A stretch of DNA of 64,000 nucleotides from Hyphomicrobiales bacterium (GTDB taxonomy: Bacteria > Pseudomonadota > Alphaproteobacteria > Rhizobiales > Rhizobiaceae): the NCBI GenBank assembly GCA_900469955.1, contig UBYX01000014.1, positions 1-64,000 on the forward strand. Direction: 5' to 3'. The notes beneath the pieces were generated by a model. That model was not told the origin of the DNA and did no database searches. It saw nothing but the letters and a program-made list of their open reading frames with translations. A program made the position numbers and the translations under genes. This document shows positions 1-64,000 of this stretch, one piece after another. Within the stretch, counting starts at the first letter, position 1. Each line of letters starts with the position of its first letter.

Positions 1-10
1 CCTCTTTCAT
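1..10 (-). CDS. Start of a gene running off the left edge
   Basis: On the minus strand an ATG at 10-8 is preceded by AGGAG at 20-16, five bases away, which is a good ribosome binding site. Only the first three codons (M-K-E) are inside the window, so no product can be named. It would follow the dehydrogenase ending at 176 in the same direction and could be the next gene of that operon. The 165 bases between them hold no convincing gene; they contain a 14-base perfect palindrome at 102-115. Confidence 0.4.
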
Positions 11-175
11 GCCATCTCCTGTTACGATCGCTGTTGCGATCTCGATTGGCCGGCATGCCGGGCGGCGACGGATCCCATGGCCATGCCGGCGATCGCCTCG
101 GATCGGCCGGCCGATTTTAATGCTGGTCGGGTCTTTTTCCCCGTCCGGCCCGCCGGCCGGCCAAAGGCCGTGCCC

Positions 176-946
176 TCAAAGACAGGTTGTGATGCCGCCG
201 TCGACATAAAGCGTGTGCCCGTTCACGAAGGAGGAAGCCTTGCCGGACAAAAACACCGCGGCGCCCACCAGTTCCTCGACATTGCCCCAGCGGGCCGCCG
301 GGGTTCGTTTCTCCAGCCAGCCGGAGAATTCCGCACTGTCGACCAGCGCCTGGTTCAGCGGCGTCCTGAAGTAGCCCGGCGCGATTGCATTCACCTGCAG
401 GCCGTGTTTGGCCCAGTCGGCGCACATGCCGCGTGTCAAATTCTTCACCGCCCCCTTTGTCGCCGTATAGGGCGCAATGCCGGGCCGTGCGAGCTCGCTC
501 TGCACCGAAGCGATGTTGATGATCTTGCCGCGCCCGCGGCCGATCATGTGGCGGGCCACCGCCTGGCCGACATAAAAGACGCTCGACACATTGGTCTTCA
601 AGAGTTGTTCCCAGCGGTCGGCCGGAAATTCCTCGAGCGGGGTGCGGAACTGCATGCCGGCATTGTTGATCAGGATGTCGATCGGACCGACTTCGGCCTC
701 GATCGCATCGACGCCACGTTTGACCGCATCCGGATCGGTGACGTCGAAGTCCGAGACCGAAACAACGCCATGGCCCTCATCCTGGAGAACACCCGCCGCG
801 GCCAAAAGCTTGCCCCGATCGCGGCCGTTCAAAACCACCGACGCACCGTGCTCGGCAAGCCCCCGCGCCAGCGCAAGCCCAATCCCCTGCGACGATCCCG
901 TCACCAAAGCCCGAAAACCACTCAAATCAAACAACGGAAAGGTCAT
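176..946 (-). CDS. SDR oxidoreductase, gluconate 5-dehydrogenase type
   Basis: A 256-residue classical short-chain dehydrogenase, expected to be a cytosolic NAD(P)-dependent enzyme acting on a sugar acid or polyol. The nucleotide-binding motif TGSSQGIG lies at residues 16-23, NNAG at 94-97, and the catalytic Ser147, Tyr160 and Lys164 are intact. The C-terminal RTPAARWG (214-221) and VNGHTLYVDGG (241-251) are the pattern of gluconate 5-dehydrogenases (IdnO/Gno), so that is the nearest family; the true substrate is open. It is the last complete gene of a minus-strand series that begins at 5614 and includes an importer and an RraA-type aldolase, so it probably handles a product of that pathway. 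The ribosome binding site is weak. Confidence 0.85.
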   Translation of the reverse strand: MTFPLFDLSGFRALVTGSSQGIGLALARGLAEHGASVVLNGRDRGKLLAAAGVLQDEGHGVVSVSDFDVTDPDAVKRGVDAIEAEVGPIDILINNAGMQFRTPLEEFPADRWEQLLKTNVSSVFYVGQAVARHMIGRGRGKIINIASVQSELARPGIAPYTATKGAVKNLTRGMCADWAKHGLQVNAIAPGYFRTPLNQALVDSAEFSGWLEKRTPAARWGNVEELVGAAVFLSGKASSFVNGHTLYVDGGITTCL

Positions 947-1001
947 TCAAATCTCGTTCAAAAGAGAGACAGCCGCTTCGTGAGACGACCAAGGCCGTGG
1001 T

Positions 1002-1676
1002 TCAGATGTCGACGACCAGGCCCTTGGCCTTCAACACCGGCTCCAGCTTGCTCACCTCGATCACCGACTTGCCCTGCTTGTAGGCCTCGATATAGCCAGC
1101 TTCGGCATCTTCTCGGGCCTGAGAAAGCTCGGCTGCCTCCTTGACTTCGGCGCGTCTGACAACAACCAGTCCGTCGGCGTCGCCAACGATGACATCGCCG
1201 GGATTGATGATTTCCCCGCCGACGATGACCGGATCATTCACCGCAGCAATCGTTTCCTTGACCGTGCCCTTGATGCAGACGCTGAGCGAAAAGACGGGGA
1301 AACCGAGGTCTCTCAGCTGAAGCGTGTCGCGCACGCCGGTATCGGTCACCAGACCGCCGATGCCCTTGGCGAGGCAGGCATTGGCAAGAACGTCGCCGAA
1401 CGAGCCTGCCTCCTCGTATTCGCCAGCCGATACGACAATGATATCGCCCGGCTTGGCGTAGTTGATGGCAAGCTGCAACATGATGTTGTCGCGCGGCGCA
1501 CATTTGACCGTAAACGCCGGGCCGCACAGCTTCATGCGGTAGTCCACCGGCTTCAAGCGGGAGGAAAGCGCTCCTCGGCGACCCTGAGCTTCATGGATCG
1601 TCGCCGGCGAGAATTTGGAGATTGCTTCGATATCGGCTTTGCTCGGTCGCTCGGCAATGTCTTTGATGTGGATCAT
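1002..1676 (-). CDS. RraA-family aldolase / oxaloacetate decarboxylase-like protein
   Basis: A 224-residue protein of the RraA/MenG-like fold. Family members include 4-hydroxy-4-methyl-2-oxoglutarate and 4-carboxy-4-hydroxy-2-oxoadipate aldolases, which split substituted malates to pyruvate with a divalent metal, and the RNase E inhibitor RraA. The aldolase hallmarks are present: a glycine-rich loop (GSFGDVLANA, 91-100) followed by Gly-Val-Arg116-Asp117, the Arg-Asp pair that binds pyruvate and metal. A GGGAGG ribosome binding site sits five bases before the ATG. It lies between an ABC importer and a dehydrogenase, which favours a catabolic aldolase or decarboxylase over an RNA-decay regulator. 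The substrate cannot be read from sequence. Confidence 0.8.
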   Translation of the reverse strand: MIHIKDIAERPSKADIEAISKFSPATIHEAQGRRGALSSRLKPVDYRMKLCGPAFTVKCAPRDNIMLQLAINYAKPGDIIVVSAGEYEEAGSFGDVLANACLAKGIGGLVTDTGVRDTLQLRDLGFPVFSLSVCIKGTVKETIAAVNDPVIVGGEIINPGDVIVGDADGLVVVRRAEVKEAAELSQAREDAEAGYIEAYKQGKSVIEVSKLEPVLKAKGLVVDI

Positions 1677-1752
1677 GGAAACCTCCCACGGTTGGACCGG
1701 TGGCGGGCATTCCCCGCCACCTGTAGTTATCGTTTCGCTGAGGTAGAGTGCC

Positions 1753-2589
1753 TTACGGGATCGGGTCGAACTTCAGTTCGGAAAGCGGTACGACCTTGTC
1801 CGTGCGCGTCATCTTGTATTCGGTGCTCGGGCCAAGCCACTTGTCCCAGATCTTGTTGATCTCGCCGGATGTGTCGAGCTTGCGAAGCACTTCGTTGATT
1901 TTCGCGGTCAGCGCCGGGTTGTCCTTGGCCATGCCAATACCGATCGGCTGGAACAGCATGGGCTCCTCGATCATCCGCATCTGCTTGCCCTTGGTCTTCG
2001 ATTCATTGACGAATTTCGTCGTTGTCATGGTGTTCGCCACCATACCGCGCGCCTTGCCCTGCTGAACGGCGAGATAGGCCGAAGCAGTATCCTGGAAGGT
2101 CAAGGGCTCGGACTTGTTGAGCTTGATCGACATTTCCGAGGTCGAGCCCTTTGTCGAAGCGACGCGCTGGCCCTCATAGTCGGATTTCTTCTTGCCAGGA
2201 TCATCAGCCGGGACGATCAGCATTTCCTTGGCGAGATAATAAGGGTCGCTGAACTGGATCTGTTCTGCGCGGCTCAGGGTATAGGCCAGATTGGCTACGG
2301 TGATATCGACGCGACCAAGCTTGACTTCCGGAACGCGGGCTTCGACCGACACAGGCTTCACTTCCGCCTTGACGCCCAGTTCCTTGGCAATCGCATTGCA
2401 AAGATCGACGTCGAAGCCGGCCATTTCGCGCGTCTTCGGATCTGGCGCCGCGAAAGGCGGAACATCCGCAAACGTGGCGCAGCGAAGCGTCTTGGCGGAG
2501 ATGATCGTATCGAGCTGATCCGCCTTTGCCGGCGAGGCCAAAGCCACGCCTCCAAGTGCGGCCGAGAGGATGAGGCATTTCCAGTTCAT
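1753..2589 (-). CDS. ABC transporter substrate-binding protein, polar amino acid family
   Basis: A 278-residue periplasmic binding protein of solute-binding family 3. The N-terminus (MNWKCLILSA to about Ala23, ending PAKA) is a Sec signal peptide. The core motif GFDVDLCNAIAKELG is the diagnostic amino acid-binding pattern of the GlnH/HisJ/ArtJ group. An AAGGAG ribosome binding site lies eight bases before the ATG. It follows the ATPase gene (ending at 2621) by 31 bases and belongs with the two permeases at 3382-4844. The ligand may be an amino acid or another small polar acid; the neighbouring aldolase and dehydrogenases suggest a hydroxy acid-like compound, which is inference. Confidence 0.9.
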   Translation of the reverse strand: MNWKCLILSAALGGVALASPAKADQLDTIISAKTLRCATFADVPPFAAPDPKTREMAGFDVDLCNAIAKELGVKAEVKPVSVEARVPEVKLGRVDITVANLAYTLSRAEQIQFSDPYYLAKEMLIVPADDPGKKKSDYEGQRVASTKGSTSEMSIKLNKSEPLTFQDTASAYLAVQQGKARGMVANTMTTTKFVNESKTKGKQMRMIEEPMLFQPIGIGMAKDNPALTAKINEVLRKLDTSGEINKIWDKWLGPSTEYKMTRTDKVVPLSELKFDPIP

Positions 2590-2620
2590 TGCTGTTCTCC
2601 TTTGTTTTTAGTCGTGAGTA

Positions 2621-3385
2621 TCAGTGACGCAAATCGGCAAGAAACCGCTGGGCACGTGGGTGGCGGGGATGCTTGAAGAACTCTTCCGGCGGAGCCATTT
2701 CGAGTATCTCCCCGGCATCGATGAACCAGACGCGATCGGCGACGTCGCGAGCAAAGCCCATTTCATGGGTGACGCAGAGCATGGTCATACCCTCGGCAGC
2801 CAGGCCCTTCATGACCGTGAGAACTTCACCGACCATTTCCGGATCGAGCGCGCTCGTCGGTTCGTCGAAGAGCATCACCGGCGGCTCCATGGCGAGTGCA
2901 CGGGCAATTGCCACCCGCTGCTGCTGGCCGCCGGACAGCTGACCCGGATAGGCCCCAGCCTTATCGGCGAGGCCGACGCGATCGAGAAGCTTCAGCGCTT
3001 TGTCACGCGCGATGCCGGGCGCGACGCCCTTCACCCGAATGGGCGAAATCGATACGTTTTCGACCACAGAGAGATGCGGAAACAGATTGAAATTCTGGAA
3101 CACGAAGCCGATGCGGCTGCGCAGCAGGTTGAGTTCCTTGGTCCGCATGGGAGCATGGATGTTCTGGCCGTCGAAGGTGATCGCACCGCTGTTGATTTCC
3201 TCCAGGCGGTTGACCGTGCGGATGAGTGTGGACTTTCCTGAACCCGACGGCCCGCAGATCACAACCACCTCGCCTCTGATAACTTCGGCCTCGATACCCT
3301 TCAGAACCGGGTAATTGCCGTAGCTCTTGCAGACGTTCGAAATACGGATTGCCTGCTGCTGGGGCGACGATGCTGATGTGGTCAT
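2621..3385 (-). CDS. Amino acid-type ABC transporter ATP-binding protein
   Basis: A 254-residue GlnQ/HisP-type ATPase that powers the importer formed with the permeases at 3382-4844. Walker [10 protein letters not shown] is at residues 45-53, the signature LSGGQ at 150-154, Walker B VMLFDEP at 170-176 and the switch histidine at 207, so it should be catalytically competent. Its ATG overlaps the stop codon of the upstream permease by four bases (ATGA), showing translational coupling. All features are usual for the polar amino acid uptake family. Confidence 0.95.
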
Positions 3386-4140
3386 AGCTGCTCCGATACG
3401 ATTTTGGCCTGCGCAAGCGACAGGGACGCTGGATCACTCGCCGGGCCTGAACGCCGGCGGGAGATGCGTCGCTCGACGGCGTTTGCGAGGTATGTGAGGC
3501 TCCAGCAGATCGCGTAGTAGACGACCGCCAAGATGAGAAAAACCTCAAACGGCTGCGTCAGAAGCTGATTGTTGACCTGGCTTGCCGCAAATGTCAGGTC
3601 GGGCACGTTGATCACATATCCGAGCGTCGTGTCCTTGATCGTCGCGACAAAGGTAGAGATCATGCTCGGGATCATGTTGTAGAGCGCCTGGGGCAAGATG
3701 ATGAAACGCATCGCGCTGAGATAGCTGTGCCCCAGAGCGCGGGCGGCATCCATCTGCCCTTCGCCAAGCGCGACGATGCCGGCCCGTACCACTTCGCTCA
3801 GGAAAGCGCCCTGATAGATGACGAGCGTCGTCAGCATGGTGACGAAACTCGGCACATCGGCTCCCGTCAGCAGCGGCACGAGGAAATAGCTCCAGAGAAT
3901 GAGCATCAGGAGCGGCACGCCTCGGGTCACGTAAACCAGCACTGTCACCGGCCACCGCAATAGCGGCCATTTCGACAGCCGTGCCAGTGCGAAGAGGATG
4001 CTGACCGGGAAGGCTAGCGCTATACTGAGCGCCGAGAGGATCAGCGTATTGGCAAGTCCGCCAAGGGGACCGTTCGGATACTGACCGATCAGCAGCAGAA
4101 GCCAGTAGTCGTTGATGATGGTGATGATGTCGCCGATCAT
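3382..4140 (-). CDS. Amino acid-type ABC transporter permease
   Basis: A 252-residue inner-membrane permease of the His/Glu/Gln/Arg family. It has several long hydrophobic segments and the cytoplasmic coupling loop characteristic of the family, [19 protein letters not shown], which docks on the ATPase. It overlaps both neighbours by four bases (ATGA junctions at 3382-3385 and 4137-4140), so it is translated as part of one cistron series. It pairs with the second permease to form the heterodimeric channel. Confidence 0.93.
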
Positions 4141-4844
4141 GCGCGCGCACTCCGCATGGGATCGGCGCGCATCGACAGATAGGCGCCACCACTCATGATC
4201 AGGAGCGAGAAGACGAGATAGAGAACCGTGCCGATCAGATAGATCTCGAAGGTGCGGAAGCTGAGGTTCTCGATCTCCTTCACGGCATGCGTCAGTTCCG
4301 GCGCACCGATGACGATGGCAAGACTGCTGTTCTTGAACAGGGAGACGCTGTGGTTGATGAGCGGGGGCAGGCCGTTACGCACACCCTGCGGCATGATGAT
4401 GTAACGCATTGCCGAGAGATAGCTGTGCCCCAGGGCCTTGGCCGCTTCCATCTGGCCCGGGCTGACGGAGCGCAGACCGGAACGAAGATCCTCGCTGAAA
4501 TAGGCCGCCTGACAAAGTCCGAGACCAATAACCGCAAATATCGTTTCGGCATTGTGGGCGGCGAGCCATGAGGTCAATCCGTCCGGCAACAACGTGAATA
4601 TGCCAAAATACCAGAGCATGAGTTGCACGAGGGTTGGCACATTGCGATGGTACGAAACATAGGCTTTCACGACCGGTTCGCCGAACCGCATTGGCGACAT
4701 CCGCAGCGCCAGAAGAAGGATGGCGAGTGTCATGGCGAGCAGCCACGAGCCGAGATAGATGACGAAGGTCATCTCGATGCCGTGGACAAGCATCGAGACA
4801 TAGTCCGACCTGCCCAGGATTGCGGAGAGATCGAACCCGTTCAC
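4137..4844 (-). CDS. Amino acid-type ABC transporter permease
   Basis: A 235-residue partner permease, first transporter gene of the operon in transcription order. The coupling loop reads RSGLRSVSPGQMEAAKALG and is followed by membrane segments, including LFKNSSLAIVIG, a pattern conserved in GlnP/HisM-like proteins. Its start overlaps the stop of the upstream SDR gene by four bases (ATGA at 4841-4844). That overlap ties the dehydrogenase and the importer into one transcript and argues that the imported compound, or a derivative, is the substrate of that dehydrogenase. Confidence 0.93.
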   Translation of the reverse strand: MNGFDLSAILGRSDYVSMLVHGIEMTFVIYLGSWLLAMTLAILLLALRMSPMRFGEPVVKAYVSYHRNVPTLVQLMLWYFGIFTLLPDGLTSWLAAHNAETIFAVIGLGLCQAAYFSEDLRSGLRSVSPGQMEAAKALGHSYLSAMRYIIMPQGVRNGLPPLINHSVSLFKNSSLAIVIGAPELTHAVKEIENLSFRTFEIYLIGTVLYLVFSLLIMSGGAYLSMRADPMRSARA

Positions 4845-5614
4845 CGCTTTGGACCTTCGGAGGCGCCAGGGGCCGCCTGGGGTTTTGCGGTCTGAAGGCC
4901 GCCCATGACCTGCAGCGTGGGGGTGATCTCCATATGTCCGATGTTGACAGCGACAGGCGCGGCAATTGCAAAAGCGATCGCCTCGGCAATATCGGAAGCC
5001 TGCGGCAGTTCAAAGCCATCGATGAAGCGTTCGCGAACAGAAGGATCGTCGCCGTGGACATGATTGAAGATGTCGGTAGCGACCCTGCCCGGGCAGATTT
5101 CCGTCACCCGTACCCGTTTGCCGAAGGCGTCGATGCGCAACTGGTTCGACAGCATCGCGACGCCGGCCTTTACGGCATGGTAGGTGGAATTGCCGCCGAA
5201 ATTGTAGTTGCCGGCAATCGAGGAGATGTTGACGACATGCCCGCGGTCGCGGGCCACCATTCCGGGCACGACGAGGCGGCAAATATGCAGGACGGCGCGA
5301 AGATTTACGTCGACGAGGAGGTCGATGTCCCCCTCATCCGCTTCTAAAAACTTCTTCGGCCGGTCGACGCCGGCGTTGTTGACGAGGATGTCGAACTCGG
5401 TCTCAGCCGCGAGAGCCGCAATCGCCTTGCGATCGGTGACGTCGATGGCGTGCGCAATACAGCCCGTGCGCGCCGCCAGCTCCTGCAAAGGGCCGGCGCT
5501 TCGGGCAATCGCATGCACCTCGATGTTTTCGCGTCGAAGCCGCTCCACCACCGCAGCGCCGATGCCGGACGAAGCGCCGGTGACCAACGCGGTCTTGTAA
5601 TCGGAGAATGGCAT
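4841..5614 (-). CDS. SDR oxidoreductase, YdfG (3-hydroxy acid dehydrogenase) type
   Basis: A 257-residue short-chain dehydrogenase, first gene of the minus-strand operon. TGASSGIG is at residues 12-19, NNAG at 79-82, the serine at 131-132, and Tyr145 and Lys149 complete the active site. The C-terminal VNIGHMEITP resembles the VNI-x-E-x-xP segment of YdfG-like NADP-dependent 3-hydroxy acid (L-allo-threonine/serine) dehydrogenases, so oxidation of a beta-hydroxy acid or hydroxy amino acid is a reasonable guess. The last 20 or so residues are Pro/Ala-rich and poorly conserved. The divergent LysR gene begins 240 bases away and is the probable regulator. Confidence 0.85.
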   Translation of the reverse strand: MPFSDYKTALVTGASSGIGAAVVERLRRENIEVHAIARSAGPLQELAARTGCIAHAIDVTDRKAIAALAAETEFDILVNNAGVDRPKKFLEADEGDIDLLVDVNLRAVLHICRLVVPGMVARDRGHVVNISSIAGNYNFGGNSTYHAVKAGVAMLSNQLRIDAFGKRVRVTEICPGRVATDIFNHVHGDDPSVRERFIDGFELPQASDIAEAIAFAIAAPVAVNIGHMEITPTLQVMGGLQTAKPQAAPGASEGPKR

Positions 5615-5854
5615 TCTGATCCCCTTGTTGTTGTCATGGAGATTAGCGGACCTTTAAGGCCTTGCCTAAGACCGATTATCTTTGGAGCAATAAGCAACTT
5701 TTATGGAGGCCAATGCTCAGCCGCCGACCGGGCAGACGGCATCGAAAACCGCGGCTTCAACCGTGACCAATCTGCCTTGCGGGGCGCGCGGCGTTGCAAA
5801 AGATCGGCACGTCTGTAAACATGTGCCTTGAACGATCAAAGAACAAAAATCCCT
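5615..5854. promoter_or_regulatory. Divergent promoter region, SDR/importer operon and LysR gene
   Basis: This 240-base gap separates the start codons of the minus-strand operon and the plus-strand LysR gene and must hold both promoters. A TTAT-N10-ATAA inverted repeat (5676-5693) is a weak candidate LysR-type site. No small gene is evident. Confidence 0.4.
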
Positions 5855-6760
5855 ATGGATATCAGACGCTTCAAATCTTTCATCGCAATTGTCGACAGCG
5901 GCAGCATCACGCGCGCGGCGGATATTCTGCACCTTGCCCAGCCGGCACTGAGCCAGCAACTGGCGGCATTGGAGGAGCATTTTGGCCAGAAGCTGCTGAT
6001 CCGCAGCCAGCAGGGCGTCAGCATGACCGATGCGGGACATGCGGTCTACCGGCATGCTCAGATCATTCTTCGCCAGATGGAGCAAGCGCAGGCAGACGCA
6101 GCCGCAGCCGGAAACTCGCTTGCGGGGCGCGTTTCGGTGGGTCTGGTGCCGTTCAGCAGCGCCGCCACGCTTTCGGTCGACCTTCTCGCCGAAACGAGAA
6201 AACGGCATCCGGGCATTCTGCTTCATTTGACGGAAAGCGTCGGTCAAACCTACAGCCAGATGATCATGAACGGTCGGCTGGAGATGGCGCTGATCCATGG
6301 GACCGGCCCAATCAAGGGCGTCCGTTTCGAACCGATCCTGGGTGAGGAATTCTATCTGGTCGCGCATCGTGACTTCGCCATCGGAGCGGACGCGAAACCG
6401 ATTCCGGTCGGCGCCTTGGACGGCATGCCGATGCTATTGCCGCCGGCCTACAATTTCGTGCGCCGCGCCGTAGATACGGCATTCGCGCGCAGCCGGATCA
6501 ATCTCAAGGTCGTGGCGGAAGTGGAAATCGTCCGAACCCTTGCCCGCGCGGTCGGCGGCGGCCTCGGTGCCACAATCATGCCCAAAGCCATTGCCGACCG
6601 CATCGTATCTGAATCCAGCGAACCTCTCGTCTGCAGGGTCATATCCCCGCGCATCGAAGAAACCCTATCGCTTTGCACAGCCGACCAGGGCTCGCTGTCG
6701 GAACCGGCATTCGCCGTGAAGGATATCCTCGTCGAACTGACCGAGCGGCTGAAGCTATAG
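5855..6760 (+). CDS. LysR-family transcriptional regulator
   Basis: A 301-residue regulator with an N-terminal winged helix-turn-helix (about residues 1-60, MDIRRFKSF through ALSQQLAALEEHFG) and a C-terminal effector-binding domain. The Ser-Gln-Gln recognition helix and the MDIRRFKSFI start resemble the Nac/CynR-like branch. I chose the ATG at 5855 because the in-frame TTG at 5828 would add nine residues not typical of the family. It is divergent from the SDR/importer/RraA operon, the usual LysR arrangement, and probably activates that operon when its substrate is present. Its 3' end faces the aminotransferase gene 46 bases away. Confidence 0.9.
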   Translation: MDIRRFKSFIAIVDSGSITRAADILHLAQPALSQQLAALEEHFGQKLLIRSQQGVSMTDAGHAVYRHAQIILRQMEQAQADAAAAGNSLAGRVSVGLVPFSSAATLSVDLLAETRKRHPGILLHLTESVGQTYSQMIMNGRLEMALIHGTGPIKGVRFEPILGEEFYLVAHRDFAIGADAKPIPVGALDGMPMLLPPAYNFVRRAVDTAFARSRINLKVVAEVEIVRTLARAVGGGLGATIMPKAIADRIVSESSEPLVCRVISPRIEETLSLCTADQGSLSEPAFAVKDILVELTERLKL

Positions 6761-6806
6761 GCTCTCTTTCCGCCGGCAACCGCATACGACGGAGATCAAA
6801 TCATCG

Positions 6807-8018
6807 TCAGCGCATGTCCTTGCAGAACTGGGCAATGCGGGCGCAACCTTCGCTCAGCATCTCCATGCTCGTGGCATAGGAAATGCGGAAATAGGGGCTC
6901 ATTCCGTAGGCTGCGCCCTGTACGGTCGCAACATGGTGTTCATCCACCAGCGCCATGACGAAATCGACGTCAGTCTCGATCTTCCGTCCGCCCTTGCTGG
7001 TTTTTCCGATCAGCCCGGAAATATTCGGATAGATATAGAAGGCGCCTTCAGGCTTGTGGCAGCGCAGACCCTCGATCTCAGACAGCCTGTCCAGGACGAA
7101 ATCACGCCTTTCGCGATAGATCCCTGCGCGCTCTTTGAGGAGATCCTGCGGCCCCTCGAGAGCGGCGATTGCCGCAGCCTGTGTCAGAGTGGCAATGCCG
7201 CCGCCATTTTGACCGTTGACGTTGCTGATCGCGGCCATCAACTCTTTCGAGCCGCTGGCGCAAAAACCAAGCCGCCAGCCGGTCATCGCATAGGCCTTGG
7301 AGACGCCGTTCATCGTCAGGACGCGGTCGTGGAGCTTTGGCTCGACCTCGGCGATGGTGCAGAATTCGAAGTCGTCATAGACCAGATGTTCGTAGATGTC
7401 GTCGGTCAGGATCCAGACATGGGGATGGCGCAGCATGACCTCGGCAATCGCCGCCATCTCGGCGCGGGAGCAGGCCGCTCCGGTCGGATTGTTGGGGAAA
7501 TTCAGGAAAAGCCATTTGGTACGCGGTGTGATCGCTGCTTCGAGGTCTTCCGCCCTGAGTTTGAACCCCGCCTGCTCGAAGCAGGGGACTGAAACCGGGA
7601 TACCGCCGGCGAACTTGACGATATCGGCATAGCTGACCCAAGAAGGCGTCGGGATGATAACCTCGTCCCCGGCATTGCAGGTCGCCAACATCGCATTGAA
7701 GATAACCTGCTTGCCGCCACCGGAAACGACAATCTGACCGGCATCGTAGTCGAGGTTGTTGTCGCGCTTGAACTTCTTGATGATCGCCGCCTTCAGCGCA
7801 GGCGTCCCGTCCATAGGCGGATATTTCGTATCCCCGCCAAGCGCGGCGGCATGCGCGGCCTCGACGGCATGAGCGGGCGTCGGGAAATCTGGTTCGCCGG
7901 AAGACATGCTCACGACCTTGATGCCCCTGGCGGCCAGTTCCCTGGCGCGCTGGGTCATGGCAGCGGAGGCGGATATTGAAACATTTTTCAGACGATCGGC
8001 TGTGACGGACATCAGCAT
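6807..8018 (-). CDS. Pyridoxal phosphate-dependent aminotransferase, class I
   Basis: A 403-residue fold type I aminotransferase of the aspartate/aromatic (AspC-like, subgroup I-gamma) group, cytosolic. The Asn-Pro-Thr-Gly motif (FPNNPTGA) is near residues 174-181, the TDDIYEHLVY strand follows, and the Schiff-base lysine is Lys241 in NGVSKAYAMTGWRLG. An ATG at 8018 follows GAAGG by four bases, and a second in-frame ATG lies at 8012; either could be used. It is the last gene of the minus-strand biotin carboxylase/Pxp operon, 51 bases after pxpA, so it may make or use glutamate or another amino acid linked to that pathway. The amino donor and acceptor cannot be assigned. Confidence 0.9.
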   Translation of the reverse strand: MLMSVTADRLKNVSISASAAMTQRARELAARGIKVVSMSSGEPDFPTPAHAVEAAHAAALGGDTKYPPMDGTPALKAAIIKKFKRDNNLDYDAGQIVVSGGGKQVIFNAMLATCNAGDEVIIPTPSWVSYADIVKFAGGIPVSVPCFEQAGFKLRAEDLEAAITPRTKWLFLNFPNNPTGAACSRAEMAAIAEVMLRHPHVWILTDDIYEHLVYDDFEFCTIAEVEPKLHDRVLTMNGVSKAYAMTGWRLGFCASGSKELMAAISNVNGQNGGGIATLTQAAAIAALEGPQDLLKERAGIYRERRDFVLDRLSEIEGLRCHKPEGAFYIYPNISGLIGKTSKGGRKIETDVDFVMALVDEHHVATVQGAAYGMSPYFRISYATSMEMLSEGCARIAQFCKDMR

Positions 8019-8069
8019 GAAACCTTCGATTATGGATTGAATGAGGCACAGCCCGCGGGCGGGCATGTG

Positions 8070-8837
8070 TCAGCTGGCGAGCTGGGCAGCAGGCGCAAGG
8101 GTTGCGCCGGTGGCTTCGATCTCGCTGCGCACGAGGCGTGCAAGCTCAAGGGAACCGGGTGTGTCGCTGTGAACAAGGATCGAGCGCGCCGGCATGGCAA
8201 TGACCGTGCCGTCAATGGCTTCGACGGTACCTTCAAGAAGAAAGCGGCGTACGCGTACCCGCACCGAAGCTTCGTCCTTGACCAGCGCACCGGGCAATCC
8301 GCGGGCAACCAGCTTGCCTTCGGCATCGTAGGCGCGGTCGGCCAGAAACAGAGCCAGCGTCTTGAGCCTGACCCGCTTTGCCGCTTTCTCGATCTCGCTG
8401 CCTGAGGTCACGAAAACCACAAGATTTCGATCCACCGCCGCAATGGCGTCCATCATCAGATCGGCAAGCGCCGGATCGCGATTGACCATGTTGCCCATGG
8501 CCGCGTGAAAACTGAAATGGCCGACGTTCACCCGCTCGCTTCTGGCGATCGCCATCAGGGCGCCAAGCTGATACAGCATCTGCTGGCGCAGTTCATCGGG
8601 CTCGAACGGCATCTCCCGGCGCCCAAAGCCCGGGCGGTCCGGCAGGCCCGGATGAGCGCCGATGCCGACACCGTTCTGCTTGGCCAGCCGCACCATACGG
8701 GCCATCGTATCCGGATCGCCTCCGTGGAAGCCGCAGGCGATATTGGCCGAAGACACGACCTTCATCATCGCCTCGTCGTCGCACAGCCGGTAAGGGCCGA
8801 AACCTTCGCCCATATCTGAATTCAGATCGATCTCCAT
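8070..8837 (-). CDS. pxpA: 5-oxoprolinase subunit A-like protein (LamB/YcsF family)
   Basis: A 255-residue LamB/YcsF protein. The family signatures are all present near the N-terminus: DLNSDMGEGFG, SANIACGFHGGDP and GAHPGLPDRPGFGRR. In Bacillus subtilis PxpA works with PxpB and PxpC to hydrolyse 5-oxoproline with ATP. The ATG at 8837 has GGAG six bases upstream; the GTG three bases earlier is less likely. It follows pxpC by 39 bases. Because a complete biotin carboxylase and carrier precede pxpBC in the same operon, this protein may act on a carboxylated intermediate of another substrate; the family assignment is firm, the reaction is not. Confidence 0.9.
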   Translation of the reverse strand: MEIDLNSDMGEGFGPYRLCDDEAMMKVVSSANIACGFHGGDPDTMARMVRLAKQNGVGIGAHPGLPDRPGFGRREMPFEPDELRQQMLYQLGALMAIARSERVNVGHFSFHAAMGNMVNRDPALADLMMDAIAAVDRNLVVFVTSGSEIEKAAKRVRLKTLALFLADRAYDAEGKLVARGLPGALVKDEASVRVRVRRFLLEGTVEAIDGTVIAMPARSILVHSDTPGSLELARLVRSEIEATGATLAPAAQLAS

Positions 8838-8876
8838 CACCTGCTCCGTTTGGTCGGCCCGCTATCTCAACTCGAC

Positions 8877-9872
8877 TTAAGCCATCGCCTTCAGGGCGCG
8901 CTTGATCAGTCCTGATGTACGGCGCACATCCTCGATATAGCTCGCTACCGCCTGTTCAATTGCACGCGCCTCGGCATACGACGACCGAACGAACTGCAGG
9001 CGTGTGCCGATTCGAGCCTGTCCGAGCCGCCACAAATCACATTCGATGACGCCCGCGATCTTCGGATATCCGCCTGCCGTGTTTGCATCGCTCATCTGCA
9101 CAATCGGTTCGCCGCCGGGTGGAACCTGGATCACACCGGGTACGACGCCATGGGAGCGCATTTCCACAGTCTCCATCGGCACGACGGGATCGCCGGAAAG
9201 GCGATAGCCCGTACGATCGCTGCGGGAGGAGATCCGCCAGGTTTGGCCCCAGAAGGCTTCGCCATCGCCGGCGAACAGCCTATGCTCGCCAGCCGGCAGG
9301 GCGCGGATCAGCAAAGAGCCCTCGGCGGACCGAGGAAAGAATGCGCGAAGCGCAACTGCCGGTTCGACCACCCCTAGGCCTGACGCCGGTATCGGAAGAA
9401 TACCGGCTTCCTCCCCGACCGTGATCCGATCGCCTTTTTCCAGGGGACGCCCGGCATTGCCTCCGAAGTTGCCGCGAAGCGACGTACTGCGGGAACCCAT
9501 GATGCAAGGCACATCCACGCCGCCACCGATGGCAACATAGGCACGCGCCAGCTTGGGTGGCTGCTTCAGCTCAAGAACCTGTCCGACCTCCGCATTATAT
9601 GCGTACCATGGAAGTAGCTCGATCCCGTCCAGCAGCGGGTTGCCGTCGGTGCCCGACACCACGAACGCCGACCGCCGTTTAAAAATGAGGCGGAACGGGA
9701 AGGTCTGGATTTCGAGCACTGCCGCCCCCTCGGCATTGCCGACGAGAATATTGCCGATCTTGACTGCGAGCGGGTCCATTGCGCCGCTGGCGGATACGCC
9801 AATATCACGATAGCCGGGACGTCCGAGGTCCTGCACGGTATTAAATGGACCGGTCTCGACAATCTCGATCAC
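8877..9872 (-). CDS. pxpC: PxpC / urea-carboxylase-type carboxyltransferase subunit
   Basis: A 331-residue protein of the KipA/PxpC family (allophanate hydrolase subunit 2, AHS2), homologous to half of the carboxyltransferase region of urea carboxylase. Motifs visible are TVQDLGRPGYRDIGVSASGAMD near the N-terminus and the GGEPIVQMSDANTAGGYPKIAGV segment near residue 245. The GTG start at 9872 overlaps the pxpB stop (GTGA), which matches the conserved N-terminus (IEIVETGPFNTVQDLG); longer readings add residues foreign to the family. In the standard system it partners PxpB. Here it could instead transfer carboxyl groups from the carrier protein encoded at 12383. Confidence 0.9.
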   Translation of the reverse strand: MIEIVETGPFNTVQDLGRPGYRDIGVSASGAMDPLAVKIGNILVGNAEGAAVLEIQTFPFRLIFKRRSAFVVSGTDGNPLLDGIELLPWYAYNAEVGQVLELKQPPKLARAYVAIGGGVDVPCIMGSRSTSLRGNFGGNAGRPLEKGDRITVGEEAGILPIPASGLGVVEPAVALRAFFPRSAEGSLLIRALPAGEHRLFAGDGEAFWGQTWRISSRSDRTGYRLSGDPVVPMETVEMRSHGVVPGVIQVPPGGEPIVQMSDANTAGGYPKIAGVIECDLWRLGQARIGTRLQFVRSSYAEARAIEQAVASYIEDVRRTSGLIKRALKAMA

Positions 9873-10576
9873 AACTCGATCCTCGCTGGCAGGAAACGAA
9901 CCGTATCGCCCGGGGCCATCATGGCGGGCGACGCCGACGTCGGGTCGAACATCTGCATTTCTGCAAAGCCGATCGAATTCCAACCATTCGGGCCGGTAAG
10001 CATCGCCACACCTGTCTGCATGCCGCCGATGGTCACGCAGCCCTTCTCCATCCTCAGTGATGGAACCGTTTTTCTGGGCATGTAGATGCGCGGATCAAGA
10101 CCGTGCAGATAGCCGAAGCCAGGCGCGCTACCGAGCGCGAACACCCGGTAGGTCGCCTCGTGATGGATACGGACAACGTCCCGATCACTGAGGCCGGACA
10201 GATCGCAAAGCGCCGGCAAGTCGGTTGCGTGCTGACCACCATAATGGACCGGAATCTCTATCGTCTTTCCCTTGAGATCGATACTGCGGGCATTGTCCCA
10301 AGCTTCCAGCAGCCGGTCGACAACGACATCAGGATCCTCCGGCGTCTCTTTTAGGATCGCCAGGATGTTGGTCATCCCGGGGATGATTTCCGCGATATCG
10401 GACCACCCTTTTACCTGCTGGGAAAGGGCCCAGATCCGGCGCTGGGCAGCGAGGTCGAAGTCTCCGGGCGCTTCAAGCAGGAAGGACCTCGCGCCGATCG
10501 ATGAGACCCGTGCGCGGGCTTTTGTCGAGGATAAGATTTCGCGCTGCAGGGCGTGGCTGTTCGATGGAGCGATCAT
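9869..10576 (-). CDS. pxpB: PxpB / urea-carboxylase-type carboxyltransferase subunit
   Basis: A 235-residue KipI/PxpB (AHS1) protein. Family features are the PGMTNILAIL stretch, IPVHYGGQHATDLPAL, and the cyclophilin-like core with GSAPGFGYLHGLDPRI followed by PRKTVPSLRM and TGPNGWNSIG. The ATG at 10576 overlaps the upstream carrier gene stop (ATGA), and its 3' end overlaps the pxpC start, so the two subunits should be made in equal amounts. Alone it is most often annotated as 5-oxoprolinase subunit B; beside a biotin carboxylase it equally fits one half of a split carboxyltransferase. Confidence 0.9.
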   Translation of the reverse strand: MIAPSNSHALQREILSSTKARARVSSIGARSFLLEAPGDFDLAAQRRIWALSQQVKGWSDIAEIIPGMTNILAILKETPEDPDVVVDRLLEAWDNARSIDLKGKTIEIPVHYGGQHATDLPALCDLSGLSDRDVVRIHHEATYRVFALGSAPGFGYLHGLDPRIYMPRKTVPSLRMEKGCVTIGGMQTGVAMLTGPNGWNSIGFAEMQMFDPTSASPAMMAPGDTVRFLPARIEL

Positions 10577-10995
10577 GATTGGACCTCGATCTCGAACAGG
10601 GGAGCGCCATATCCAACCATAGCGTCCGCTTCTGCAAGCAGCTTGGTGACGGTTCCGGAGCGACCGGCGGAAACGGGTAGGAGAACCGGCCCGACGCGGA
10701 TAAAACCGAGGACATCGGTTGCGCAAATCGCGCGCGGCAGAGAGCTGACCTCGGCGGACCCCGATCGGTGGGCAACGCAGAAATATCCCGCCAGCGGAGC
10801 CCTGACGAGAACTGGGGAAACCGAACCGGGTTGAGCCGACCTATTTGATCCGATCTTCGCTTCGCCCGCACTGGAAACAACGATACGAAGCTGACCGGAA
10901 GGCGCCGAAATCTCGAGGCCGGCCACGCCGGCAGCGGTCAATGCATCGGTCAGGAATGCGATGGTCGCCGGATCGCTGAAATCGATCGCACTCAT
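10573..10995 (-). CDS. Biotin carrier-like protein lacking the biotinylation lysine
   Basis: A 140-residue protein with a biotinyl/lipoyl-like C-terminal half (about residues 65-137: VRAPLAGYF ... TDVLGFIRVGPVLLPVSAGRSG ... ADAMVGYGAPLFEIE). Aligned by eye with the carrier at 12383-12817, the Ala-Met-Lys of the biotin loop is replaced by Val-Gly-Pro (Pro103 at the lysine position), so it should not be biotinylated. The ATG at 10995 overlaps the biotin carboxylase stop (ATGA), and its own stop overlaps pxpB, so the gene is embedded in a tightly coupled set and looks maintained rather than decayed. It may be a structural or docking subunit, or a carrier for something else. Confidence 0.75.
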   Translation of the reverse strand: MSAIDFSDPATIAFLTDALTAAGVAGLEISAPSGQLRIVVSSAGEAKIGSNRSAQPGSVSPVLVRAPLAGYFCVAHRSGSAEVSSLPRAICATDVLGFIRVGPVLLPVSAGRSGTVTKLLAEADAMVGYGAPLFEIEVQS

Positions 10996-12386
10996 CGCGC
11001 TCCCCGCTGCTTTAGCCATTGCTCGAGATAATGGATATCCGTCTCGCCACGTCCGAAAGCCTCGTCCTCAAACAGCGCGCGCAGCAACGAGAGGTTTGTC
11101 GCAATTCCACCAATCCGGGTTCGGGAGAGCGCCTCACGCATTTTTATCATCGCCTCCGCGCGCGTTGGCGCATGAACGATCAGTTTGCCGATCAATGAGT
11201 CGTAGTAAGGCGATACTTTATAGCCTGCATGGATATGGGTATCGACCCGAATACCCTCCCCCTCCGGCAGGACGAGATCGCTGATGACACCCGCCGAGGG
11301 CAGGAAATTGTCTGGATCTTCGGCATTGATGCGGCATTCGAAGGAATGGCCCTCGCACTGGACATCCGCTTGGCTCACCTCCAGCGGATTACCCTGCGCC
11401 GCCTTGATCTGCGACTGCACGATATCGAGCCCGCTCGTCATCTCCGTGACAGGGTGTTCGACCTGGAGCCGCGTGTTCATCTCGATGAAATAAAACGCGC
11501 CATCTTCATAAAGGAATTCGAAAGTCCCGACGCCGCGGTAGCCGACCTGCCGGCAAGCCTGGACGCAAGCCAGACCGACCGGACCGATAACCTCGGGCGG
11601 GATGCCTGGCGCAGGCGCCTCCTCCACGACCTTCTGATGACGGCGCTGCATTGAGCAATCGCGGTGCCCGAGCCAGACGGCGCTGCCATGGATGTCGCAC
11701 AGAACCTGTATTTCAATATGACGGGGATGCTGGAGAAACTTCTCGATATAGAGAGACGGCGAGCCGAAGGCCTGCTGCGCCTCTTCGCGCGTCAGCGCTA
11801 TGGCTTCATGCAATCGGCCTGCCTCCTGGACAACGCGCATGCCGCGCCCGCCTCCGCCGCCAGCCGCCTTGATGATGACCGGATATCCAATTTCCAGGGC
11901 AATCCGCTCAACCGCCGCCGGGTCATCCGGAAGCGCCGTATCCGGGCCGGGCACGCATGGCACCCCGGCCGCCATCATCGCGCGCTTTGCAGAAATCTTG
12001 TCGCCCATGGTCGCGATCGAAGACGCATCGGGGCCGATGAACACCAGGCCCGCCTCCTCGACCACCCTGGCGAATTCGGCATTCTCGGACAGAAAGCCAT
12101 AGCCAGGATGGATGGCCCCTGCTCCGGTCAGGCGCGCGGCGAGCAGAAGAGCATCCTTGTTCAGGTAGCTTTTCGCCGCACTCGAGGGCCCGATGCAGAG
12201 AAAGCTGTCCGCCGTCCGGCCGTAGGACGCCTCGCGGTCGGCCTCGGAGCAAACTGCAACCGTTTTCAAGCCGAGTTCGCGGCAGGCGCGCTGGATGCGA
12301 ACTGCGATCTCTCCACGATTGGCGATGAGTACCGTATCGAACTGCTTGTCCGAAGGCGCAACCTTGTCGATCGATCCGGGCATCAT
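10992..12386 (-). CDS. accC: Biotin carboxylase subunit (AccC type)
   Basis: A 464-residue ATP-grasp enzyme that carboxylates biotin on a carrier protein using bicarbonate and ATP. The N-terminal VLIANRGEIAVR (19-30), the glycine-rich loop GGGGGRGMR (176-184), RDCSMQRRHQK (242-252) and the EMNTRLQVEHPVTE catalytic segment (302-315) are all intact. The start overlaps the carrier gene stop (ATGA at 12383-12386). This is probably not the housekeeping acetyl-CoA carboxylase copy, because the partner genes downstream are pxpB and pxpC rather than accA or accD; they resemble the carboxyltransferase part of urea carboxylase. The natural acceptor is unknown. Confidence 0.92.
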   Translation of the reverse strand: MMPGSIDKVAPSDKQFDTVLIANRGEIAVRIQRACRELGLKTVAVCSEADREASYGRTADSFLCIGPSSAAKSYLNKDALLLAARLTGAGAIHPGYGFLSENAEFARVVEEAGLVFIGPDASSIATMGDKISAKRAMMAAGVPCVPGPDTALPDDPAAVERIALEIGYPVIIKAAGGGGGRGMRVVQEAGRLHEAIALTREEAQQAFGSPSLYIEKFLQHPRHIEIQVLCDIHGSAVWLGHRDCSMQRRHQKVVEEAPAPGIPPEVIGPVGLACVQACRQVGYRGVGTFEFLYEDGAFYFIEMNTRLQVEHPVTEMTSGLDIVQSQIKAAQGNPLEVSQADVQCEGHSFECRINAEDPDNFLPSAGVISDLVLPEGEGIRVDTHIHAGYKVSPYYDSLIGKLIVHAPTRAEAMIKMREALSRTRIGGIATNLSLLRALFEDEAFGRGETDIHYLEQWLKQRGAR

Positions 12387-12817
12387 GCAATCTCTGCCAG
12401 CACGTCACCGGTCTCCACTTCCCCGCCGTCGATTTCCGTCAGGCACATGATCCGACCGGCACGAGGCGCGGTTATGGTGTTGAAGACCTTCATCGCTTCG
12501 ATGATGAAGAGTGTCTGCCCCTCCTCCACCGTGTCACCGAGCCCGATGAACGGCTCCTGCCCTGGAGCTGGTGACCGATGCAGAACACCGAAGACAGGCG
12601 CCTTTACCGGAAAAGCCGGAGCTTGCCCGTCTACAGACGATGCGTTGCGACCTGACCCGTCGATGTCTGTTGTTTCCAGCGACGCCGGCCTGGCCGATGC
12701 GACCTGACCCGGTGTCCGAAAAATGCGAACCGTCACGTCCTTCTCTGTGACCGTCAGTTCGGTAACGTTCGATCGGCCGACAAAATCGATCAGCGTCTTT
12801 ATTTTCGACAGGTCCAT
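12383..12817 (-). CDS. accB: Biotin carboxyl carrier protein (AccB type)
   Basis: A 144-residue carrier, first gene of the operon. The N-terminal helical region (MDLSKIKTLIDFVGRSNVTEL) is typical of AccB, followed by a Pro/Ser/Ala linker (about 35-70) and the biotinyl domain with EAMKVFN at 107-113, Lys110 being the biotin attachment site. The start at 12817 fits the AccB N-terminus; an upstream in-frame start adds 11 unconserved residues. It should be biotinylated by BirA and then charged by the biotin carboxylase whose gene overlaps it. A 178-base leader separates it from the sugar permease upstream. Confidence 0.9.
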   Translation of the reverse strand: MDLSKIKTLIDFVGRSNVTELTVTEKDVTVRIFRTPGQVASARPASLETTDIDGSGRNASSVDGQAPAFPVKAPVFGVLHRSPAPGQEPFIGLGDTVEEGQTLFIIEAMKVFNTITAPRAGRIMCLTEIDGGEVETGDVLAEIA

Positions 12818-12930
12818 GAGCGTGCTCGGTATTTCGCATCCTGCTGACAACCCGGATTATCCGGCTCGCAATCAGTTGCATTCTTCCGTAACACGATGAC
12901 CCGCCCGATGGGGTCAGACGAACTTTTGAT

Positions 12931-12952
12931 GACCAGGCGTTCATGCCTGGTC
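12931..12952. other. Perfect 8-bp hairpin before the accB operon
   Basis: GACCAGGC at 12931-12938 and GCCTGGTC at 12945-12952 form a perfect stem with a six-base loop. It lies after the sugar permease stop (12996) and upstream of accB (12817) on the minus strand. It could terminate the arabinosidase/ABC operon or sit in the accB leader. The run after the stem is A-rich rather than T-rich on that strand, so a simple intrinsic terminator is not certain. Confidence 0.45.
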
Positions 12953-12995
12953 GCGCTGCGGATCGCCCAGCGCTGGCGATTTCCACCGCCTGGTC

Positions 12996-13826
12996 TTAAC
13001 CCTTGACGCCGGAGGAGATCATGACCGCCTCAGTGACCCTTTTCTGGAATATCAGGTAGGCGAATGCGACGGGCATGGCACCCAGCAGCGCGACCGACAT
13101 GAGACGGGCATAGAACACTCCGAATGCATCATTGACCTGAGTGATCCCGACAGGGATCGTCATCATATCCTCTGTCGTGACAGCAAGGAACGGCCAGAGA
13201 AACTGGTTCCATGCCATGATGAAGGTGATGATGGCGAGCGCGGTCGTGATGCCCCAGTTGAGCGGCAAGTAAATCTTGAACAGGAGCGTATAGTCTCCTC
13301 CTCCGTCGAGAACCACCGCTTCGCGCATTTCCTTAGGCACGGCATCGAAAAACTGCTTATAGACGATGATCACCACTGGAACGATGAGCTGCGGCAGGAT
13401 GATGCCGGCCCAGGTGTTGATAAGCCCGAGGTCGTTCATCAGGATAAACTGGGTGACGACGAGTGCCTGGGACGGCACCATGAAACTTGCCAGCACAATG
13501 CCGTAGAGAAGACGGCGCCCGGGGAAGCGCAGCTGTGAAATCGCGTAGGCGCACATCATGCCCGTGACTATGACGGTCACGGTTATGATCATCGCCGTGC
13601 CGATTGAGTTGAGATACCAGTTGAGGATGTTCGAGTTCCAGAGGATGTCGACGTAGGCGCCGAGATTGAACTCATCCGGGATCACCCCAGCGTCATTGGA
13701 AACCACACGCTCCTCCGTGCGGATGGAGGTGATGAAGGCCCAGTAGAGCGGGAAAATCCACAGCGCGGCAGCCAGGAAGGTACTGATGGTCAAGACCGCA
13801 TTTTCGACCTTGCGGATGTTTCTCAT
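12996..13826 (-). CDS. Sugar ABC transporter permease (MalG type)
   Basis: A 276-residue inner-membrane permease of the carbohydrate uptake CUT1 family, with about six hydrophobic segments. The coupling loop reads PKEMREAVVLDGGGDYTLLFKIYLPL, where the usual EAA-x3-G is written EAVVLDGGG, and the protein ends with the typical RVTEAVMISSGVKG. It overlaps the partner permease by four bases (ATGA at 13823-13826) and is the last gene of the arabinosidase operon. Confidence 0.92.
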   Translation of the reverse strand: MRNIRKVENAVLTISTFLAAALWIFPLYWAFITSIRTEERVVSNDAGVIPDEFNLGAYVDILWNSNILNWYLNSIGTAMIITVTVIVTGMMCAYAISQLRFPGRRLLYGIVLASFMVPSQALVVTQFILMNDLGLINTWAGIILPQLIVPVVIIVYKQFFDAVPKEMREAVVLDGGGDYTLLFKIYLPLNWGITTALAIITFIMAWNQFLWPFLAVTTEDMMTIPVGITQVNDAFGVFYARLMSVALLGAMPVAFAYLIFQKRVTEAVMISSGVKG

Positions 13827-14701
13827 CGGCGTCCTCCGGCTCGCAAAATCTGAAACTGCAGCACTGACAACACTGCGATAACCACAAACAGGATAAGTGC
13901 GATAGCCGAGGCGTAACCGCCATGATTGAGCTGGAAGGCCTCGCGATAGACCATCAGCAGCAGGACATAGGAAGAGTTGAATGGGCCGCCGCTGCTGAGA
14001 AGGTAGACCTGATCAAAGATCTTGAGCTGCAGGATGAGTTGCAATGTGAGCACCAAAGCGGTGACCGGCCAGAGCAGAGGCCAGGTGACCCTGGCAAAAA
14101 GCTGCCATCGCGTCGCGCCATCGAGTTGTGCCGCCTCATAATAATCCTTCGGTATATTTCGGAGGCCAGCAATGAACAACAGGATGTTGAACCCGTTCGT
14201 CCACCAGATCGTGACGAGCGCTACCATGGGCATTACCCAATAGGGGTTTTTGAAGACGGGGACCGGCTTGCCGTAGAAGAACGATATGACAGGCTGCAGG
14301 ACCCCAAACTGGAAATCCAACATCCAGGTCCAGATCTGCGTCACGACGGAGACCGGCAGAATATAGGGTAAAAAGAAGACGGCGAGCGCAAGCGCCTGCA
14401 GGGAGCCGCGCAGGCGCGTGATCATGAGCGCGATGCTCAGCGCCAGGGCGGTTGTTGGAATAACTGTCAGCAGGATAAAGTAGCCGTTGTTCCTCAAGGA
14501 CGTGAAGAACAGCTTGTCGGTCAGGAGCCTTTTGAAATTGTCGAGCCCCACCCAGGCGCCGGGGCCGATCAGCGGTGAATTGGTCAGGCTGAGCTCGACG
14601 AGGCGGATAGCGGGATAAAGAAAGACTAGCGCAAAGATGAGCACGAAGGGTGCCACTAAGGAGGCTGCGACCGCCACCTCTCTGCGCCGGTTTGTAAGCA
14701 T
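13823..14701 (-). CDS. Sugar ABC transporter permease (MalF/UgpA type)
   Basis: A 292-residue CUT1 permease starting MLTNRRREVAVAAS at 14701; longer in-frame readings add a non-family N-terminus. It has the expected first transmembrane helix (LVAPFVLIFALVFLYPAIRL) and the coupling loop PKDYYEAAQLDGATRWQLFARVTWPL. It is separated by 70 bases, containing a strong hairpin, from the binding protein gene upstream, and is coupled to the second permease downstream. Substrate is inferred from context to be arabinose-containing oligosaccharides. Confidence 0.92.
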   Translation of the reverse strand: MLTNRRREVAVAASLVAPFVLIFALVFLYPAIRLVELSLTNSPLIGPGAWVGLDNFKRLLTDKLFFTSLRNNGYFILLTVIPTTALALSIALMITRLRGSLQALALAVFFLPYILPVSVVTQIWTWMLDFQFGVLQPVISFFYGKPVPVFKNPYWVMPMVALVTIWWTNGFNILLFIAGLRNIPKDYYEAAQLDGATRWQLFARVTWPLLWPVTALVLTLQLILQLKIFDQVYLLSSGGPFNSSYVLLLMVYREAFQLNHGGYASAIALILFVVIAVLSVLQFQILRAGGRR

Positions 14702-14730
14702 TGCCACGTCTGGAACCCTCCTTGAGGAAC

Positions 14731-14764
14731 AGAGGGCCGCGTCCTTGAAAGACGCAGCCGCTCT
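14731..14764. other. Hairpin between binding protein and permease genes (arabinosidase operon)
   Basis: The arms at 14731-14743 and 14751-14764 pair over 12 bases (AGAG, GGC, GCGTC with their complements) around a seven-base loop, with one mismatch and one bulge. It lies immediately after the binding protein stop. Such intercistronic stems can protect upstream mRNA and lower permease expression. A comparable stem occurs at 44832-44874. Confidence 0.6.
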
Positions 14765-14771
14765 CATTCCA

Positions 14772-16040
14772 TCACTTCAGTGCATTCACGAGGTCGGCCT
14801 TGACCTGCTCAGCGGCCGCCAGAGGTTCGGCATAGCCATGAATGGCTGGCGATATGATGTTGATCGCCGCGTCATAAGCTGGCGAAGCAACGCCTGCGAT
14901 CGGCGAGCGCGGATCGTAGGATGCCGTGCCGGCCAACGCCGAATAGGTGGCGTTCGGTTCCATCTTCTTGAATTCGTCGCTCTCAGCAACCGACTTGTAG
15001 GCCGGAATGTGACCTGCATCAGCCCAGGAGATGGCGTTCTTTTCCATCCAGCCGACGACAGTCATGACCGCCTTGCGCTTCTCAGGCGACATGCGGTTGT
15101 TCTTGGCAAGCGCAAAGGCGTGCGAGTCGGCCCAGGTGGTCTGGGCTCCCATCAGCTTCGGAACCTGCACCGCACCCCATTCGAAGCCGAGTGTTCCTTT
15201 CTTCTTGAGGTCAACCATGGTCGGCACTTCCCACACGCCGTTCAGCATGAAGGCCGATTTGCCCGAGGTGAAGAGAGCGACCGAGGCCTCGTATGCAGCC
15301 TGTTCCGGCTGCCACCCGTTGCTACCCCACTTGGTCATCACCTCGATGGCTTTTGCAGCCTTTTGCAAGTTCTCGCCGGGCAAGACCTCGTTGCCGGCGA
15401 TCAACTCGCCTCCTTGCTGGCGAAGCAAGGTATAGAAGACACGATAAGTACCTCCGTCGTCACCGGTGGCGTAGGTGACAGGCGCCTCGGCCCCCTTTTC
15501 CTTGGCAATCGCTAATGCCTCTTCAAAGTCCTTGAGGCTTTCGATGCCTGTCAGCTTTCCGTTTGCATCCAGAAAGCGCGAGCCTTCCAGATAGGTCTTG
15601 TTGTAGTAGAGAACGATGGAATGGATATCGAAAGGCACGGCATAGAGCTTGCCGTCGTCGCTGCTGGCAGCCTTTACCGATGCCTCGAAGAAGTCATCCT
15701 TGTTCAAGCCTGCATTTTTGAGATCCTCATTGGTGATCTCCTCCAGCACACCCTCCTCAAGACCCAGCGGCATGCGCGACAGATGATATGTCATTATGTC
15801 CGGGCCCTGGTTCACGGCAACGGCCGTGCGTACCTTGGTGTAGTAGGGAATGCCCCATTCCAGCGTCGTGCCGGTTATCTTGATATCAGGATGCTCCTGG
15901 TTGAAGCGGCTGATCAGTGCCTTCATCCGCACACCGTCACCGCCACTCAGGAAGTCCCACCAGGTGATGTTCTCCTGCGCGAAAGCCGGTATTGCCATCA
16001 ACGCGATAGCGCCCGCCGCAAGTAATTTTCTGTATCGCAT
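14772..16040 (-). CDS. Sugar ABC transporter substrate-binding protein
   Basis: A 422-residue family 1 extracellular binding protein with the Sec signal MRYRKLLAAGAIALMAIPAFA, mature chain from QENITWWDF. The opening ITWWDFLSGGDG and the later LFTSGKSAFMLNGVWEVP are classic CUT1 binding-protein motifs. The ATG at 16040 has GGAGGAG just upstream, better than the in-frame start 15 bases earlier. It sits between the ATPase gene and the two permeases of the same operon, whose first gene is a cytoplasmic GH51 arabinofuranosidase, so arabino-oligosaccharides are the likely ligand. Confidence 0.92.
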   Translation of the reverse strand: MRYRKLLAAGAIALMAIPAFAQENITWWDFLSGGDGVRMKALISRFNQEHPDIKITGTTLEWGIPYYTKVRTAVAVNQGPDIMTYHLSRMPLGLEEGVLEEITNEDLKNAGLNKDDFFEASVKAASSDDGKLYAVPFDIHSIVLYYNKTYLEGSRFLDANGKLTGIESLKDFEEALAIAKEKGAEAPVTYATGDDGGTYRVFYTLLRQQGGELIAGNEVLPGENLQKAAKAIEVMTKWGSNGWQPEQAAYEASVALFTSGKSAFMLNGVWEVPTMVDLKKKGTLGFEWGAVQVPKLMGAQTTWADSHAFALAKNNRMSPEKRKAVMTVVGWMEKNAISWADAGHIPAYKSVAESDEFKKMEPNATYSALAGTASYDPRSPIAGVASPAYDAAINIISPAIHGYAEPLAAAEQVKADLVNALK

Positions 16041-16112
16041 AACCGTCTCCTCCACCGTTCATGCCGCCCATCTCCTGATCGGCGGCGGTTGAAACCACTC
16101 CACGTCGATCCG

Positions 16113-17183
16113 TCAGCGCAGCCGTGTTCCGTCCTCGCCGAAAACAAGCACCTCCCCGGCGTCGGCCGTGAGCGAGATGGTCTTGCCATCCAGGCTTTCG
16201 CGCCGACCGCGAGTTTCCACGATGATCTCCTTGCCATCGGCTACTCGTGCATGAAGGTAAGACACTCCCCCAAGGTCCTCCTCCATCTCGACCGACGCCT
16301 TCAATCCGTCGCCGGAAATATGCAGATGTTCAGGTCTTAGCCCGACTTTCACTTGGGTTCCCTCACCCACATCGGCGCGGACGTTTGCCAACAGTTCCGT
16401 GTGCAGACCGATCAAGCCGATCCTCAACATCTCGCCTTGGCGCCCCGACACCCGGCCATCGAGGAAGTTCATCGCCGGTGAGCCGATAAAGCCGCCGACG
16501 AATTGGTTGTCAGGATCGTCATAGAGATCGAGAGGCCTTCCGGCCTGCTGCAGCCTACCGCGCTTCAACACGAAAATGCGGTCGGCCAGGGTCATCGCTT
16601 CCACCTGGTCGTGGGTCACGTAGATCATGGTGGCGCCGATCTGCTTGTGCAGCCTTGCAAGTTCGATGCGCATCTGAACGCGCAGTTCCGCATCGAGGTT
16701 GGACAATGGTTCGTCGAACAGGAAGACCTTCGGCTGGCGGACGATGGCCCGGCCAATGGCAACGCGCTGGCGCTGTCCTCCAGACAGCTCCGACGGTCGT
16801 TTCTTGAGATGCTCATCAAGATGCAGGATGCGAGCGGCCTCGTGCACCATCTCCGCGACACGGGCCTTTGGGGTTTTCTTGAGCCTCAACGAGAAGGCCA
16901 TATTCTCGAAGACCGTCAGATGAGGATAAAGCGCGTAGGACTGAAAGACCATCGCGACTTCCCGTTTGGCGGGCTCGATATCCGTGACATCACGCCCCTC
17001 GATCGAAATCGAGCCGCCCGACGTATCTTCCAATCCCGCGATCATCCGAAGCAGCGTCGACTTTCCGCAGCCCGACGGGCCAACGAAGACCGCAAAGTTG
17101 CCCGTGGGGATCTCCATGTTGACATCATGAACGACCCCAACGGTCCCGAAACTCTTGCTGACATTCCGTAAGGTAACTCCCAT
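16113..17183 (-). CDS. Sugar ABC transporter ATP-binding protein (UgpC/MsmK type)
   Basis: A 356-residue CUT1 ATPase. Walker [10 protein letters not shown] is at 35-43, signature LSGGQ at 133-137 and Walker B VFLFDEP at 153-159; the C-terminal 120 residues form the regulatory OB/MOBE domain, including VGLRPEHLHI. It starts ten bases after the arabinosidase stop and precedes the binding protein, giving the order arabinosidase-ATPase-binding protein-permease-permease. Confidence 0.94.
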   Translation of the reverse strand: MGVTLRNVSKSFGTVGVVHDVNMEIPTGNFAVFVGPSGCGKSTLLRMIAGLEDTSGGSISIEGRDVTDIEPAKREVAMVFQSYALYPHLTVFENMAFSLRLKKTPKARVAEMVHEAARILHLDEHLKKRPSELSGGQRQRVAIGRAIVRQPKVFLFDEPLSNLDAELRVQMRIELARLHKQIGATMIYVTHDQVEAMTLADRIFVLKRGRLQQAGRPLDLYDDPDNQFVGGFIGSPAMNFLDGRVSGRQGEMLRIGLIGLHTELLANVRADVGEGTQVKVGLRPEHLHISGDGLKASVEMEEDLGGVSYLHARVADGKEIIVETRGRRESLDGKTISLTADAGEVLVFGEDGTRLR

Positions 17184-17193
17184 GGCTTTCCCC

Positions 17194-18705
17194 TCAGCCG
17201 ACCCTCAGGCGCAGCACATGGTAGGAAAGCGCCGCAAGCGAACCCTTCACCTTCCCATCCTCAACACCGACGCCTGAACCCTTTTTCGGCACGACGTGGT
17301 CCGGCTTGTCGGGACCATTGGTATCGTTGAGGTCATAACCCTCCATGACATGGTGCTCGACGAGCGTGAGGTTGCCAAATCCGGTGAGCCCGATATCGAG
17401 CTCGGCTTTCTCGGTGAGATGACGGTTCACGATGAAGAGCGTGAGCAGGCCGTCGTCGCGATTGTTCACGGCCGCGACGTCCAGATAGGAGACATCGTCG
17501 GCCACGCTGCAATCGTAGGTCGGACCGTCGACAGCGACACGCAGTGCTTCACCGCGCCCGTAGATCGAAGCGAAGCGGTAGGGATGGTAGATCGTCTGAC
17601 GCCAGGCTGGACCATTTTTTTCGGCACGAATAGGCGCGATAACATTGACGAGCTGCGCGATGCAGGCAATGCGCACCCGGTCGGAGCGGCGGATGAACTC
17701 GTTCAACAGCCCAGCGACAAAGAGGGCGTCCTCGAAATTGTAGGTTTCCTCCAGGAGCGCCGGGGCCTCCGGCCAATCCCAGGTCCGCCAACGGTGGCTG
17801 TCTTCTTCGCGAATGTGATACCAGACGTTCCATTCGTCGAAGCAGATATGGACGTCATTCTTCGCGCGCTTTTTCGACTTCACGTAATCGATCGCGCCCG
17901 CAATCGTTTGGATGTAGCGGCCGGTCTCTTCGATCTTGCCGAAGTAGTTGAGGGTGTCTTTGCTCTTGTTGCCGAAATATTTGTGAAGCGAGATGTAGTC
18001 CACGTTCTCGTAACACTCTTCGAGAACTTCGCGCTCCCATTCCGGATAGGTCGGCATTCCATCGTTCGAGCTGCCACATACGATTGCTTCGATCGAGCTG
18101 TCGAAGCTCTTGAACGCTTTTGCCGTTTCATTGGCGAGCCGTCCGTATTCGACGGCCACCTTGTGGCCGACCTGCCAAGGGCCATCCATCTCGTTTCCGA
18201 GACACCACATTTTGACGTTATGGCCGTCGTTCTTGCCGTGCGAGCGACGCAGATCGCTCCAGGCCGTCCCGGACGGGAAGTTGACGTATTCCAGGAAATT
18301 GCGGGCATCGTCGAGACCGCGTGAACCAAGATTGACCGCCAGCATCATTTCGATACCAGCCATCTGCGACCAATCGGCGAACTCGTTGATGCCGATCTGA
18401 TTGGTCTCCTTTGACCGCCAGGCGAGATCGAGCCGGACCGGGCGCTGGTCACGCGGGCCGATACCATCCTCCCATCGATAGGCCGATACAAAATTGCCGC
18501 CCGGATAGCGTATCGCCGGGATGTTCAGGTCTCTCACGAACGAAAGTACGTCCTTGCGGAAGCCGCGCTCGTCTGCCTGGGGATGGCCGGGCTCGTAGAT
18601 GCCACCATAGATCGCGCGTCCCATATGCTCGATGAAGGCGGAATAGAGCCGCTCGTCGATGTCGCTGATCTTGAAATCCCGATGAACGGCTACGCGTACC
18701 TTCAT
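17194..18705 (-). CDS. abfA: Alpha-N-arabinofuranosidase, GH51
   Basis: A 503-residue glycoside hydrolase family 51 enzyme that releases L-arabinofuranose from arabinan or arabinoxylan oligosaccharides. The acid/base is Glu172 in CLGNEMDGPWQ and the nucleophile Glu291 in CFDEWNVWYH; their 119-residue spacing and the total length match the characterised Geobacillus AbfA (Glu175/Glu294, 502 residues, from memory). There is no signal peptide, so it works in the cytosol on imported oligosaccharides, which explains the ABC importer encoded directly downstream. An ArsR-type operator-like sequence lies 31-57 bases before its ATG, indicating control by the regulator encoded next door. Confidence 0.95.
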   Translation of the reverse strand: MKVRVAVHRDFKISDIDERLYSAFIEHMGRAIYGGIYEPGHPQADERGFRKDVLSFVRDLNIPAIRYPGGNFVSAYRWEDGIGPRDQRPVRLDLAWRSKETNQIGINEFADWSQMAGIEMMLAVNLGSRGLDDARNFLEYVNFPSGTAWSDLRRSHGKNDGHNVKMWCLGNEMDGPWQVGHKVAVEYGRLANETAKAFKSFDSSIEAIVCGSSNDGMPTYPEWEREVLEECYENVDYISLHKYFGNKSKDTLNYFGKIEETGRYIQTIAGAIDYVKSKKRAKNDVHICFDEWNVWYHIREEDSHRWRTWDWPEAPALLEETYNFEDALFVAGLLNEFIRRSDRVRIACIAQLVNVIAPIRAEKNGPAWRQTIYHPYRFASIYGRGEALRVAVDGPTYDCSVADDVSYLDVAAVNNRDDGLLTLFIVNRHLTEKAELDIGLTGFGNLTLVEHHVMEGYDLNDTNGPDKPDHVVPKKGSGVGVEDGKVKGSLAALSYHVLRLRVG

Positions 18706-18735
18706 ATCCGACTGCTCCGTATATCCAAATAAACG

Positions 18736-18762
18736 ATATAGATCGTATTTTCAGATATAGTT
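18736..18762. promoter_or_regulatory. Putative operator before abfA, matching the regulator's own operator
   Basis: A 27-base site with the right arm TCAGATATAGTT (18751-18762), a TTT centre and a degenerate left arm. Aligned without gaps to the perfect palindrome at 19794-19820 it agrees at 20 of 27 positions. It is 31-57 bases upstream of the abfA start, about the same distance as the other site is from the regulator start. Confidence 0.65.
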
Positions 18763-18840
18763 TCGAGCCGGCATCGGAAAGTCAATCGGAAAGAATGCTG
18801 CAACGCAAAACATGCCGATGGCCGCGCGCTCGCCGCGTGG

Positions 18841-19770
18841 TCACCCTGCGGTCTTTAAACGAAGGATTATGTCTTGATCGTAGTTGCCGAAACCGCGGCC
18901 AAAAATATTAATTCCGCCGGGATGTTTTCCGTCCGCCTTGACCTCGACCCGAAGCCGAATGGACCGATGCTCATCAAGCTCGAGGTCTTGCGTATTCACA
19001 TCGGAAATCTTGTAACCATCCACAAAAGTCCCCCTTGGCCCTACGGTCCACGTCTTCAGCATACCGTACTGAGATCCTTTCAGCTTCCACCAAGCCGGCG
19101 TATAAGTGCCCCGCCGATCACCGAAATCGCCGGGAGAAGTCCACACACCGATCTCCCGACCGTTGATGGACAAGACGATGTCCGACGGCCAGTTTGCCAA
19201 TGTGCCCGGCACTTCGGAGCTGACCTCCATGACAATCTCGAGCCGCTCGATGCTATCGCCGCGCAGTTTGGCATTGTTTGGAAACTGATATTCCACGAAA
19301 CCGCTGGTGAACCAGAGCAGGCTTGCTTTCATCCTCTCAGGGTCCATGAACGTCTCCGGCACGTCGAGAAGACCCAGAACGCCTTCGACAGAGCAAATTC
19401 CGCACGGGCCGGTGACGGCGTTATTGGTGTAAAGACCAAGCGGCATCGACACCTCGATCACGTCGGATGAGAGGGCTTGTGTCGTCGGATGGAACGTGAC
19501 GATAAGCTCATCATAGACAGCGAAACAGATCTTCTGATTCCCTTTGCGGGCCTTCTGCATCTCAGTCCGGACAAGGCCGGCTTTCTCCAGGACCTGAAGA
19601 TGGGCCGAAACGGAAGATTGCGGCAGATCGGACAGCTGCGCGAGATCGTTGACATTTATCCCGGGCCGTCTCGACAATTCCTTTAGAAGCTTTACTCGCG
19701 CGAGCGATGAAATGCCTTTGATCGCAGCAAGATCTTTCTCAGGATCGATAACCAGAAAGTTTGAACTCAT
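18841..19770 (-). CDS. ArsR-type regulator with a large C-terminal ligand domain
   Basis: A 309-residue regulator. Residues 15-80 form an ArsR-like winged helix (ISSLARVKLLKEL ... LPQSSVSAHLQVLEKAGLV). The remaining 220 residues are unusual for ArsR proteins, which are normally 90-130 long; they look mostly beta-stranded, with motifs GPCGICS, SINGREIGVW and NIFGRGFGNYDQDI that I associate with the COG4189 group of predicted regulators. No metal-binding cysteine cluster of the arsenic type is seen, so it likely senses a sugar. It is encoded upstream of, and in the same direction as, the arabinosidase operon, with a perfect palindrome before its own start. Confidence 0.8.
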   Translation of the reverse strand: MSSNFLVIDPEKDLAAIKGISSLARVKLLKELSRRPGINVNDLAQLSDLPQSSVSAHLQVLEKAGLVRTEMQKARKGNQKICFAVYDELIVTFHPTTQALSSDVIEVSMPLGLYTNNAVTGPCGICSVEGVLGLLDVPETFMDPERMKASLLWFTSGFVEYQFPNNAKLRGDSIERLEIVMEVSSEVPGTLANWPSDIVLSINGREIGVWTSPGDFGDRRGTYTPAWWKLKGSQYGMLKTWTVGPRGTFVDGYKISDVNTQDLELDEHRSIRLRVEVKADGKHPGGINIFGRGFGNYDQDIILRLKTAG

Positions 19771-19792
19771 CCGTCCGTCTCGTCGTATTGCT

Positions 19793-19821
19793 GAACTGTA
19801 TCGGATTTTCCGATACAGTTC
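19793..19821. promoter_or_regulatory. Perfect palindromic operator before the ArsR-type gene
   Basis: Arms GAACTGTATCGGA (19793-19805) and TCCGATACAGTTC (19809-19821) are exact inverted repeats of 13 bases with a TTT centre. The site is 23-51 bases upstream of the regulator ATG at 19770, where binding would block its promoter. A related 27-base sequence lies before abfA. Confidence 0.75.
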
Positions 19822-19904
19822 TAGAGCAAATACGGTATTCGATCATGGATGCGGATCACCAACGAGGTGCATGCCGGGAGGCTGCGAAAGAGGCGACGAC
19901 GAGC

Positions 19905-20801
19905 CTACCGCCCGCTGCTGGATTTCAATCCGGCTGCAATGGCGTCCAGAACCACCCTGATGCGGTTCGGCAGGAACTGTCGGGAAGGATGCAATGCGTG
20001 AATGGGTAATGAAAGCTTGCGCCAACCGGCAAGTACCTCGACCAAACGGCCAGCTTCGACGTCCTCGCGGACCAATTGGGAGGGCGCATAAACAACGCCT
20101 GCTCCTGCAAGAGCTGCCACACGCAGTGCTTCGCCATTGTCGATCTCGATATTGCCACCTACGTCGACCGTGAAGCGTCCCGCCTCGTCCTCAAACGGCC
20201 ATTGGTCCCGGGGCACCAGATTGAGGTTCAGCACGCACCGCCTGTCTCTGAGCTCCTGCGGGTCTTCAGGCTCACCGTAGACCCCAAGATAAGACGGCGC
20301 TGCGCAACAGACGAAGTCATAGGTGCCAATGCGCCGCGCAATCATCGACGATGGCTGCAGGTGCCCAATTCGAACTGCAAGGTCAAACCCTTCAGCGACC
20401 AGATCCACATTGCGGTCGCTCAGCTTAATCTCGAGGACAAGCGACGGGTGTTGCCTCGCAAACTCCGCGAGGATCGGCGTAATCTCCTTGATACCAAGCG
20501 TGGTGGGCGCGCTTAACCGCACACGGCCAGAAAGTGTGCCGGCGTCGGGACTGGCAATCTCGGCGAGTTCCTCCAGCTGTTCGATTACCTGCATCGCCTT
20601 CAAGAGGAAATTCGACCCGACATCCGTCAGGCGTTGCGTGCGTGTGGTACGCTCGATCAGTTTAGTGCCGAATTCATCCTCAAGCGTTTGAATGCGCCGT
20701 CCGACCATCGCCGGCGACACCTGCAGTCGTCGGGCAGCAGCCGCAAAACTGCCGGACGTTGCGGCCGCAATGAAGGTGCGAAGGTTTTCAAGGTCCGGCA
20801 T
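19905..20801 (-). CDS. LysR-family transcriptional regulator
   Basis: A 298-residue regulator starting MPDLENLRTFIAAATSGS at 20801; earlier in-frame starts add an unconserved leader. The winged helix (RRLQVSPAMVGRRIQTLEDEFG) and the GRVRLSAPTTLG linker place it in the large CrgA/AaeR-like branch often found beside oxidoreductases. It is divergent from the NADP oxidoreductase gene at 20903, and the 101 bases between them hold a perfect inverted repeat of the LysR type, so it probably controls that gene and itself. Confidence 0.9.
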   Translation of the reverse strand: MPDLENLRTFIAAATSGSFAAAARRLQVSPAMVGRRIQTLEDEFGTKLIERTTRTQRLTDVGSNFLLKAMQVIEQLEELAEIASPDAGTLSGRVRLSAPTTLGIKEITPILAEFARQHPSLVLEIKLSDRNVDLVAEGFDLAVRIGHLQPSSMIARRIGTYDFVCCAAPSYLGVYGEPEDPQELRDRRCVLNLNLVPRDQWPFEDEAGRFTVDVGGNIEIDNGEALRVAALAGAGVVYAPSQLVREDVEAGRLVEVLAGWRKLSLPIHALHPSRQFLPNRIRVVLDAIAAGLKSSSGR

Positions 20802-20837
20802 TCGATACATTCTTGCAATATTAAAGATACATTTCTG

Positions 20838-20857
20838 CCAATTATCATCATAATTGG
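20838..20857. promoter_or_regulatory. Inverted repeat between LysR and NADP oxidoreductase genes
   Basis: CCAATTAT (20838-20845) and ATAATTGG (20850-20857) are perfect inverted repeats around a four-base centre, containing the T-N11-A pattern of LysR operators. The site is 46 bases before the oxidoreductase ATG and 37 before the LysR ATG. Confidence 0.6.
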
Positions 20858-20902
20858 ACCGAGCTACTTTGTCTCCATTGAAACCCGACGGAGACATAAA
20901 AC

Positions 20903-21523
20903 ATGAAAACTGCAATCATTGGACTTGGAAACATGGGCCGTGGTCTCGCACGGCGGCTGGCTGGTAGAACTGACCTCCTCCTTGCCGCTCGCAACGAAGC
21001 CGACGCCGCTGGCTTGGCGGCGACGCTCGCCGTCGAATGGTTGGCTATCCCTGAGGCGCTGGCGGCCGCCGACATTATCGTTCTCGGCCTTCCCTATTCG
21101 GCAGCTCTTGGCTTCGTCTCCGACGCGAAGATTGATGGCAAAATTCTCGTCGATATCAGCAACCCGCTCAAGGATGACTTCTCTGGATTGACGATTGGCC
21201 ACGACACCTCCGCTGGCGAGGAAATTCAGAAACAGGCGGACGGCGCTGAAGTCGTCAAGGCCTTCAACACCATCTTCGCGGAGCTCTTCGACGCACCGCG
21301 AGAGGCAACCGCAAACGTTCCGGTTTTTGTTGCGGGTAATACCGCGAAAGCTGTCGAGGCCGTGGAACAGCTTGTCGTCACCGCAGGCTTTGCCGTCGAA
21401 AATGCGGGCGCGCTCGATGCGGCCAGGTTGCTTGAACCCGTTGGCATGCTCAATATCCGCCTTGGCTACGGGCTCGGTCGCGGCACTGCTATCGCGCCGG
21501 CCTGGCTTAAGATCGCCGCTTGA
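20903..21523 (+). CDS. NADPH-dependent F420 reductase-like NAD(P)-binding protein
   Basis: A 206-residue Rossmann protein of the F420-dependent NADP reductase (FNO-like) family. The dinucleotide motif GLGNMG is at residues 7-12, and the fold continues with ADIIVLGLPY, KILVDISNP and VVKAFNTI, all typical of the family. Homologues in bacteria without F420 are generally annotated as NAD(P)-dependent reductases of unknown substrate. It is the sole enzyme gene under the divergent LysR regulator. The 217 bases after it, up to the next LysR gene's 3' end, contain no gene that I can support. Confidence 0.85.
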   Translation: MKTAIIGLGNMGRGLARRLAGRTDLLLAARNEADAAGLAATLAVEWLAIPEALAAADIIVLGLPYSAALGFVSDAKIDGKILVDISNPLKDDFSGLTIGHDTSAGEEIQKQADGAEVVKAFNTIFAELFDAPREATANVPVFVAGNTAKAVEAVEQLVVTAGFAVENAGALDAARLLEPVGMLNIRLGYGLGRGTAIAPAWLKIAA

Positions 21524-21740
21524 ACCGCGAGGTTTGCCCACTCGCCTGCCGGCACGACAGCGCTTGTTTTCAGCGTTGCCGCGTCGACAGGCGTTTTTCC
21601 GCCGCGGTGTCTTAGTAGACTATCTCATTCATCGTGACGCTTGACCGTACATCAGATTGCGCGCCATCGCTTTGCGGCTGGAGGGCGCCGAGCGATGTGA
21701 AAACGGGGACCGCTGCAACATACATTGGCTCAGAGCACCT

Positions 21741-22649
21741 TCAACGCCGCGCCCGCAGCACCTGTCTTGCCAGATCGATAAACGCGCGCAACTTCGGCTG
21801 GGCTTGGGCACGCCTAGGAAAGTACAGGAAGAGGCCAGGCGTCGTCGGAAGGGCGCCTTGGAGAACACGGACAAGATGGCCATCAGCCAATTCACCGTCC
21901 ACTGCAATATCGGCCACATAGGCGAGGCCGAGGCCGGCCCGTGCCCAGGAAACAAGCAGCGCACCGTCATTGACGATCAGGCTACCGGGCGGGTCGAGCG
22001 AAAAGCTTCGGCCATCGCGTTCGAATTCCCACCGATAGACCGCGCCGGAGCTCGGAAACCGATACCGAATTGCCTCATGATCGATCAGGTCTTCTGGCGT
22101 CTCCGGTCGACCGTGGACGGTCAGATAGGCAGGGCTCGCCACGACCGACCAGGCGATATCACGGGTCAGGCGCACCGCTACCATATCGCGCTCGATATAT
22201 TCGCCGATGCGGATGCCGGCATCAAAGCCGCGCTCGGGTAGGTTGACCGTCGCATCTTCGACCGCGACTTCGATCGCAATCTTCGGATATGCGCGTCTCA
22301 GCGCAGGTACAACGGGTTCGACGACCAAGGGCACTGCCATGCGCGGCACGGTCAGGCGCAACAAACCCGACGGCTCATGCGCGGCGGCGGCGGCCTCGAC
22401 CGCGGCAACGATCTCCATGGCAGCGGGGGCGGCGCGCGCCTGCAGTGCCACCCCAGCCTCCGTCAGGCCAACACGTCGCGTCGTGCGGATGAACAGGGGC
22501 GTGCCGAGCTTCGCTTCGAGCGACTTCACTGCTTGGCTGACGGCAGCCGGCGAGACACCCAGTCGCGCTGCAGCTGCAGTGAAACTGCCCGCCTCCGCTG
22601 CAGCGAGGAAGGCCGAGAGGCCGTAAAATGGATCCGGTCGCAGGTTCAT
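21741..22649 (-). CDS. LysR-family transcriptional regulator
   Basis: A 302-residue LysR protein. The N-terminal helix-turn-helix (FTAAAARLGVSPAAVSQAVKSLEAKLG) is followed by the effector domain (LLRLTVPRMAVPLVV). It is divergent from the SDR gene at 22758, with 108 bases between start codons, so control of that gene is likely. A weak AAAAAT/ATTTTT inverted repeat (22673-22678 and 22696-22701) lies in the gap. Confidence 0.9.
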   Translation of the reverse strand: MNLRPDPFYGLSAFLAAAEAGSFTAAAARLGVSPAAVSQAVKSLEAKLGTPLFIRTTRRVGLTEAGVALQARAAPAAMEIVAAVEAAAAAHEPSGLLRLTVPRMAVPLVVEPVVPALRRAYPKIAIEVAVEDATVNLPERGFDAGIRIGEYIERDMVAVRLTRDIAWSVVASPAYLTVHGRPETPEDLIDHEAIRYRFPSSGAVYRWEFERDGRSFSLDPPGSLIVNDGALLVSWARAGLGLAYVADIAVDGELADGHLVRVLQGALPTTPGLFLYFPRRAQAQPKLRAFIDLARQVLRARR

Positions 22650-22757
22650 GCGCCGATCATAAACCGATACTTAAAAATGCTGAAAGCCTACCGCTATTTT
22701 TCCAAGGAGCCGCTGCGGCTAGGCTCCTCTCATCGAAAGACAAGAGAGGATAAGGGC

Positions 22758-23630
22758 ATGACGGAAGCGATCACATCGGAGACAATGGTTCTGCCGCGCC
22801 GGCACCTTCTGACCGGCATGCTTGCTGCTGGCGCAATGGTTGGAACCGAGGTTGTCACGACGCCAGCATTTGCGCAGGCACCTCCTATCCTGGAGGGCAA
22901 GGTCGCGATTGTTACTGGAGGAACCTCGGGTATCGGCGCGACAACTGTCGGCGTCCTTGCACAAGCGGGAGCCAAGGTGGCTTTCAACGGCCGGCGTGAA
23001 GCTCTCGGGCGCCAGGTGGCGAGCCGCCTTCGAGCTGCCGGCGGCGACGTGGTCTATATCAGATCGGACGTGCGCGAGGCACAACAGGTCGAACACTTCG
23101 TGGCCGAGACACTCGAGCGCTACGGTCGCCTTGACATTGCCTTCAACAACGCCGGTATCGACTTGCCGCCGGCGCCGATCGCGGACACCGACATCACCGG
23201 TTTTGATGACCAGATTGCCACCAACTTGCGCGGCGTCTTTCTCGCGATGAAGTACGAGCTGCCGCATCTCGTCAGCTCCAGAGGCGTGATAATCAACATG
23301 GCCTCGATCGGCGGTCGACACGCCTTCCCCAACATAGTCGCCTACGGCGCGTCGAAAGCCGCCGTTATCCACATGACTCGGGCAGCAGCCCAGGAATACG
23401 GAAAGCGAGTGCGCATCAATGCCATAGCCCCCGGGGCGATCGAGACGCCCATGCTCGAGCGGGTACGGCGCGACTGGAGGGTGACGACCGAACAACTCGT
23501 TGCGCCCTACCCTATGGGCCGGGTCGGCACGCCTGAAGAGGTGGCGTCCCTGATCGTCTTCCTCGCCAGCGACGCGAGTTCCTATATAAACGGGCATGTC
23601 ATCGGGATCGATGGCGGTGATCTTGCCTAA
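22758..23630 (+). CDS. SDR oxidoreductase with a Tat-like signal peptide
   Basis: A 290-residue short-chain dehydrogenase whose first 45 residues are not part of the usual domain. They carry a twin-arginine motif (PRRHLLTG, Arg14-Arg15), a hydrophobic stretch (MLAAGAMVG) and an AFA-QA cleavage-like site near residues 37-41. The enzyme domain follows: TGGTSGIG at 53-60, NNAG at 130-133, Ser183, Tyr196 and Lys200. Tat export of a folded, cofactor-loaded SDR is plausible, placing it in the periplasm, whereas most SDRs are cytosolic. The start is the ATG at 22758, shortly after an AGAGAGGA sequence. Its product and substrate are unknown. Confidence 0.85.
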   Translation: MTEAITSETMVLPRRHLLTGMLAAGAMVGTEVVTTPAFAQAPPILEGKVAIVTGGTSGIGATTVGVLAQAGAKVAFNGRREALGRQVASRLRAAGGDVVYIRSDVREAQQVEHFVAETLERYGRLDIAFNNAGIDLPPAPIADTDITGFDDQIATNLRGVFLAMKYELPHLVSSRGVIINMASIGGRHAFPNIVAYGASKAAVIHMTRAAAQEYGKRVRINAIAPGAIETPMLERVRRDWRVTTEQLVAPYPMGRVGTPEEVASLIVFLASDASSYINGHVIGIDGGDLA

Positions 23631-23722
23631 GCTCGTCCAATTCACCTCGTACCACTGGATTGGATGAAGGACGCCATCACCCTATATCGGTCATGGCGCG
23701 TTCGAACAGAAATGCGTCAACC

Positions 23723-24808
<1,086 letters not shown>

Positions 24809-24823
24809 GTCTCTCTCCCGCCC

Positions 24824-25204
24824 TCAGGCCGTGCTTGCGTCTTCGTGGTTGACCGCTGTTCGTGTTCCCGATGAAAAGATGATCAGCGCGAACAGCGGCG
24901 CGGAGCCCAGCGACCGCGCCCAGTGGCGCACGTTGCGTGGGATCCGGATGGCATCGCCGGCATCAAGTCTGTAGACGGCGTCACCCAGCTTGTGTTCGCA
25001 GGCGCCGGAGAGGACGTAAAGAATCTCCTCGCAATCGGGATGGGAATGCAGTGCATTGCGCTCGCCGGGATTGATGAGGCAGGTGCCGAACGTTATCTCG
25101 GCCCCGGGAGCAGCTTCCGCGGTGATCTTCCAGTTCAGTTCCCCCCAGCTGGTCTTTACGACCTCCCCGTCCAGCCGCTTCGAAATCATTTTGTCTTCCG
25201 ACAT
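24824..25204 (-). CDS. Small cupin-domain protein
   Basis: A 126-residue single-domain cupin. Motif 1 is NALHSHPDCEEILYVLSG and motif 2 GDAIRIPRNVRHWARS, giving a His-His-Glu-His metal site. It may be a sugar isomerase-like or sensing protein; small cupins are common beside sugar transporters, and their reactions cannot be read from sequence. The ATG at 25204 is preferred to a start 42 bases upstream, which would add a basic unconserved leader. It lies 16 bases after the Gfo/Idh/MocA gene and 15 before the ATPase gene. Confidence 0.85.
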   Translation of the reverse strand: MSEDKMISKRLDGEVVKTSWGELNWKITAEAAPGAEITFGTCLINPGERNALHSHPDCEEILYVLSGACEHKLGDAVYRLDAGDAIRIPRNVRHWARSLGSAPLFALIIFSSGTRTAVNHEDASTA

Positions 25205-25220
25205 AGGTTTGACCCGCCGT

Positions 25221-26312
25221 TTAAAGGGTTGCGACGACACCGGCATCTGTGTGCCGGTAGAATTCGAAGAGCTTCATGATTTCCCGAGCCACGCCGAGCG
25301 TGCCCTTGGTGATCTCGCCGCCGGACAGGATCGCATCGGTGAGGTGCAGGATTTCCGGCACGTAACCCAGGTAGAAGAGGTTGTTGTTGTAAAGCTGGCC
25401 GAGCGAATGCTCCGGCTCGTAGATGAGAGCGGCATGCTCATCGGGCTGGATAAAGCTTGCGGCACGCCCATAAGAAGGCAGCGAAGCGCGCCGGTAGACG
25501 GTCAGCCGGCTGCCGTTGTCGACGATGGCGTTGGCGCCCTCACCGATGATTTCCACCCGCTCGAACAGGCTGGCGCCCGACTGGCCCGCCGTAAAATGGA
25601 GAGTACCGATCGCACCGGAGCGGAAACGGATATTGGTGACCGTTGCGCCGTTGCGGCCTTCCCACTCGTAGCTCACACGCTCAATCGGCCCGCCGAGATA
25701 GTGAAGGATCGCCGCCGGATGATAGATATGGTCTAGGAAGCTCTGCATCTTCACCAGATCGGAACGCTCGCCAAGCGGAGGCAGGCTCTGCGGATAGCGC
25801 ACGTTGATCGAGGTCAGCGGCCCGAACTCTTCTGAATCGACGAGGTCGCGGAGCTTTTCGATGGTCGGAAAGAAGGTCTTCTTCAATCCCGTCATCACCA
25901 TCCGGCCCGCGTTGGCGCTGGCCTCATCGAGGGCGTCGATTTCGGCAAGGCTTGCAGCGGTCGGTTTTTCCATCCAGACATGCGCACCGGCGGCCAGTGC
26001 GTCGAGCGCCAGACCTGTCGCCTGCACGCGCCCGTCCGGGTGATAGGCGGTCACGAGGAAGACCAGATCGGGCTTTTCCTTCGCGAGCATTTCGTGATGA
26101 TCGGTATAGGCACGCTCCCCGCCGAACAGCCGGGCGAACTGGCTGGCGCGATCAAGGTTCAGGTCGCAGACCCCGACCAGATCGATGGGCGCATAGCGGA
26201 ATGCGGGATAAACGTTACGGTATGCGTGTCCGCCTGCCCCGATAAAGCAAGCACGGATGCGCCGGTCGTATTCGAAGTTGTAGCGGATTTCGCGCTGGAC
26301 GTGATGTGGCAT
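25221..26312 (-). CDS. Gfo/Idh/MocA-family oxidoreductase
   Basis: A 363-residue NAD(P)-dependent dehydrogenase, usually acting on sugars, inositols or their acids. The Rossmann glycine motif GAGGHA is at 25-30 and the catalytic Glu-Lys-Pro at 115-117 (WMEKPTAAS). It starts with an ATG three bases after the permease stop at 26315; a TTG six bases earlier is less likely. Genes for a sugar importer flank it on both sides, so it probably oxidises the imported compound. Confidence 0.9.
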   Translation of the reverse strand: MPHHVQREIRYNFEYDRRIRACFIGAGGHAYRNVYPAFRYAPIDLVGVCDLNLDRASQFARLFGGERAYTDHHEMLAKEKPDLVFLVTAYHPDGRVQATGLALDALAAGAHVWMEKPTAASLAEIDALDEASANAGRMVMTGLKKTFFPTIEKLRDLVDSEEFGPLTSINVRYPQSLPPLGERSDLVKMQSFLDHIYHPAAILHYLGGPIERVSYEWEGRNGATVTNIRFRSGAIGTLHFTAGQSGASLFERVEIIGEGANAIVDNGSRLTVYRRASLPSYGRAASFIQPDEHAALIYEPEHSLGQLYNNNLFYLGYVPEILHLTDAILSGGEITKGTLGVAREIMKLFEFYRHTDAGVVATL

Positions 26313-26314
26313 GG

Positions 26315-27142
26315 TCAACCCTTGATGGCCCCTTGCGTCAGGCCTTCGGTAAAGCGGCGCTGCGTCAGGATGTAGAGGAGGATGATGGGCAGGAAGGAAA
26401 TCACCGTCCCGGAAAACACCAGGCGGTATTCCGATGAATAGGTGCCGGCGAAACGGACGAGGCCGAGCGGCAGCGTCTGCACTTGCGGGCTGATCAGCAC
26501 GACCAGCGGCAGGAAGAAGTCGTTCCAGGTGGAAAGCGCGGAGATGATGATCAGCGCCTGTACCGCCGGAGTAGAGATCGGCAGGAACACCTTGGTCAGA
26601 ATCTGCAGATGGGTGGCTCCGTCGACCTTGGCCGCTTCCACCAGTTCGTCCGGCACGTTGGTGAAGAAGCTGCGCATCAGGAAAATGCCGAACGGAATGC
26701 CGTTACTCACCTGCGCAAGTACGATGCCGCTCAGCGAATTGACCAGTCCGAGCGCCGTCAGCACCTCGTAGAGCGGAATGACGATTGCCTGGATAGGGAT
26801 GGTGAGCCCGAGGATGAAAGCATAGAACAGCCATTCGCGCCCCGGAAAGCGGATCTTCGACAGCGCATAGCCTGCAGGCGTGCATGTCAGGAGCGTGAGC
26901 GCCACCACGCCGGCGAGGTTGAGGAAGCTATTGCCGATCAGTTCACTGAAACCGCCGATCTGCCAGGCATCCTGATAGTTGCGCCACATCAGATTGGCCG
27001 GCAGGCTGAGCGGGTCGGCCTGGCCGATCTCGATCTCGCTCTTCAGACTGGAAACGATCAGCCAGGCGAAGGGTGCGAGCACCAGCAGCAACACCGGAGC
27101 GAGCGCGACCACCGTCGGCCATTCGCGTTTGTGCATCGTCAT
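26315..27142 (-). CDS. Sugar ABC transporter permease (MalG type)
   Basis: A 275-residue CUT1 permease. The coupling loop is PDELVEAAKVDGATHLQILTKVFLPI and the C-terminus is the usual RRFTEGLTQGAIKG. The ATG at 27142 overlaps the stop of the partner permease (ATGA), which also supports this start over one 21 bases upstream. Confidence 0.93.
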   Translation of the reverse strand: MTMHKREWPTVVALAPVLLLVLAPFAWLIVSSLKSEIEIGQADPLSLPANLMWRNYQDAWQIGGFSELIGNSFLNLAGVVALTLLTCTPAGYALSKIRFPGREWLFYAFILGLTIPIQAIVIPLYEVLTALGLVNSLSGIVLAQVSNGIPFGIFLMRSFFTNVPDELVEAAKVDGATHLQILTKVFLPISTPAVQALIIISALSTWNDFFLPLVVLISPQVQTLPLGLVRFAGTYSSEYRLVFSGTVISFLPIILLYILTQRRFTEGLTQGAIKG

Positions 27143-28101
27143 CGTCTGAGCCTCGCACGCCACTTATTGAAGACGACGGTTATGGTGATCGCCAGCACGC
27201 TGAGCAGGATGCAGAGCACGGCGGCAAGGCCATGATCCTGGGACTGGAACGCCAGCCGATAGATATAGGTGGTGATCAGTTCGCTCTGATAGAATGGTCC
27301 GCCATTGGTCATGACGAACACCGTGGCGAAACCTTTCAGGCCGTTGATCATCGCCAGCGACATCACGAAGGTCATTACTTCCCGAAGCCCCGGTAGGGTT
27401 ACATAGACGAGCTTCTGAAATGCGCTTGCCCCGTCAACCTCGGCCGCATCGTAGAGCGACGGGTCGATGTCCTGCAGACCAGCGATGAAAAGCAGCATGT
27501 AAAGGCCGAAACCCTGCCAGGAACTGGCGACATTGACCGAGAAGAGGACAAGCGAGGGATCGGAAAGCCAGCCCTGGGTCCAGCCGCCGAGGCCGATCGC
27601 GGCGAGGCTGGTATTCAGAAGCCCGAAAAACGGATCGTAGATATTCGCCCAGATCACCCCGACGACCGCCAGCGAGACCAGATGCGGCAGGAAGAACGCC
27701 GTCCGGAAGAACACTTGGCTTCGCCGCAGCCGGGCAATTGCGAGCGCCAACCCGAGGCCGAGACCACCGGCTAGCACGACGTGATAAACAAGCCAGAGCA
27801 GTGTCTGCCAGAGACTCTGCCAAAGGATCGGATCGGCGGCAGCCTTGCGGTAGTTCTCAAGACCGACAAAGCCGGCGTCGGTGTTGAAGCCGTTCGAATC
27901 CGTGAAGCTCAGCCAGAACGTCACTGCAATCGGAAACAGCGTGAAGACCGCATAGACCGCCAGAGCCGGTGCCATAAGAAAGAGTGCCGATCCGGCGCCG
28001 TCTGCGCCGACCAGGATATCCTCCCGGCTGCGTCCGGCAAGGGGCCGGGCGGCATTGCCCCGCCCGGCCCCGACCATGCTTTCGGTTTTCGCCATGTTCA
28101 T
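27139..28101 (-). CDS. Sugar ABC transporter permease (MalF/UgpA type)
   Basis: A 320-residue CUT1 permease with a longer than usual, charged N-terminal tail (about 40 residues) before the first membrane helix ALFLMAPALAVYAVFTLFPI. The coupling loop is PSLYDAAEVDGASAFQKLVYVTLPG. ATG codons at 28101 and 28095 are both possible. It follows the binding protein gene by 30 bases. Confidence 0.92.
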   Translation of the reverse strand: MNMAKTESMVGAGRGNAARPLAGRSREDILVGADGAGSALFLMAPALAVYAVFTLFPIAVTFWLSFTDSNGFNTDAGFVGLENYRKAAADPILWQSLWQTLLWLVYHVVLAGGLGLGLALAIARLRRSQVFFRTAFFLPHLVSLAVVGVIWANIYDPFFGLLNTSLAAIGLGGWTQGWLSDPSLVLFSVNVASSWQGFGLYMLLFIAGLQDIDPSLYDAAEVDGASAFQKLVYVTLPGLREVMTFVMSLAMINGLKGFATVFVMTNGGPFYQSELITTYIYRLAFQSQDHGLAAVLCILLSVLAITITVVFNKWRARLRR

Positions 28102-28131
28102 TCCGTCATGCTCCACTTAGATGCGGTGGCG

Positions 28132-29385
28132 CTATTGCGCCGCCGCCATCTTCGCCTGGATCTCGGCCATGCCCTGCTCGCCGGTGATCTGCGCCGAGAT
28201 CAGCCCCTGGATCACCTGGAAATACGTGTCGAGCACGGAACCGGGCAGATAGACGCTCGGATTGTAGCCGACCCCTTGGGCGGCAGCGGCGAAGATGTCC
28301 TTCAGGACCGGCGTCGGCGGCTCGATCCCTGGCAGTTCGCGTGGATAGATCATCGTGCTTGCGGCATGCTGGGCCCGCTTCTTCATCACCGCATCGGAAA
28401 GCATGAAGTCGATCCACTTCAGCGCCAGTTCCGGCTGCTTGGAATTGGCCGGCAGCAGCCAGCTCCAGCCGACGCCGCCGGTCGGCTTGCTTTCACCCGC
28501 AAGGTCGGACGGCATGGGCGCATAACCGGCATTGGCAAGATCGTAACCGGCCTTGCGGGCGTTGGCCGTAAACCAGGGGCCCGCTACGAACATGGCGGCC
28601 CGCTTCGTGAACCAGAGCCTCGACGCGCCTTCGAGATCAAGGCCGGCCATCTCCTTCTTGATCAGCCCGGTATCGACCAGTTCCCGCAGCCTGACGGCAC
28701 CGGTCACCATGGTAGGATCGGTCCATGAAAGCTTGCCGCCCACCGCCTTTCCAACCGCCCCAGTACCGCTCGCAGATTGCAGCAGGTTGCCGAAGAGGTG
28801 TCCGGCACTGCCTGTCGTGCGCGGTCCGATCGCCAGCGGCTGGACGCCCGCGGCATCGATCTTCTTCATCAGCGTGACGAAATCCTGCCACGTCTTGGGG
28901 ATCGCCCACCCCTTTTGGGCAAACATGTCCTTGTGGTACCAGACGCCCAGCGCATCCAACCCATCGGGCACCTCGTAGATCTCGCCGCCGAACTGGCCAT
29001 TCAGTTCCGTGTAGAGCCAGGGATAGATCTTGGCCTTCCAGCCGCGGTTTTCGTATTGGGCCGTGAGCGGCGCGACCAGCTTGGCATTCTTCACTACTGT
29101 GACGCGGCCAATGCCGGAATTGGTGAGAACCACATCAGGCCCCGCATCCGATTGCAGCGCCGCCTGAACTGCGCCATTGCTGATGGTGCCCGTCGGCGGA
29201 ATGAACTCAACCTTCACGCCGGGATTTGCGGCCTCGAAATCGGCTTTGATGCCTTTCCAGAGTTCGGCAATCAACGGTTCGGTGATTTGCTCCGGCCCCC
29301 ACATCTTGAGGGTCTGCGCCTTCAGATCGCCGGCTCCGGCGAGCAATGCGGCAAAGGCTGCGCCGCGTAGAAGCATTTTCATCAT
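28132..29385 (-). CDS. Sugar ABC transporter substrate-binding protein
   Basis: A 417-residue family 1 binding protein with a Sec signal peptide (MMKMLLRGAAFAALLAGAGDLKA) and mature start QTLKMWGPEQ. GGAGGAG lies just before the ATG at 29385, so longer readings are rejected. It is the first gene of the cluster that continues with two permeases, the Gfo/Idh/MocA dehydrogenase, a cupin and an ATPase. The GntR gene lies upstream in the same direction. Its ligand is unknown. Confidence 0.92.
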   Translation of the reverse strand: MMKMLLRGAAFAALLAGAGDLKAQTLKMWGPEQITEPLIAELWKGIKADFEAANPGVKVEFIPPTGTISNGAVQAALQSDAGPDVVLTNSGIGRVTVVKNAKLVAPLTAQYENRGWKAKIYPWLYTELNGQFGGEIYEVPDGLDALGVWYHKDMFAQKGWAIPKTWQDFVTLMKKIDAAGVQPLAIGPRTTGSAGHLFGNLLQSASGTGAVGKAVGGKLSWTDPTMVTGAVRLRELVDTGLIKKEMAGLDLEGASRLWFTKRAAMFVAGPWFTANARKAGYDLANAGYAPMPSDLAGESKPTGGVGWSWLLPANSKQPELALKWIDFMLSDAVMKKRAQHAASTMIYPRELPGIEPPTPVLKDIFAAAAQGVGYNPSVYLPGSVLDTYFQVIQGLISAQITGEQGMAEIQAKMAAAQ

Positions 29386-29439
29386 GTTCTCCTCCTCCAG
29401 GCACGCCGCTACTCCTCGGCGTCGCCCCTCCCTTGCCTC

Positions 29440-29455
29440 CCCGCGAAAACGCGGG
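29440..29455. other. Perfect GC-rich hairpin between the GntR and binding protein genes
   Basis: CCCGCG (29440-29445) and CGCGGG (29450-29455) enclose AAAA. It lies in the 139-base gap between the regulator stop and the binding protein start, in the leader of the transporter mRNA. No T-run follows on the minus strand, so it is not a textbook terminator; partial attenuation is possible. Confidence 0.4.
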
Positions 29456-29524
29456 ACGTGCCCGCATTCCCGATTCGGCCCCAAAGAGCCGGAATTCCCA
29501 TGCTAGAACGGAACCTGCCGGCCC

Positions 29525-30187
29525 TTAGCGCGCCTCATCATCCCTGAAGCGCACCAACACGGCCTGCTGTACATCGCTGATATGCTCGCGCATCAGAGCC
29601 GAGGCAGCAGCCACGTCACGTGCGCGCAGCGCCTTGAGGATCTCGTCGCGCTCGGTTGCCGCCCGTTGCGCCAGATCACGACTCTCATTGGCAATCGTTC
29701 GGCAGACCTGGATCTGCATCGCCAGCCGGGACAGGGTCTCAATCAGCGCGGCATTGTCCGAACGTTCCGCGATCGTCTCGTGAAACTCCCTGTCGCGCAC
29801 CCCGTAGGTCTGCATATCCCCCCGCTCGAGCGCCGCAACCGCCTCGTCGAGAACCCGCTCAAGCCCCGCAATATCGCGATCGCTCATCCGCGGCACGGCA
29901 AGCTCCACGGCAAAGCACTCGAGCGTCTTGCGCAACTCGTAAAGATCCTCGATCTCTTTGCGCGAGAAACTACGCACGAAGAAGCCGCGGTAAGGCTTGA
30001 TCTCGATCAGCCCCTCTTTGGCCAGCGTACCGATCGCTTCGCGAAAGGGTGTGCGGCTGACCTGCAGTTTTTCCGTCAGCGCCTTTTCATCGATGGACAC
30101 CCCGCTCGGAAGTTCTCCGGACACAATGAGGCGGACGATTTCCTCGTAGATCCGTTCGCGAAGTGTGAGGTGGCGGGGCGCATTCAT
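29525..30187 (-). CDS. GntR-family regulator, FadR subfamily
   Basis: A 220-residue regulator with an N-terminal winged helix (residues about 8-75: LRERIYEEIVRLIVSGEL ... LQVSRTPFREAIGTLAKEGLI) and an all-helical FCD effector domain with the metal-binding pattern REFHETIAERSDN. The start at 30187 (MNAPRHLTLRERIYEE) matches the family. It is divergent from the UPF0261/TIM-barrel pair and upstream of the ABC cluster, so it likely controls both sides. Confidence 0.92.
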   Translation of the reverse strand: MNAPRHLTLRERIYEEIVRLIVSGELPSGVSIDEKALTEKLQVSRTPFREAIGTLAKEGLIEIKPYRGFFVRSFSRKEIEDLYELRKTLECFAVELAVPRMSDRDIAGLERVLDEAVAALERGDMQTYGVRDREFHETIAERSDNAALIETLSRLAMQIQVCRTIANESRDLAQRAATERDEILKALRARDVAAASALMREHISDVQQAVLVRFRDDEAR

Positions 30188-30309
30188 TTTCAAATTCCAT
30201 CTGGCGTCGTTAGCGTCAATATGCAATATTCAGGAAAATATACAATATGCAAGTTAAATTTGGCCTGGAATTTTGCGTGGAAGCCGGGCGCCTGGTGGGA
30301 GGAGAGGAA
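30188..30309. promoter_or_regulatory. Divergent control region with repeated CAATATGCAA
   Basis: The sequence CAATATGCAA occurs twice in the same orientation, at 30217-30226 and 30243-30252, 26 bases apart. The stretch between is AT-rich in an otherwise GC-rich window. It lies between the GntR gene and the UPF0261 gene and is the best candidate binding region for the GntR protein. Confidence 0.5.
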
Positions 30310-31506
30310 ATGGGCAAAGTCTATGTCGTCGGCACCTGCGACACGAAAAGCGCCGAACTGAATTATGCGAAGGACGCGGTGCTGGCTGCCGGAGCAGAAG
30401 CGCTCCTGATCGACGTCGGCACGCAAGGCCGTGACGAAAAGGCGGATTTCACGGCTGAAGAGATAGCTGCCTTCCACCCGCAAGGCGTCTCCGCCGTGCT
30501 CGGCCTCGGCGATCGCGGCGCCGCCGTTTCCGCCATGGGGTTGGCGCTTACGCATTTCCTGGCGTCCCGCAGCGATATCGGCGCCGTGCTGGGCCTTGGC
30601 GGCACGGGCAATACGGCGCTCGTTACGCAAGCGATGCGATCGCTATCGATCGGCATTCCGAAACTGATGGTATCCACCGTCGCCTCGGGAAATACTGCCG
30701 CTTATATCGGTCCGAGCGATCTCACCATGATGTATTCCGTCGTCGATGTCGCCGGGTTGAACGCCATTTCCCGCAAGGTTATCGGCAATGCGGCGCATGC
30801 GGCGGCGGGCATGGCGCAAAATGGTGTACCGGACGTGGCGACCGATAGGCCCGGTCTCGGAATAACCATGTTCGGCGTCACGACCGCCTGTGTCGCAAAG
30901 GTGCGCGCCCTGATGGAGCCGACACATGAAATCTACGTCTTCCACGCCACCGGTGTCGGCGGTCGTTCGATGGAAAAGCTTGCCGACTCGGGACTGGTGG
31001 AGGGCCTCATCGACGTGACCACCACGGAGGTCCCGGACCTTCTAGTCGGCGGGGTCTTCCCGGCGACGGAAGACAGGTTCGGCGCGATCATCCGCACACG
31101 CCTGCCCTATGTCGGTTCGGTGGGTGCCGTCGACATGGTCAATTTCGGCGCCAGGGAGACTGTTCCGCCGGAATTCCGCAACAGGCGGCTGCATGTGCAC
31201 AATGCCCAGGTGACGCTGATGCGCACCACACCGGAAGAAAACCGCGCGGTCGGCCGTTTCATGGTCGAGCGCCTGAACCGGATGGATGGACCGGTGCGTT
31301 TCTTTCTTCCGCTCGGCGGGGTCTCCGCGATCGACGCGCCCGGCCTGCCCTTTTACGACCCGGAGGCGGATGCCGCGGTATTCGATGCCATCCGGTCGGG
31401 TTGGAAAAGCGCCCCAAACCGCAAGCTCATCGAGATCGACGCACACATCAACGATCAGGACTTCGCGAGCGCACTCGTCGAGGCTTATTACACCATTTCC
31501 AAGTGA
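30310..31506 (+). CDS. Tm-1-like ATP-binding domain protein (UPF0261)
   Basis: A 398-residue UPF0261 protein, homologous to the N-terminal domain of the tomato antiviral protein Tm-1. Recognisable segments are [14 protein letters not shown] at the start, [42 protein letters not shown] and the C-terminal [18 protein letters not shown]. The ATG at 30310 follows GGGAGGAGAGG, so the 21-codon longer reading is rejected. The next gene, ten bases on, is homologous to the C-terminal half of Tm-1, so both products probably form one complex. The biochemical role in bacteria is not established. Confidence 0.9.
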
Positions 31507-31516
31507 GGCCAACAAA

Positions 31517-32350
31517 ATGAACAGACCGACACGGCAGGAGATCCTTTCCCGGCTGAGACACAAGATTGCATCCGGCCTGCCGATCATCGGTGGCGGGGCT
31601 GGTACCGGCCTGTCCGCGAAATGCGAGGAGGCTGGCGGCATCGACCTGATCGTCATCTACAATTCCGGGCGCTATCGCATGGCAGGCCGCGGCTCGCTCG
31701 CGGGGCTGCTGGCCTATGGCAACGCCAATGAGATCGTCAAGGAGATGGCCCGGGAAGTCTTGCCGATGGTCCGGCATACGCCGGTACTTGCCGGCGTCAA
31801 TGGAACCGACCCGTTCATGCTGGCGGATCACTTTCTCGACGAACTCAGGATGTTGGGTTTTGCCGGCATTCAGAATTTTCCAACCGTCGGCCTGATCGAC
31901 GGTATGTTCCGCGCCAACCTGGAAGAAACCGGGATGGGCTTTGGCCACGAGGTCGAGATCATCGCACGGGCGCACGCCAAGGACATGCTGACGACGCCTT
32001 ATGTCTTCAGCAGCGAAGATGCACGCGCGATGGCGCAAGCAGGGGCCGATATTGTCGTATGTCACCTGGGGCTGACCACGGGAGGCGCGATCGGCGCGCA
32101 AACCGCGCTCACTCTCGACCAATGCATCGAACGGATCGATTCTTGGTCGGAAGCGGCCCGCTCAGTAAGAAAGGACGTGATCGTCCTGTGCCACGGAGGG
32201 CCCATCGCCCTGCCGGAAGATGCCCAATACATCCTGAGCCGCACCAGGGGCTGCGACGGATTTTATGGCGCGAGTTCGATGGAACGTCTCCCGACGGAGA
32301 TTGCCATCGCCGACCAGATCAAGCGGTTCACGGCGATTGCTCTGGAGTAG
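31517..32350 (+). CDS. TIM-barrel protein, phosphoenolpyruvate hydrolase-like family
   Basis: A 277-residue barrel protein of the family annotated as phosphoenolpyruvate hydrolase-like, matching the C-terminal domain of plant Tm-1. Motifs are [21 protein letters not shown] at the N-terminus, [36 protein letters not shown] and [12 protein letters not shown] near the end. It begins ten bases after the UPF0261 stop and shares its operon. The family's enzymatic activity is not well demonstrated; a carbon-carbon or phosphoester reaction on a small acid is an inference from the fold. Confidence 0.88.
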
Positions 32351-32489
32351 AGTTACACCCCGACGTTCCTTCCACCTGGAAGTTCGATAGATGCGGTACG
32401 TAAAATGGTTCTTAAGCCGGGCTTACAGCCAAATGAATCGCTCCCGTCACCACGTCCGTCATTTTTCTCAAACAAGAACTATCCGAGCT

Positions 32490-32518
32490 GAACCCTTCGG
32501 TTCGTTAAACCTAACGAA
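32490..32518. other. Two adjacent small inverted repeats before the chemoreceptor gene
   Basis: GAACC-CTTC-GGTTC (32490-32503) is followed, sharing three bases, by TTCGTTA-AACC-TAACGAA (32501-32518). They lie in the 226-base gap between the TIM-barrel gene and the chemoreceptor. They may form alternative stems or an operator; no T-run follows. Confidence 0.35.
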
Positions 32519-32576
32519 ATGATATGATGTCAGTTTCCCTCATCATCGTTTCACGGGGTGGGGGAAAATAACTGTC

Positions 32577-34847
32577 ATGTCGCAGTCATCCAGGTTGGAA
32601 AGTGCCGGCCGGCGTTTGTCGATCAAGGCGAAGTTCGTCGGGCTCGTTGTCGGGGCAACGTTTATCTCATGCTTGGCTGTTGGTCTTCTGAGCTATCAAA
32701 TCGGCAAGAGCGGCCTGATCGAAGCAAGCAAGATGAGACTGGAATCGGCGGCCGGAAACCAGTCCAAGCAACTGGCTGCTTACCAGGACCGCATTTCGCA
32801 ATCGCTCGCAGACCTCGCTCAGAACACCGCGATCGGCCAGGCCGTCGAAACGATGTCAAACATCATCCCGAGCGAAGCTGACACCATTAGGGCTGAGTTT
32901 CAAAAGCCCGGGATGTCGCTCAGCGAGCGCGCCGGTTTCGATGGCGCAGCTCTCAAGCTGCTTTATGCGGTGCACCACAGCGCAATCCACGGTACCCTTG
33001 CCGGCGCCTGGAAGAATTCACGCGTCAGCGATATCTACGTCATCGACAACAACGGCCAGGTCGTCTACTCCGTCACCAAGGGCGCTGAACTGCTTCAGAC
33101 AGCCTCAACCCTGCCTCAGATCAACGACCTTCTGAAAAGGATCCAAGCCGCGTCTCCAGACGCCGTGCAAGTTTCCGACTTCATTCCTTATGAGCCTGAT
33201 GGCAACAAGCCGTCCATTCTCATCGGCAAGCAACTTGCCGTTGCGTCCTGGGGCAAGACAGTGACAAAGGGAAGCGTGATCTTTCGTATTTCCGCCGAAC
33301 AGCTTACGACGATTGTGACGCCGGACGATTTCGGAAAATCGATCGATGAAGCCGTCCTGCTTGATGGGAAAGGTTCCTTCCGTAGCGGTTCCTTTGCAAG
33401 CGGAGTGCCTCACGACATGCCGGCGGAACTGTCAAAGGCGGCAGCAGGCCAGGCAAGCGGCTCGGAATTCATCACCGCGGGCGACCGCCCGCTCTTCTTC
33501 GCTTACCGGCCGGTGACGCTATTCGGCAAGCCGCATCTGCTGGCGATCGGACAGGGAGAAGGCCAGGTGCTGGCCGCAGCAAGGTCCCTTGCCGTCTGGG
33601 CCATTCTGGCAACCGTTGCCGTCCTCGTGGTGATGGGCGGCGCAGGCACCTATATTGCCGCACGCCTGACAAGACCGCTGACCGACCTTGCAAAGCTCAT
33701 GAACCGCTTGAACGAGGGCGACAAAGCCATCGTCATAGCCTCCGCGAGCCGGGGCGACGAGATTGGTGTCATGGCCAGAGCGCTGGAGTCCTTCCGGCAA
33801 GGAGCCCTCGACAAGGAGCGCATGGAGGAGGAAGCTCATCGCAAGAATGAACAGCTGAACGAAGAACGCCAGCATCGTGAGGCGGAAAAAGCCGCAAGCG
33901 CCCGTGAGATCGAGGAGGCTGTCTCCGGATTGGCGACCGGCCTTGCCGCACTCTCGCGCGGCAGGCTCGACCAGCGCATCGTCAAGCCATTCGGGCCGTC
34001 CCTCGACCATTTGCGGCACGACTTCAACAATTCGCTCGCCGGATTGGAAGCCACGATCGCCGCGATCGGCAACAGCGTGGACACTATCCGCACGGGATCG
34101 AGCGAGTTGAAGACCGCATCCGATGATTTGTCTCGGCGTACCGAAAGACAAGCCGCGGCCCTTGAGGAGGCTGCGGCCGCACTTGGTGAGATGACCGGTG
34201 CGGTCAACACCGCCCTCACCCGCTGCGAAACCGCAGTGGATGTCGCGGCCCATACGTTACAGGGGGCGCAGACCTCGACCGCCGTCGTCCGCAATGCCAT
34301 TCAGGCCATGGAGCGCATTGAAAGCTCTTCGTCCAAGATCCGCCAGATTATCGATGTGATTGATCAGATTGCCTTTCAGACAAATCTTCTTGCCCTGAAC
34401 GCAGGGGTCGAGGCCGCCCGAGCCGGGGAGGCGGGCAAAGGCTTCGCCGTGGTGGCGCAGGAAGTGCGGGAACTTGCCCAGAAGTCGGCAACTGCCGCGC
34501 GCGACATCGGTGCACTGATCACCTCGTCGGCCGCCGACGTGGAGAACGGGGTTGCGCTGGTGCTCAAGACTGGCGAGAGCCTGGAACTGATCCAGGACAA
34601 CATTCAGTCGATCAACGAGCACATCGGAGCGATCGTGGGTTCGTCGCGCGACCAGTCCTCCCGCCTCGGCGAGATAAGCTCAGCGGTCAACGGGTTGGAT
34701 CAGGTAACCCAGCAGAATTCAGCCATGGTCGAGGAAACCTCCGCCTCGGCTCATTCTCTGGCCGCGGAAGCCGAAGTGCTGAACGAGCAGATCAGTCATT
34801 TTAATGTCGCGAGCGAAACCGGCCGGTCCAGTCGATACGCCGCCTGA
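32577..34847 (+). CDS. Methyl-accepting chemotaxis protein
   Basis: A 756-residue inner-membrane chemoreceptor. A first membrane helix (about 20-42) and a second (about 338-362) bracket a roughly 290-residue periplasmic sensing region, long enough for a double-Cache domain. A HAMP domain follows (TYIAARLTRPLTDLAKLM), then a charged coiled coil (about 410-445) and the signalling domain, with the conserved hairpin tip around 590-630 (IDQIAFQTNLLALNAGVEAARAG in part). The C-terminus ends SRYAA without a CheR-tethering pentapeptide. It is a single gene followed by a strong hairpin. Its ligand is unknown; the setting suggests an attractant among the nearby transported compounds. Confidence 0.94.
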   Translation: MSQSSRLESAGRRLSIKAKFVGLVVGATFISCLAVGLLSYQIGKSGLIEASKMRLESAAGNQSKQLAAYQDRISQSLADLAQNTAIGQAVETMSNIIPSEADTIRAEFQKPGMSLSERAGFDGAALKLLYAVHHSAIHGTLAGAWKNSRVSDIYVIDNNGQVVYSVTKGAELLQTASTLPQINDLLKRIQAASPDAVQVSDFIPYEPDGNKPSILIGKQLAVASWGKTVTKGSVIFRISAEQLTTIVTPDDFGKSIDEAVLLDGKGSFRSGSFASGVPHDMPAELSKAAAGQASGSEFITAGDRPLFFAYRPVTLFGKPHLLAIGQGEGQVLAAARSLAVWAILATVAVLVVMGGAGTYIAARLTRPLTDLAKLMNRLNEGDKAIVIASASRGDEIGVMARALESFRQGALDKERMEEEAHRKNEQLNEERQHREAEKAASAREIEEAVSGLATGLAALSRGRLDQRIVKPFGPSLDHLRHDFNNSLAGLEATIAAIGNSVDTIRTGSSELKTASDDLSRRTERQAAALEEAAAALGEMTGAVNTALTRCETAVDVAAHTLQGAQTSTAVVRNAIQAMERIESSSSKIRQIIDVIDQIAFQTNLLALNAGVEAARAGEAGKGFAVVAQEVRELAQKSATAARDIGALITSSAADVENGVALVLKTGESLELIQDNIQSINEHIGAIVGSSRDQSSRLGEISSAVNGLDQVTQQNSAMVEETSASAHSLAAEAEVLNEQISHFNVASETGRSSRYAA

Positions 34848-34874
34848 CACCGTCCCGTCCCGGCACGGTATTCA

Positions 34875-34911
34875 GAGCCCCGCCTATCGACATCTTCGGT
34901 CGGCGGGGTTC
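34875..34911 (+). terminator. Probable terminator hairpin after the chemoreceptor gene
   Basis: GAGCCCCGCC (34875-34884) and GGCGGGGTTC (34902-34911) pair at nine of ten positions around a 17-base loop, starting 28 bases after the stop codon. A pyrimidine-rich run (TGCTCTTTCACTTTC) follows. Confidence 0.55.
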
Positions 34912-35070
34912 GATGCTCTTTCACTTTCGGTTCTGCTGCCTCCCGCGCAGCCAACGCCCACACATATCGAGCCGCTCATCTAAATGTTGTGCACTGCAGC
35001 AACCATTCCCATATGGAAGGCGTTGTTGATCGTCGATGCCAATCCCGGCACTGATTGTCAGGAGGCATTC

Positions 35071-36156
35071 ATGAGATCATTGTCGGATACACTGGAGCGG
35101 CTTGCCCGCTTCAGAGCACACAGGGGCGAACACACCAGCCAACCGGGGCGGCTCCAGGACTTGCGAGACTTCGGATCGAATCCGGGAGGTCTTACGGGCA
35201 AGGTTCATGTGCCGTCCAATCTTGGCGAACACCCTGCCCTCGTTGTCGTCTTGCATGGATGCACGCAAACCGCATCTGGCTACGATCATAGCGCCGGTTG
35301 GTCGGCCCTTGCTGATCAGAACGGCTTTGTCGTGCTTCTTCCAGAACAGGACCGTAGCAACAATGGCAACCTCTGCTTCAACTGGTTTGTTCCAGGCGAC
35401 ATCCGCCGCGATCAGGGAGAGGCGCGCTCGATCCGCCAGATGATTGATACCGTGGTATCGAAGCATCGGATCGACACCTCCAGGATCTTCATCACCGGTT
35501 TGTCCGCCGGCGGTGCGATGGCCAATGTCATGTTGTCCACCTATCCCGAGGTGTTCGCAGCGGGTGCCATCATTGCGGGTCTGCCTTATGGGGTCGCTTC
35601 GACGGTGCCGGAGGCCTTCGATCGGATGCGCGGATACGGCCTTCCCCAGATCAAGACCTTGCAGTCGAAACTGAAGGCGGCATCACCGCATGATGGCCCC
35701 TGGCCTCTGGTATCCGTCTGGCACGGCAACCAGGACAACACCGTCGCAGAGGCCAATGCCCGCGCGATCGTCGACCAATGGCGCGGCGTCCACGGTGTCA
35801 GCTCCCGGCCGGATTTTCACGAACCGATCGGTGCTCACTCGAAATCCGTCTGGAGAAGCGCGGATGGCCGAGAGGTCATTGAATATTACAGCATCACTGG
35901 AATGGGTCACGGAACGCCTATCGACGCGTCCTTGGCGGGTGAAAACCCGGCGCCATACATGCTCGATGTTGGCATTTCCTCTACTCTTTGCTCGGCTGAA
36001 CGGTGGGGTTTGCTTTGCGAGGGTTTCGAGCCGGCCCGCGGCGAAAGCAATCCCGCACCGGACCGCCAAGCAGCCTTTGCTCAAAAGACAAAGGGAACGG
36101 ATGGCATCCAGCAGATCATCGAGGATGCGCTTCGCAAGGCTGGGCTGATGCGCTAG
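35071..36156 (+). CDS. PHB depolymerase-family esterase
   Basis: A 361-residue alpha/beta hydrolase of the poly(3-hydroxybutyrate) depolymerase / LpqC type-1 family. The oxyanion segment LHGCTQT is at 61-67, the nucleophile Ser145 in GLSAGG (143-148), and a late GMGHGTP supplies the histidine. AGGAGG lies six bases before the ATG at 35071. There is no signal peptide after this start, so either it acts in the cytosol on polyester granules or it hydrolyses other esters such as feruloyl or acetyl groups. It is monocistronic and converges with the ribitol dehydrogenase gene. Confidence 0.88.
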   Translation: MRSLSDTLERLARFRAHRGEHTSQPGRLQDLRDFGSNPGGLTGKVHVPSNLGEHPALVVVLHGCTQTASGYDHSAGWSALADQNGFVVLLPEQDRSNNGNLCFNWFVPGDIRRDQGEARSIRQMIDTVVSKHRIDTSRIFITGLSAGGAMANVMLSTYPEVFAAGAIIAGLPYGVASTVPEAFDRMRGYGLPQIKTLQSKLKAASPHDGPWPLVSVWHGNQDNTVAEANARAIVDQWRGVHGVSSRPDFHEPIGAHSKSVWRSADGREVIEYYSITGMGHGTPIDASLAGENPAPYMLDVGISSTLCSAERWGLLCEGFEPARGESNPAPDRQAAFAQKTKGTDGIQQIIEDALRKAGLMR

Positions 36157-36273
36157 GCGCGAGAAGTTTTGTAGACAGATATCCTCACTCTCGCACCCGA
36201 TACCATCGCCGTCTCGTTGCTGCCAATGGCGCGGGCATCGACAAGTCCTGCCCGCTGCATCCGGTTTAGAGGG

Positions 36274-37002
36274 TCAGATGTCGAAGTTGGTCGGCAACAC
36301 AACGACATCGCGAATGGTGACATTTCGGGGCCTCGTCAGCATGAAGACGATGGCATCAGCCACCTCCGACGGCTCGATAAGGCTTCCGGATTCCTTCGCC
36401 TTTTTGAGATTTTCCTCGGGCCAGTCGGCAAGGAGCGCGCTGATCACCGGCCCGGGCGAAACCGAGCCCACGCGGATGCCCTTCTTGTTGACCTGGCGCC
36501 GCACGGTCTGGACGAAGCAGGTCATGGCCCATTTCGAGGCCGAATAGACGGGCTCCCAAGGGACGGGATAGTGCCCCGCGACTGAACTGGTAACGATAAT
36601 GTCGCCTGAGCCGCGCGCGATCATGTGCGGCAGGACATCGTGGACGTTCTTGATGACGGCGTTGACGTTGAGGTTGAGCATCCGGTCAATGACAGTGGCA
36701 TCGGCCTCGACCAGGTCGCCCCCGATATAGGTGCCCGCATTGGCATGGAAGATGTCGAGCTGGCCGGTGAGCTTTTCGATCGAGGGCATGAGTGTCGCGC
36801 AGCTCACGGGATCGAGGAGGTCGATCACCAGCGGGATGGCAGCGCCGCCGAGTTCAGCGCAGACCGAGTCCAAAGCCTTGCGATCGCGATCGACGAGCAC
36901 GACGCGTGCGCCCTCTGCAATCAACGCCCGTGTGCTTGCCAGTCCTATGCCGGAAGCCGCACCGGTAACCGCCGCGACCTTACCTACCAAATGCTTGCCC
37001 AT
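36274..37002 (-). CDS. rbtD: Ribitol 2-dehydrogenase-like SDR
   Basis: A 242-residue SDR very close in pattern to Klebsiella ribitol 2-dehydrogenase, which oxidises ribitol to D-ribulose with NAD. Shared stretches include GKVAAVTGAASGIGLA near the start, QLDIFHANAGTYIGG, WEPVYSASKWA (Tyr and Lys of the active site), GIRVGSVSPGPV and the C-terminal RNVTIRDVVVLPT. The ATG at 37002 has GAGGAG six bases upstream; two earlier in-frame starts are less likely. It is the last gene of the 11-gene polyol operon and follows the PfkB kinase gene by 45 bases. Confidence 0.88.
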   Translation of the reverse strand: MGKHLVGKVAAVTGAASGIGLASTRALIAEGARVVLVDRDRKALDSVCAELGGAAIPLVIDLLDPVSCATLMPSIEKLTGQLDIFHANAGTYIGGDLVEADATVIDRMLNLNVNAVIKNVHDVLPHMIARGSGDIIVTSSVAGHYPVPWEPVYSASKWAMTCFVQTVRRQVNKKGIRVGSVSPGPVISALLADWPEENLKKAKESGSLIEPSEVADAIVFMLTRPRNVTIRDVVVLPTNFDI

Positions 37003-37047
37003 ATTCATCTCCTCTGTGTCCATGAAAATCCCCTAGCGACCCCAGCC

Positions 37048-38064
37048 TCAGCGGCTGCCCCATTGGCGTGCAATCTCGATGCATTCCCTCCAGGCGACGA
37101 CGCCATCCGTCGTGCCGGCACTCCTGAGCGAGCAGGCGGCCGCGGCATGGCCGAGCCAAAGACAGTCCTTGATCGCCCAGTCTTCGTGCAGGCCGTACAT
37201 GAAGCCGGCTGCGAAAGCGTCACCCGCACCGTTTGGCCCCACAATCGCATCATGAGGCACCCTCACGGATGGCACGAAAATCGTCTCTCCCGATCGCATG
37301 ACCGTGATCGCGCCCTCGGGGAAATGGATCGTGACAAGCCGCATCTCACCCTGCTCCAGCATGGTCGCAGAGGCCGCCAAACAGGCGTCAACGTCGGTAT
37401 TGCCGTCTTTAATGGTCGTCATCTCCGCCAACGCACCAATCTCACTATCGTTGACAATGAGGGTGTCGAGATGCGGCAGGCAGGGGAGGATGAGGCCGCG
37501 CAGACGTTCCGGCGTGACAGTGCAAAGTTCCAGATTGGTCTGCAATCCTGCCTGCCGCGCCGCCTTGAGGACCGTGACCCAGCCGTTGGCATCGTCCTGC
37601 CATTTTGAATCCATACGCGGGTGGATGCCCGGCAGGCCGAGATGCATGTAGCGCGCTGACGTTGCCGAGAAGTTGAAATGTTGGGGGTTCAGCAGCGCCG
37701 ATATGCCGAGATCCGAAATATGCGTGCGCAGGCCACTTGCCTGCGAGATGAAGGCCTCTGTCGTATGCGTCGGCGCTTCATCGCTGACATGCATCTGTCG
37801 GTGATCGAGGCCCGCCTTCTTGGCTTCGGCGACGAGCTTCCGGCCCGCATCATCATTGCCGACGAGGCCGATGGTCTCGACCGGAATGGAGGGGTCGAGC
37901 CGCCTGATATCGATGGCGAGGTTGCAGGCCGGCCCTCCCCCGCGCTCCTCGAGCCCCCAGGCGATGCCGACGCTATCTTCCCTGGGCCAGGCATCGATCC
38001 TGCGGTTGCGGTCGAGGCACCATGTCCCTCCGGCGATGAAGCCGCGCCTGCTCTTTCCGGCCAT
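37048..38064 (-). CDS. PfkB-family carbohydrate kinase
   Basis: A 338-residue ribokinase/PfkB sugar kinase. The N-terminal GGTWCLDRN and GGGPACNLAIDIRRL and the C-terminal catalytic motif GPNGAGDAFAAGF (about residue 275, with the catalytic Asp) are intact. A GAGGGGAG ribosome binding site precedes the ATG at 38064. It lies directly between an aldolase-like gene and ribitol dehydrogenase, so it probably phosphorylates the ketose made by one of the operon's dehydrogenases (ribulose, xylulose, tagatose or similar). It is distinct from the second PfkB kinase at 50065. Confidence 0.88.
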   Translation of the reverse strand: MAGKSRRGFIAGGTWCLDRNRRIDAWPREDSVGIAWGLEERGGGPACNLAIDIRRLDPSIPVETIGLVGNDDAGRKLVAEAKKAGLDHRQMHVSDEAPTHTTEAFISQASGLRTHISDLGISALLNPQHFNFSATSARYMHLGLPGIHPRMDSKWQDDANGWVTVLKAARQAGLQTNLELCTVTPERLRGLILPCLPHLDTLIVNDSEIGALAEMTTIKDGNTDVDACLAASATMLEQGEMRLVTIHFPEGAITVMRSGETIFVPSVRVPHDAIVGPNGAGDAFAAGFMYGLHEDWAIKDCLWLGHAAAACSLRSAGTTDGVVAWRECIEIARQWGSR

Positions 38065-38084
38065 GCTCCCCTCCCTCGCCGATG

Positions 38085-39068
38085 TCAATTCATCAGGACC
38101 TTTTCGGTGACGAGCATATCGTCGGAGAGGGCCCGCATAGGCTTTTGCCCGCCTGCCTGCAACGCACCGTGATAAGCCCTAACCGCCTCCTCTGGACCGA
38201 GATCACCATCTGCCACGGCGCGCATGAACTTCACCATGGCGAGCGGGTCCTCGGCGAGGTTGATCTTGCGACCGAAGAGCGCCACACGGGCACCGTATTT
38301 CTCCGCCTGATGGATGAGTTCGAACGTATCGCGCGCGGTTCCCGCACCGCCGCCCAAAACGCCGACAATCAGGCTCGGGTCGTAGGAGGTGAGCTCCTCC
38401 AGCGCCTTGGGCCCATTGAAAGGGATCTTCAGGAATTGCGGCCGCTGGGCCCGTGTCAGTCCGGCCAGCGCACGGCATATGCAATCATTTACAAAGTGTG
38501 GTTGGAGCTCGGGTGAAATACCGGTATCGACGTTCGGATTGAAGACTTCGAGGAAGTAGTTGAACCCGTTGTCGTCGGCGTCCTCGACAAAATCCAGAAA
38601 GGCGAGCAGCGAATTATAATCGGCGTCGAGATCGTTGTTGAAGGTGATCGAATAGAGGCCGAGATCGGTATGGCGCCGGTTGATCGACAGCGAAGCGGTG
38701 CGATAGGGCCGTGACGGCTGAGTGGCATAGGTCGCACCGCGCCCTACCCAGATATCGGTCGCATCATTGGCCCGGATGGCGGCCTTGACGCTCCTGCCTA
38801 CATAAGCGCCGGCTTCAGTCAGCAATTCGAGATTGGAGGCGGAGGTCAACATGATATCGACGATATCCTGCGCGATCACAGCCTTGATCTGGCCGAGGAA
38901 TTCCGCCCGGGTCCGAAAGCGCGTGTAGGAGCAGTCTTTTTCGAGCTTGGGGCCGCAGGAGGGAATGCTCGGCCCCATGTCGCCATCCTTGGCGTCCGCG
39001 ATTATGAAATCCGTCCGCTTATAGTTGCCGGCCCTGATTCTCGAGATTTTTTCGTCAAAGCGTGTCAT
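38085..39068 (-). CDS. Putative class I aldolase-like TIM-barrel protein
   Basis: A 327-residue protein I cannot assign to a characterised enzyme. Its pattern resembles DeoC/LacD/class I fructose-bisphosphate aldolases: a lysine in FLKIPFNGP (Lys214) positioned like a Schiff-base lysine, a phosphate-binding-like VGVLGGGAGT (235-244) and ALFGRKINLAEDPLAMV (263-279). An N-terminal RAGNYKRTDFIIADAKDGDMG precedes the barrel. The ATG at 39068 is the first that gives this family-like N-terminus. It is 20 bases upstream of the PfkB kinase gene in the same operon, suggesting kinase then aldol cleavage of a ketose phosphate. Confidence 0.7.
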   Translation of the reverse strand: MTRFDEKISRIRAGNYKRTDFIIADAKDGDMGPSIPSCGPKLEKDCSYTRFRTRAEFLGQIKAVIAQDIVDIMLTSASNLELLTEAGAYVGRSVKAAIRANDATDIWVGRGATYATQPSRPYRTASLSINRRHTDLGLYSITFNNDLDADYNSLLAFLDFVEDADDNGFNYFLEVFNPNVDTGISPELQPHFVNDCICRALAGLTRAQRPQFLKIPFNGPKALEELTSYDPSLIVGVLGGGAGTARDTFELIHQAEKYGARVALFGRKINLAEDPLAMVKFMRAVADGDLGPEEAVRAYHGALQAGGQKPMRALSDDMLVTEKVLMN

Positions 39069-39151
39069 GCGCTGATCCTCTAAAAGATCTAAGGCCGCCA
39101 GAACGGCGGGGGAAGGTCCGGGAATTCCGAGGCATCTAACTCGGATAACCG

Positions 39152-39877
39152 TCAGGCAATCATGTAACCGCCATCCACTGGCATCGACAGGCCGTTGACC
39201 ATTGCGGCCTCGTCGGAGAGCAGGAAAAGGATGACCTCGGCAATATCGTCGGGATCTGCGAAGCGGCCGACCGGAATGCGGTTGAGCATACCAGCCGCCT
39301 TTTCCGGATCGCTCCAGGCCTTCACGGCCATGGGCGTGAGGGTCACGGTCGGATGCACACCGTTGACCCGAATGCCTCTGGGCGCAAGTTCCTTGGCCAT
39401 CACCCTCGTCAGCCCGTCGAGACCCGACTTCGACGCGCAATATGCGGCATGGTCGGGAATACCGACAAAGGCCGCGACGCTGGAGACATTCACGATCGCG
39501 CCCTTCCGACCGTTCCTCACCATGTCACGAGCATATTCCTGCGAGACGATCATCGGAGCGCGTGTATTGACCGCATAAAGCAGGTCGAAGTTTTCGACTG
39601 TGACGTCCAGGAAGGACTGTAGCTCCGTCGTGCCGGCGCAGTTCACCAGGAGATCGGCCGGCAGGGCCCGGAGCGCTGCCGCACGCGTCGCCTCGGGATC
39701 GGCGAGATCGACCGCGATCGGAATACATCCGATTTCCTTCTTCAGTTCCTCAAGGTCGGTCGCCGAGCGCGACAGAGCGGTCACCTTGGCTCCGCGCCGC
39801 GCCAGCATGACGGCGGTCGCCCGTCCGATGCCCTTGCCGGCACCCGTCACGATCACATGCTTGCCTGTAAAATCCAT
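39152..39877 (-). CDS. L-xylulose reductase (DCXR)-like SDR
   Basis: A 241-residue SDR closely resembling animal dicarbonyl/L-xylulose reductase, which interconverts L-xylulose and xylitol with NADP(H). TGAGKGIG is at 11-18, NCAG at 79-82, Ser132, Tyr146 and Lys150 form the active site, and the later WSDPEKAAGMLNRIPVGRFA and LLSDEAAMVNG match the reductase pattern. It begins 12 bases after the upstream SDR gene's stop. It likely oxidises a pentitol or hexitol, or reduces the matching ketose, within the polyol operon. Confidence 0.87.
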   Translation of the reverse strand: MDFTGKHVIVTGAGKGIGRATAVMLARRGAKVTALSRSATDLEELKKEIGCIPIAVDLADPEATRAAALRALPADLLVNCAGTTELQSFLDVTVENFDLLYAVNTRAPMIVSQEYARDMVRNGRKGAIVNVSSVAAFVGIPDHAAYCASKSGLDGLTRVMAKELAPRGIRVNGVHPTVTLTPMAVKAWSDPEKAAGMLNRIPVGRFADPDDIAEVILFLLSDEAAMVNGLSMPVDGGYMIA

Positions 39878-39889
39878 TTAAAGACCTCC

Positions 39890-40660
39890 CTACCAGCAGG
39901 TGAAACCGGCATCGGCCTTGACGGTCGCACCGGTGATCAGGCTCGACGCGTCGCAGGCGAGAAAATGCACGACCGACGCAATTTCGTGCGGCTGGCCCAT
40001 CCGACCCATTGGCGTGTCACGTATCCACACATCCACCATCGACTGATCGACGATATTCCTCGTCATTTCGGTCTCTATATAGGTCGGTGCGACGGCGTTG
40101 ACGCGCACTCCGCGGCTCGCCCATTCTGCCGCAAGCGAGGCGGTCAAATGGTGCACGGCCGCCTTTGACGCGTTGTAGTAGCTCTGCAACTGCGGACGAT
40201 TGACGATGTAGCCGGACATCGATCCGATATTGACGATCGCACCTCTGCCGGCCTTCAGCATGTAGCGGCCGAAGGCGCGATTGCACCAGAAGACGCCGTT
40301 GTAGTTCACATCGTTGACATTGAGCCAGAGTTCGTCCGACGTCTCCTCCGCGGCCGTACCGGTGCGGGCAATGCCTGCATTAGCAACCAGCGCGTCGATG
40401 CGACCGTGCTTTGCGAAGATCTCGGCTGCGGCCTTATCGACTGCCGCGGAATCCGTAACATCAAGGACCAAAGCATCGACGTCGATCCCCTTGTCGGCCA
40501 GGGCCAACCTGCCCGATTCGGCAACCGCTTCGTCGCGATCGATGATGACAACGCTGTTGCCCGCCTCGGCAAGCGCTTCGGCGCAGGCAAGGCCGATGCC
40601 ACGCCCGCCGCCGGTCACCACAGCGATCTGGCCGTCCATCCGGAATTTATCGAAGAACAT
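39890..40660 (-). CDS. Galactitol dehydrogenase-like SDR
   Basis: A 256-residue SDR similar in pattern to Rhodobacter galactitol dehydrogenase, which oxidises galactitol and other polyols to ketoses. Diagnostic stretches are NIGSMSGYIVNRPQ (144-157), the Tyr162-x3-Lys166 pair, EWASRGVRVNAVAP and a C-terminal DAGFTCW that corresponds to DGGYTVW in the Rhodobacter enzyme. The DxDxD/IIDRDE region suggests preference for NAD. It lies between the transporter ATPase gene and the L-xylulose reductase-like gene, giving the operon two adjacent polyol SDRs of different subfamilies. Confidence 0.87.
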   Translation of the reverse strand: MFFDKFRMDGQIAVVTGGGRGIGLACAEALAEAGNSVVIIDRDEAVAESGRLALADKGIDVDALVLDVTDSAAVDKAAAEIFAKHGRIDALVANAGIARTGTAAEETSDELWLNVNDVNYNGVFWCNRAFGRYMLKAGRGAIVNIGSMSGYIVNRPQLQSYYNASKAAVHHLTASLAAEWASRGVRVNAVAPTYIETEMTRNIVDQSMVDVWIRDTPMGRMGQPHEIASVVHFLACDASSLITGATVKADAGFTCW

Positions 40661-40684
40661 GTCTTGCTCCCTGCCTCTGCAGAA

Positions 40685-41746
40685 CTATAGGCGCCGACCG
40701 CTCCTGGCCTCGAAGAGATGCGCACGGTACGGGTCGATCCGGAACGAGATGGTATCGCCCGGCGTCACCGCGACGCGGTCGCGGACCGCCGCCATGACCG
40801 GGTCGCCGCCGAGATGCGCAAAGATCTGCGTTTCCGAGCCGGTGGGCTCCAGGACCGAGATCCTCGCAGACAACCCGTCCGGCCGCACGTCGATATGCTC
40901 GGGACGGATGCCGTAGATGACAGGTTCGCCGTGGTCCGGTGTACCTTCCGGCACCGGAAGCACGGTGCCCTTGTCGCTGACGAAGTTCACCTGGCCGCTT
41001 GCCATCGACAGTCTGCCGGGGACGAAATTCATCGATGGCGAACCGATAAAACCTGCCACGAAGACATTTGCCGGCCGGTCGTAAAGATCGAGAGGCGCGC
41101 CTATCTGCTCCACACGCCCGTCGCGCATCACGACGATCTTGTCAGCCATCGTCATGGCCTCGATCTGATCATGCGTCACGTAGATGGTGGTCGTCTTCAA
41201 CCGCTGATGCAGTTCCTTGATCTCGACGCGCATGGTCACGCGCAGCTTGGCGTCCAGATTGGAGAGCGGCTCGTCGAACAGGAAGACCTGCGGATCGCGG
41301 ACAATGGCGCGTCCCATGGCGACACGCTGGCGCTGGCCGCCCGAGAGCTGCTTGGGATAGCGATCGAGCAGCTTGCCGAGATCGAGGATATCGGCCGCCT
41401 TGCGTACCTTGGCCTCGATCTCGCTCCTCGGCGCCCCTTTGAGCTTGAGCGGAAACCCCATATTGTCGGCGACCGTTTTGTGCGGGTAGAGCGCGTAGTT
41501 CTGAAACACCATGGCAATGTCACGGTCCTTGGGCAGGACGTCGTTGACCACGCGTCCGCCGATCGCAACCGTGCCGCCCGAGATCGTCTCGAGCCCTGCG
41601 ATCATCCGCAGCAGCGTGGACTTGCCGCATCCGGACGGTCCGACCAACACGACGAATTCGCCGTCGGCGATATCTATGCCGACCCCGTGGATGACCGGCA
41701 GCGCACCATATTTCTTTGTAACGTCCGTGACGGTGACGTGAGCCAT
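40685..41746 (-). CDS. Polyol/sugar ABC transporter ATP-binding protein (UgpC/SmoK type)
   Basis: A 353-residue CUT1 ATPase: Walker [10 protein letters not shown] near residue 36, [17 protein letters not shown], Walker B VFLFDEP and a C-terminal regulatory domain with [11 protein letters not shown]. The ATG at 41746 gives the standard N-terminus (MAHVTVTDVTKKYGALP); longer readings do not. It sits downstream of the Zn-dependent dehydrogenase, away from its permeases, an arrangement also seen in sorbitol/mannitol (smo) operons. Confidence 0.94.
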   Translation of the reverse strand: MAHVTVTDVTKKYGALPVIHGVGIDIADGEFVVLVGPSGCGKSTLLRMIAGLETISGGTVAIGGRVVNDVLPKDRDIAMVFQNYALYPHKTVADNMGFPLKLKGAPRSEIEAKVRKAADILDLGKLLDRYPKQLSGGQRQRVAMGRAIVRDPQVFLFDEPLSNLDAKLRVTMRVEIKELHQRLKTTTIYVTHDQIEAMTMADKIVVMRDGRVEQIGAPLDLYDRPANVFVAGFIGSPSMNFVPGRLSMASGQVNFVSDKGTVLPVPEGTPDHGEPVIYGIRPEHIDVRPDGLSARISVLEPTGSETQIFAHLGGDPVMAAVRDRVAVTPGDTISFRIDPYRAHLFEARSGRRL

Positions 41747-41756
41747 ATGAATTCCT

Positions 41757-42800
41757 CTATTGCGGCAGTGCGATCTGCATCTTGACTTCGCCCTTGGGGG
41801 AGGACGCGGCGATCTCGAAAGCACGGACGCTTTCGTCAAAGCCGAAAGTGCGGGTGATGAGCGGCTTTACGTCAATCGCGCCGGAAGAGAGCATGGCCAC
41901 GCAACGCGGAAAGACATGGGCATAGCGGAAAACATGCTCCACGCGGGCCTCGCGCACCATGGCCTTGCCGACATCGTATTGGATCGGGTGGACCTGAGAA
42001 CCGATGAAAACCACCCGGCCGCCCGGAGCGAGCGGATCGAACACACCTTCGGCGCCCTTGGGATGGCCGGAGCATTCGAACACAAGTTCGACGCCCCAGC
42101 CGTCGGTGGCGGCGAGGATCTCCTTGACCAGTTCCTGCCTTGCAACATTGATTGGCGAGATTGGACCAAGCTTGGCGGCGAGTTCCAGCTTGGCATCGTC
42201 GACATCGCTCACGAACACCCGCGCACAGCCGGCGGCGACAGCCGACAGCGCGGTCACCAAGCCGATCGGGCCTGCACCGATCACCAGAGCTATGTCACCA
42301 GGCTTGACCTGCGCCTTGGTCGCAGCATGCACTCCCACCGCCAGTGGCTCCACCATTGCTGCTTCGGCGAACGAGACATTATCGGGCAGCTTGAAGGTGA
42401 AGTCGGCGGGATGAACGACGGTTGGCCTGAGCACGCCGTGGATGGGCGGCGTGGCCCAGAAGCGAACCGCAGGATCGACATTGTAGAGCCCCATGCGGGT
42501 CGCGCGGCTGTTGGGATCGGGGATCCCTGGCTCCATGCAGACGCGATCGCCCACCCTTAGCGCCGTGACGTCGGTTCCCGTCTCGATCACGGTGCCCGAC
42601 GCCTCGTGGCCAAGGATCATCGGCGCTTTCACCTGGAACACACCGGTGCCGCCATGCGTATAATAATGTACGTCGGACCCGCATATGCCCACGGTGTGGA
42701 GCTTTATCCGCACGTCGCGCGGACCCAGCGTCTCTTCGCGCTCGATCGGGAAATCGCGCAGCGACAGTTTCAACTTCTCTTCCAATACCAGCGATTTCAT
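41757..42800 (-). CDS. Zinc-type polyol dehydrogenase (xylitol/altritol dehydrogenase-like)
   Basis: A 347-residue medium-chain dehydrogenase of the sorbitol/xylitol dehydrogenase group. Catalytic zinc ligands are Cys40 ([10 protein letters not shown]), His65-Glu66 (GHEASG) and Glu151; the NAD motif GAGPIG is at 175-180. The four-cysteine structural zinc loop is absent, replaced by [15 protein letters not shown], as in several bacterial xylitol dehydrogenases. A PF00107 enzyme in a similar Agrobacterium C58 cluster was reported to oxidise D-altritol to D-tagatose, so altritol, xylitol or sorbitol are all candidates here. Confidence 0.88.
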
Positions 42801-42826
42801 TGTCTTGTCCTATTTCCAAAGAAGCA

Positions 42827-43060
42827 TCAGCCGCGCCATACGATCAGAACCCCGAGCGCGATGGCCAGAACGTGGCAGACCATCAACGGAATCGACTGTT
42901 CGAGGAACCGCATCCAGAAGAGTTCGAGTGCCACGAACAGGTAGATGCCGACGAAGACGCGGTCGAACCAGTTGGTGGTGATCGGCAGAAAGCCGGTCCG
43001 CACCGGGCGCGCCACTTCCAAATCGGCATCGACCTTCGCCGGGTCGAATGGCTCTTGCAT
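42827..43060 (-). CDS. Small two-helix membrane protein of the polyol transporter operon
   Basis: A 77-residue protein with two predicted membrane helices (about 32-54, FDRVFVGIYLFVALELFWM, and 57-76, SIPLMVCHVLAIALGVLIV) and an acidic cytosolic-like N-terminus. AGGAG, overlapping the permease stop region, lies eight bases before the ATG at 43060, so it is a real translated gene. Its position between the permease and dehydrogenase genes recalls the small DUF2160 protein of glycerol ABC transporters; it may be an accessory transporter subunit. I cannot assign a tested function. Confidence 0.75.
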   Translation of the reverse strand: MQEPFDPAKVDADLEVARPVRTGFLPITTNWFDRVFVGIYLFVALELFWMRFLEQSIPLMVCHVLAIALGVLIVWRG

Positions 43061-43064
43061 GGCT

Positions 43065-43901
43065 CTACTCCTTGACTGCGCCGAAGGTGAGACCCGCCAC
43101 GATATGGCGCTGTACCACGGCGAAGATGATGAGGGCGGGGATGAGGGTGATCATCGCGATCGCCGCCATCGCCCCCCATTCGGTACCCGTCGTCGTCACA
43201 TATTCCGAGAGGCCCGTTGTGATGGTGCGGGCGTTGAAGCTGGTCAGGGTCGCAGCCAGCAGAAACTCGTTCCAGGCAAAGACCCAGGTGAGGATCAGCG
43301 TCACCGCAAGACCGGGCCGTGCAAGCGGGAAGATGACCTCGGAGATAACCTGCCAGGTCGAGGCGCCGTCGACCGTTGCTGCCTCGTCAAGTTCCTTGGG
43401 AATTCCGTCAATGGTCGGCCGCAAAGTCCAGATCGCGAAAGGCAGGTTGAAGGTGCAATAAAGCAGGATCATGCCAATCTTGGTGTCGTAGAGTTTCCAG
43501 TCGCCAAAGGTGAAGACCTGGGTGAACAGCAGGTAGAACGGCAGCAGGAACACCGCGGCCGGGGCCATGCGGTTGGTGATCGTCCAGAAAAAGATATTCT
43601 CCTTGCCCGCAAGATCGAAACGGGACAGCGCGTAGCAGGCCAGGAAAGCCAGTCCGGTGACCAGGAAGGCATTGCTGGTAGAAATGATCAGAGAGTTGAT
43701 CATATAGCCGCGCAGCGTCTCGTTGCCGATGACGTTGACGTAGTTCTTCCAGTAGACCGTATCGAGGATCACGCTGGGCGTCGTGAACAGATCCACAGCC
43801 GGCTTCACCGAAATGACGAAGAGCCAATAGATCGGGAAAAGCGTCAGCAAGCTCAGCAAGAGCCAAAGTGCCAGGTACAAGAGCGGATTGCGGCTCTGCA
43901 T
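43065..43901 (-). CDS. Polyol ABC transporter permease (MalG type)
   Basis: A 278-residue CUT1 permease beginning MQSRNPLLYLALWLLL at 43901, where its ATG shares a base with the stop of the partner permease (TGATG). The coupling loop is PKELDEAATVDGASTWQVISEVIFPL and the C-terminus HIVAGLTFGAVKE is typical. Longer in-frame readings are rejected because they run back through the partner gene. Confidence 0.93.
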   Translation of the reverse strand: MQSRNPLLYLALWLLLSLLTLFPIYWLFVISVKPAVDLFTTPSVILDTVYWKNYVNVIGNETLRGYMINSLIISTSNAFLVTGLAFLACYALSRFDLAGKENIFFWTITNRMAPAAVFLLPFYLLFTQVFTFGDWKLYDTKIGMILLYCTFNLPFAIWTLRPTIDGIPKELDEAATVDGASTWQVISEVIFPLARPGLAVTLILTWVFAWNEFLLAATLTSFNARTITTGLSEYVTTTGTEWGAMAAIAMITLIPALIIFAVVQRHIVAGLTFGAVKE

Positions 43902-44782
43902 CAAAACGTCCTCTTCCGTTCGCGTCGGGCCACAAGTGCGACATAGAGCAGCCAGCACATCACGAGGGTGAGGTAGAGCACGATCACCGAGATCGCGGCA
44001 CCGTAGCCGTAGTCGGTCTTCGGAAAGACGATCTTCCAGATATGCAGCCCAACAAAACGGGTGGCAGCACCCGGGCCGCCGGAGGTCAGCATCCAAACTT
44101 CGTCCACGGTGCGCAACGCGTCCATAAGGCGAATGAAGACCGTTGCAAGAATTGCCGGGCGGATCATCGGCAGCGTAACGTGCCAGAAGATCTGACGGCG
44201 GTTGGCGCCATCGATCTGCGCCTGTTCGAACGGCTCTTTCGGGAGGGCAAGAAGTGCCGCAAGCAGTGTCAGCGTCACCAATGGCGTCCAGTGCCAGATG
44301 TCCATGATGACCGTCAAAGCGAAGGCGGCGGTGGCGTCACGGCCGATGTTGAGATCATAGCCGAACCAGCTTTTCAGAAGATAGGGGATTATACCGATGC
44401 TGGGAGTCGTCATCAGCCGCCAGACCGAGCCGACGACGATAGGCGCGACGATCAGCGGCAGCGTGTGAATTGTTCTGAAGAAACCTCGTCCGGGAAACTC
44501 CTTCATGAAGAGCTGCGCGAGCAGATAGCCCAACGCAATCTCGCTCAGGACAGCGAAGAAGGCGAACTTCATCGTGAAGGCGATGGAGGTCAGGAACTCG
44601 GTATCGAAGACGAGACGGCGGAAGTTGTTGGCACCGTTATAGATCATGTCCGGGCTGGCGCCGAACGGGTTCCATTGATGGAATGACACGTAAAGCACAT
44701 AGATGAACGGGATGATGCCGAAGATGCCGAGGATCGCGATCGTCGGGGCGAGCATCAGCCAGCCGACAGTATTTGGACGCAT
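43901..44782 (-). CDS. Polyol ABC transporter permease (MalF type)
   Basis: A 293-residue CUT1 permease starting MRPNTVGWLMLAPTIAIL at 44782, nine bases after GGGAG. The coupling loop is PKEPFEQAQIDGANRRQIFWHVTLPM. It is separated from the binding protein gene by 105 bases containing a 15-bp stem-loop, the largest hairpin I found in this window. Confidence 0.93.
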   Translation of the reverse strand: MRPNTVGWLMLAPTIAILGIFGIIPFIYVLYVSFHQWNPFGASPDMIYNGANNFRRLVFDTEFLTSIAFTMKFAFFAVLSEIALGYLLAQLFMKEFPGRGFFRTIHTLPLIVAPIVVGSVWRLMTTPSIGIIPYLLKSWFGYDLNIGRDATAAFALTVIMDIWHWTPLVTLTLLAALLALPKEPFEQAQIDGANRRQIFWHVTLPMIRPAILATVFIRLMDALRTVDEVWMLTSGGPGAATRFVGLHIWKIVFPKTDYGYGAAISVIVLYLTLVMCWLLYVALVARRERKRTF

Positions 44783-44831
44783 GAATTGGTGCTCCCGAAG
44801 GTGCAGGTCAACGGCCTGCAAAATCCGACAA

Positions 44832-44874
44832 CTGCGCCCGGGTGGCGGTCTTGGGAGATGCCACCCGGACGCAG
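44832..44874. other. Strong 15-bp stem-loop between binding protein and permease genes
   Basis: Arms 44832-44846 (CTGCGCCCGGGTGGC) and 44860-44874 (GCCACCCGGACGCAG) pair at 14 of 15 positions, with a 13-base loop. It starts 14 bases after the binding protein stop on the minus strand and is followed by TTGTCGGATTTT. It likely stabilises the binding protein mRNA or terminates part of the transcripts, giving more binding protein than permease. Confidence 0.7.
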
Positions 44875-44887
44875 CCTCTTATCGGTC

Positions 44888-46321
44888 TTATTTGCGGTAG
44901 CCGAGGTTTTTCAGCTCTGCTTCGGCCGCCGCCGCCATCTGGTCGAGGCCTTCGTCGGGGCCGACTTCACCAAGTAGGATCTTGTAAAAGATCGGCGTCG
45001 TTGCTTCACGCACCTGCGCATGGAACGGGAAAGGCGGCGCACCCGCAAACAGCTTTCCCTGATCTTTGAGCATGGTGTAGTAGCCATTCAGCTTCTTATC
45101 CATGGCAACGACCTTGGGGTCATCATAGGTTGCGGTATTGGTGATGCGGGGTGCCGCGACCGCCCAGTCGGGCTGGACCGAGTCCTGGCCGATGAACTGC
45201 AGGAAGAGCAGTGCCGCCTGTTTGTTCTTCGATGTGACCGGCAAGCCGAAGGCGCCGCCGTCATAGTAGCCGAGATAGCCCTTGCCGGCCTCGACCTCCT
45301 TGAGAACATCGGGCTCGGTGGGCGGCAACGCCACACCGACTTTACCGACCACCTTGGACTTTTCCGCATCCGACGCGATCCAGGCAGCGTTCTCACCATA
45401 AACCAGGCCCTGCGCGACGCGGCCGGCGGCAAATGTCGTACCGACTTCCGTCCAGGTCGAAGCGGCGGATTCAGGCGGAGCGATGTCTCGCAGATGCAGC
45501 CAGTATTTCATGGCGGCCTTGGCCTTGTCACTGTTCATCTGACCGCCATTGGCGACCGATGCGGCAAAGTTGTTTTTGGCGTCGATACCCCAATTGTAGA
45601 GGCCGTATGTGGGCGCGATCGACTCGAAGAATTCGTACCAGGAGGCCGGGTGACCGGTATGGGCCTGGGCGGTTGTCCCCCAGAGCTCGGTCCCATTATC
45701 CTTGCCATATTTCGTGAAGAATTCGGCAATCTGCGTGTATTCCTGATGCGTCTTGGCCGGAGCCAACTCCTTGCCCGTCTCCTTCTTGAAGGCTTCCTTG
45801 ATCTTCGGGTCGCTGAAGAGATCCGTGCGATAGAGATAGACCTTTATGAAAGCTTCCATCGGGATGCCGAAAAGGTCGCCGGAGGCATTCTTGAAGTAAT
45901 TGGCGAAAGTCGTGAAATGAGTTTCGTTGAATTCCGGCGCCTTCAGGGACGGATCGTCCTTCAGCGACTTCGAGATGTCGACCAGGAAGTTGCGCGCCAG
46001 ATAGGCGTAGATGATGTCCTGCTCGATATAGACCATGTCATAGATGCCGGTCTTGGCCTCCATGTCCTTGATGGCCTTGTCATACATCTGGTCCCAAGAC
46101 GTCGTCTCGATCTGGACCTTGATGCCGGTCTTCTTCTCGAATTCCGGCGCCAGCACGTCCTTGATATAATTGGACGGTGGAGTGCTTTCGGTCACGCCCC
46201 GCAGGACCACGCCCTTGTATTTCGCGCCGGCATCGGACCAAAAATCGGCCTGTGCGGGCATTACGCCAGCAAGAAGACTTAGCGCAAGCGCGGCAATTCC
46301 AATTCCACTTTTCTTGATCAT
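44888..46321 (-). CDS. Polyol/sugar ABC transporter substrate-binding protein
   Basis: A 477-residue family 1 binding protein with a Sec signal ([25 protein letters not shown]) and mature start [12 protein letters not shown]. Motifs [22 protein letters not shown] and [18 protein letters not shown] resemble the sorbitol/mannitol-type binding proteins. GGAGG lies four bases before the ATG at 46321. It is the first gene of the 11-gene operon reaching to 36274. A related binding protein was the starting point for the discovery of altritol/galactitol catabolism in Agrobacterium, so a hexitol ligand is likely. Confidence 0.92.
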
Positions 46322-46557
46322 AGTTCCTCCTCCTTGTGCCTTGGCACCGCTTGCGGCCGAGACCGGCAAGCACGTTCCCACGCCCGACATGTGTCGGTTC
46401 CTCCCGTGGTCCGGCAGCACGGCTCCTCCCGGCTTCCGGACACGGTTCGCCTTTTAGCGATTGCGATCTCCGGCCTGCTTGCCGGCTTCGCTCCAATTGG
46501 CGTGAAAGAAGCTTAGTGCTGGTCTTTTTTGTCTGCCACGCGTGGTTTGCCGGTGAC
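46322..46557 (-). promoter_or_regulatory. Promoter/leader region of the polyol operon
   Basis: The 236 bases between the AraC gene stop and the binding protein start contain several inverted repeats: CCGACA-TG-TGTCGG at 46384-46397, GTCCGG/CCGGAC at 46409-46414 and 46436-46441, CCGGC/GCCGG at 46470-46474 and 46481-46485, and the palindrome CCACGCGTGG at 46536-46545. One may terminate the AraC transcript; others may be operator half-sites or leader structure. I cannot rank them. Confidence 0.4.
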
Positions 46558-47511
46558 CTATACTTTTTCGCCGGCCGCCATGCCGGTGGAATAGCCACGG
46601 ATGTCCCGAAAGGGATCGCTTCGCGCCTTCGTTCCGATCTTGTGCGCATTGCGCCGGTAATCGGTGGGCGTGCGCCCGCAGATTTTGAAAAACTGTCTGT
46701 TGAAATTAGCGATATTGTTGAACCCGACTTCGAAGCAGATCTCGGTGATCGGACGATAGGTCTGGGTGAGCAGCGAGCAGGCCGCATAGATGCGCGCAAG
46801 AATCACGTAACGCGCGAAAGTGTGACCGGTGTGACGCTTGAAAAAGCGCGAAAAGGCTTGCGGCTCAAGGCCGCAGATCTTTGCGACCGAGGCCAGATTG
46901 ATATCGTCGCTATAGTGCTCCAGCACATAGCGCATGGCGACGTCCAGCTCATGCGGCAGTTCCATCTCAGCGGAGGGTGGCGCAAGGCGCGACAACCTGC
47001 GTCGATCGGCTGGATCACGCGCCAGGGCAATCATCAGCTGCAGGAAGAGCAACACGCGCTCGGCGCCATGGGCCGAACCCATCTGCGCCAGCAGCCGCCG
47101 GCCTGCAAGCGCCGTTGCGCCAAAAAATTGCACGCCGTAGACGGCATCCTCATAAAGCGGCTTTATTGTGCCGAGCTCGGGACAAAAAGAGGCCACGCGA
47201 TCGGCCCATTCAGGGGTAAACTGGATCAGCATGTCACGATTGCGGATCAGTTTGCCGGGCTCGATATCGCTCACCCAATTGTGCGGCACATTCGGTCCGG
47301 TCAGCACCAGGCAGCCTGGCTCGAATTCGCCGATATAGTCACCCACCATCATGACGCCGGTAGTCGCACGGGTGAGGTGCAGTTCGTATTCTGGATGATA
47401 GTGCCACTTCGCCCGGAAGAAGGGATAATCATGCATGTTCCAGCGAAAGGATTCTGCTGGCGGGCAGATGATCATTTCGAAATCGGGTACGATCCGCAAA
47501 TCGGCTTTCAT
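46558..47511 (-). CDS. AraC-family transcriptional regulator
   Basis: A 317-residue regulator. The N-terminal half contains an AraC-type cupin-like sensing domain (WHYHPEYELHLTRATTGVMMVGDYIG), and the C-terminal half has two helix-turn-helix units (INLASVAKICGLEPQAFSRFFKRHTG and ITEICFEVGFNNIANFNRQFFK). GGGAGGAGG precedes the ATG at 47511. It is encoded immediately upstream of, and in line with, the polyol operon and divergent from the epimerase/ROK/kinase genes, so it is the natural activator of the locus. Confidence 0.92.
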   Translation of the reverse strand: MKADLRIVPDFEMIICPPAESFRWNMHDYPFFRAKWHYHPEYELHLTRATTGVMMVGDYIGEFEPGCLVLTGPNVPHNWVSDIEPGKLIRNRDMLIQFTPEWADRVASFCPELGTIKPLYEDAVYGVQFFGATALAGRRLLAQMGSAHGAERVLLFLQLMIALARDPADRRRLSRLAPPSAEMELPHELDVAMRYVLEHYSDDINLASVAKICGLEPQAFSRFFKRHTGHTFARYVILARIYAACSLLTQTYRPITEICFEVGFNNIANFNRQFFKICGRTPTDYRRNAHKIGTKARSDPFRDIRGYSTGMAAGEKV

Positions 47512-47680
47512 GGAAATAACCTCCTCCCGACATGCAGGCCGTGACCCCTCAGGCCACCACGCCGGCACGCGCACCAGAGAGCTGTTCGTGTGGTCGGGTT
47601 CCCTTAGCTAGCTGTAGCTCAAGCGAGCGAGCCCCTTAGTTCACGTGCGCCCGCCTTCCGTTGGCGCCGTCTCCGCCTTA

Positions 47681-47702
47681 TATGTTGCTTGAAAAAACAA
47701 AT
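47681..47702 (-). promoter_or_regulatory. Bipartite site ATTTGTT-N7-GCAACATA, copy 1
   Basis: On the minus strand ATTTGTT (47702-47696) is followed after seven bases by GCAACATA (47688-47681). The same 15 defined bases with the same spacing occur at 47873-47894 on the plus strand. The site is 170 bases upstream of the AraC start and may be where the AraC or ROK protein binds. Confidence 0.55.
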
Positions 47703-47872
47703 TAGTTCATTTGGAAAAGCTGTCAATACCCATCTGCCGCTCATAGAACTGAAGTCTGGAGCAATCCGGAATCGGCAATTTCCGGGCAAAGGACAGGCAT
47801 TTGCTCGCAACGGTAATCGATGCTCAATCGCTGCAAGGCATGAATCTACTTGACAGCTCCGGCGGATCCGTT

Positions 47873-47894
47873 ATTTGTTGCGCAATGCAACATA
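47873..47894 (+). promoter_or_regulatory. Bipartite site ATTTGTT-N7-GCAACATA, copy 2
   Basis: ATTTGTT at 47873-47879 and GCAACATA at 47887-47894, overlapping a perfect inverted repeat TGTTGC-GCAAT-GCAACA (47876-47892). It ends 19 bases before the epimerase ATG and overlaps the likely -10 region, a position suited to repression. Confidence 0.55.
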
Positions 47895-47913
47895 CTAGCT
47901 TCTAGGGGAAGAA

Positions 47914-48798
47914 ATGAGCCGGTTAGGTATTCATTCTTTCGTGTGGACGGGCGGACAAACGCAATCCATGCTTGAGGAAGCGATGGAAAAATCCGCCTCC
48001 TGTGGTTACAACCTGATTGAATTTGCCTATCTGCGACCGGAAAAATTCGATCTCGACGCCCTCGCCAAGCGGGCGACGGCGCTAAAGCTCGATATCGCCG
48101 TCACCATGGGCCTTCCCTTCAGCCACGACGTGTCGAGCGACGATGCGCAGACGGTAAAAGCAGGCGAAGACATGCTAGCCGACGCCGTTCGCGCCGTCCG
48201 TGACATAGGCGGGAGCAAGCTTGGCGGCATCCTCTATTCCGCTCACTCGAAATATGCCCGGATGCCCACTAAAACTGGATGGGACAACAGCGTTGCGGCC
48301 ATTGCCAAGACGGCTGACCTTGCCCAGTCTGCAGGCATCGACCTCGTTCTCGAGGTGGTGAACCGTTTCGAGACCAATCTTCTCAACACCACCGCCCAAG
48401 GCCTCGCCTTCATAAAGCAAGTAGGTTCCGAGCATGTGCGACTGCACCTCGACACCTTTCACATGAACATCGAGGAGGCAAATCCGGCGGCGGCCATCCG
48501 GCTTGCGGGTGACAAGATCGGATATTTCCATATCGGCGAAAGCAACCGCGGCTATCTTGGCGACGGCGTCATCAATTTTGATCTGATATTCGACGCGTTG
48601 CTTGATATCGACTACCAGCGCGATATCACGTTCGAATCCTTCTCAGGCGCCGTTGTCGATGAAGGTTTGTCGCTTGCCTGCGCAATATGGCGCGACACCT
48701 GGACCGAGAATATGCCGCTCGCGCAGCACGCAAAACAATTCATCGACCTCAGGATGGACGAGGCGAAACGCCGGCGTGCCACCGTTGCGCGGCCGTGA
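47914..48798 (+). CDS. Ketose 3-epimerase (D-tagatose/D-psicose 3-epimerase family)
   Basis: A 294-residue sugar phosphate isomerase/epimerase-fold enzyme. The metal ligands Glu147 (LEVVN), Asp180 (HLDTFHMN), His206 (FHIGESNRG) and Glu241 (TFESFSG) are present and each sits five residues before the corresponding ligand of Pseudomonas cichorii D-tagatose 3-epimerase. It should invert C3 of free ketoses, for example D-tagatose/D-sorbose, D-fructose/D-psicose or ribulose/xylulose. AGGGGAAG precedes the ATG. It heads the plus-strand set with the ROK regulator, tagatose-type kinase and GatZ-like protein, so it could funnel rare ketoses to the kinase. Confidence 0.9.
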   Translation: MSRLGIHSFVWTGGQTQSMLEEAMEKSASCGYNLIEFAYLRPEKFDLDALAKRATALKLDIAVTMGLPFSHDVSSDDAQTVKAGEDMLADAVRAVRDIGGSKLGGILYSAHSKYARMPTKTGWDNSVAAIAKTADLAQSAGIDLVLEVVNRFETNLLNTTAQGLAFIKQVGSEHVRLHLDTFHMNIEEANPAAAIRLAGDKIGYFHIGESNRGYLGDGVINFDLIFDALLDIDYQRDITFESFSGAVVDEGLSLACAIWRDTWTENMPLAQHAKQFIDLRMDEAKRRRATVARP

Positions 48799-48874
48799 CG
48801 GCGAAAGGTGTGGGAAGCCCCAGTCCGAAAGGTCGGACCAGTCATGTCGTGTCAGCGCCAGCGGAGGACCGCCC

Positions 48875-50068
48875 GTGAATGAAGTGGGTCCAATCGCATC
48901 TCCAAGCGGGATCCGCCAGCGCAATGAGCTCGCGGCGATGCGAGCGCTTTATCGTCACGGCCGCCTGAGCAGGGCGGAGCTTGCGCGCATTTTAGGCCTC
49001 AATCGCTCCTCGTCCGGCCATATCATCGCCGCTCTCACTGCCGATGGCCTCGTCCGCGAGGTGGGAACTGCCGAGCAGGCGCAGACTACTCACGCGGGTC
49101 GGCCGGGCATCATGCTCGAACTTACCTCCGGAGCCGCCTTTTTTCTCGGCATCGAGATCGGCGTTGAACACATCACGGTGGTCGAGGTCGATCTCGCCTG
49201 CCGCATTGTCAACAACCGCACGGAGCCCTTCGACGGCCCTTCTGTCGATGTCGAAACTGCAGTTTCACGCGCGATCGCGCTTGCCTTCGACACATTGCCG
49301 CCCGCGCACCGCAGTCGCTGCGAAGGGCTGGGGGTCGCCGTGCCGGCGCAAATGGACCGCCAGGGGCTGATCAATATAGCCCCCCTGCTCGGATGGCAGA
49401 ACATTCAGCTCGCCGACCTTGTGCGTGCGGCCGTGCCGGCACAAATGCCGGTCATGGTCGAGAATGACGCAAACGCGTTCGCGACCGGCGCTAGCTACGG
49501 TGCTCGCGAGGCCCATTCGGGGGTTACACTCTATCTCGTCATGGAGAGCGGCGTGGGCGGCGGCATTGTCGTTGATGGGACCGTTTTTAAAGGCGCGCGG
49601 GGGCTTGCCGGCGAGATCGGGCATTTGCGCGTCAATGGCTCCGACGGCCCCGACCGCAGCCTTGAAAGTGTTCTCGGGCTGGAATGTATCCTGCGCGCCT
49701 ATCGCGCGGTTTCAACGCAATCGGAACCGAACTTCGCGACTTTTCTGGCTGATGTACGCGACCGCGTTCCGGGCCCCGTCGCCATTGCGGAAGACTGGGC
49801 GCGCACTTTGGCTTATGGCCTCATCCAGGCCGGAAGGGTCATCGATGCCGATAGGGTCGTGCTGGGCGGTTCGGTCGCCGCACTCTATCCACTGATGGCG
49901 GCGCGCGTCCTGCATCACATTCGCTCCATGCAGGAGGAGAGCTTTCCGTTGCCTGTGATCGAAACGAACGACGATGAGACTGTGGGGCCGGCCTTCGGCG
50001 CTGCGTGCATGCTTCACCAACGCTATCTCTTGACCGACAGCTCGCGCCTTGCCGAGGATGCTGCATGA
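48875..50068 (+). CDS. ROK-family transcriptional regulator
   Basis: A 397-residue protein with an N-terminal winged helix ([29 protein letters not shown]) and a ROK sugar kinase-like domain ([57 protein letters not shown]). The GTG at 48875 follows GGAGG by seven bases and gives the right N-terminus. The cysteine-rich zinc loop (CxCGxxGC) common in ROK proteins is missing, replaced by [16 protein letters not shown]. Its stop overlaps the kinase start (ATGA), so it is co-expressed with the pathway and probably responds to its sugar as a repressor. Confidence 0.9.
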
Positions 50069-51048
50069 CACGAACCGGGCTTGCCCTCGACACCCTCGGA
50101 CCGACGATAACGATCGGCGAGATCCTCGTCGAGATCATGGCCGTGGACCGCGGCACGGGCTTCCTGGAACCGATCACGCTCATTGGCCCCTATCCTAGCG
50201 GAGCGCCTGCCATCTTCATAGACCAATGTGCCAGGATCGGAGGGGCGGCCGGCATCATCGCCTGCGTGGGCGACGACGATTTCGGCCGGGTCAATGTCGC
50301 GCGGCTCCGCGCGGACGGCACCGATGTCTCGGCCATCTCGACTGACCCGGACTTTCCGACCGGCAGCGCCTTCGTGCGATATCGAAATGACGGCTCGCGC
50401 GATTTCGTCTTCAACATTGCAAAATCCGCCGCCGCGAAGATCGATCTTACCTCTGCGGGGCGTGCACTGATTGATCGGTCGGGCCATCTGCATGTCATGG
50501 GAACCGCCTTTGCGATACCTGGCGCTGCCGAGATCATCCAGCACGCGATCGCGGTGATCAGAGAGCGCGGCGGGACTATCTCCTTCGATCCGAATGTCCG
50601 TAAGGAGTTGCTGGGCGATGCAGAAACTCGGGCACGTTTCGCCAGGCTCGTCGATATCGCCGACCTGATCCTCCCCTCGGGAGAAGAGCTGTTCGTCGCC
50701 GCGGGCGTTGAGGACGAAGGCGAGGCGATCCGCGCATTGCTCGGCCGTAACGCCAAAGAAGTGGCGCTCAAGCGCGGCGCGGGCGGCTCCACCGTCTTCA
50801 CCCGCGAAGGCAGACGTATCGACTGCCCGGCCTTCTATGTCGAGGAAGTCGATCCGACCGGCGCGGGCGACTGCTTTGGTGGCGCCTATGTGGCCTGCCG
50901 CCGGCTCGGCATGCCGATCGAGCAGGCACTCCTCTATGCCAACGCCGCCGGCGCCCGCAATGTGACGGTCAGGGGGCCGATGGAGGGCGCGGGCACTCTG
51001 GCTGAGCTCGACGCTTTCATCGCCACGACGCCGGCACGCAGGTCATGA
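50065..51048 (+). CDS. PfkB-family tagatose kinase-like sugar kinase
   Basis: A 327-residue ribokinase-family enzyme. The N-terminal [11 protein letters not shown] and [20 protein letters not shown] and the C-terminal [14 protein letters not shown] (catalytic Asp near residue 270) are intact. In the reported Agrobacterium pathway a PF00294 kinase phosphorylates D-tagatose to D-tagatose 6-phosphate and a PF08013 protein uses that product; here the downstream overlapping gene is PF08013-type, so the same reaction is likely. Both ends overlap neighbours through ATGA junctions. Confidence 0.88.
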
Positions 51049-52316
51049 TATCTGTTCTTCACAACCTGGCCCGCAGCCGACGCTTGGGCGGCCCCGCGGG
51101 CATCACTTCCGTGTGCTCGGCTCATCCGATCGTGATCCGCGCTGCCCTTCGACATGCGGTTGGCCGCGACGGCCCGGTGTTGATCGAGGCAACCTGCAAC
51201 CAGGTCAACCAGTTCGGCGGATACACCGGGCTGAAGCCCGGTGACTTTGTGGCACTGGTGGAACAGATCGCCAGCGAGGAGGGCCTGCCCTGGGAGAAGG
51301 TCATCCTCGGAGGCGATCATCTTGGGCCAAATCCATGGCGTGGTGAAGCCGCCCAGGTCGCGATGGCGAAGGCGGAAGACATGATCGCCGCCTATGTCGA
51401 AGCCGGCTTCCGCAAGCTCCATCTCGATACCTCTATGGGTTGCGCGGGCGAACCGACGGCGCTCGACGATACCATGACCGCCGGGCGCGCGGTAAGGCTG
51501 GCAGCTGTGGCGGAACGGTGCGCGACCTCGGCGAATAGTAAGCCGGTCTACGTGATCGGCACCGAAGTTCCGCCCCCCGGCGGTGCCCATCACGTTATCA
51601 CCGCGCTCGAACCTACCGGCGTCGAAGCAGCGCGAAAGACAATTGCACTACACCGGACGCGGTTTGAGGAAGCGGGCCTCGGCGAAGCCTTCGGCCGGGT
51701 GCTGGCGCTCGTGGTTCAGCCCGGAGTGGAATTCGGCAATGAAAATGTCATCGTGTACGACCGGGCCAAGGCGCGATCCCTTGCGGCGCTGCTCGAAGAG
51801 GAACCAGCAATCGTCTATGAGGCCCATTCGACTGACTACCAGGGCGCGGATGCGCTTCGTGAACTCTCCGAGGACGGGTTCGCCATCCTCAAAGTCGGGC
51901 CGGAATTGACCTTCGCGCTCCGCGAGGCGCTCTACGGCCTCGATCTGATCGCCAGCGACTCCGTGGCCGGCTATCCCAGCCGAAACCTCATGGCCGTGAT
52001 GGAGGCGCTGATGAGGGAGTATCCCGGCCACTGGGCTGGTCACTACTCCGGCTCGGAGGCCGAGCAGCATATCCTGCGCCACTATTCCTATTCGGATCGT
52101 ATTCGCTATTACTGGAACCACCCTGCGGCGGAAGCTGCCGTCTTGCGGCTTACGGAAGTGCTCGACAGCAGAATCATCCCCGCACCTCTTTTCCGACAGC
52201 ATCTGCCCCGTTCGGCAAGGTATGCCGGAACCCCGCTCAATCCGCAGGAATTGCTGATTGACGCCGTGCGGGCCGTCCTCGACGAATACCAGAGCGCCCA
52301 CGAGCGCCGCCGATAA
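51045..52316 (+). CDS. GatZ/KbaZ-family protein, probable D-tagatose-6-phosphate 4-epimerase
   Basis: A 423-residue PF08013 protein. Family signatures are [39 protein letters not shown] and [12 protein letters not shown]. The name GatZ comes from enteric bacteria, where it accompanies a tagatose bisphosphate aldolase; a member from Agrobacterium C58 was shown to epimerise tagatose 6-phosphate to fructose 6-phosphate. No GatY-type aldolase is in this window, which favours the epimerase role. It overlaps the kinase stop and ends the plus-strand operon. Confidence 0.88.
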
Positions 52317-52431
52317 CGCCACACCATCGGGGATGTACCAGCTGCGCATGCTTTCCACCCCTTGGTCGTTCCAATGCCGGTCGAACGCGCCACAAGACAA
52401 CCTGGGACCTGGTAGGTTGCACCGATGACGC

Positions 52432-53034
52432 TCATAGAGATGTTTGCGCCCCCGCCGTTGTCGCACGGAGGCCCCTTTGTGAAAGCGACCGCGGCTGGCC
52501 GGCCGAATGGACCAGTCGTTCGAAGATGCGATATCCTTCAGCCCAATGTCCGAAGCCGCTTGCTATATTGATATGGCCGGCAAAACCGATCGTGATGAGT
52601 TCACTGCCCCAGCTGCGGACATGACGCTCGAGATCGGGCAAGCCCATATAGGGATCGTTGAGGCTACCGACCACCAGGCTCGGGAACGAGAGGCGCTGCA
52701 AGGGCTCCTCGCTAAACCCTATCATGCAGGGATGAAGGCGGAGGGTGACGGCGAGGGAACAGGGCGCGACCAAAAGGGCGCCGCGGATCTTATGGGCAGC
52801 CGCACGGTTGGCATAGCTCGCCGCGAGCAGGCATCCGAGGCTATGGGCAACCAGGAAGGCGCCTTCGACCTGCGAAAGCGCCCGATCGAGTTCCGCCTGC
52901 CAGTCACCCAGAACAGGGCAGCTCCAATCCTCCTGCTCCACCACCAACGCATCCGCACCATCCCTTGCCCAATGGCGCTGCCAGTGCCCCTCCGGAGAAC
53001 CGTTCAAGCCAGGCAGAATCAAAGTGGGGAACAT
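52432..53034 (-). CDS. RBBP9/YdeN-family alpha/beta hydrolase
   Basis: A 200-residue serine hydrolase of the RBBP9/YdeN group: LILPGLNGSPEGHWQ at the start, nucleophile Ser65 in VAHSLG, an Asp in SLNDPYMG and a late GHINIASGFGHW that provides the histidine. Its substrate is unknown. It lies 84 bases after the taurine-type permease gene and on the same strand, so it may be the last gene of that operon; homologues beside sulfonate uptake genes may cleave sulfur esters, which is only a guess. Confidence 0.85.
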   Translation of the reverse strand: MFPTLILPGLNGSPEGHWQRHWARDGADALVVEQEDWSCPVLGDWQAELDRALSQVEGAFLVAHSLGCLLAASYANRAAAHKIRGALLVAPCSLAVTLRLHPCMIGFSEEPLQRLSFPSLVVGSLNDPYMGLPDLERHVRSWGSELITIGFAGHINIASGFGHWAEGYRIFERLVHSAGQPRSLSQRGLRATTAGAQTSL

Positions 53035-53118
53035 GGTCTCCTCCAGAGTAACTTAGCCACCAACATCAATTCGCGCCGGCAGAACCTCGAGCAGGCGGAG
53101 GGTGAGCCATGTCCACGG

Positions 53119-53973
53119 TCAGCTCTTGCCCTTCCAAGGAACAAGCGCCCTCTCGAATAGTCTAACCGCTGCGCCGAACGCGAAAGCGCAAGCGGCGATG
53201 ATGGCGATGCCGACGAACACCACATCCGTAGCCAGAAACTGCGAGGCAGACATGATCATGTAACCGATGCCCCTGTTGGAAGCGATGAGCTCCGCCGCCA
53301 CCAGCGTGCTCCAGCCGACGCCAAGCGCAATCCGGATTCCTGTCAGGATTTCCGGGAGCGCGGTTGGCAGGACGATGTTGAGGAACAGGCGGAATCGGCT
53401 GGCGCCAAGTGATCGCGCCGCATTCACCCGCTCGATCGGCAGGGAGCGGACACCGGCCTGAGCGGACAGGCAGATCGGCGCAAACATCGCCAGCACGAGA
53501 AGCGTGATCTTCGACGTCTCGCCGATCCCCAGCCAGATGATCATCAGCGGCAGATAGGAAAGCGGCGGCAGCGGCCAGTAGAACTCGATCGGCGTGTCCA
53601 ATATACCCTTGGCCCAGCGGTTCAATCCCATCAGCAGACCAAGCGGAATGCCAAGCGAGATCGCGATCACCGCCGCAAGGACAATCCGGAACAAACTTGC
53701 GGACAGGTGTTCGCCGAGGAAGGCGCCCGCATAACCCTCGCGCAGAACGATGTTGAACTGCGTCAGGACTTCGCCCGGCGTCGGCAGGAACAGTCTCGGG
53801 ACGACTGCGAGTTCGGTTATACCCCACCAGAGGGCGATGAGGGCCGCCGCTGTTGCCAGGCTGATGAGCAGCGTTGGCTTGCTGCCGACCCCGAAGCTTT
53901 TCATCCGAACGGTTTTCGGTGCAATTCTCGACGCATCCGCTGAAACCGCTGCAGCATGCAAGACTTCGCTCAT
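53119..53973 (-). CDS. tauC: Taurine/sulfonate ABC transporter permease
   Basis: A 284-residue permease of the SsuC/TauC/NrtB family with about six membrane helices. The coupling loop is [29 protein letters not shown] and the segment [21 protein letters not shown] is typical for taurine permeases. It starts within the ATPase gene's last codons (overlap 53970-53973). The N-terminal about 25 residues are hydrophilic. Confidence 0.9.
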
Positions 53974-54761
53974 TCCGCCGCACTCCTGATGTCATGCGCG
54001 CCATGCAGCAGCGCGCGGATTTCTTCCCGCAAGTTCGTAAATTCGGGCGACGCCTTGATCTCCCTGGCATCGTTGCTTTCGGCAAAGCGGTTGACGAAAT
54101 CGAGGTCAAAACGCGCGACAATCCGCCCGGGTCGCGGTGACATGACGATCACCTGCGTGCCAAGGAACAACGCTTCCTCGACCGAGTGGGTGATGAAAAA
54201 GACGCGTTTGCCGGTCTTTTTCCACACCGATACAAGGAGCTCCTGCATCTGTTCGCGCGTCAGGCTGTCAAGCGCCCCGAATGGCTCGTCCATCAGCAGG
54301 ATGTCCGGCTCGGTTGCGAGCGCCCGGGCAATACCGACCCGCTGGCGCATGCCGCCCGACAGTTCGTAAGGAAACGCATTGGCGAAATCGGCAAGCCCGA
54401 CCAGCTTCAGGAGTTCGGCCGAACGCCTGTGCTGCTCGAGCTTCGGAATGCCCGCGAACTTCAGTCCGAGCGCGACATTGTCGATGACGTTCTTCCACGG
54501 AAGAAGCGTGTCCTTCTGGAAGACGACACCGCGGTCGGCGCCAGGCCCGACAACCGATTTTCCGTTCAGCGTAATGACGCCGTCCGAAAGCGGCAGAAAG
54601 CCAGCTATGGCATTGAGAAGCGTCGATTTCCCGCAGCCGGAGGCGCCGAGCGCTACGACGAAGCCGTTGTCCGGAATATCGAGGGACACACGGTCAAGGG
54701 CATGAACGATACGGCCGTCGTCGGCCTCGAAGTGAACGCTGGCGTGGTCGACCTTCAGCAT
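53970..54761 (-). CDS. tauB: Taurine/sulfonate ABC transporter ATP-binding protein
   Basis: A 263-residue ATPase of the TauB/SsuB/NrtD family: Walker [10 protein letters not shown], signature [15 protein letters not shown] (the LSGGM variant is usual for this family), Walker [13 protein letters not shown] and the [10 protein letters not shown] region. An ACAGGA ribosome binding site precedes the start. It lies between the TauA-like and TauC-like genes. Confidence 0.92.
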
Positions 54762-54796
54762 GGCAGAGCTTTCCTGTTGGGCGCCGGCGCCTTGTG

Positions 54797-54817
54797 GACG
54801 CCAGCGCCTGGGGCGTC
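54797..54817. other. Hairpin overlapping the TauA stop codon
   Basis: GACGCC (54797-54802) and GGCGTC (54812-54817) form a stem with a nine-base loop covering the tauA stop, followed on the minus strand by the 12-base palindrome at 54780-54791. It is a third example in this window of a stem directly after a binding protein gene. Confidence 0.45.
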
Positions 54818-55835
54818 AGTTGCTGGCGCCGGACAGAGCATCCGCCGTGACGAAGGCGGCATAGCTCGGCAGCACTTCGGAGACCTTGCCCTGGTCCTTC
54901 AGGAACTGCGCCGTGTCCTTGAGAATCTTGGCCGCCCCGGACTTCTCGCCCCCGCCCAACCAATCGGAAGAGGCCTGGACGTCGGGAGTCAGTAGATTGA
55001 GGTTGCTCAAGGCTGCCGCATGCTGCTCCGGCTTGCCGCCGAGGAGCTTGGCAAGCTGCTTGGCGTTATCGCTCTCAGGACCCCAAGCCGCCTTGTCCTT
55101 CGCAAAAGACCCGTAATACTTGTTCACCACCGTCGCGAAGCTTTTCAGGAAATCCGGGTTCGTGTCGGCGAACTTCGAGGCGGCCACCCAGGCGGAAAAA
55201 GTTGGAGCGCCCTTTTCGGCGACTTCCTTCGACGTCACCAGGACCTTGCCGTTCTTCTTCAGTTCAGTGAGGGCGGGGTCCCAAACAAAACCACCGTCCA
55301 GATCACCGCGGTTGAAACCAGCGACGATATCCGGCTGCGGAATGGCGAATACCTGGACATCCCTCTCGCTTAAACCCAACGACTTGATCAGCGCCAGCAA
55401 CTGATAGTGGTCGGTAGAGACCGGCGCCGCGGCAAGCTTCTTGCCCTTTAAATCCGCCAGCGAGCCAATGCCGGAGCCATCGCGCACGACGAGCGCTTCA
55501 TCGATACCCGAGATGGAGGAGAGATAGAATGCCTTTACTGCAAGACCTCGCGAGGCCGCCGCGGCGAAGGGGCTGGAGCCGACATAACCCACCTGAACAT
55601 CACCAGATGCGATCGCAGCAAAGATTTCCGCGCCGGAATTGAATTTCCTGAAGTCGATGTCGTATCCGCTTGCTTTGGCAAACTCACCATTGGCGATTGC
55701 TACCGACGACGGCAGGGCATCGGTCTGGTAGGCCACCACGACCTTCTTGCCGGCTGCGGCTGCGCCGGCACCTGACCCTGCGGAAAGTGCGACAAACCCG
55801 GCAAAGGCTGCAGCTAGTAGTCGTTTCATATTCAT
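54816..55835 (-). CDS. tauA: Taurine-binding protein-like periplasmic protein
   Basis: A 339-residue binding protein with a Sec signal (MNMKRLLAAAFAGFVALSAGSGAGA). The mature start VVVAYQTDALPSSVA, the block FRKFNSGAEIFAAIASGDVQVGYVGSSPFAAAASRG and the later FVWDPALTELKKNGKVL match the TauA pattern closely. The ATG at 55835 follows a G-rich AGGGGG; a longer reading adds 40 unconserved residues. The window holds no tauD dioxygenase, Tpa or Xsc gene, so degradation of taurine would rely on genes elsewhere or on the monooxygenases at 56161 and 60081. Confidence 0.9.
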   Translation of the reverse strand: MNMKRLLAAAFAGFVALSAGSGAGAAAAGKKVVVAYQTDALPSSVAIANGEFAKASGYDIDFRKFNSGAEIFAAIASGDVQVGYVGSSPFAAAASRGLAVKAFYLSSISGIDEALVVRDGSGIGSLADLKGKKLAAAPVSTDHYQLLALIKSLGLSERDVQVFAIPQPDIVAGFNRGDLDGGFVWDPALTELKKNGKVLVTSKEVAEKGAPTFSAWVAASKFADTNPDFLKSFATVVNKYYGSFAKDKAAWGPESDNAKQLAKLLGGKPEQHAAALSNLNLLTPDVQASSDWLGGGEKSGAAKILKDTAQFLKDQGKVSEVLPSYAAFVTADALSGASN

Positions 55836-56160
55836 ATGACCCCCTGAGCCGACGATATTGCCGGCAGTTGTTTTCCACACCGCAACCATAGGGGAGGTCC
55901 GCATCGTCCAGGAGAAATAAGCTACCAATTTTATAGTTTTTGAGAGATTTTTCACCGACGGAAGAAGCGTTTTACGAGCCTACGATCGCGCCGAGCGCTT
56001 CAGAGGGATTGCTGATTTCCCGCCACCCTGGAACATGGTTCGCCAAATGCCGCTGTTGCTTAGTCATCGGGTGGCGAGCACGTAGGCATAAGAGAATAAT
56101 CTTTCTTCTCTATCGACTTGGTCGTCTTTAGCCTTTCTCCTGGAATTGAGGGAGAAATAT
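55836..56160. promoter_or_regulatory. 325-base divergent region between tau and ssu genes
   Basis: No gene is seen. The region holds promoters for both sulfonate operons. CGCCACCC (56021-56028) and GGGTGGCG (56069-56076) are perfect inverted repeats enclosing 40 bases, and AGAGAA/TTCTCT (56091-56096 and 56106-56111) form a second pair nearer to ssuD. These could be a structured leader or sites for a CysB/SsuR-type regulator. Confidence 0.45.
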
Positions 56161-57333
56161 ATGGATATCGACGGAATTGCCGAACCGCTGAACTTTTTCT
56201 GGTTCATCCCCACACATGGGGATGGCACCTATCTCGGCACCGAACGGCTGAGCCGTCGTCCGGAGTTTCGCTATTTCAAGCAGGTGGCGGTTGCGGTTGA
56301 TGAACTTGGCTTCGAAGGCGTTCTCTTGCCGACCGGCCAGTCCTGTGAGGATTCCTGGATTACGGCTACCGGGCTTTCGGTCGTCACCGAGCGGCTCAAA
56401 TATCTCGTCGCGCTTCGGCCCGGCGTCACCTCGCCCACTTTTGCCGCACGCCAGACCGCCGCACTCGACCGCCTCAGCAACGGCAGGCTGCTACTCAACG
56501 TTGTTGTCGGCGGCAATCCTGCGGAGCTTGCGGGGGATGGAATATTCCTTCGCCATGACGAGCGCTACGAGCAGGCTGGTGAGTTCCTCGACATTTGGAA
56601 GCGCCTGCTCAGCGGCGAGACCGTCGATTTCAAGGGCAAGTATTACGAACTCAAGGGCGCGCGTTCGGACTTCCCACCAGTCGGCCGGCCGCATCCTCCA
56701 CTTTATTTCGGCGGCTCCTCGGAGGCCGGCCAGGATCTCGCGGTCAATGCCACCGACATGTATCTCACCTGGGGCGAACCGCTGGACCAGGTGAAAGAGA
56801 AGATCGAGTCGGTGCGTGCCAAGGCAGCAAAGGCCGGCCGAAAGATCCGCTTCGGCATGCGTATCCACTTCATCGTCCGAGAGGACGAAGACGATGCCTG
56901 GCGCGCCGCCGACCGGCTGATCAGCAACATTTCCGATGAGCAGATCGAGCGCAGCTGGCACCGCTTTCAAAAGGAAATGGATTCCGTCGGCCAGCGCCGG
57001 CAAGCAGCTCTCCACGGCGGCCGCCGTGACAAGTTGCTGGTCGCCCCGAATCTTTGGGCCGGGGTCGGCCTGGTCCGGACCGGGGTTGGCACCGCGCTGG
57101 TGGGTACGCCCCAGCAGGTGGCGGAACGGCTACGCGAATATCAGGCGCTCGGCATCGATACGATCATCGGCTCCGGTTATCCCCACCTCGAGGAGGCATA
57201 TCGCGTCGGAGAACTCCTGTTCCCGTTGCTCGGCATCGACAAGAACCGCCGCCAAGGCCTGCGCGACAGCGTCGCTAACGAATTTTCAGTCGGCGACTAC
57301 GGCGGCTCGAAACTCGCCAACGTAGCCGGCTGA
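56161..57333 (+). CDS. ssuD: FMNH2-dependent alkanesulfonate monooxygenase
   Basis: A 390-residue luciferase-like monooxygenase that desulfonates alkanesulfonates with reduced FMN and oxygen, releasing sulfite and an aldehyde. It follows the E. coli SsuD pattern along its whole length: [65 protein letters not shown]-like [30 protein letters not shown] and [26 protein letters not shown] lies seven bases before the ATG at 56161; a TTG 15 bases earlier is unlikely. No flavin reductase (ssuE) gene is in the window. Confidence 0.94.
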
Positions 57334-57384
57334 CCTTGCTGCACATTCAAAACCTTCACACCGCTCCTTCTGAAAGGTCGCTCC

Positions 57385-58389
57385 ATGTTGAAATCCTTAA
57401 AACGCCTCGCAGCCGCTGCGTTTGCGCTAACGGCGCTTGTACCCTCGACCAGCGCGTATGGCGAAGGCCTTATCCGCATATCCCAGCAGTTCGGTACCCT
57501 CTATCTGCCGCTGCACGTCATTCGCGACCAGAACCTGATCGAGAAACACGCCAGAGCGCTTGGCCTCAACGACGTGAAGGTCGAGTGGGCGCAGCTTTCC
57601 GGGGGTGATGCCATCAATGCCGCACTTCTTTCAGGCTCGATCGATATTGCAGCGGCCGGAATCGGTCCGTTCCTGACGCTCTGGGATCGCACGGATGGCG
57701 CAGTGAAGATCGTCGCCGGCCTAGCCAACCAGCCGAACTATCTCGTGACAAACAATCCGGACATCAAGTCGCTCAAGGACTTCAAGGCAACCGACAAGAT
57801 TGCTCTTCCAGCGGTCGGAGTGTCGGTCCAGGCCCGCATCCTGCAGATTGCCGCTGAGAAAGAATTCGGTAAGGGTAACCAGAACAAGCTCGACAACAAC
57901 ACCATTACGCTCGCGCATCCCGATGCCACGGCGGCCCTACTGTCCGGCTCGACGGAGATCACGGCTCATGTCTCCAACACACCGTTCCAGGAACAGGCGC
58001 TGAAGGATCCGAAAATCCACAAGGTTTTCTCATCCTATGACGTTCTCGGCGGGCCAGTGACGCCGACCTATCTCTACACGACGACGGACTGGCACGAGCA
58101 GAACCCAAAGACCTTTCAGGCTTTCTTCGAAGCCGTGAAGGAGGCGAGCGCCTGGATCGAGGCGAACAAGAAAGCAGCGGCGGAAACCTATGTCCGGGTC
58201 GAGAAGTCCAAGCTTGAAGCCAGCTTCGTCCAATCGTTGATCGAAGCGCCTGAGAACAAGTTCACGGTCGTGCCATCCCGTTCCTTCGCCTTCGCAGACT
58301 TCCTCTACCGAACAGGCGCGATCAAGAAAAAGGCCGAAGGCTGGAAGGACTATACGTTCAACGAACTGCACAACGAAAGCGGAAGCTGA
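57385..58389 (+). CDS. Aliphatic sulfonate-type ABC transporter substrate-binding protein
   Basis: A 334-residue periplasmic protein of the SsuA/NMT1-like family with signal peptide MLKSLKRLAAAAFALTALVPSTSAYG. Typical blocks are LYLPLHVIRDQNLIEKHARALG, GDAINAALLSGSIDIAAAGIGPFL and GGPVTPTYLYTTTDW. It follows ssuD by 51 bases and precedes the ATPase by three, forming the second sulfonate importer of the window. Within the family, ligands include sulfonates, nitrate and thiamine precursors; the flanking monooxygenases argue for sulfonates. Confidence 0.88.
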   Translation: MLKSLKRLAAAAFALTALVPSTSAYGEGLIRISQQFGTLYLPLHVIRDQNLIEKHARALGLNDVKVEWAQLSGGDAINAALLSGSIDIAAAGIGPFLTLWDRTDGAVKIVAGLANQPNYLVTNNPDIKSLKDFKATDKIALPAVGVSVQARILQIAAEKEFGKGNQNKLDNNTITLAHPDATAALLSGSTEITAHVSNTPFQEQALKDPKIHKVFSSYDVLGGPVTPTYLYTTTDWHEQNPKTFQAFFEAVKEASAWIEANKKAAAETYVRVEKSKLEASFVQSLIEAPENKFTVVPSRSFAFADFLYRTGAIKKKAEGWKDYTFNELHNESGS

Positions 58390-58392
58390 TCG

Positions 58393-59199
58393 ATGCTGGC
58401 ACGAGACCCTCTCAAGGCCGCCGTATTCGAGGTCAACCGGCTTACTCTCGACTACCCGACTTCCAAGGGGACCGTCCGGGCGGTGGATAACGTTTCGTTC
58501 CGCGTCGGTAAGGGAGAGCGGCTCGTACTTCTCGGCCCCTCCGGATGCGGAAAATCCTCGATCCTCAAAGCGGTAGCGGGCTTTTTAAAGCCCGCTACCG
58601 GCACGATCAAGGTTCGCGGCCGGGAGGTCAAAGGCCCCGGTCCGGACCGCATCGTCGTATTCCAGGAGTTTGACCAACTCCTGCCCTGGAAGACCGTGCG
58701 CCAGAACGTCGAATTCCCGCTGCGTATGGCGAGCAAGTTGCCGCGGGCGGAAATCCGGGAGCGCACGGAGGCGACGCTCAGAAAAGTCGGACTCGAACGG
58801 GCGCTCGATAGCTATCCGCACACACTTTCGGGCGGTATGAAGCAGCGCGCCGCGATTGCGCGCGCACTCGTCACCGACGCCGACGTGCTGCTGATGGATG
58901 AGCCTTTTGCAGCTCTCGACGCGCTCACCCGCAGCCAGCTCCAGGGCGAACTCCTGGATCTTGCCGAGGAACTGGGCTTCACGCTGCTCTTCGTCACTCA
59001 CTCGATAGAGGAAGCGATCCTTATCGGGACAAAGTTGCATCTTTTGAGCCCGCATCCTGGCCGGACGATCACCAGCCTGGATACCCATGAATTCGGCCGC
59101 GAAGATGTCGGCAGCGCCCGGCTCGAAACGCTGACGCGCGAGGTTCACAACCTCCTCTTCTCTCCGAAGATTCGCAGCGAGGTGCTTGAAGATGTCTGA
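58393..59199 (+). CDS. Sulfonate-type ABC transporter ATP-binding protein
   Basis: A 268-residue SsuB/TauB-family ATPase with Walker [10 protein letters not shown] (Ser in place of the last Thr), LSGGMKQRAAIARAL, Walker B VLLMDEPFAALD and HSIEEAILIG. It begins three bases after the binding protein stop and its end overlaps the permease start by eight bases. Confidence 0.92.
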   Translation: MLARDPLKAAVFEVNRLTLDYPTSKGTVRAVDNVSFRVGKGERLVLLGPSGCGKSSILKAVAGFLKPATGTIKVRGREVKGPGPDRIVVFQEFDQLLPWKTVRQNVEFPLRMASKLPRAEIRERTEATLRKVGLERALDSYPHTLSGGMKQRAAIARALVTDADVLLMDEPFAALDALTRSQLQGELLDLAEELGFTLLFVTHSIEEAILIGTKLHLLSPHPGRTITSLDTHEFGREDVGSARLETLTREVHNLLFSPKIRSEVLEDV

Positions 59200-60028
59200 T
59201 CTCTCTCTGTCCGTTGCGCCGGAGAAGACCGCGGTGTTCGTCCAGGTCCGGGAATTTCTCTGGAATTCGGCTCTTGTTCGCAAGGTCCTCGTGCTGGCCT
59301 TGCTCGCTCTCGTGTGGGAGCTTGCTGCCCGATACAGCGCCAAGCCGATCCTGTTTCCTACCTTCACTGCAACCATGGCGGCGCTTTGGGAGGCGGTAAC
59401 GGTCGAGAACCTGCTCGTGTCCTCCTGGGCATCGCTTTCCGTGCTTCTCAAGGGATATGTCATCGCCGTTTTACTGGCTTTCGTGTTCGCATCGCTGGCG
59501 GTCGTCAGCCGTTTCGTGCGCGAACTCCTGCAGACGCTGATTTCGATGTTCAATCCGTTGCCCGCCATCGCACTGCTGCCAGTCGCGATGCTCTGGTTCG
59601 GACTTGGCGAAAAGAGCCTGCTCGTCGTTCTGGTCCATGCGGTACTCTGGCCCTTTGCGCTCGCCACTTTGACCGGCTTCGAAAGCGTACCGGAAACCCA
59701 GCGCCTCGTTGGGCGCAATTATGGGCTACGCGGACCATCCTATGTGATCCGCATCCTGATTCCTGCAGCCCTGCCCTCGATCCTCTACGGCATGAAGATC
59801 GCTTGGGCATTTGCCTGGCGCACGCTGATCGCAGCCGAACTCGTCTTCGGCGTCAGTTCATCGAGCGGCGGGCTCGGCTGGTTCATCTTCCGCAACCGCA
59901 ACGAGCTCTTCACCGATAAAGTCTTCGCCGGCCTCGCTATGGTGATCATCATTGGTCTCCTGGTGGAGGGAATTCTCTTCCGCCTGGTGGAGACGGTCAC
60001 GGTGCGCCGCTGGGGCATGCAGCGATAG
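59192..60028 (+). CDS. Sulfonate-type ABC transporter permease
   Basis: A 278-residue SsuC/TauC-family permease. Membrane helices start near residue 30 (VLVLALLALVWELAARY); the coupling loop is VPETQRLVGRNYGLRGPSYVIRILIPAALP, slightly divergent from the usual EAA pattern, followed by GMKIAWAFAWRTLIAAELVFG. The ATG at 59192 lies inside the ATPase gene, showing coupling. It completes the importer of the ssuD operon. Confidence 0.9.
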   Translation: MSDLSLSVAPEKTAVFVQVREFLWNSALVRKVLVLALLALVWELAARYSAKPILFPTFTATMAALWEAVTVENLLVSSWASLSVLLKGYVIAVLLAFVFASLAVVSRFVRELLQTLISMFNPLPAIALLPVAMLWFGLGEKSLLVVLVHAVLWPFALATLTGFESVPETQRLVGRNYGLRGPSYVIRILIPAALPSILYGMKIAWAFAWRTLIAAELVFGVSSSSGGLGWFIFRNRNELFTDKVFAGLAMVIIIGLLVEGILFRLVETVTVRRWGMQR

Positions 60029-60080
60029 CTGCCGTATGCCTGGGCACTTCCATTCCATCTCGAAAGACGCTGGCGAAAGA

Positions 60081-61154
60081 ATGATGAGCAGCAATCCCGA
60101 ATTCCTCTGGTATATCCCGAACGACGTCAAAGCTGGCCACCGCGGAGATGTCGCCGTCGACCACCACAATAGCCTGGAGACGCTGACGGCACAGGCCAAG
60201 GCCCTTGAGAATCACGGCTGGAAAGGCGCGCTCATCGGCACCGGCTGGGGCCGACCCGACACGTTCACCGTTGCAGCCGCGCTTGCCGCGCGGACCACTC
60301 GTTTCGAGCCACTCATCGCTGTACGCCCGGGCTACTGGCGGCCGGCGAATTTCGCTTCCGCAGCGGCCACACTGGATCACCTCAGCGGCGGACGCGTGCG
60401 GGTCAATGTCGTTTCGGGTTTGGACGACCTTGCCGCCTATGGCGACAGCGAAGGCAACCAGGCGGATCGTTATGCCCGCACGAAGGAGTTCATGCGGCTG
60501 GTTCGGCGATTGTGGACCGAGGAGAACGTCACCTCGACCGGTAACCACTTTCAGGTCGCAAATTCCACGGTCGCGCCTCGCCTTGAAACCCGCGGCGACC
60601 GGCGGCATCCGAAACTCTATTTCGGCGGGGCATCGCAAGCGGCAGAAAAGGTGGCGGCAACCGAAGCGGACGTTCAGCTCTTCTGGGGAGAACCGCTCGA
60701 TGGAGTAAGAGAACGGATCCAGCGCCTGAAAACCCTCAGCCAGGAGCTTGACCGGGATTTGCCGCCGTTGGAATTCGGCCTGAGGATCACGACGCTGGTG
60801 AGAGATACGACGGAAGAGGCCTGGGCCGATGCGGAGGCAAAGGTTGCCAAAATGGCCGAAGGCCAAGCCGGCAGCTGGCACGACCACCGTCGCGCAATGG
60901 CTGTCGGCCAACAGCGGCTCTTCGATCTGCACACCCGTGGCGAGGTGCTTGACGACAATCTTTACACCGCACCCGGCAAGTTTGGCGGCGGCGGCGCCGG
61001 CACCACCTGGTTGGTCGGCTCTGCAGCGGACGTCGCCCGTTCGCTCCGCAAATATGGAGAGCTAGGCATTACCCATTTCGTCCTTTCCGACACGCCCTAT
61101 CTGTCGGAGATAAGGCGGCAGGGCGAACAGTTGCTGCCGCTGTTGCGGGATTGA
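60081..61154 (+). CDS. SsuD-like flavin-dependent monooxygenase (LLM class)
   Basis: A 357-residue luciferase-like monooxygenase, distinct from ssuD but of the same family: FLWYIPNDVKAGHRGD, RFEPLIAVRPGYWRPANFASAAATLDHLSGGRVRVNVVSG in part, QLFWGEPLDGVRERIQ and GITHFVLSDTPYL. ATG codons at 60081 and 60084 are both possible. It is the last gene of the ssu-type operon. Possible substrates are another sulfonate, a dialkyl sulfone or sulfate ester; the family alone does not decide. Confidence 0.88.
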   Translation: MMSSNPEFLWYIPNDVKAGHRGDVAVDHHNSLETLTAQAKALENHGWKGALIGTGWGRPDTFTVAAALAARTTRFEPLIAVRPGYWRPANFASAAATLDHLSGGRVRVNVVSGLDDLAAYGDSEGNQADRYARTKEFMRLVRRLWTEENVTSTGNHFQVANSTVAPRLETRGDRRHPKLYFGGASQAAEKVAATEADVQLFWGEPLDGVRERIQRLKTLSQELDRDLPPLEFGLRITTLVRDTTEEAWADAEAKVAKMAEGQAGSWHDHRRAMAVGQQRLFDLHTRGEVLDDNLYTAPGKFGGGGAGTTWLVGSAADVARSLRKYGELGITHFVLSDTPYLSEIRRQGEQLLPLLRD

Positions 61155-61218
61155 CCCTTCTCCTACGCCCATAGCGGCATGGCCAACGGCGAATGAACCA
61201 GAGCAGCGCCCGACGCCG

Positions 61219-61983
61219 TCACGAAACCGGTGTTGTGCCCTTGCCCAGATGAAGTGCCTCGCTCAGTTCCCGCCGCGCACCGGCGACCAGGGTCTCCATG
61301 GCGCGCCGAGCACCTTGCGGGTCACGCATGCGGATAGCCTCAAGGACTGCCCGATGGGTGCCGAGGGCGTATTCATGTGATTGGCTCGCCCGGTTGGTGA
61401 TGCGAAAGCTTGCCAGCAGAGCCGCGCCGATAGCCGCTGCGAATTGGCGGTATACCCAGTTGCCGGAAGCATTGATGATCGCGGTGTGGAACTGCAGGTC
61501 GGCCTGGCTCCAGGCATCCGTATAGCGAGAGTGAGCCGCGACCATCTCGTCGAACGCTTCCGCAATGACCATGATTTGTCTTGTGGTCGCATTGATTGCG
61601 GCCGCCTCCGCGGCAGCCGGCTCCAGCACCATGCGCGCATCGACAAGTGACTGATAGAACCGCTCGTCCTTCGGATGCCTCATCGCCGCATCGAGGACGA
61701 TCGGGTCGAGATAGTTCCATTGATCGCGCGGCAGGACGATCGTACCGCCACGCGTGCGCGACCGCACCATGCTCTGCGCCACCAGATGCTGCATCGATTC
61801 TCGGAGTGTCGTGCGGCTGACCCCGTAGAGCTCCTGGAGATCGGCTTCGTTGGGAAGCGTTGATCCTTCCGCAATCTCGCCGGACACGATCCGGTCGATC
61901 AGCATATGGAGCAGGTTATCCTTGACGGGGCGCCGGCCCCCTTTTTCCCGCTTATGCGCGTTCGCTCTCCCGGTTTCCGCCAT
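61219..61983 (-). CDS. GntR-family regulator, FadR subfamily (DgoR-like)
   Basis: A 254-residue regulator with an N-terminal winged helix (LLHMLIDRIVSGEIAEGSTLPNEADLQELYGVSRTTLRE in part, about 24-90) and a helical FCD effector domain with the metal-binding histidines (QADLQFHTAIINASGNW, LGTHRAVLEAI). A basic, lysine/arginine-rich N-terminal tail of 20 residues precedes it. It is divergent from D-galactonate dehydratase, with a long inverted repeat in the gap, so it is the likely galactonate-responsive repressor, as DgoR is in E. coli. Confidence 0.9.
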   Translation of the reverse strand: MAETGRANAHKREKGGRRPVKDNLLHMLIDRIVSGEIAEGSTLPNEADLQELYGVSRTTLRESMQHLVAQSMVRSRTRGGTIVLPRDQWNYLDPIVLDAAMRHPKDERFYQSLVDARMVLEPAAAEAAAINATTRQIMVIAEAFDEMVAAHSRYTDAWSQADLQFHTAIINASGNWVYRQFAAAIGAALLASFRITNRASQSHEYALGTHRAVLEAIRMRDPQGARRAMETLVAGARRELSEALHLGKGTTPVS

Positions 61984-62039
61984 TCAGCTCCGTCCCTGGC
62001 AATCCTCAAGCTCATTCCATAGACGAAATGTCCCGAAAG

Positions 62040-62076
62040 ATAAATCGCATTTAAATTGACAATAAATACGATTTAT
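62040..62076. promoter_or_regulatory. Long inverted repeat, probable GntR operator for dgoD
   Basis: Arms at 62040-62052 (ATAAATCGCATTT) and 62064-62076 (AAATACGATTTAT) are inverted repeats matching at 12 of 13 positions, with an 11-base AT-rich centre. The site is 57 bases upstream of the GntR start and 186 before dgoD, in the AT-rich promoter part of the gap. Confidence 0.65.
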
Positions 62077-62261
62077 TTTAGATGACAAACGGAGGTGCCG
62101 GAGGAGACCCGTACCCCGTAAGCTGATGACCCTGCCTTGGTTGCAGATCGACGCGCCGCCGCCTTGGATGCGGGCGCGACCGGAACCGTCATGCGTTCGG
62201 GAGCGACTTGCCGCACGGATGCGAATCCACCGGCCGAAGGCCGGATGACGAGTTGAAGCGA

Positions 62262-63410
62262 ATGAAGATCACGAAGCTGACCACCTATATCGTCCCGCCC
62301 CGCTGGCTGTTTCTGAAGATCGAAACGGATGAGGGCATTGTCGGCTGGGGCGAACCGGTGGTCGAGGGCCGTGCGCTGACGGTGCAGGCGGCCGTGCACG
62401 AACTCGAAGACTATCTGATCGGCAAGGATCCCTTCCTGATCGAGGATCACTGGAACGTCATGTACCGCGGCGGTTTCTATCGCGGCGGCGCGATACACAT
62501 GAGCGCCATCGCCGGCATTGACCAAGCGCTATGGGACATCAAGGGCAAGGCGCTCAAAGTACCGGTCCATTGCCTGCTCGGCGGTCAGGTACGCGACCGT
62601 ATCAAGGTCTATTCCTGGATCGGCGGCGACCGCCCTTCAGATGTGGCGCGCAACGCCAAGGACGTCGTCGCCCGCGGCTTCAAGGCGATCAAGCTCAACG
62701 GCTCCGAGGAGATGCAGATCGTCGATACCAACGAGCAGGTCGACAAGGCGATCGAAACCATCGCCATCATCCGCGAGGCAGTCGGCCCGCATATCGGCAT
62801 CGGCGTCGACTTCCACGGCCGTATCCACAAGCCGATGGCCAAGGTGCTTGCCAAGGAACTCGAACAGTTCAAGCTGCTGTTCATCGAGGAGCCGGTGCTT
62901 TCGGAAAACCGCGAGACGCTCAAGGAAATCGCCAACCATTGCTCGACCCCGATCGCGCTCGGCGAACGGCTCTATTCCCGCTGGGATTTCAAGCAGGTTC
63001 TATCGGACGGTTATGTAGACATCATCCAACCGGATCTCTCCCATGCCGGCGGCATCACCGAATGCCGCAAGATCGCAGCGATGGCGGAGGCCTATGACGT
63101 GGCGCTGGCGCCTCATTGCCCGCTCGGGCCGATCGCGCTCGCCGCCTGCCTGCAGATCGACGCGGTCAGCTACAACGCCTTCATCCAGGAACAGAGCCTC
63201 GGCATTCACTACAACAAGACGAACGACATCCTGGACTACATCGTCAACAAGGATGTGTTCGCCTATGCGGACGGTTTCGTCGGCATCCCGCAAGGCCCAG
63301 GCCTCGGTATCGAAGTGGATGAGGATTACGTCATCGAACGCGCCCGCGAAGGCCATCGGTGGCGCAATCCCGTGTGGCGCCACGAGGACGGGAGCGTCGC
63401 CGAGTGGTGA
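62262..63410 (+). CDS. dgoD: D-galactonate dehydratase
   Basis: A 382-residue enolase-superfamily enzyme, the same length as E. coli DgoD, converting D-galactonate to 2-dehydro-3-deoxy-D-galactonate in the De Ley-Doudoroff pathway. Metal ligands Asp183, Glu209 and Glu235 and the catalytic His185 and His285 fall at the numbering known for the E. coli enzyme ([26 protein letters not shown]). The ATG at 62262 is fixed by the conserved [10 protein letters not shown] start; its ribosome binding site is weak. The matching kinase and aldolase are not inside the window. Confidence 0.95.
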
Positions 63411-63551
63411 GAGATAAGCGGACCGGATCTCCGGCCAGAAGAGATTGAGGCGGCGCAAGGCGGCGCCTTCGATGCCGGACAGATCACAGGGTGATGGTCC
63501 GGAATGGGTGGGGAGACCACCGTTTTGAATGGAACCGAAGGGAGAGGTCCA

Positions 63552-64000
63552 ATGAAAAGCAGAATGATGAAACTGGCAGGCGCCTTCGCACTCACGATGC
63601 TCGCTACTGTCGCGGCCGGCACGGTCGCTACCGCGCAGGAATTCAAGGCCAAGCTCGGCCATGCCATGCCGCAGGAGCATCCGCAGGCCGTCGCACTCAA
63701 CAAGTTCGCGGAACTTGCCGGTCAGTACACCAATGGCCGCGTCAAGATCACCGTCTACCACGGCAGCATGCTCGGCGGCGACGACAAGATGCTGCAGTCG
63801 ACCCAGAGCGGCACGCAGGAAATGTTCTACGGTTCGCTCGCGCCGATCGCCGGCAAGATCAAGGAAGTCCAGGTCTTCGACTTCCCCTTCCTGTTCGGCA
63901 ACATGAAGGAAGTCGACGCGGTCTTCCTCGGCCCGATCGGTCAGAAGCTGATGGCGAAGCTCGATCCGCATAATCTGCATGGCGTTGCCTGGGGCGAGAC
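63552..64000 (+). CDS. TRAP transporter DctP-type binding protein, truncated by the window edge
   Basis: The first 149 codons of a periplasmic solute receptor. A Sec signal peptide (MKSRMMKLAGAFALTMLATVAAGTVATA) is followed by FKAKLGHAMPQEHPQAVALNKFAEL, read as the N-terminal lobe of DctP proteins, and FDFPFLFGN near residue 115. AGGGAGAGG precedes the ATG. It lies 141 bases after dgoD, so it likely binds galactonate or a related sugar acid for a TRAP transporter whose membrane subunits would follow to the right. Confidence 0.9.
   Translation, partial: MKSRMMKLAGAFALTMLATVAAGTVATAQEFKAKLGHAMPQEHPQAVALNKFAELAGQYTNGRVKITVYHGSMLGGDDKMLQSTQSGTQEMFYGSLAPIAGKIKEVQVFDFPFLFGNMKEVDAVFLGPIGQKLMAKLDPHNLHGVAWGE

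Follow-up and report, generated by a model that had tools for sequence, protein, structure and literature searches.

We propose that a minus-strand operon of ten genes for polyol uptake, found in a 64,000-nucleotide stretch of the genome of a soil bacterium of the Hyphomicrobiales (assembly GCA_900469955.1, contig UBYX01000014.1, positions 1 to 64,000; hereafter the window), encodes a route that probably runs from a polyol to a ketose, from there to a ketose 1-phosphate and finally to dihydroxyacetone phosphate and an aldehyde, the last step being catalysed by an unnamed family of class I (Schiff-base) aldolases. The candidate aldolase, a protein of 327 residues, is encoded by the eighth gene of the operon and a PfkB kinase by the ninth. 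What we computed for this proposal are the fold of the protein, the position and conservation of its Lys214, its phosphate-site motifs, the structure of the operon and the kinases that accompany the family as a whole. A wider reading, which we hold tentatively as a serious possibility, is that this family, for which Pfam has no entry, acts on one or several ketose 1-phosphates and so accounts for a cleavage step of polyol catabolism that has yet to be described. The accompanying kinase would have been exchanged between four unrelated families, one of them the ADP-dependent glucokinase/phosphofructokinase family, whose bacterial members would here act outside glycolysis.

Both genes of the pair are real and lie on the minus strand (Table 1), with the spacing, lysine and glycine motifs that the first-pass annotation had given them. 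Exactly 20 bases separate the stop codon of the aldolase-like gene from the start of the kinase gene, and within this gap a strong Shine-Dalgarno sequence (gagggaggggagc) precedes the kinase ATG. The aldolase-like protein carries K214 within the segment FLKIPFNGP and also contains the segment VGVLGGGAGT. Its relatives align over the full length with identities from 98% (the protein of Neorhizobium alkalisoli, a match that makes Neorhizobium the probable source genus) down to 47%, keeping the start, K214 and the reading frame, and because of this conservation, together with the presence of a PfkB gene beside it at 56 of 90 related loci, a chance open reading frame is ruled out. The aldolase-like gene occurs once in the source genome. 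Scans for promoters and terminators at the locus returned matches at chance level only.

The operon starts with a solute-binding protein and continues with two permeases, a zinc polyol dehydrogenase, an ABC ATPase, two short-chain dehydrogenases, the aldolase, the kinase and a third short-chain dehydrogenase. This order is conserved across eight related genomes, some of them with one gene cut off or unlabelled, and is also kept in Rhizobium gallicum. The polyol oxidation that had been postulated from the sequence is supported here, in that polyol dehydrogenases sit in the same operon as the kinase and the aldolase-like gene; the gene following the kinase, which had been called a ribitol dehydrogenase, turned out to be a short-chain dehydrogenase without a curated assignment of that kind. 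For the solute-binding protein, no close solved relative was found.

Table 1. Coordinates in the window of the polyol-uptake operon, its regulator and genes of the opposite strand.
Feature	Position	Strand	Remarks
AraC-family regulator	46558..47574	-	upstream of operon; position kept in relatives
ABC solute-binding protein	44888..46321	-	first gene of the conserved operon
ABC sugar permease	43901..44821	-	operon member
ABC sugar permease	43065..43904	-	operon member
Zinc-dependent sorbitol-dehydrogenase-family polyol dehydrogenase	41757..42800	-	sorbitol dehydrogenase relative
ABC transporter ATPase (UgpC type)	40685..41746	-	operon member
Short-chain polyol dehydrogenase	39890..40660	-	best solved relatives: polyol dehydrogenase 3awd, galactitol dehydrogenase 2wdz/2wsb
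Short-chain dehydrogenase, xylitol/L-xylulose type	39152..39877	-	resembles mammalian L-xylulose reductase
Aldolase-like (beta/alpha)8 protein, 327 aa	38085..39068	-	candidate Schiff-base lysine K214, from fold and alignment
PfkB-family sugar kinase, 338 aa	37048..38064	-	NGAGD catalytic motif at residues 278-282
Short-chain dehydrogenase	36274..37023	-	last operon gene, after the kinase
Ketose 3-epimerase-like protein	47914..48798	+	best model D-psicose 3-epimerase, below cut-off
Tagatose kinase	50068..51048	+	NCBIfam NF049991, 546 bits (cut-off 420)
GatZ/AgaZ family protein	51045..52316	+	TIGR02810, 579 bits (cut-off 569)

The separate tagatose 6-phosphate route that had been read on the other strand was confirmed, as the models for tagatose kinase and GatZ both score above their cut-offs, and the whole divergent group, made up of the epimerase-like protein, a ROK regulator, the tagatose kinase and GatZ, is likewise kept beside the operon in R. 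gallicum. Elsewhere on the plus strand of the window (30247-32350), the gene for a UPF0261 protein precedes one for a TIM-barrel protein resembling PEP hydrolase (PF09370).

By sequence, the 327-residue protein stands apart from named families. Pfam returned nothing for it at E values up to 1, the DeoC/LacD family PF01791 included, nor any credible match for any of 19 diverse relatives. The NCBIfam matches were all below threshold and confined to the C-terminal part; they came from the models for LsrF, ADH synthase and archaeal FBP aldolase and went as far as E 2e-9 in a single relative. The LsrF thiolase model NF006081 reached 20.9 bits against a curated cut-off of 297. The similarity in sequence to known aldolases is weak and limited to the C-terminal third, and a direct sequence search of the PDB retrieved LsrF alone (E 0.04-0.2). 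Aligned as single sequences with hhalign, YihT matched the family profile with a probability of 0.1 and FbaB gave nothing usable. Relatives checked in annotated plasmid records are labelled 'hypothetical protein', no characterised enzyme of the family was found in the resources searched, and the literature search returned no paper on it; one paper on riboflavin featuring a class I aldolase proved unrelated.

The predicted structure resembles those of Schiff-base aldolases and their relatives. An AlphaFold model built from 56 sequences showed a full (beta/alpha)8 barrel (pLDDT 92.7, pTM 0.91), whose strands were assigned by DSSP to residues 22-27, 72-75, 95-99, 136-142, 170-176, 213-216, 235-238 and 262-265. 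In this model Lys214 lies on strand 6, D25 and K27 on strand 1 and E174 on strand 5, while a GG pair directly follows strand 7 and a GR pair strand 8. No substitution of K214, D25, K27 or E174 occurs in either alignment, that of 19 diverse or that of 56 closer sequences, and R99, N101, W107, R110 and the phosphate site formed by G239-G240 and G266-R267 are further invariant positions of the family. Foldseek returned LsrF, ADH synthase, archaeal class I FBP aldolase, Cgl0159 and LacD as the best PDB matches, each with a probability of 1.00 and with TM-scores of about 0.6; most of them work through a Schiff base and act on a dihydroxyacetone-phosphate half. A profile-profile alignment against 37 LsrF-type sequences (probability 94.7, E 6e-8) put K214 on K203 of LsrF and the two glycine motifs in register with its GG and GR motifs. 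Judging by the strand assignment and this alignment, Lys214 would be buried in the barrel.

These results bear on several earlier proposals. The class I aldolase-type barrel with a candidate Schiff-base lysine stands, given the predicted fold and the alignment of Lys214 with the Schiff-base lysine of LsrF. The comparison of a predicted structure with DeoC, LacD and class I FBP aldolases, which the first-pass annotation had recommended, gave the barrel with Lys214 on strand 6 and listed LacD and FBP aldolase among the fold matches, but the nearest solved folds were those of LsrF, archaeal FBP aldolase and ADH synthase and not that of DeoC, whose Pfam model gave no match either. The VGVLGGGAGT segment, described before as phosphate-loop-like, matches the strand-7/strand-8 phosphate site of barrel aldolases but is no NTPase P-loop. 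Strands 3 and 4 are separated by a large insert (residues 100-135) that is strongly conserved, with R99, N101, W107 and R110 invariant; no solved relative explains this insert, which is possibly a substrate lid.

The partner of this protein belongs to the PfkB (ribokinase) family (PF00294, 122 bits with a cut-off of 25.8), with an invariant NGAGD catalytic motif; its model (pLDDT 94.0) had ribokinases as best fold matches, with sulfofructose kinase YihV also listed, and none of the curated NCBIfam kinase models reached its cut-off. Some kinase open reading frames extend to about 700 aa; rather than being fusions, these seem to be frames that stay open beyond the gene in GC-rich DNA.

For 84 of 90 relatives, a sugar kinase gene adjoins the aldolase-like gene or belongs to its run of genes. 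The 90 loci were picked by similarity and are mutually related, so that all counts given here are of non-independent samples. The 56 PfkB partners are nearly always on the same strand, 0-40 bases away. At 21 of the 90 loci there is instead a nearby gene of the ADP-dependent glucokinase/phosphofructokinase family (PF04587), at six an FGGY kinase accompanied by a GlpD-like FAD oxidase (at four of these, the pair belongs to the same gene run but stands several genes further upstream, beyond the 3.5 kb limit of our script, and was counted by hand) and at one a DhaK/DhaL pair, while no kinase was found at the remaining six. Partner type tracks the tree and yet switches repeatedly, with 11 changes for the five labels compared with a mean of 31 after shuffling. 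In qualitative terms, the kinase family changes and the active-site residues do not.

Several of these loci have features of their own. Alphaproteobacterial PF04587 members occur at about 21 loci (among them L038:8349-9605, L035:8077-9336 and L095:999-2243), often with a polyol-type short-chain dehydrogenase. On a Lichenicola cladoniae plasmid (L036:9992-12700), DhaK and DhaL come directly after the aldolase relative, with a SorC-like sugar-binding regulator on the opposite strand, and on plasmid pVNTG1 of Vibrio nigripulchritudo (L034:7378-12571) the relative lies beside a GlpD-like oxidase, an FGGY kinase and an aldehyde dehydrogenase. In Pararhizobium polonicum (L055), a ribose-type transporter and the aldolase stand back to back with a polyol transporter operon of the window type; an AraC regulator follows the aldolase and no kinase was found nearby.

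The kinase family alone cannot fix which carbon is phosphorylated, but the rarer partners are informative. A GlpD-type oxidase that acts on a polyol 1-phosphate would yield a ketose 1-phosphate, and a DhaK-type kinase would phosphorylate the carbon adjacent to a ketone, so that the FGGY/GlpD and DhaK/DhaL loci point to a ketose 1-phosphate as the substrate of the aldolase. From these partners and the closest folds we infer that the kinase acts at C1 and that the aldolase releases dihydroxyacetone phosphate. If the kinase acted instead at the distal end of the ketose (C5 or C6), the aldolase would yield free dihydroxyacetone and an aldose phosphate such as glyceraldehyde 3-phosphate. This would be compatible with the occurrence of both C1 and terminal kinases among PfkB members, with the plus-strand tagatose kinase, itself a PfkB protein feeding a tagatose 6-phosphate route, and with DeoC-type barrels, which bind a far-end phosphate through similar loops; the Lichenicola DhaK/DhaL pair could then rescue the free dihydroxyacetone. 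We consider this unlikely, as the GlpD-like oxidase at six loci fits a ketose 1-phosphate and the closest folds (LsrF, FBP aldolase, ADH synthase and LacD) bind a dihydroxyacetone-phosphate half.

According to the route through ketose 1-phosphate, the operon would import a polyol, one of its polyol dehydrogenases would oxidise it to a ketose, and the PfkB kinase would phosphorylate this ketose, most likely at C1. Lys214 would then form an imine with the ketone of the ketose 1-phosphate, and the chain would be split into dihydroxyacetone phosphate and an aldehyde, which would be glycolaldehyde from a C5 ketose and glyceraldehyde from a C6 ketose. The oxidation and cleavage steps rest on family and fold, and the cleavage itself, its products and the class of substrate are predictions. 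The shared lysine is no guarantee of aldol cleavage, as LsrF, which ranks first by fold and by profile, has thiolase activity. Because LsrF, too, releases dihydroxyacetone phosphate, the protein might be a Schiff-base enzyme acting on a phosphorylated ketose in another way, by LsrF-like acyl transfer or as an isomerase or epimerase. Barrel proteins adjoining sugar kinases can indeed be epimerases, as in the GatZ type (PF08013, with one member on the plus strand here). Nevertheless, neither an LsrG-like partner nor an AI-2 system was seen in the operon and true aldolases make up most of the other close folds, which makes a non-aldolase reaction rather improbable. Finally, that the chemistry is done by a metal or by the strand-1 Lys27, which belongs to an invariant DAKD motif, is very improbable, because Lys203 of LsrF aligns with K214 and not with K27 and no obvious cluster of metal ligands was noticed.

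Strong full-length matches were obtained for 54 of the 397 genomes sampled within the order of the source organism and for 3 of the 398 sampled across the phylum. The GTDB species set, with one genome per species, contains at least 573 related stretches, and copies outside Alphaproteobacteria are rare, the V. nigripulchritudo plasmid being an example. The public databases hold a family of hundreds of proteins without a name or a Pfam entry. If our reading is true, sugar alcohols would reach triose phosphate without tagatose 6-phosphate or pentose phosphate chemistry, and biochemists would gain another aldolase for making carbon-carbon bonds. Because the active site stays constant while its partner kinases are exchanged, the reaction lends itself to a direct test.

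Among known systems, the D-altritol/galactitol pathway of Agrobacterium reportedly comprises a PF00107 dehydrogenase, a tagatose kinase and a PF08013 epimerase. Its parallels in the window are a PF00107 dehydrogenase and, on the plus strand, the tagatose kinase and GatZ; to our knowledge, it includes no member of this aldolase family. LacD, the tagatose 1,6-bisphosphate aldolase, matches in fold, but with 12-15% identity and without a match to its sequence models; its strand-5 acidic residue and strand-1 aspartate appear to correspond to those found here. Archaeal class I FBP aldolase and ADH synthase (DhnA type) share the fold, the strand-6 lysine and the C-terminal similarity, whereas the scores with their family models are far under the cut-offs and the protein described here has E174 on strand 5 and the long conserved insert between strands 3 and 4. 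LsrF, a 3-hydroxy-5-phosphonooxypentane-2,4-dione thiolase whose partner LsrK is an FGGY-family kinase, resembles it in the (beta/alpha)8 fold, the strand-6 lysine K203, the GG and GR phosphate motifs and the association with a kinase, but differs in its thiolase chemistry, in an identity of only 14% in the structural alignment and in the AI-2 genes, none of which were seen in the operon. In the sulfoglycolysis of E. coli, YihV is a PfkB kinase acting at C1 and YihT a class I aldolase; the working logic of a PfkB kinase followed by a Schiff-base aldolase is the same, and YihV is among the fold matches of our kinase, although YihT does not align with this family and no sulfoquinovose genes were seen at the locus. 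The working principle is already known from YihV/YihT and, in part, from LsrK/LsrF, and what is new is the unnamed and widespread aldolase family.
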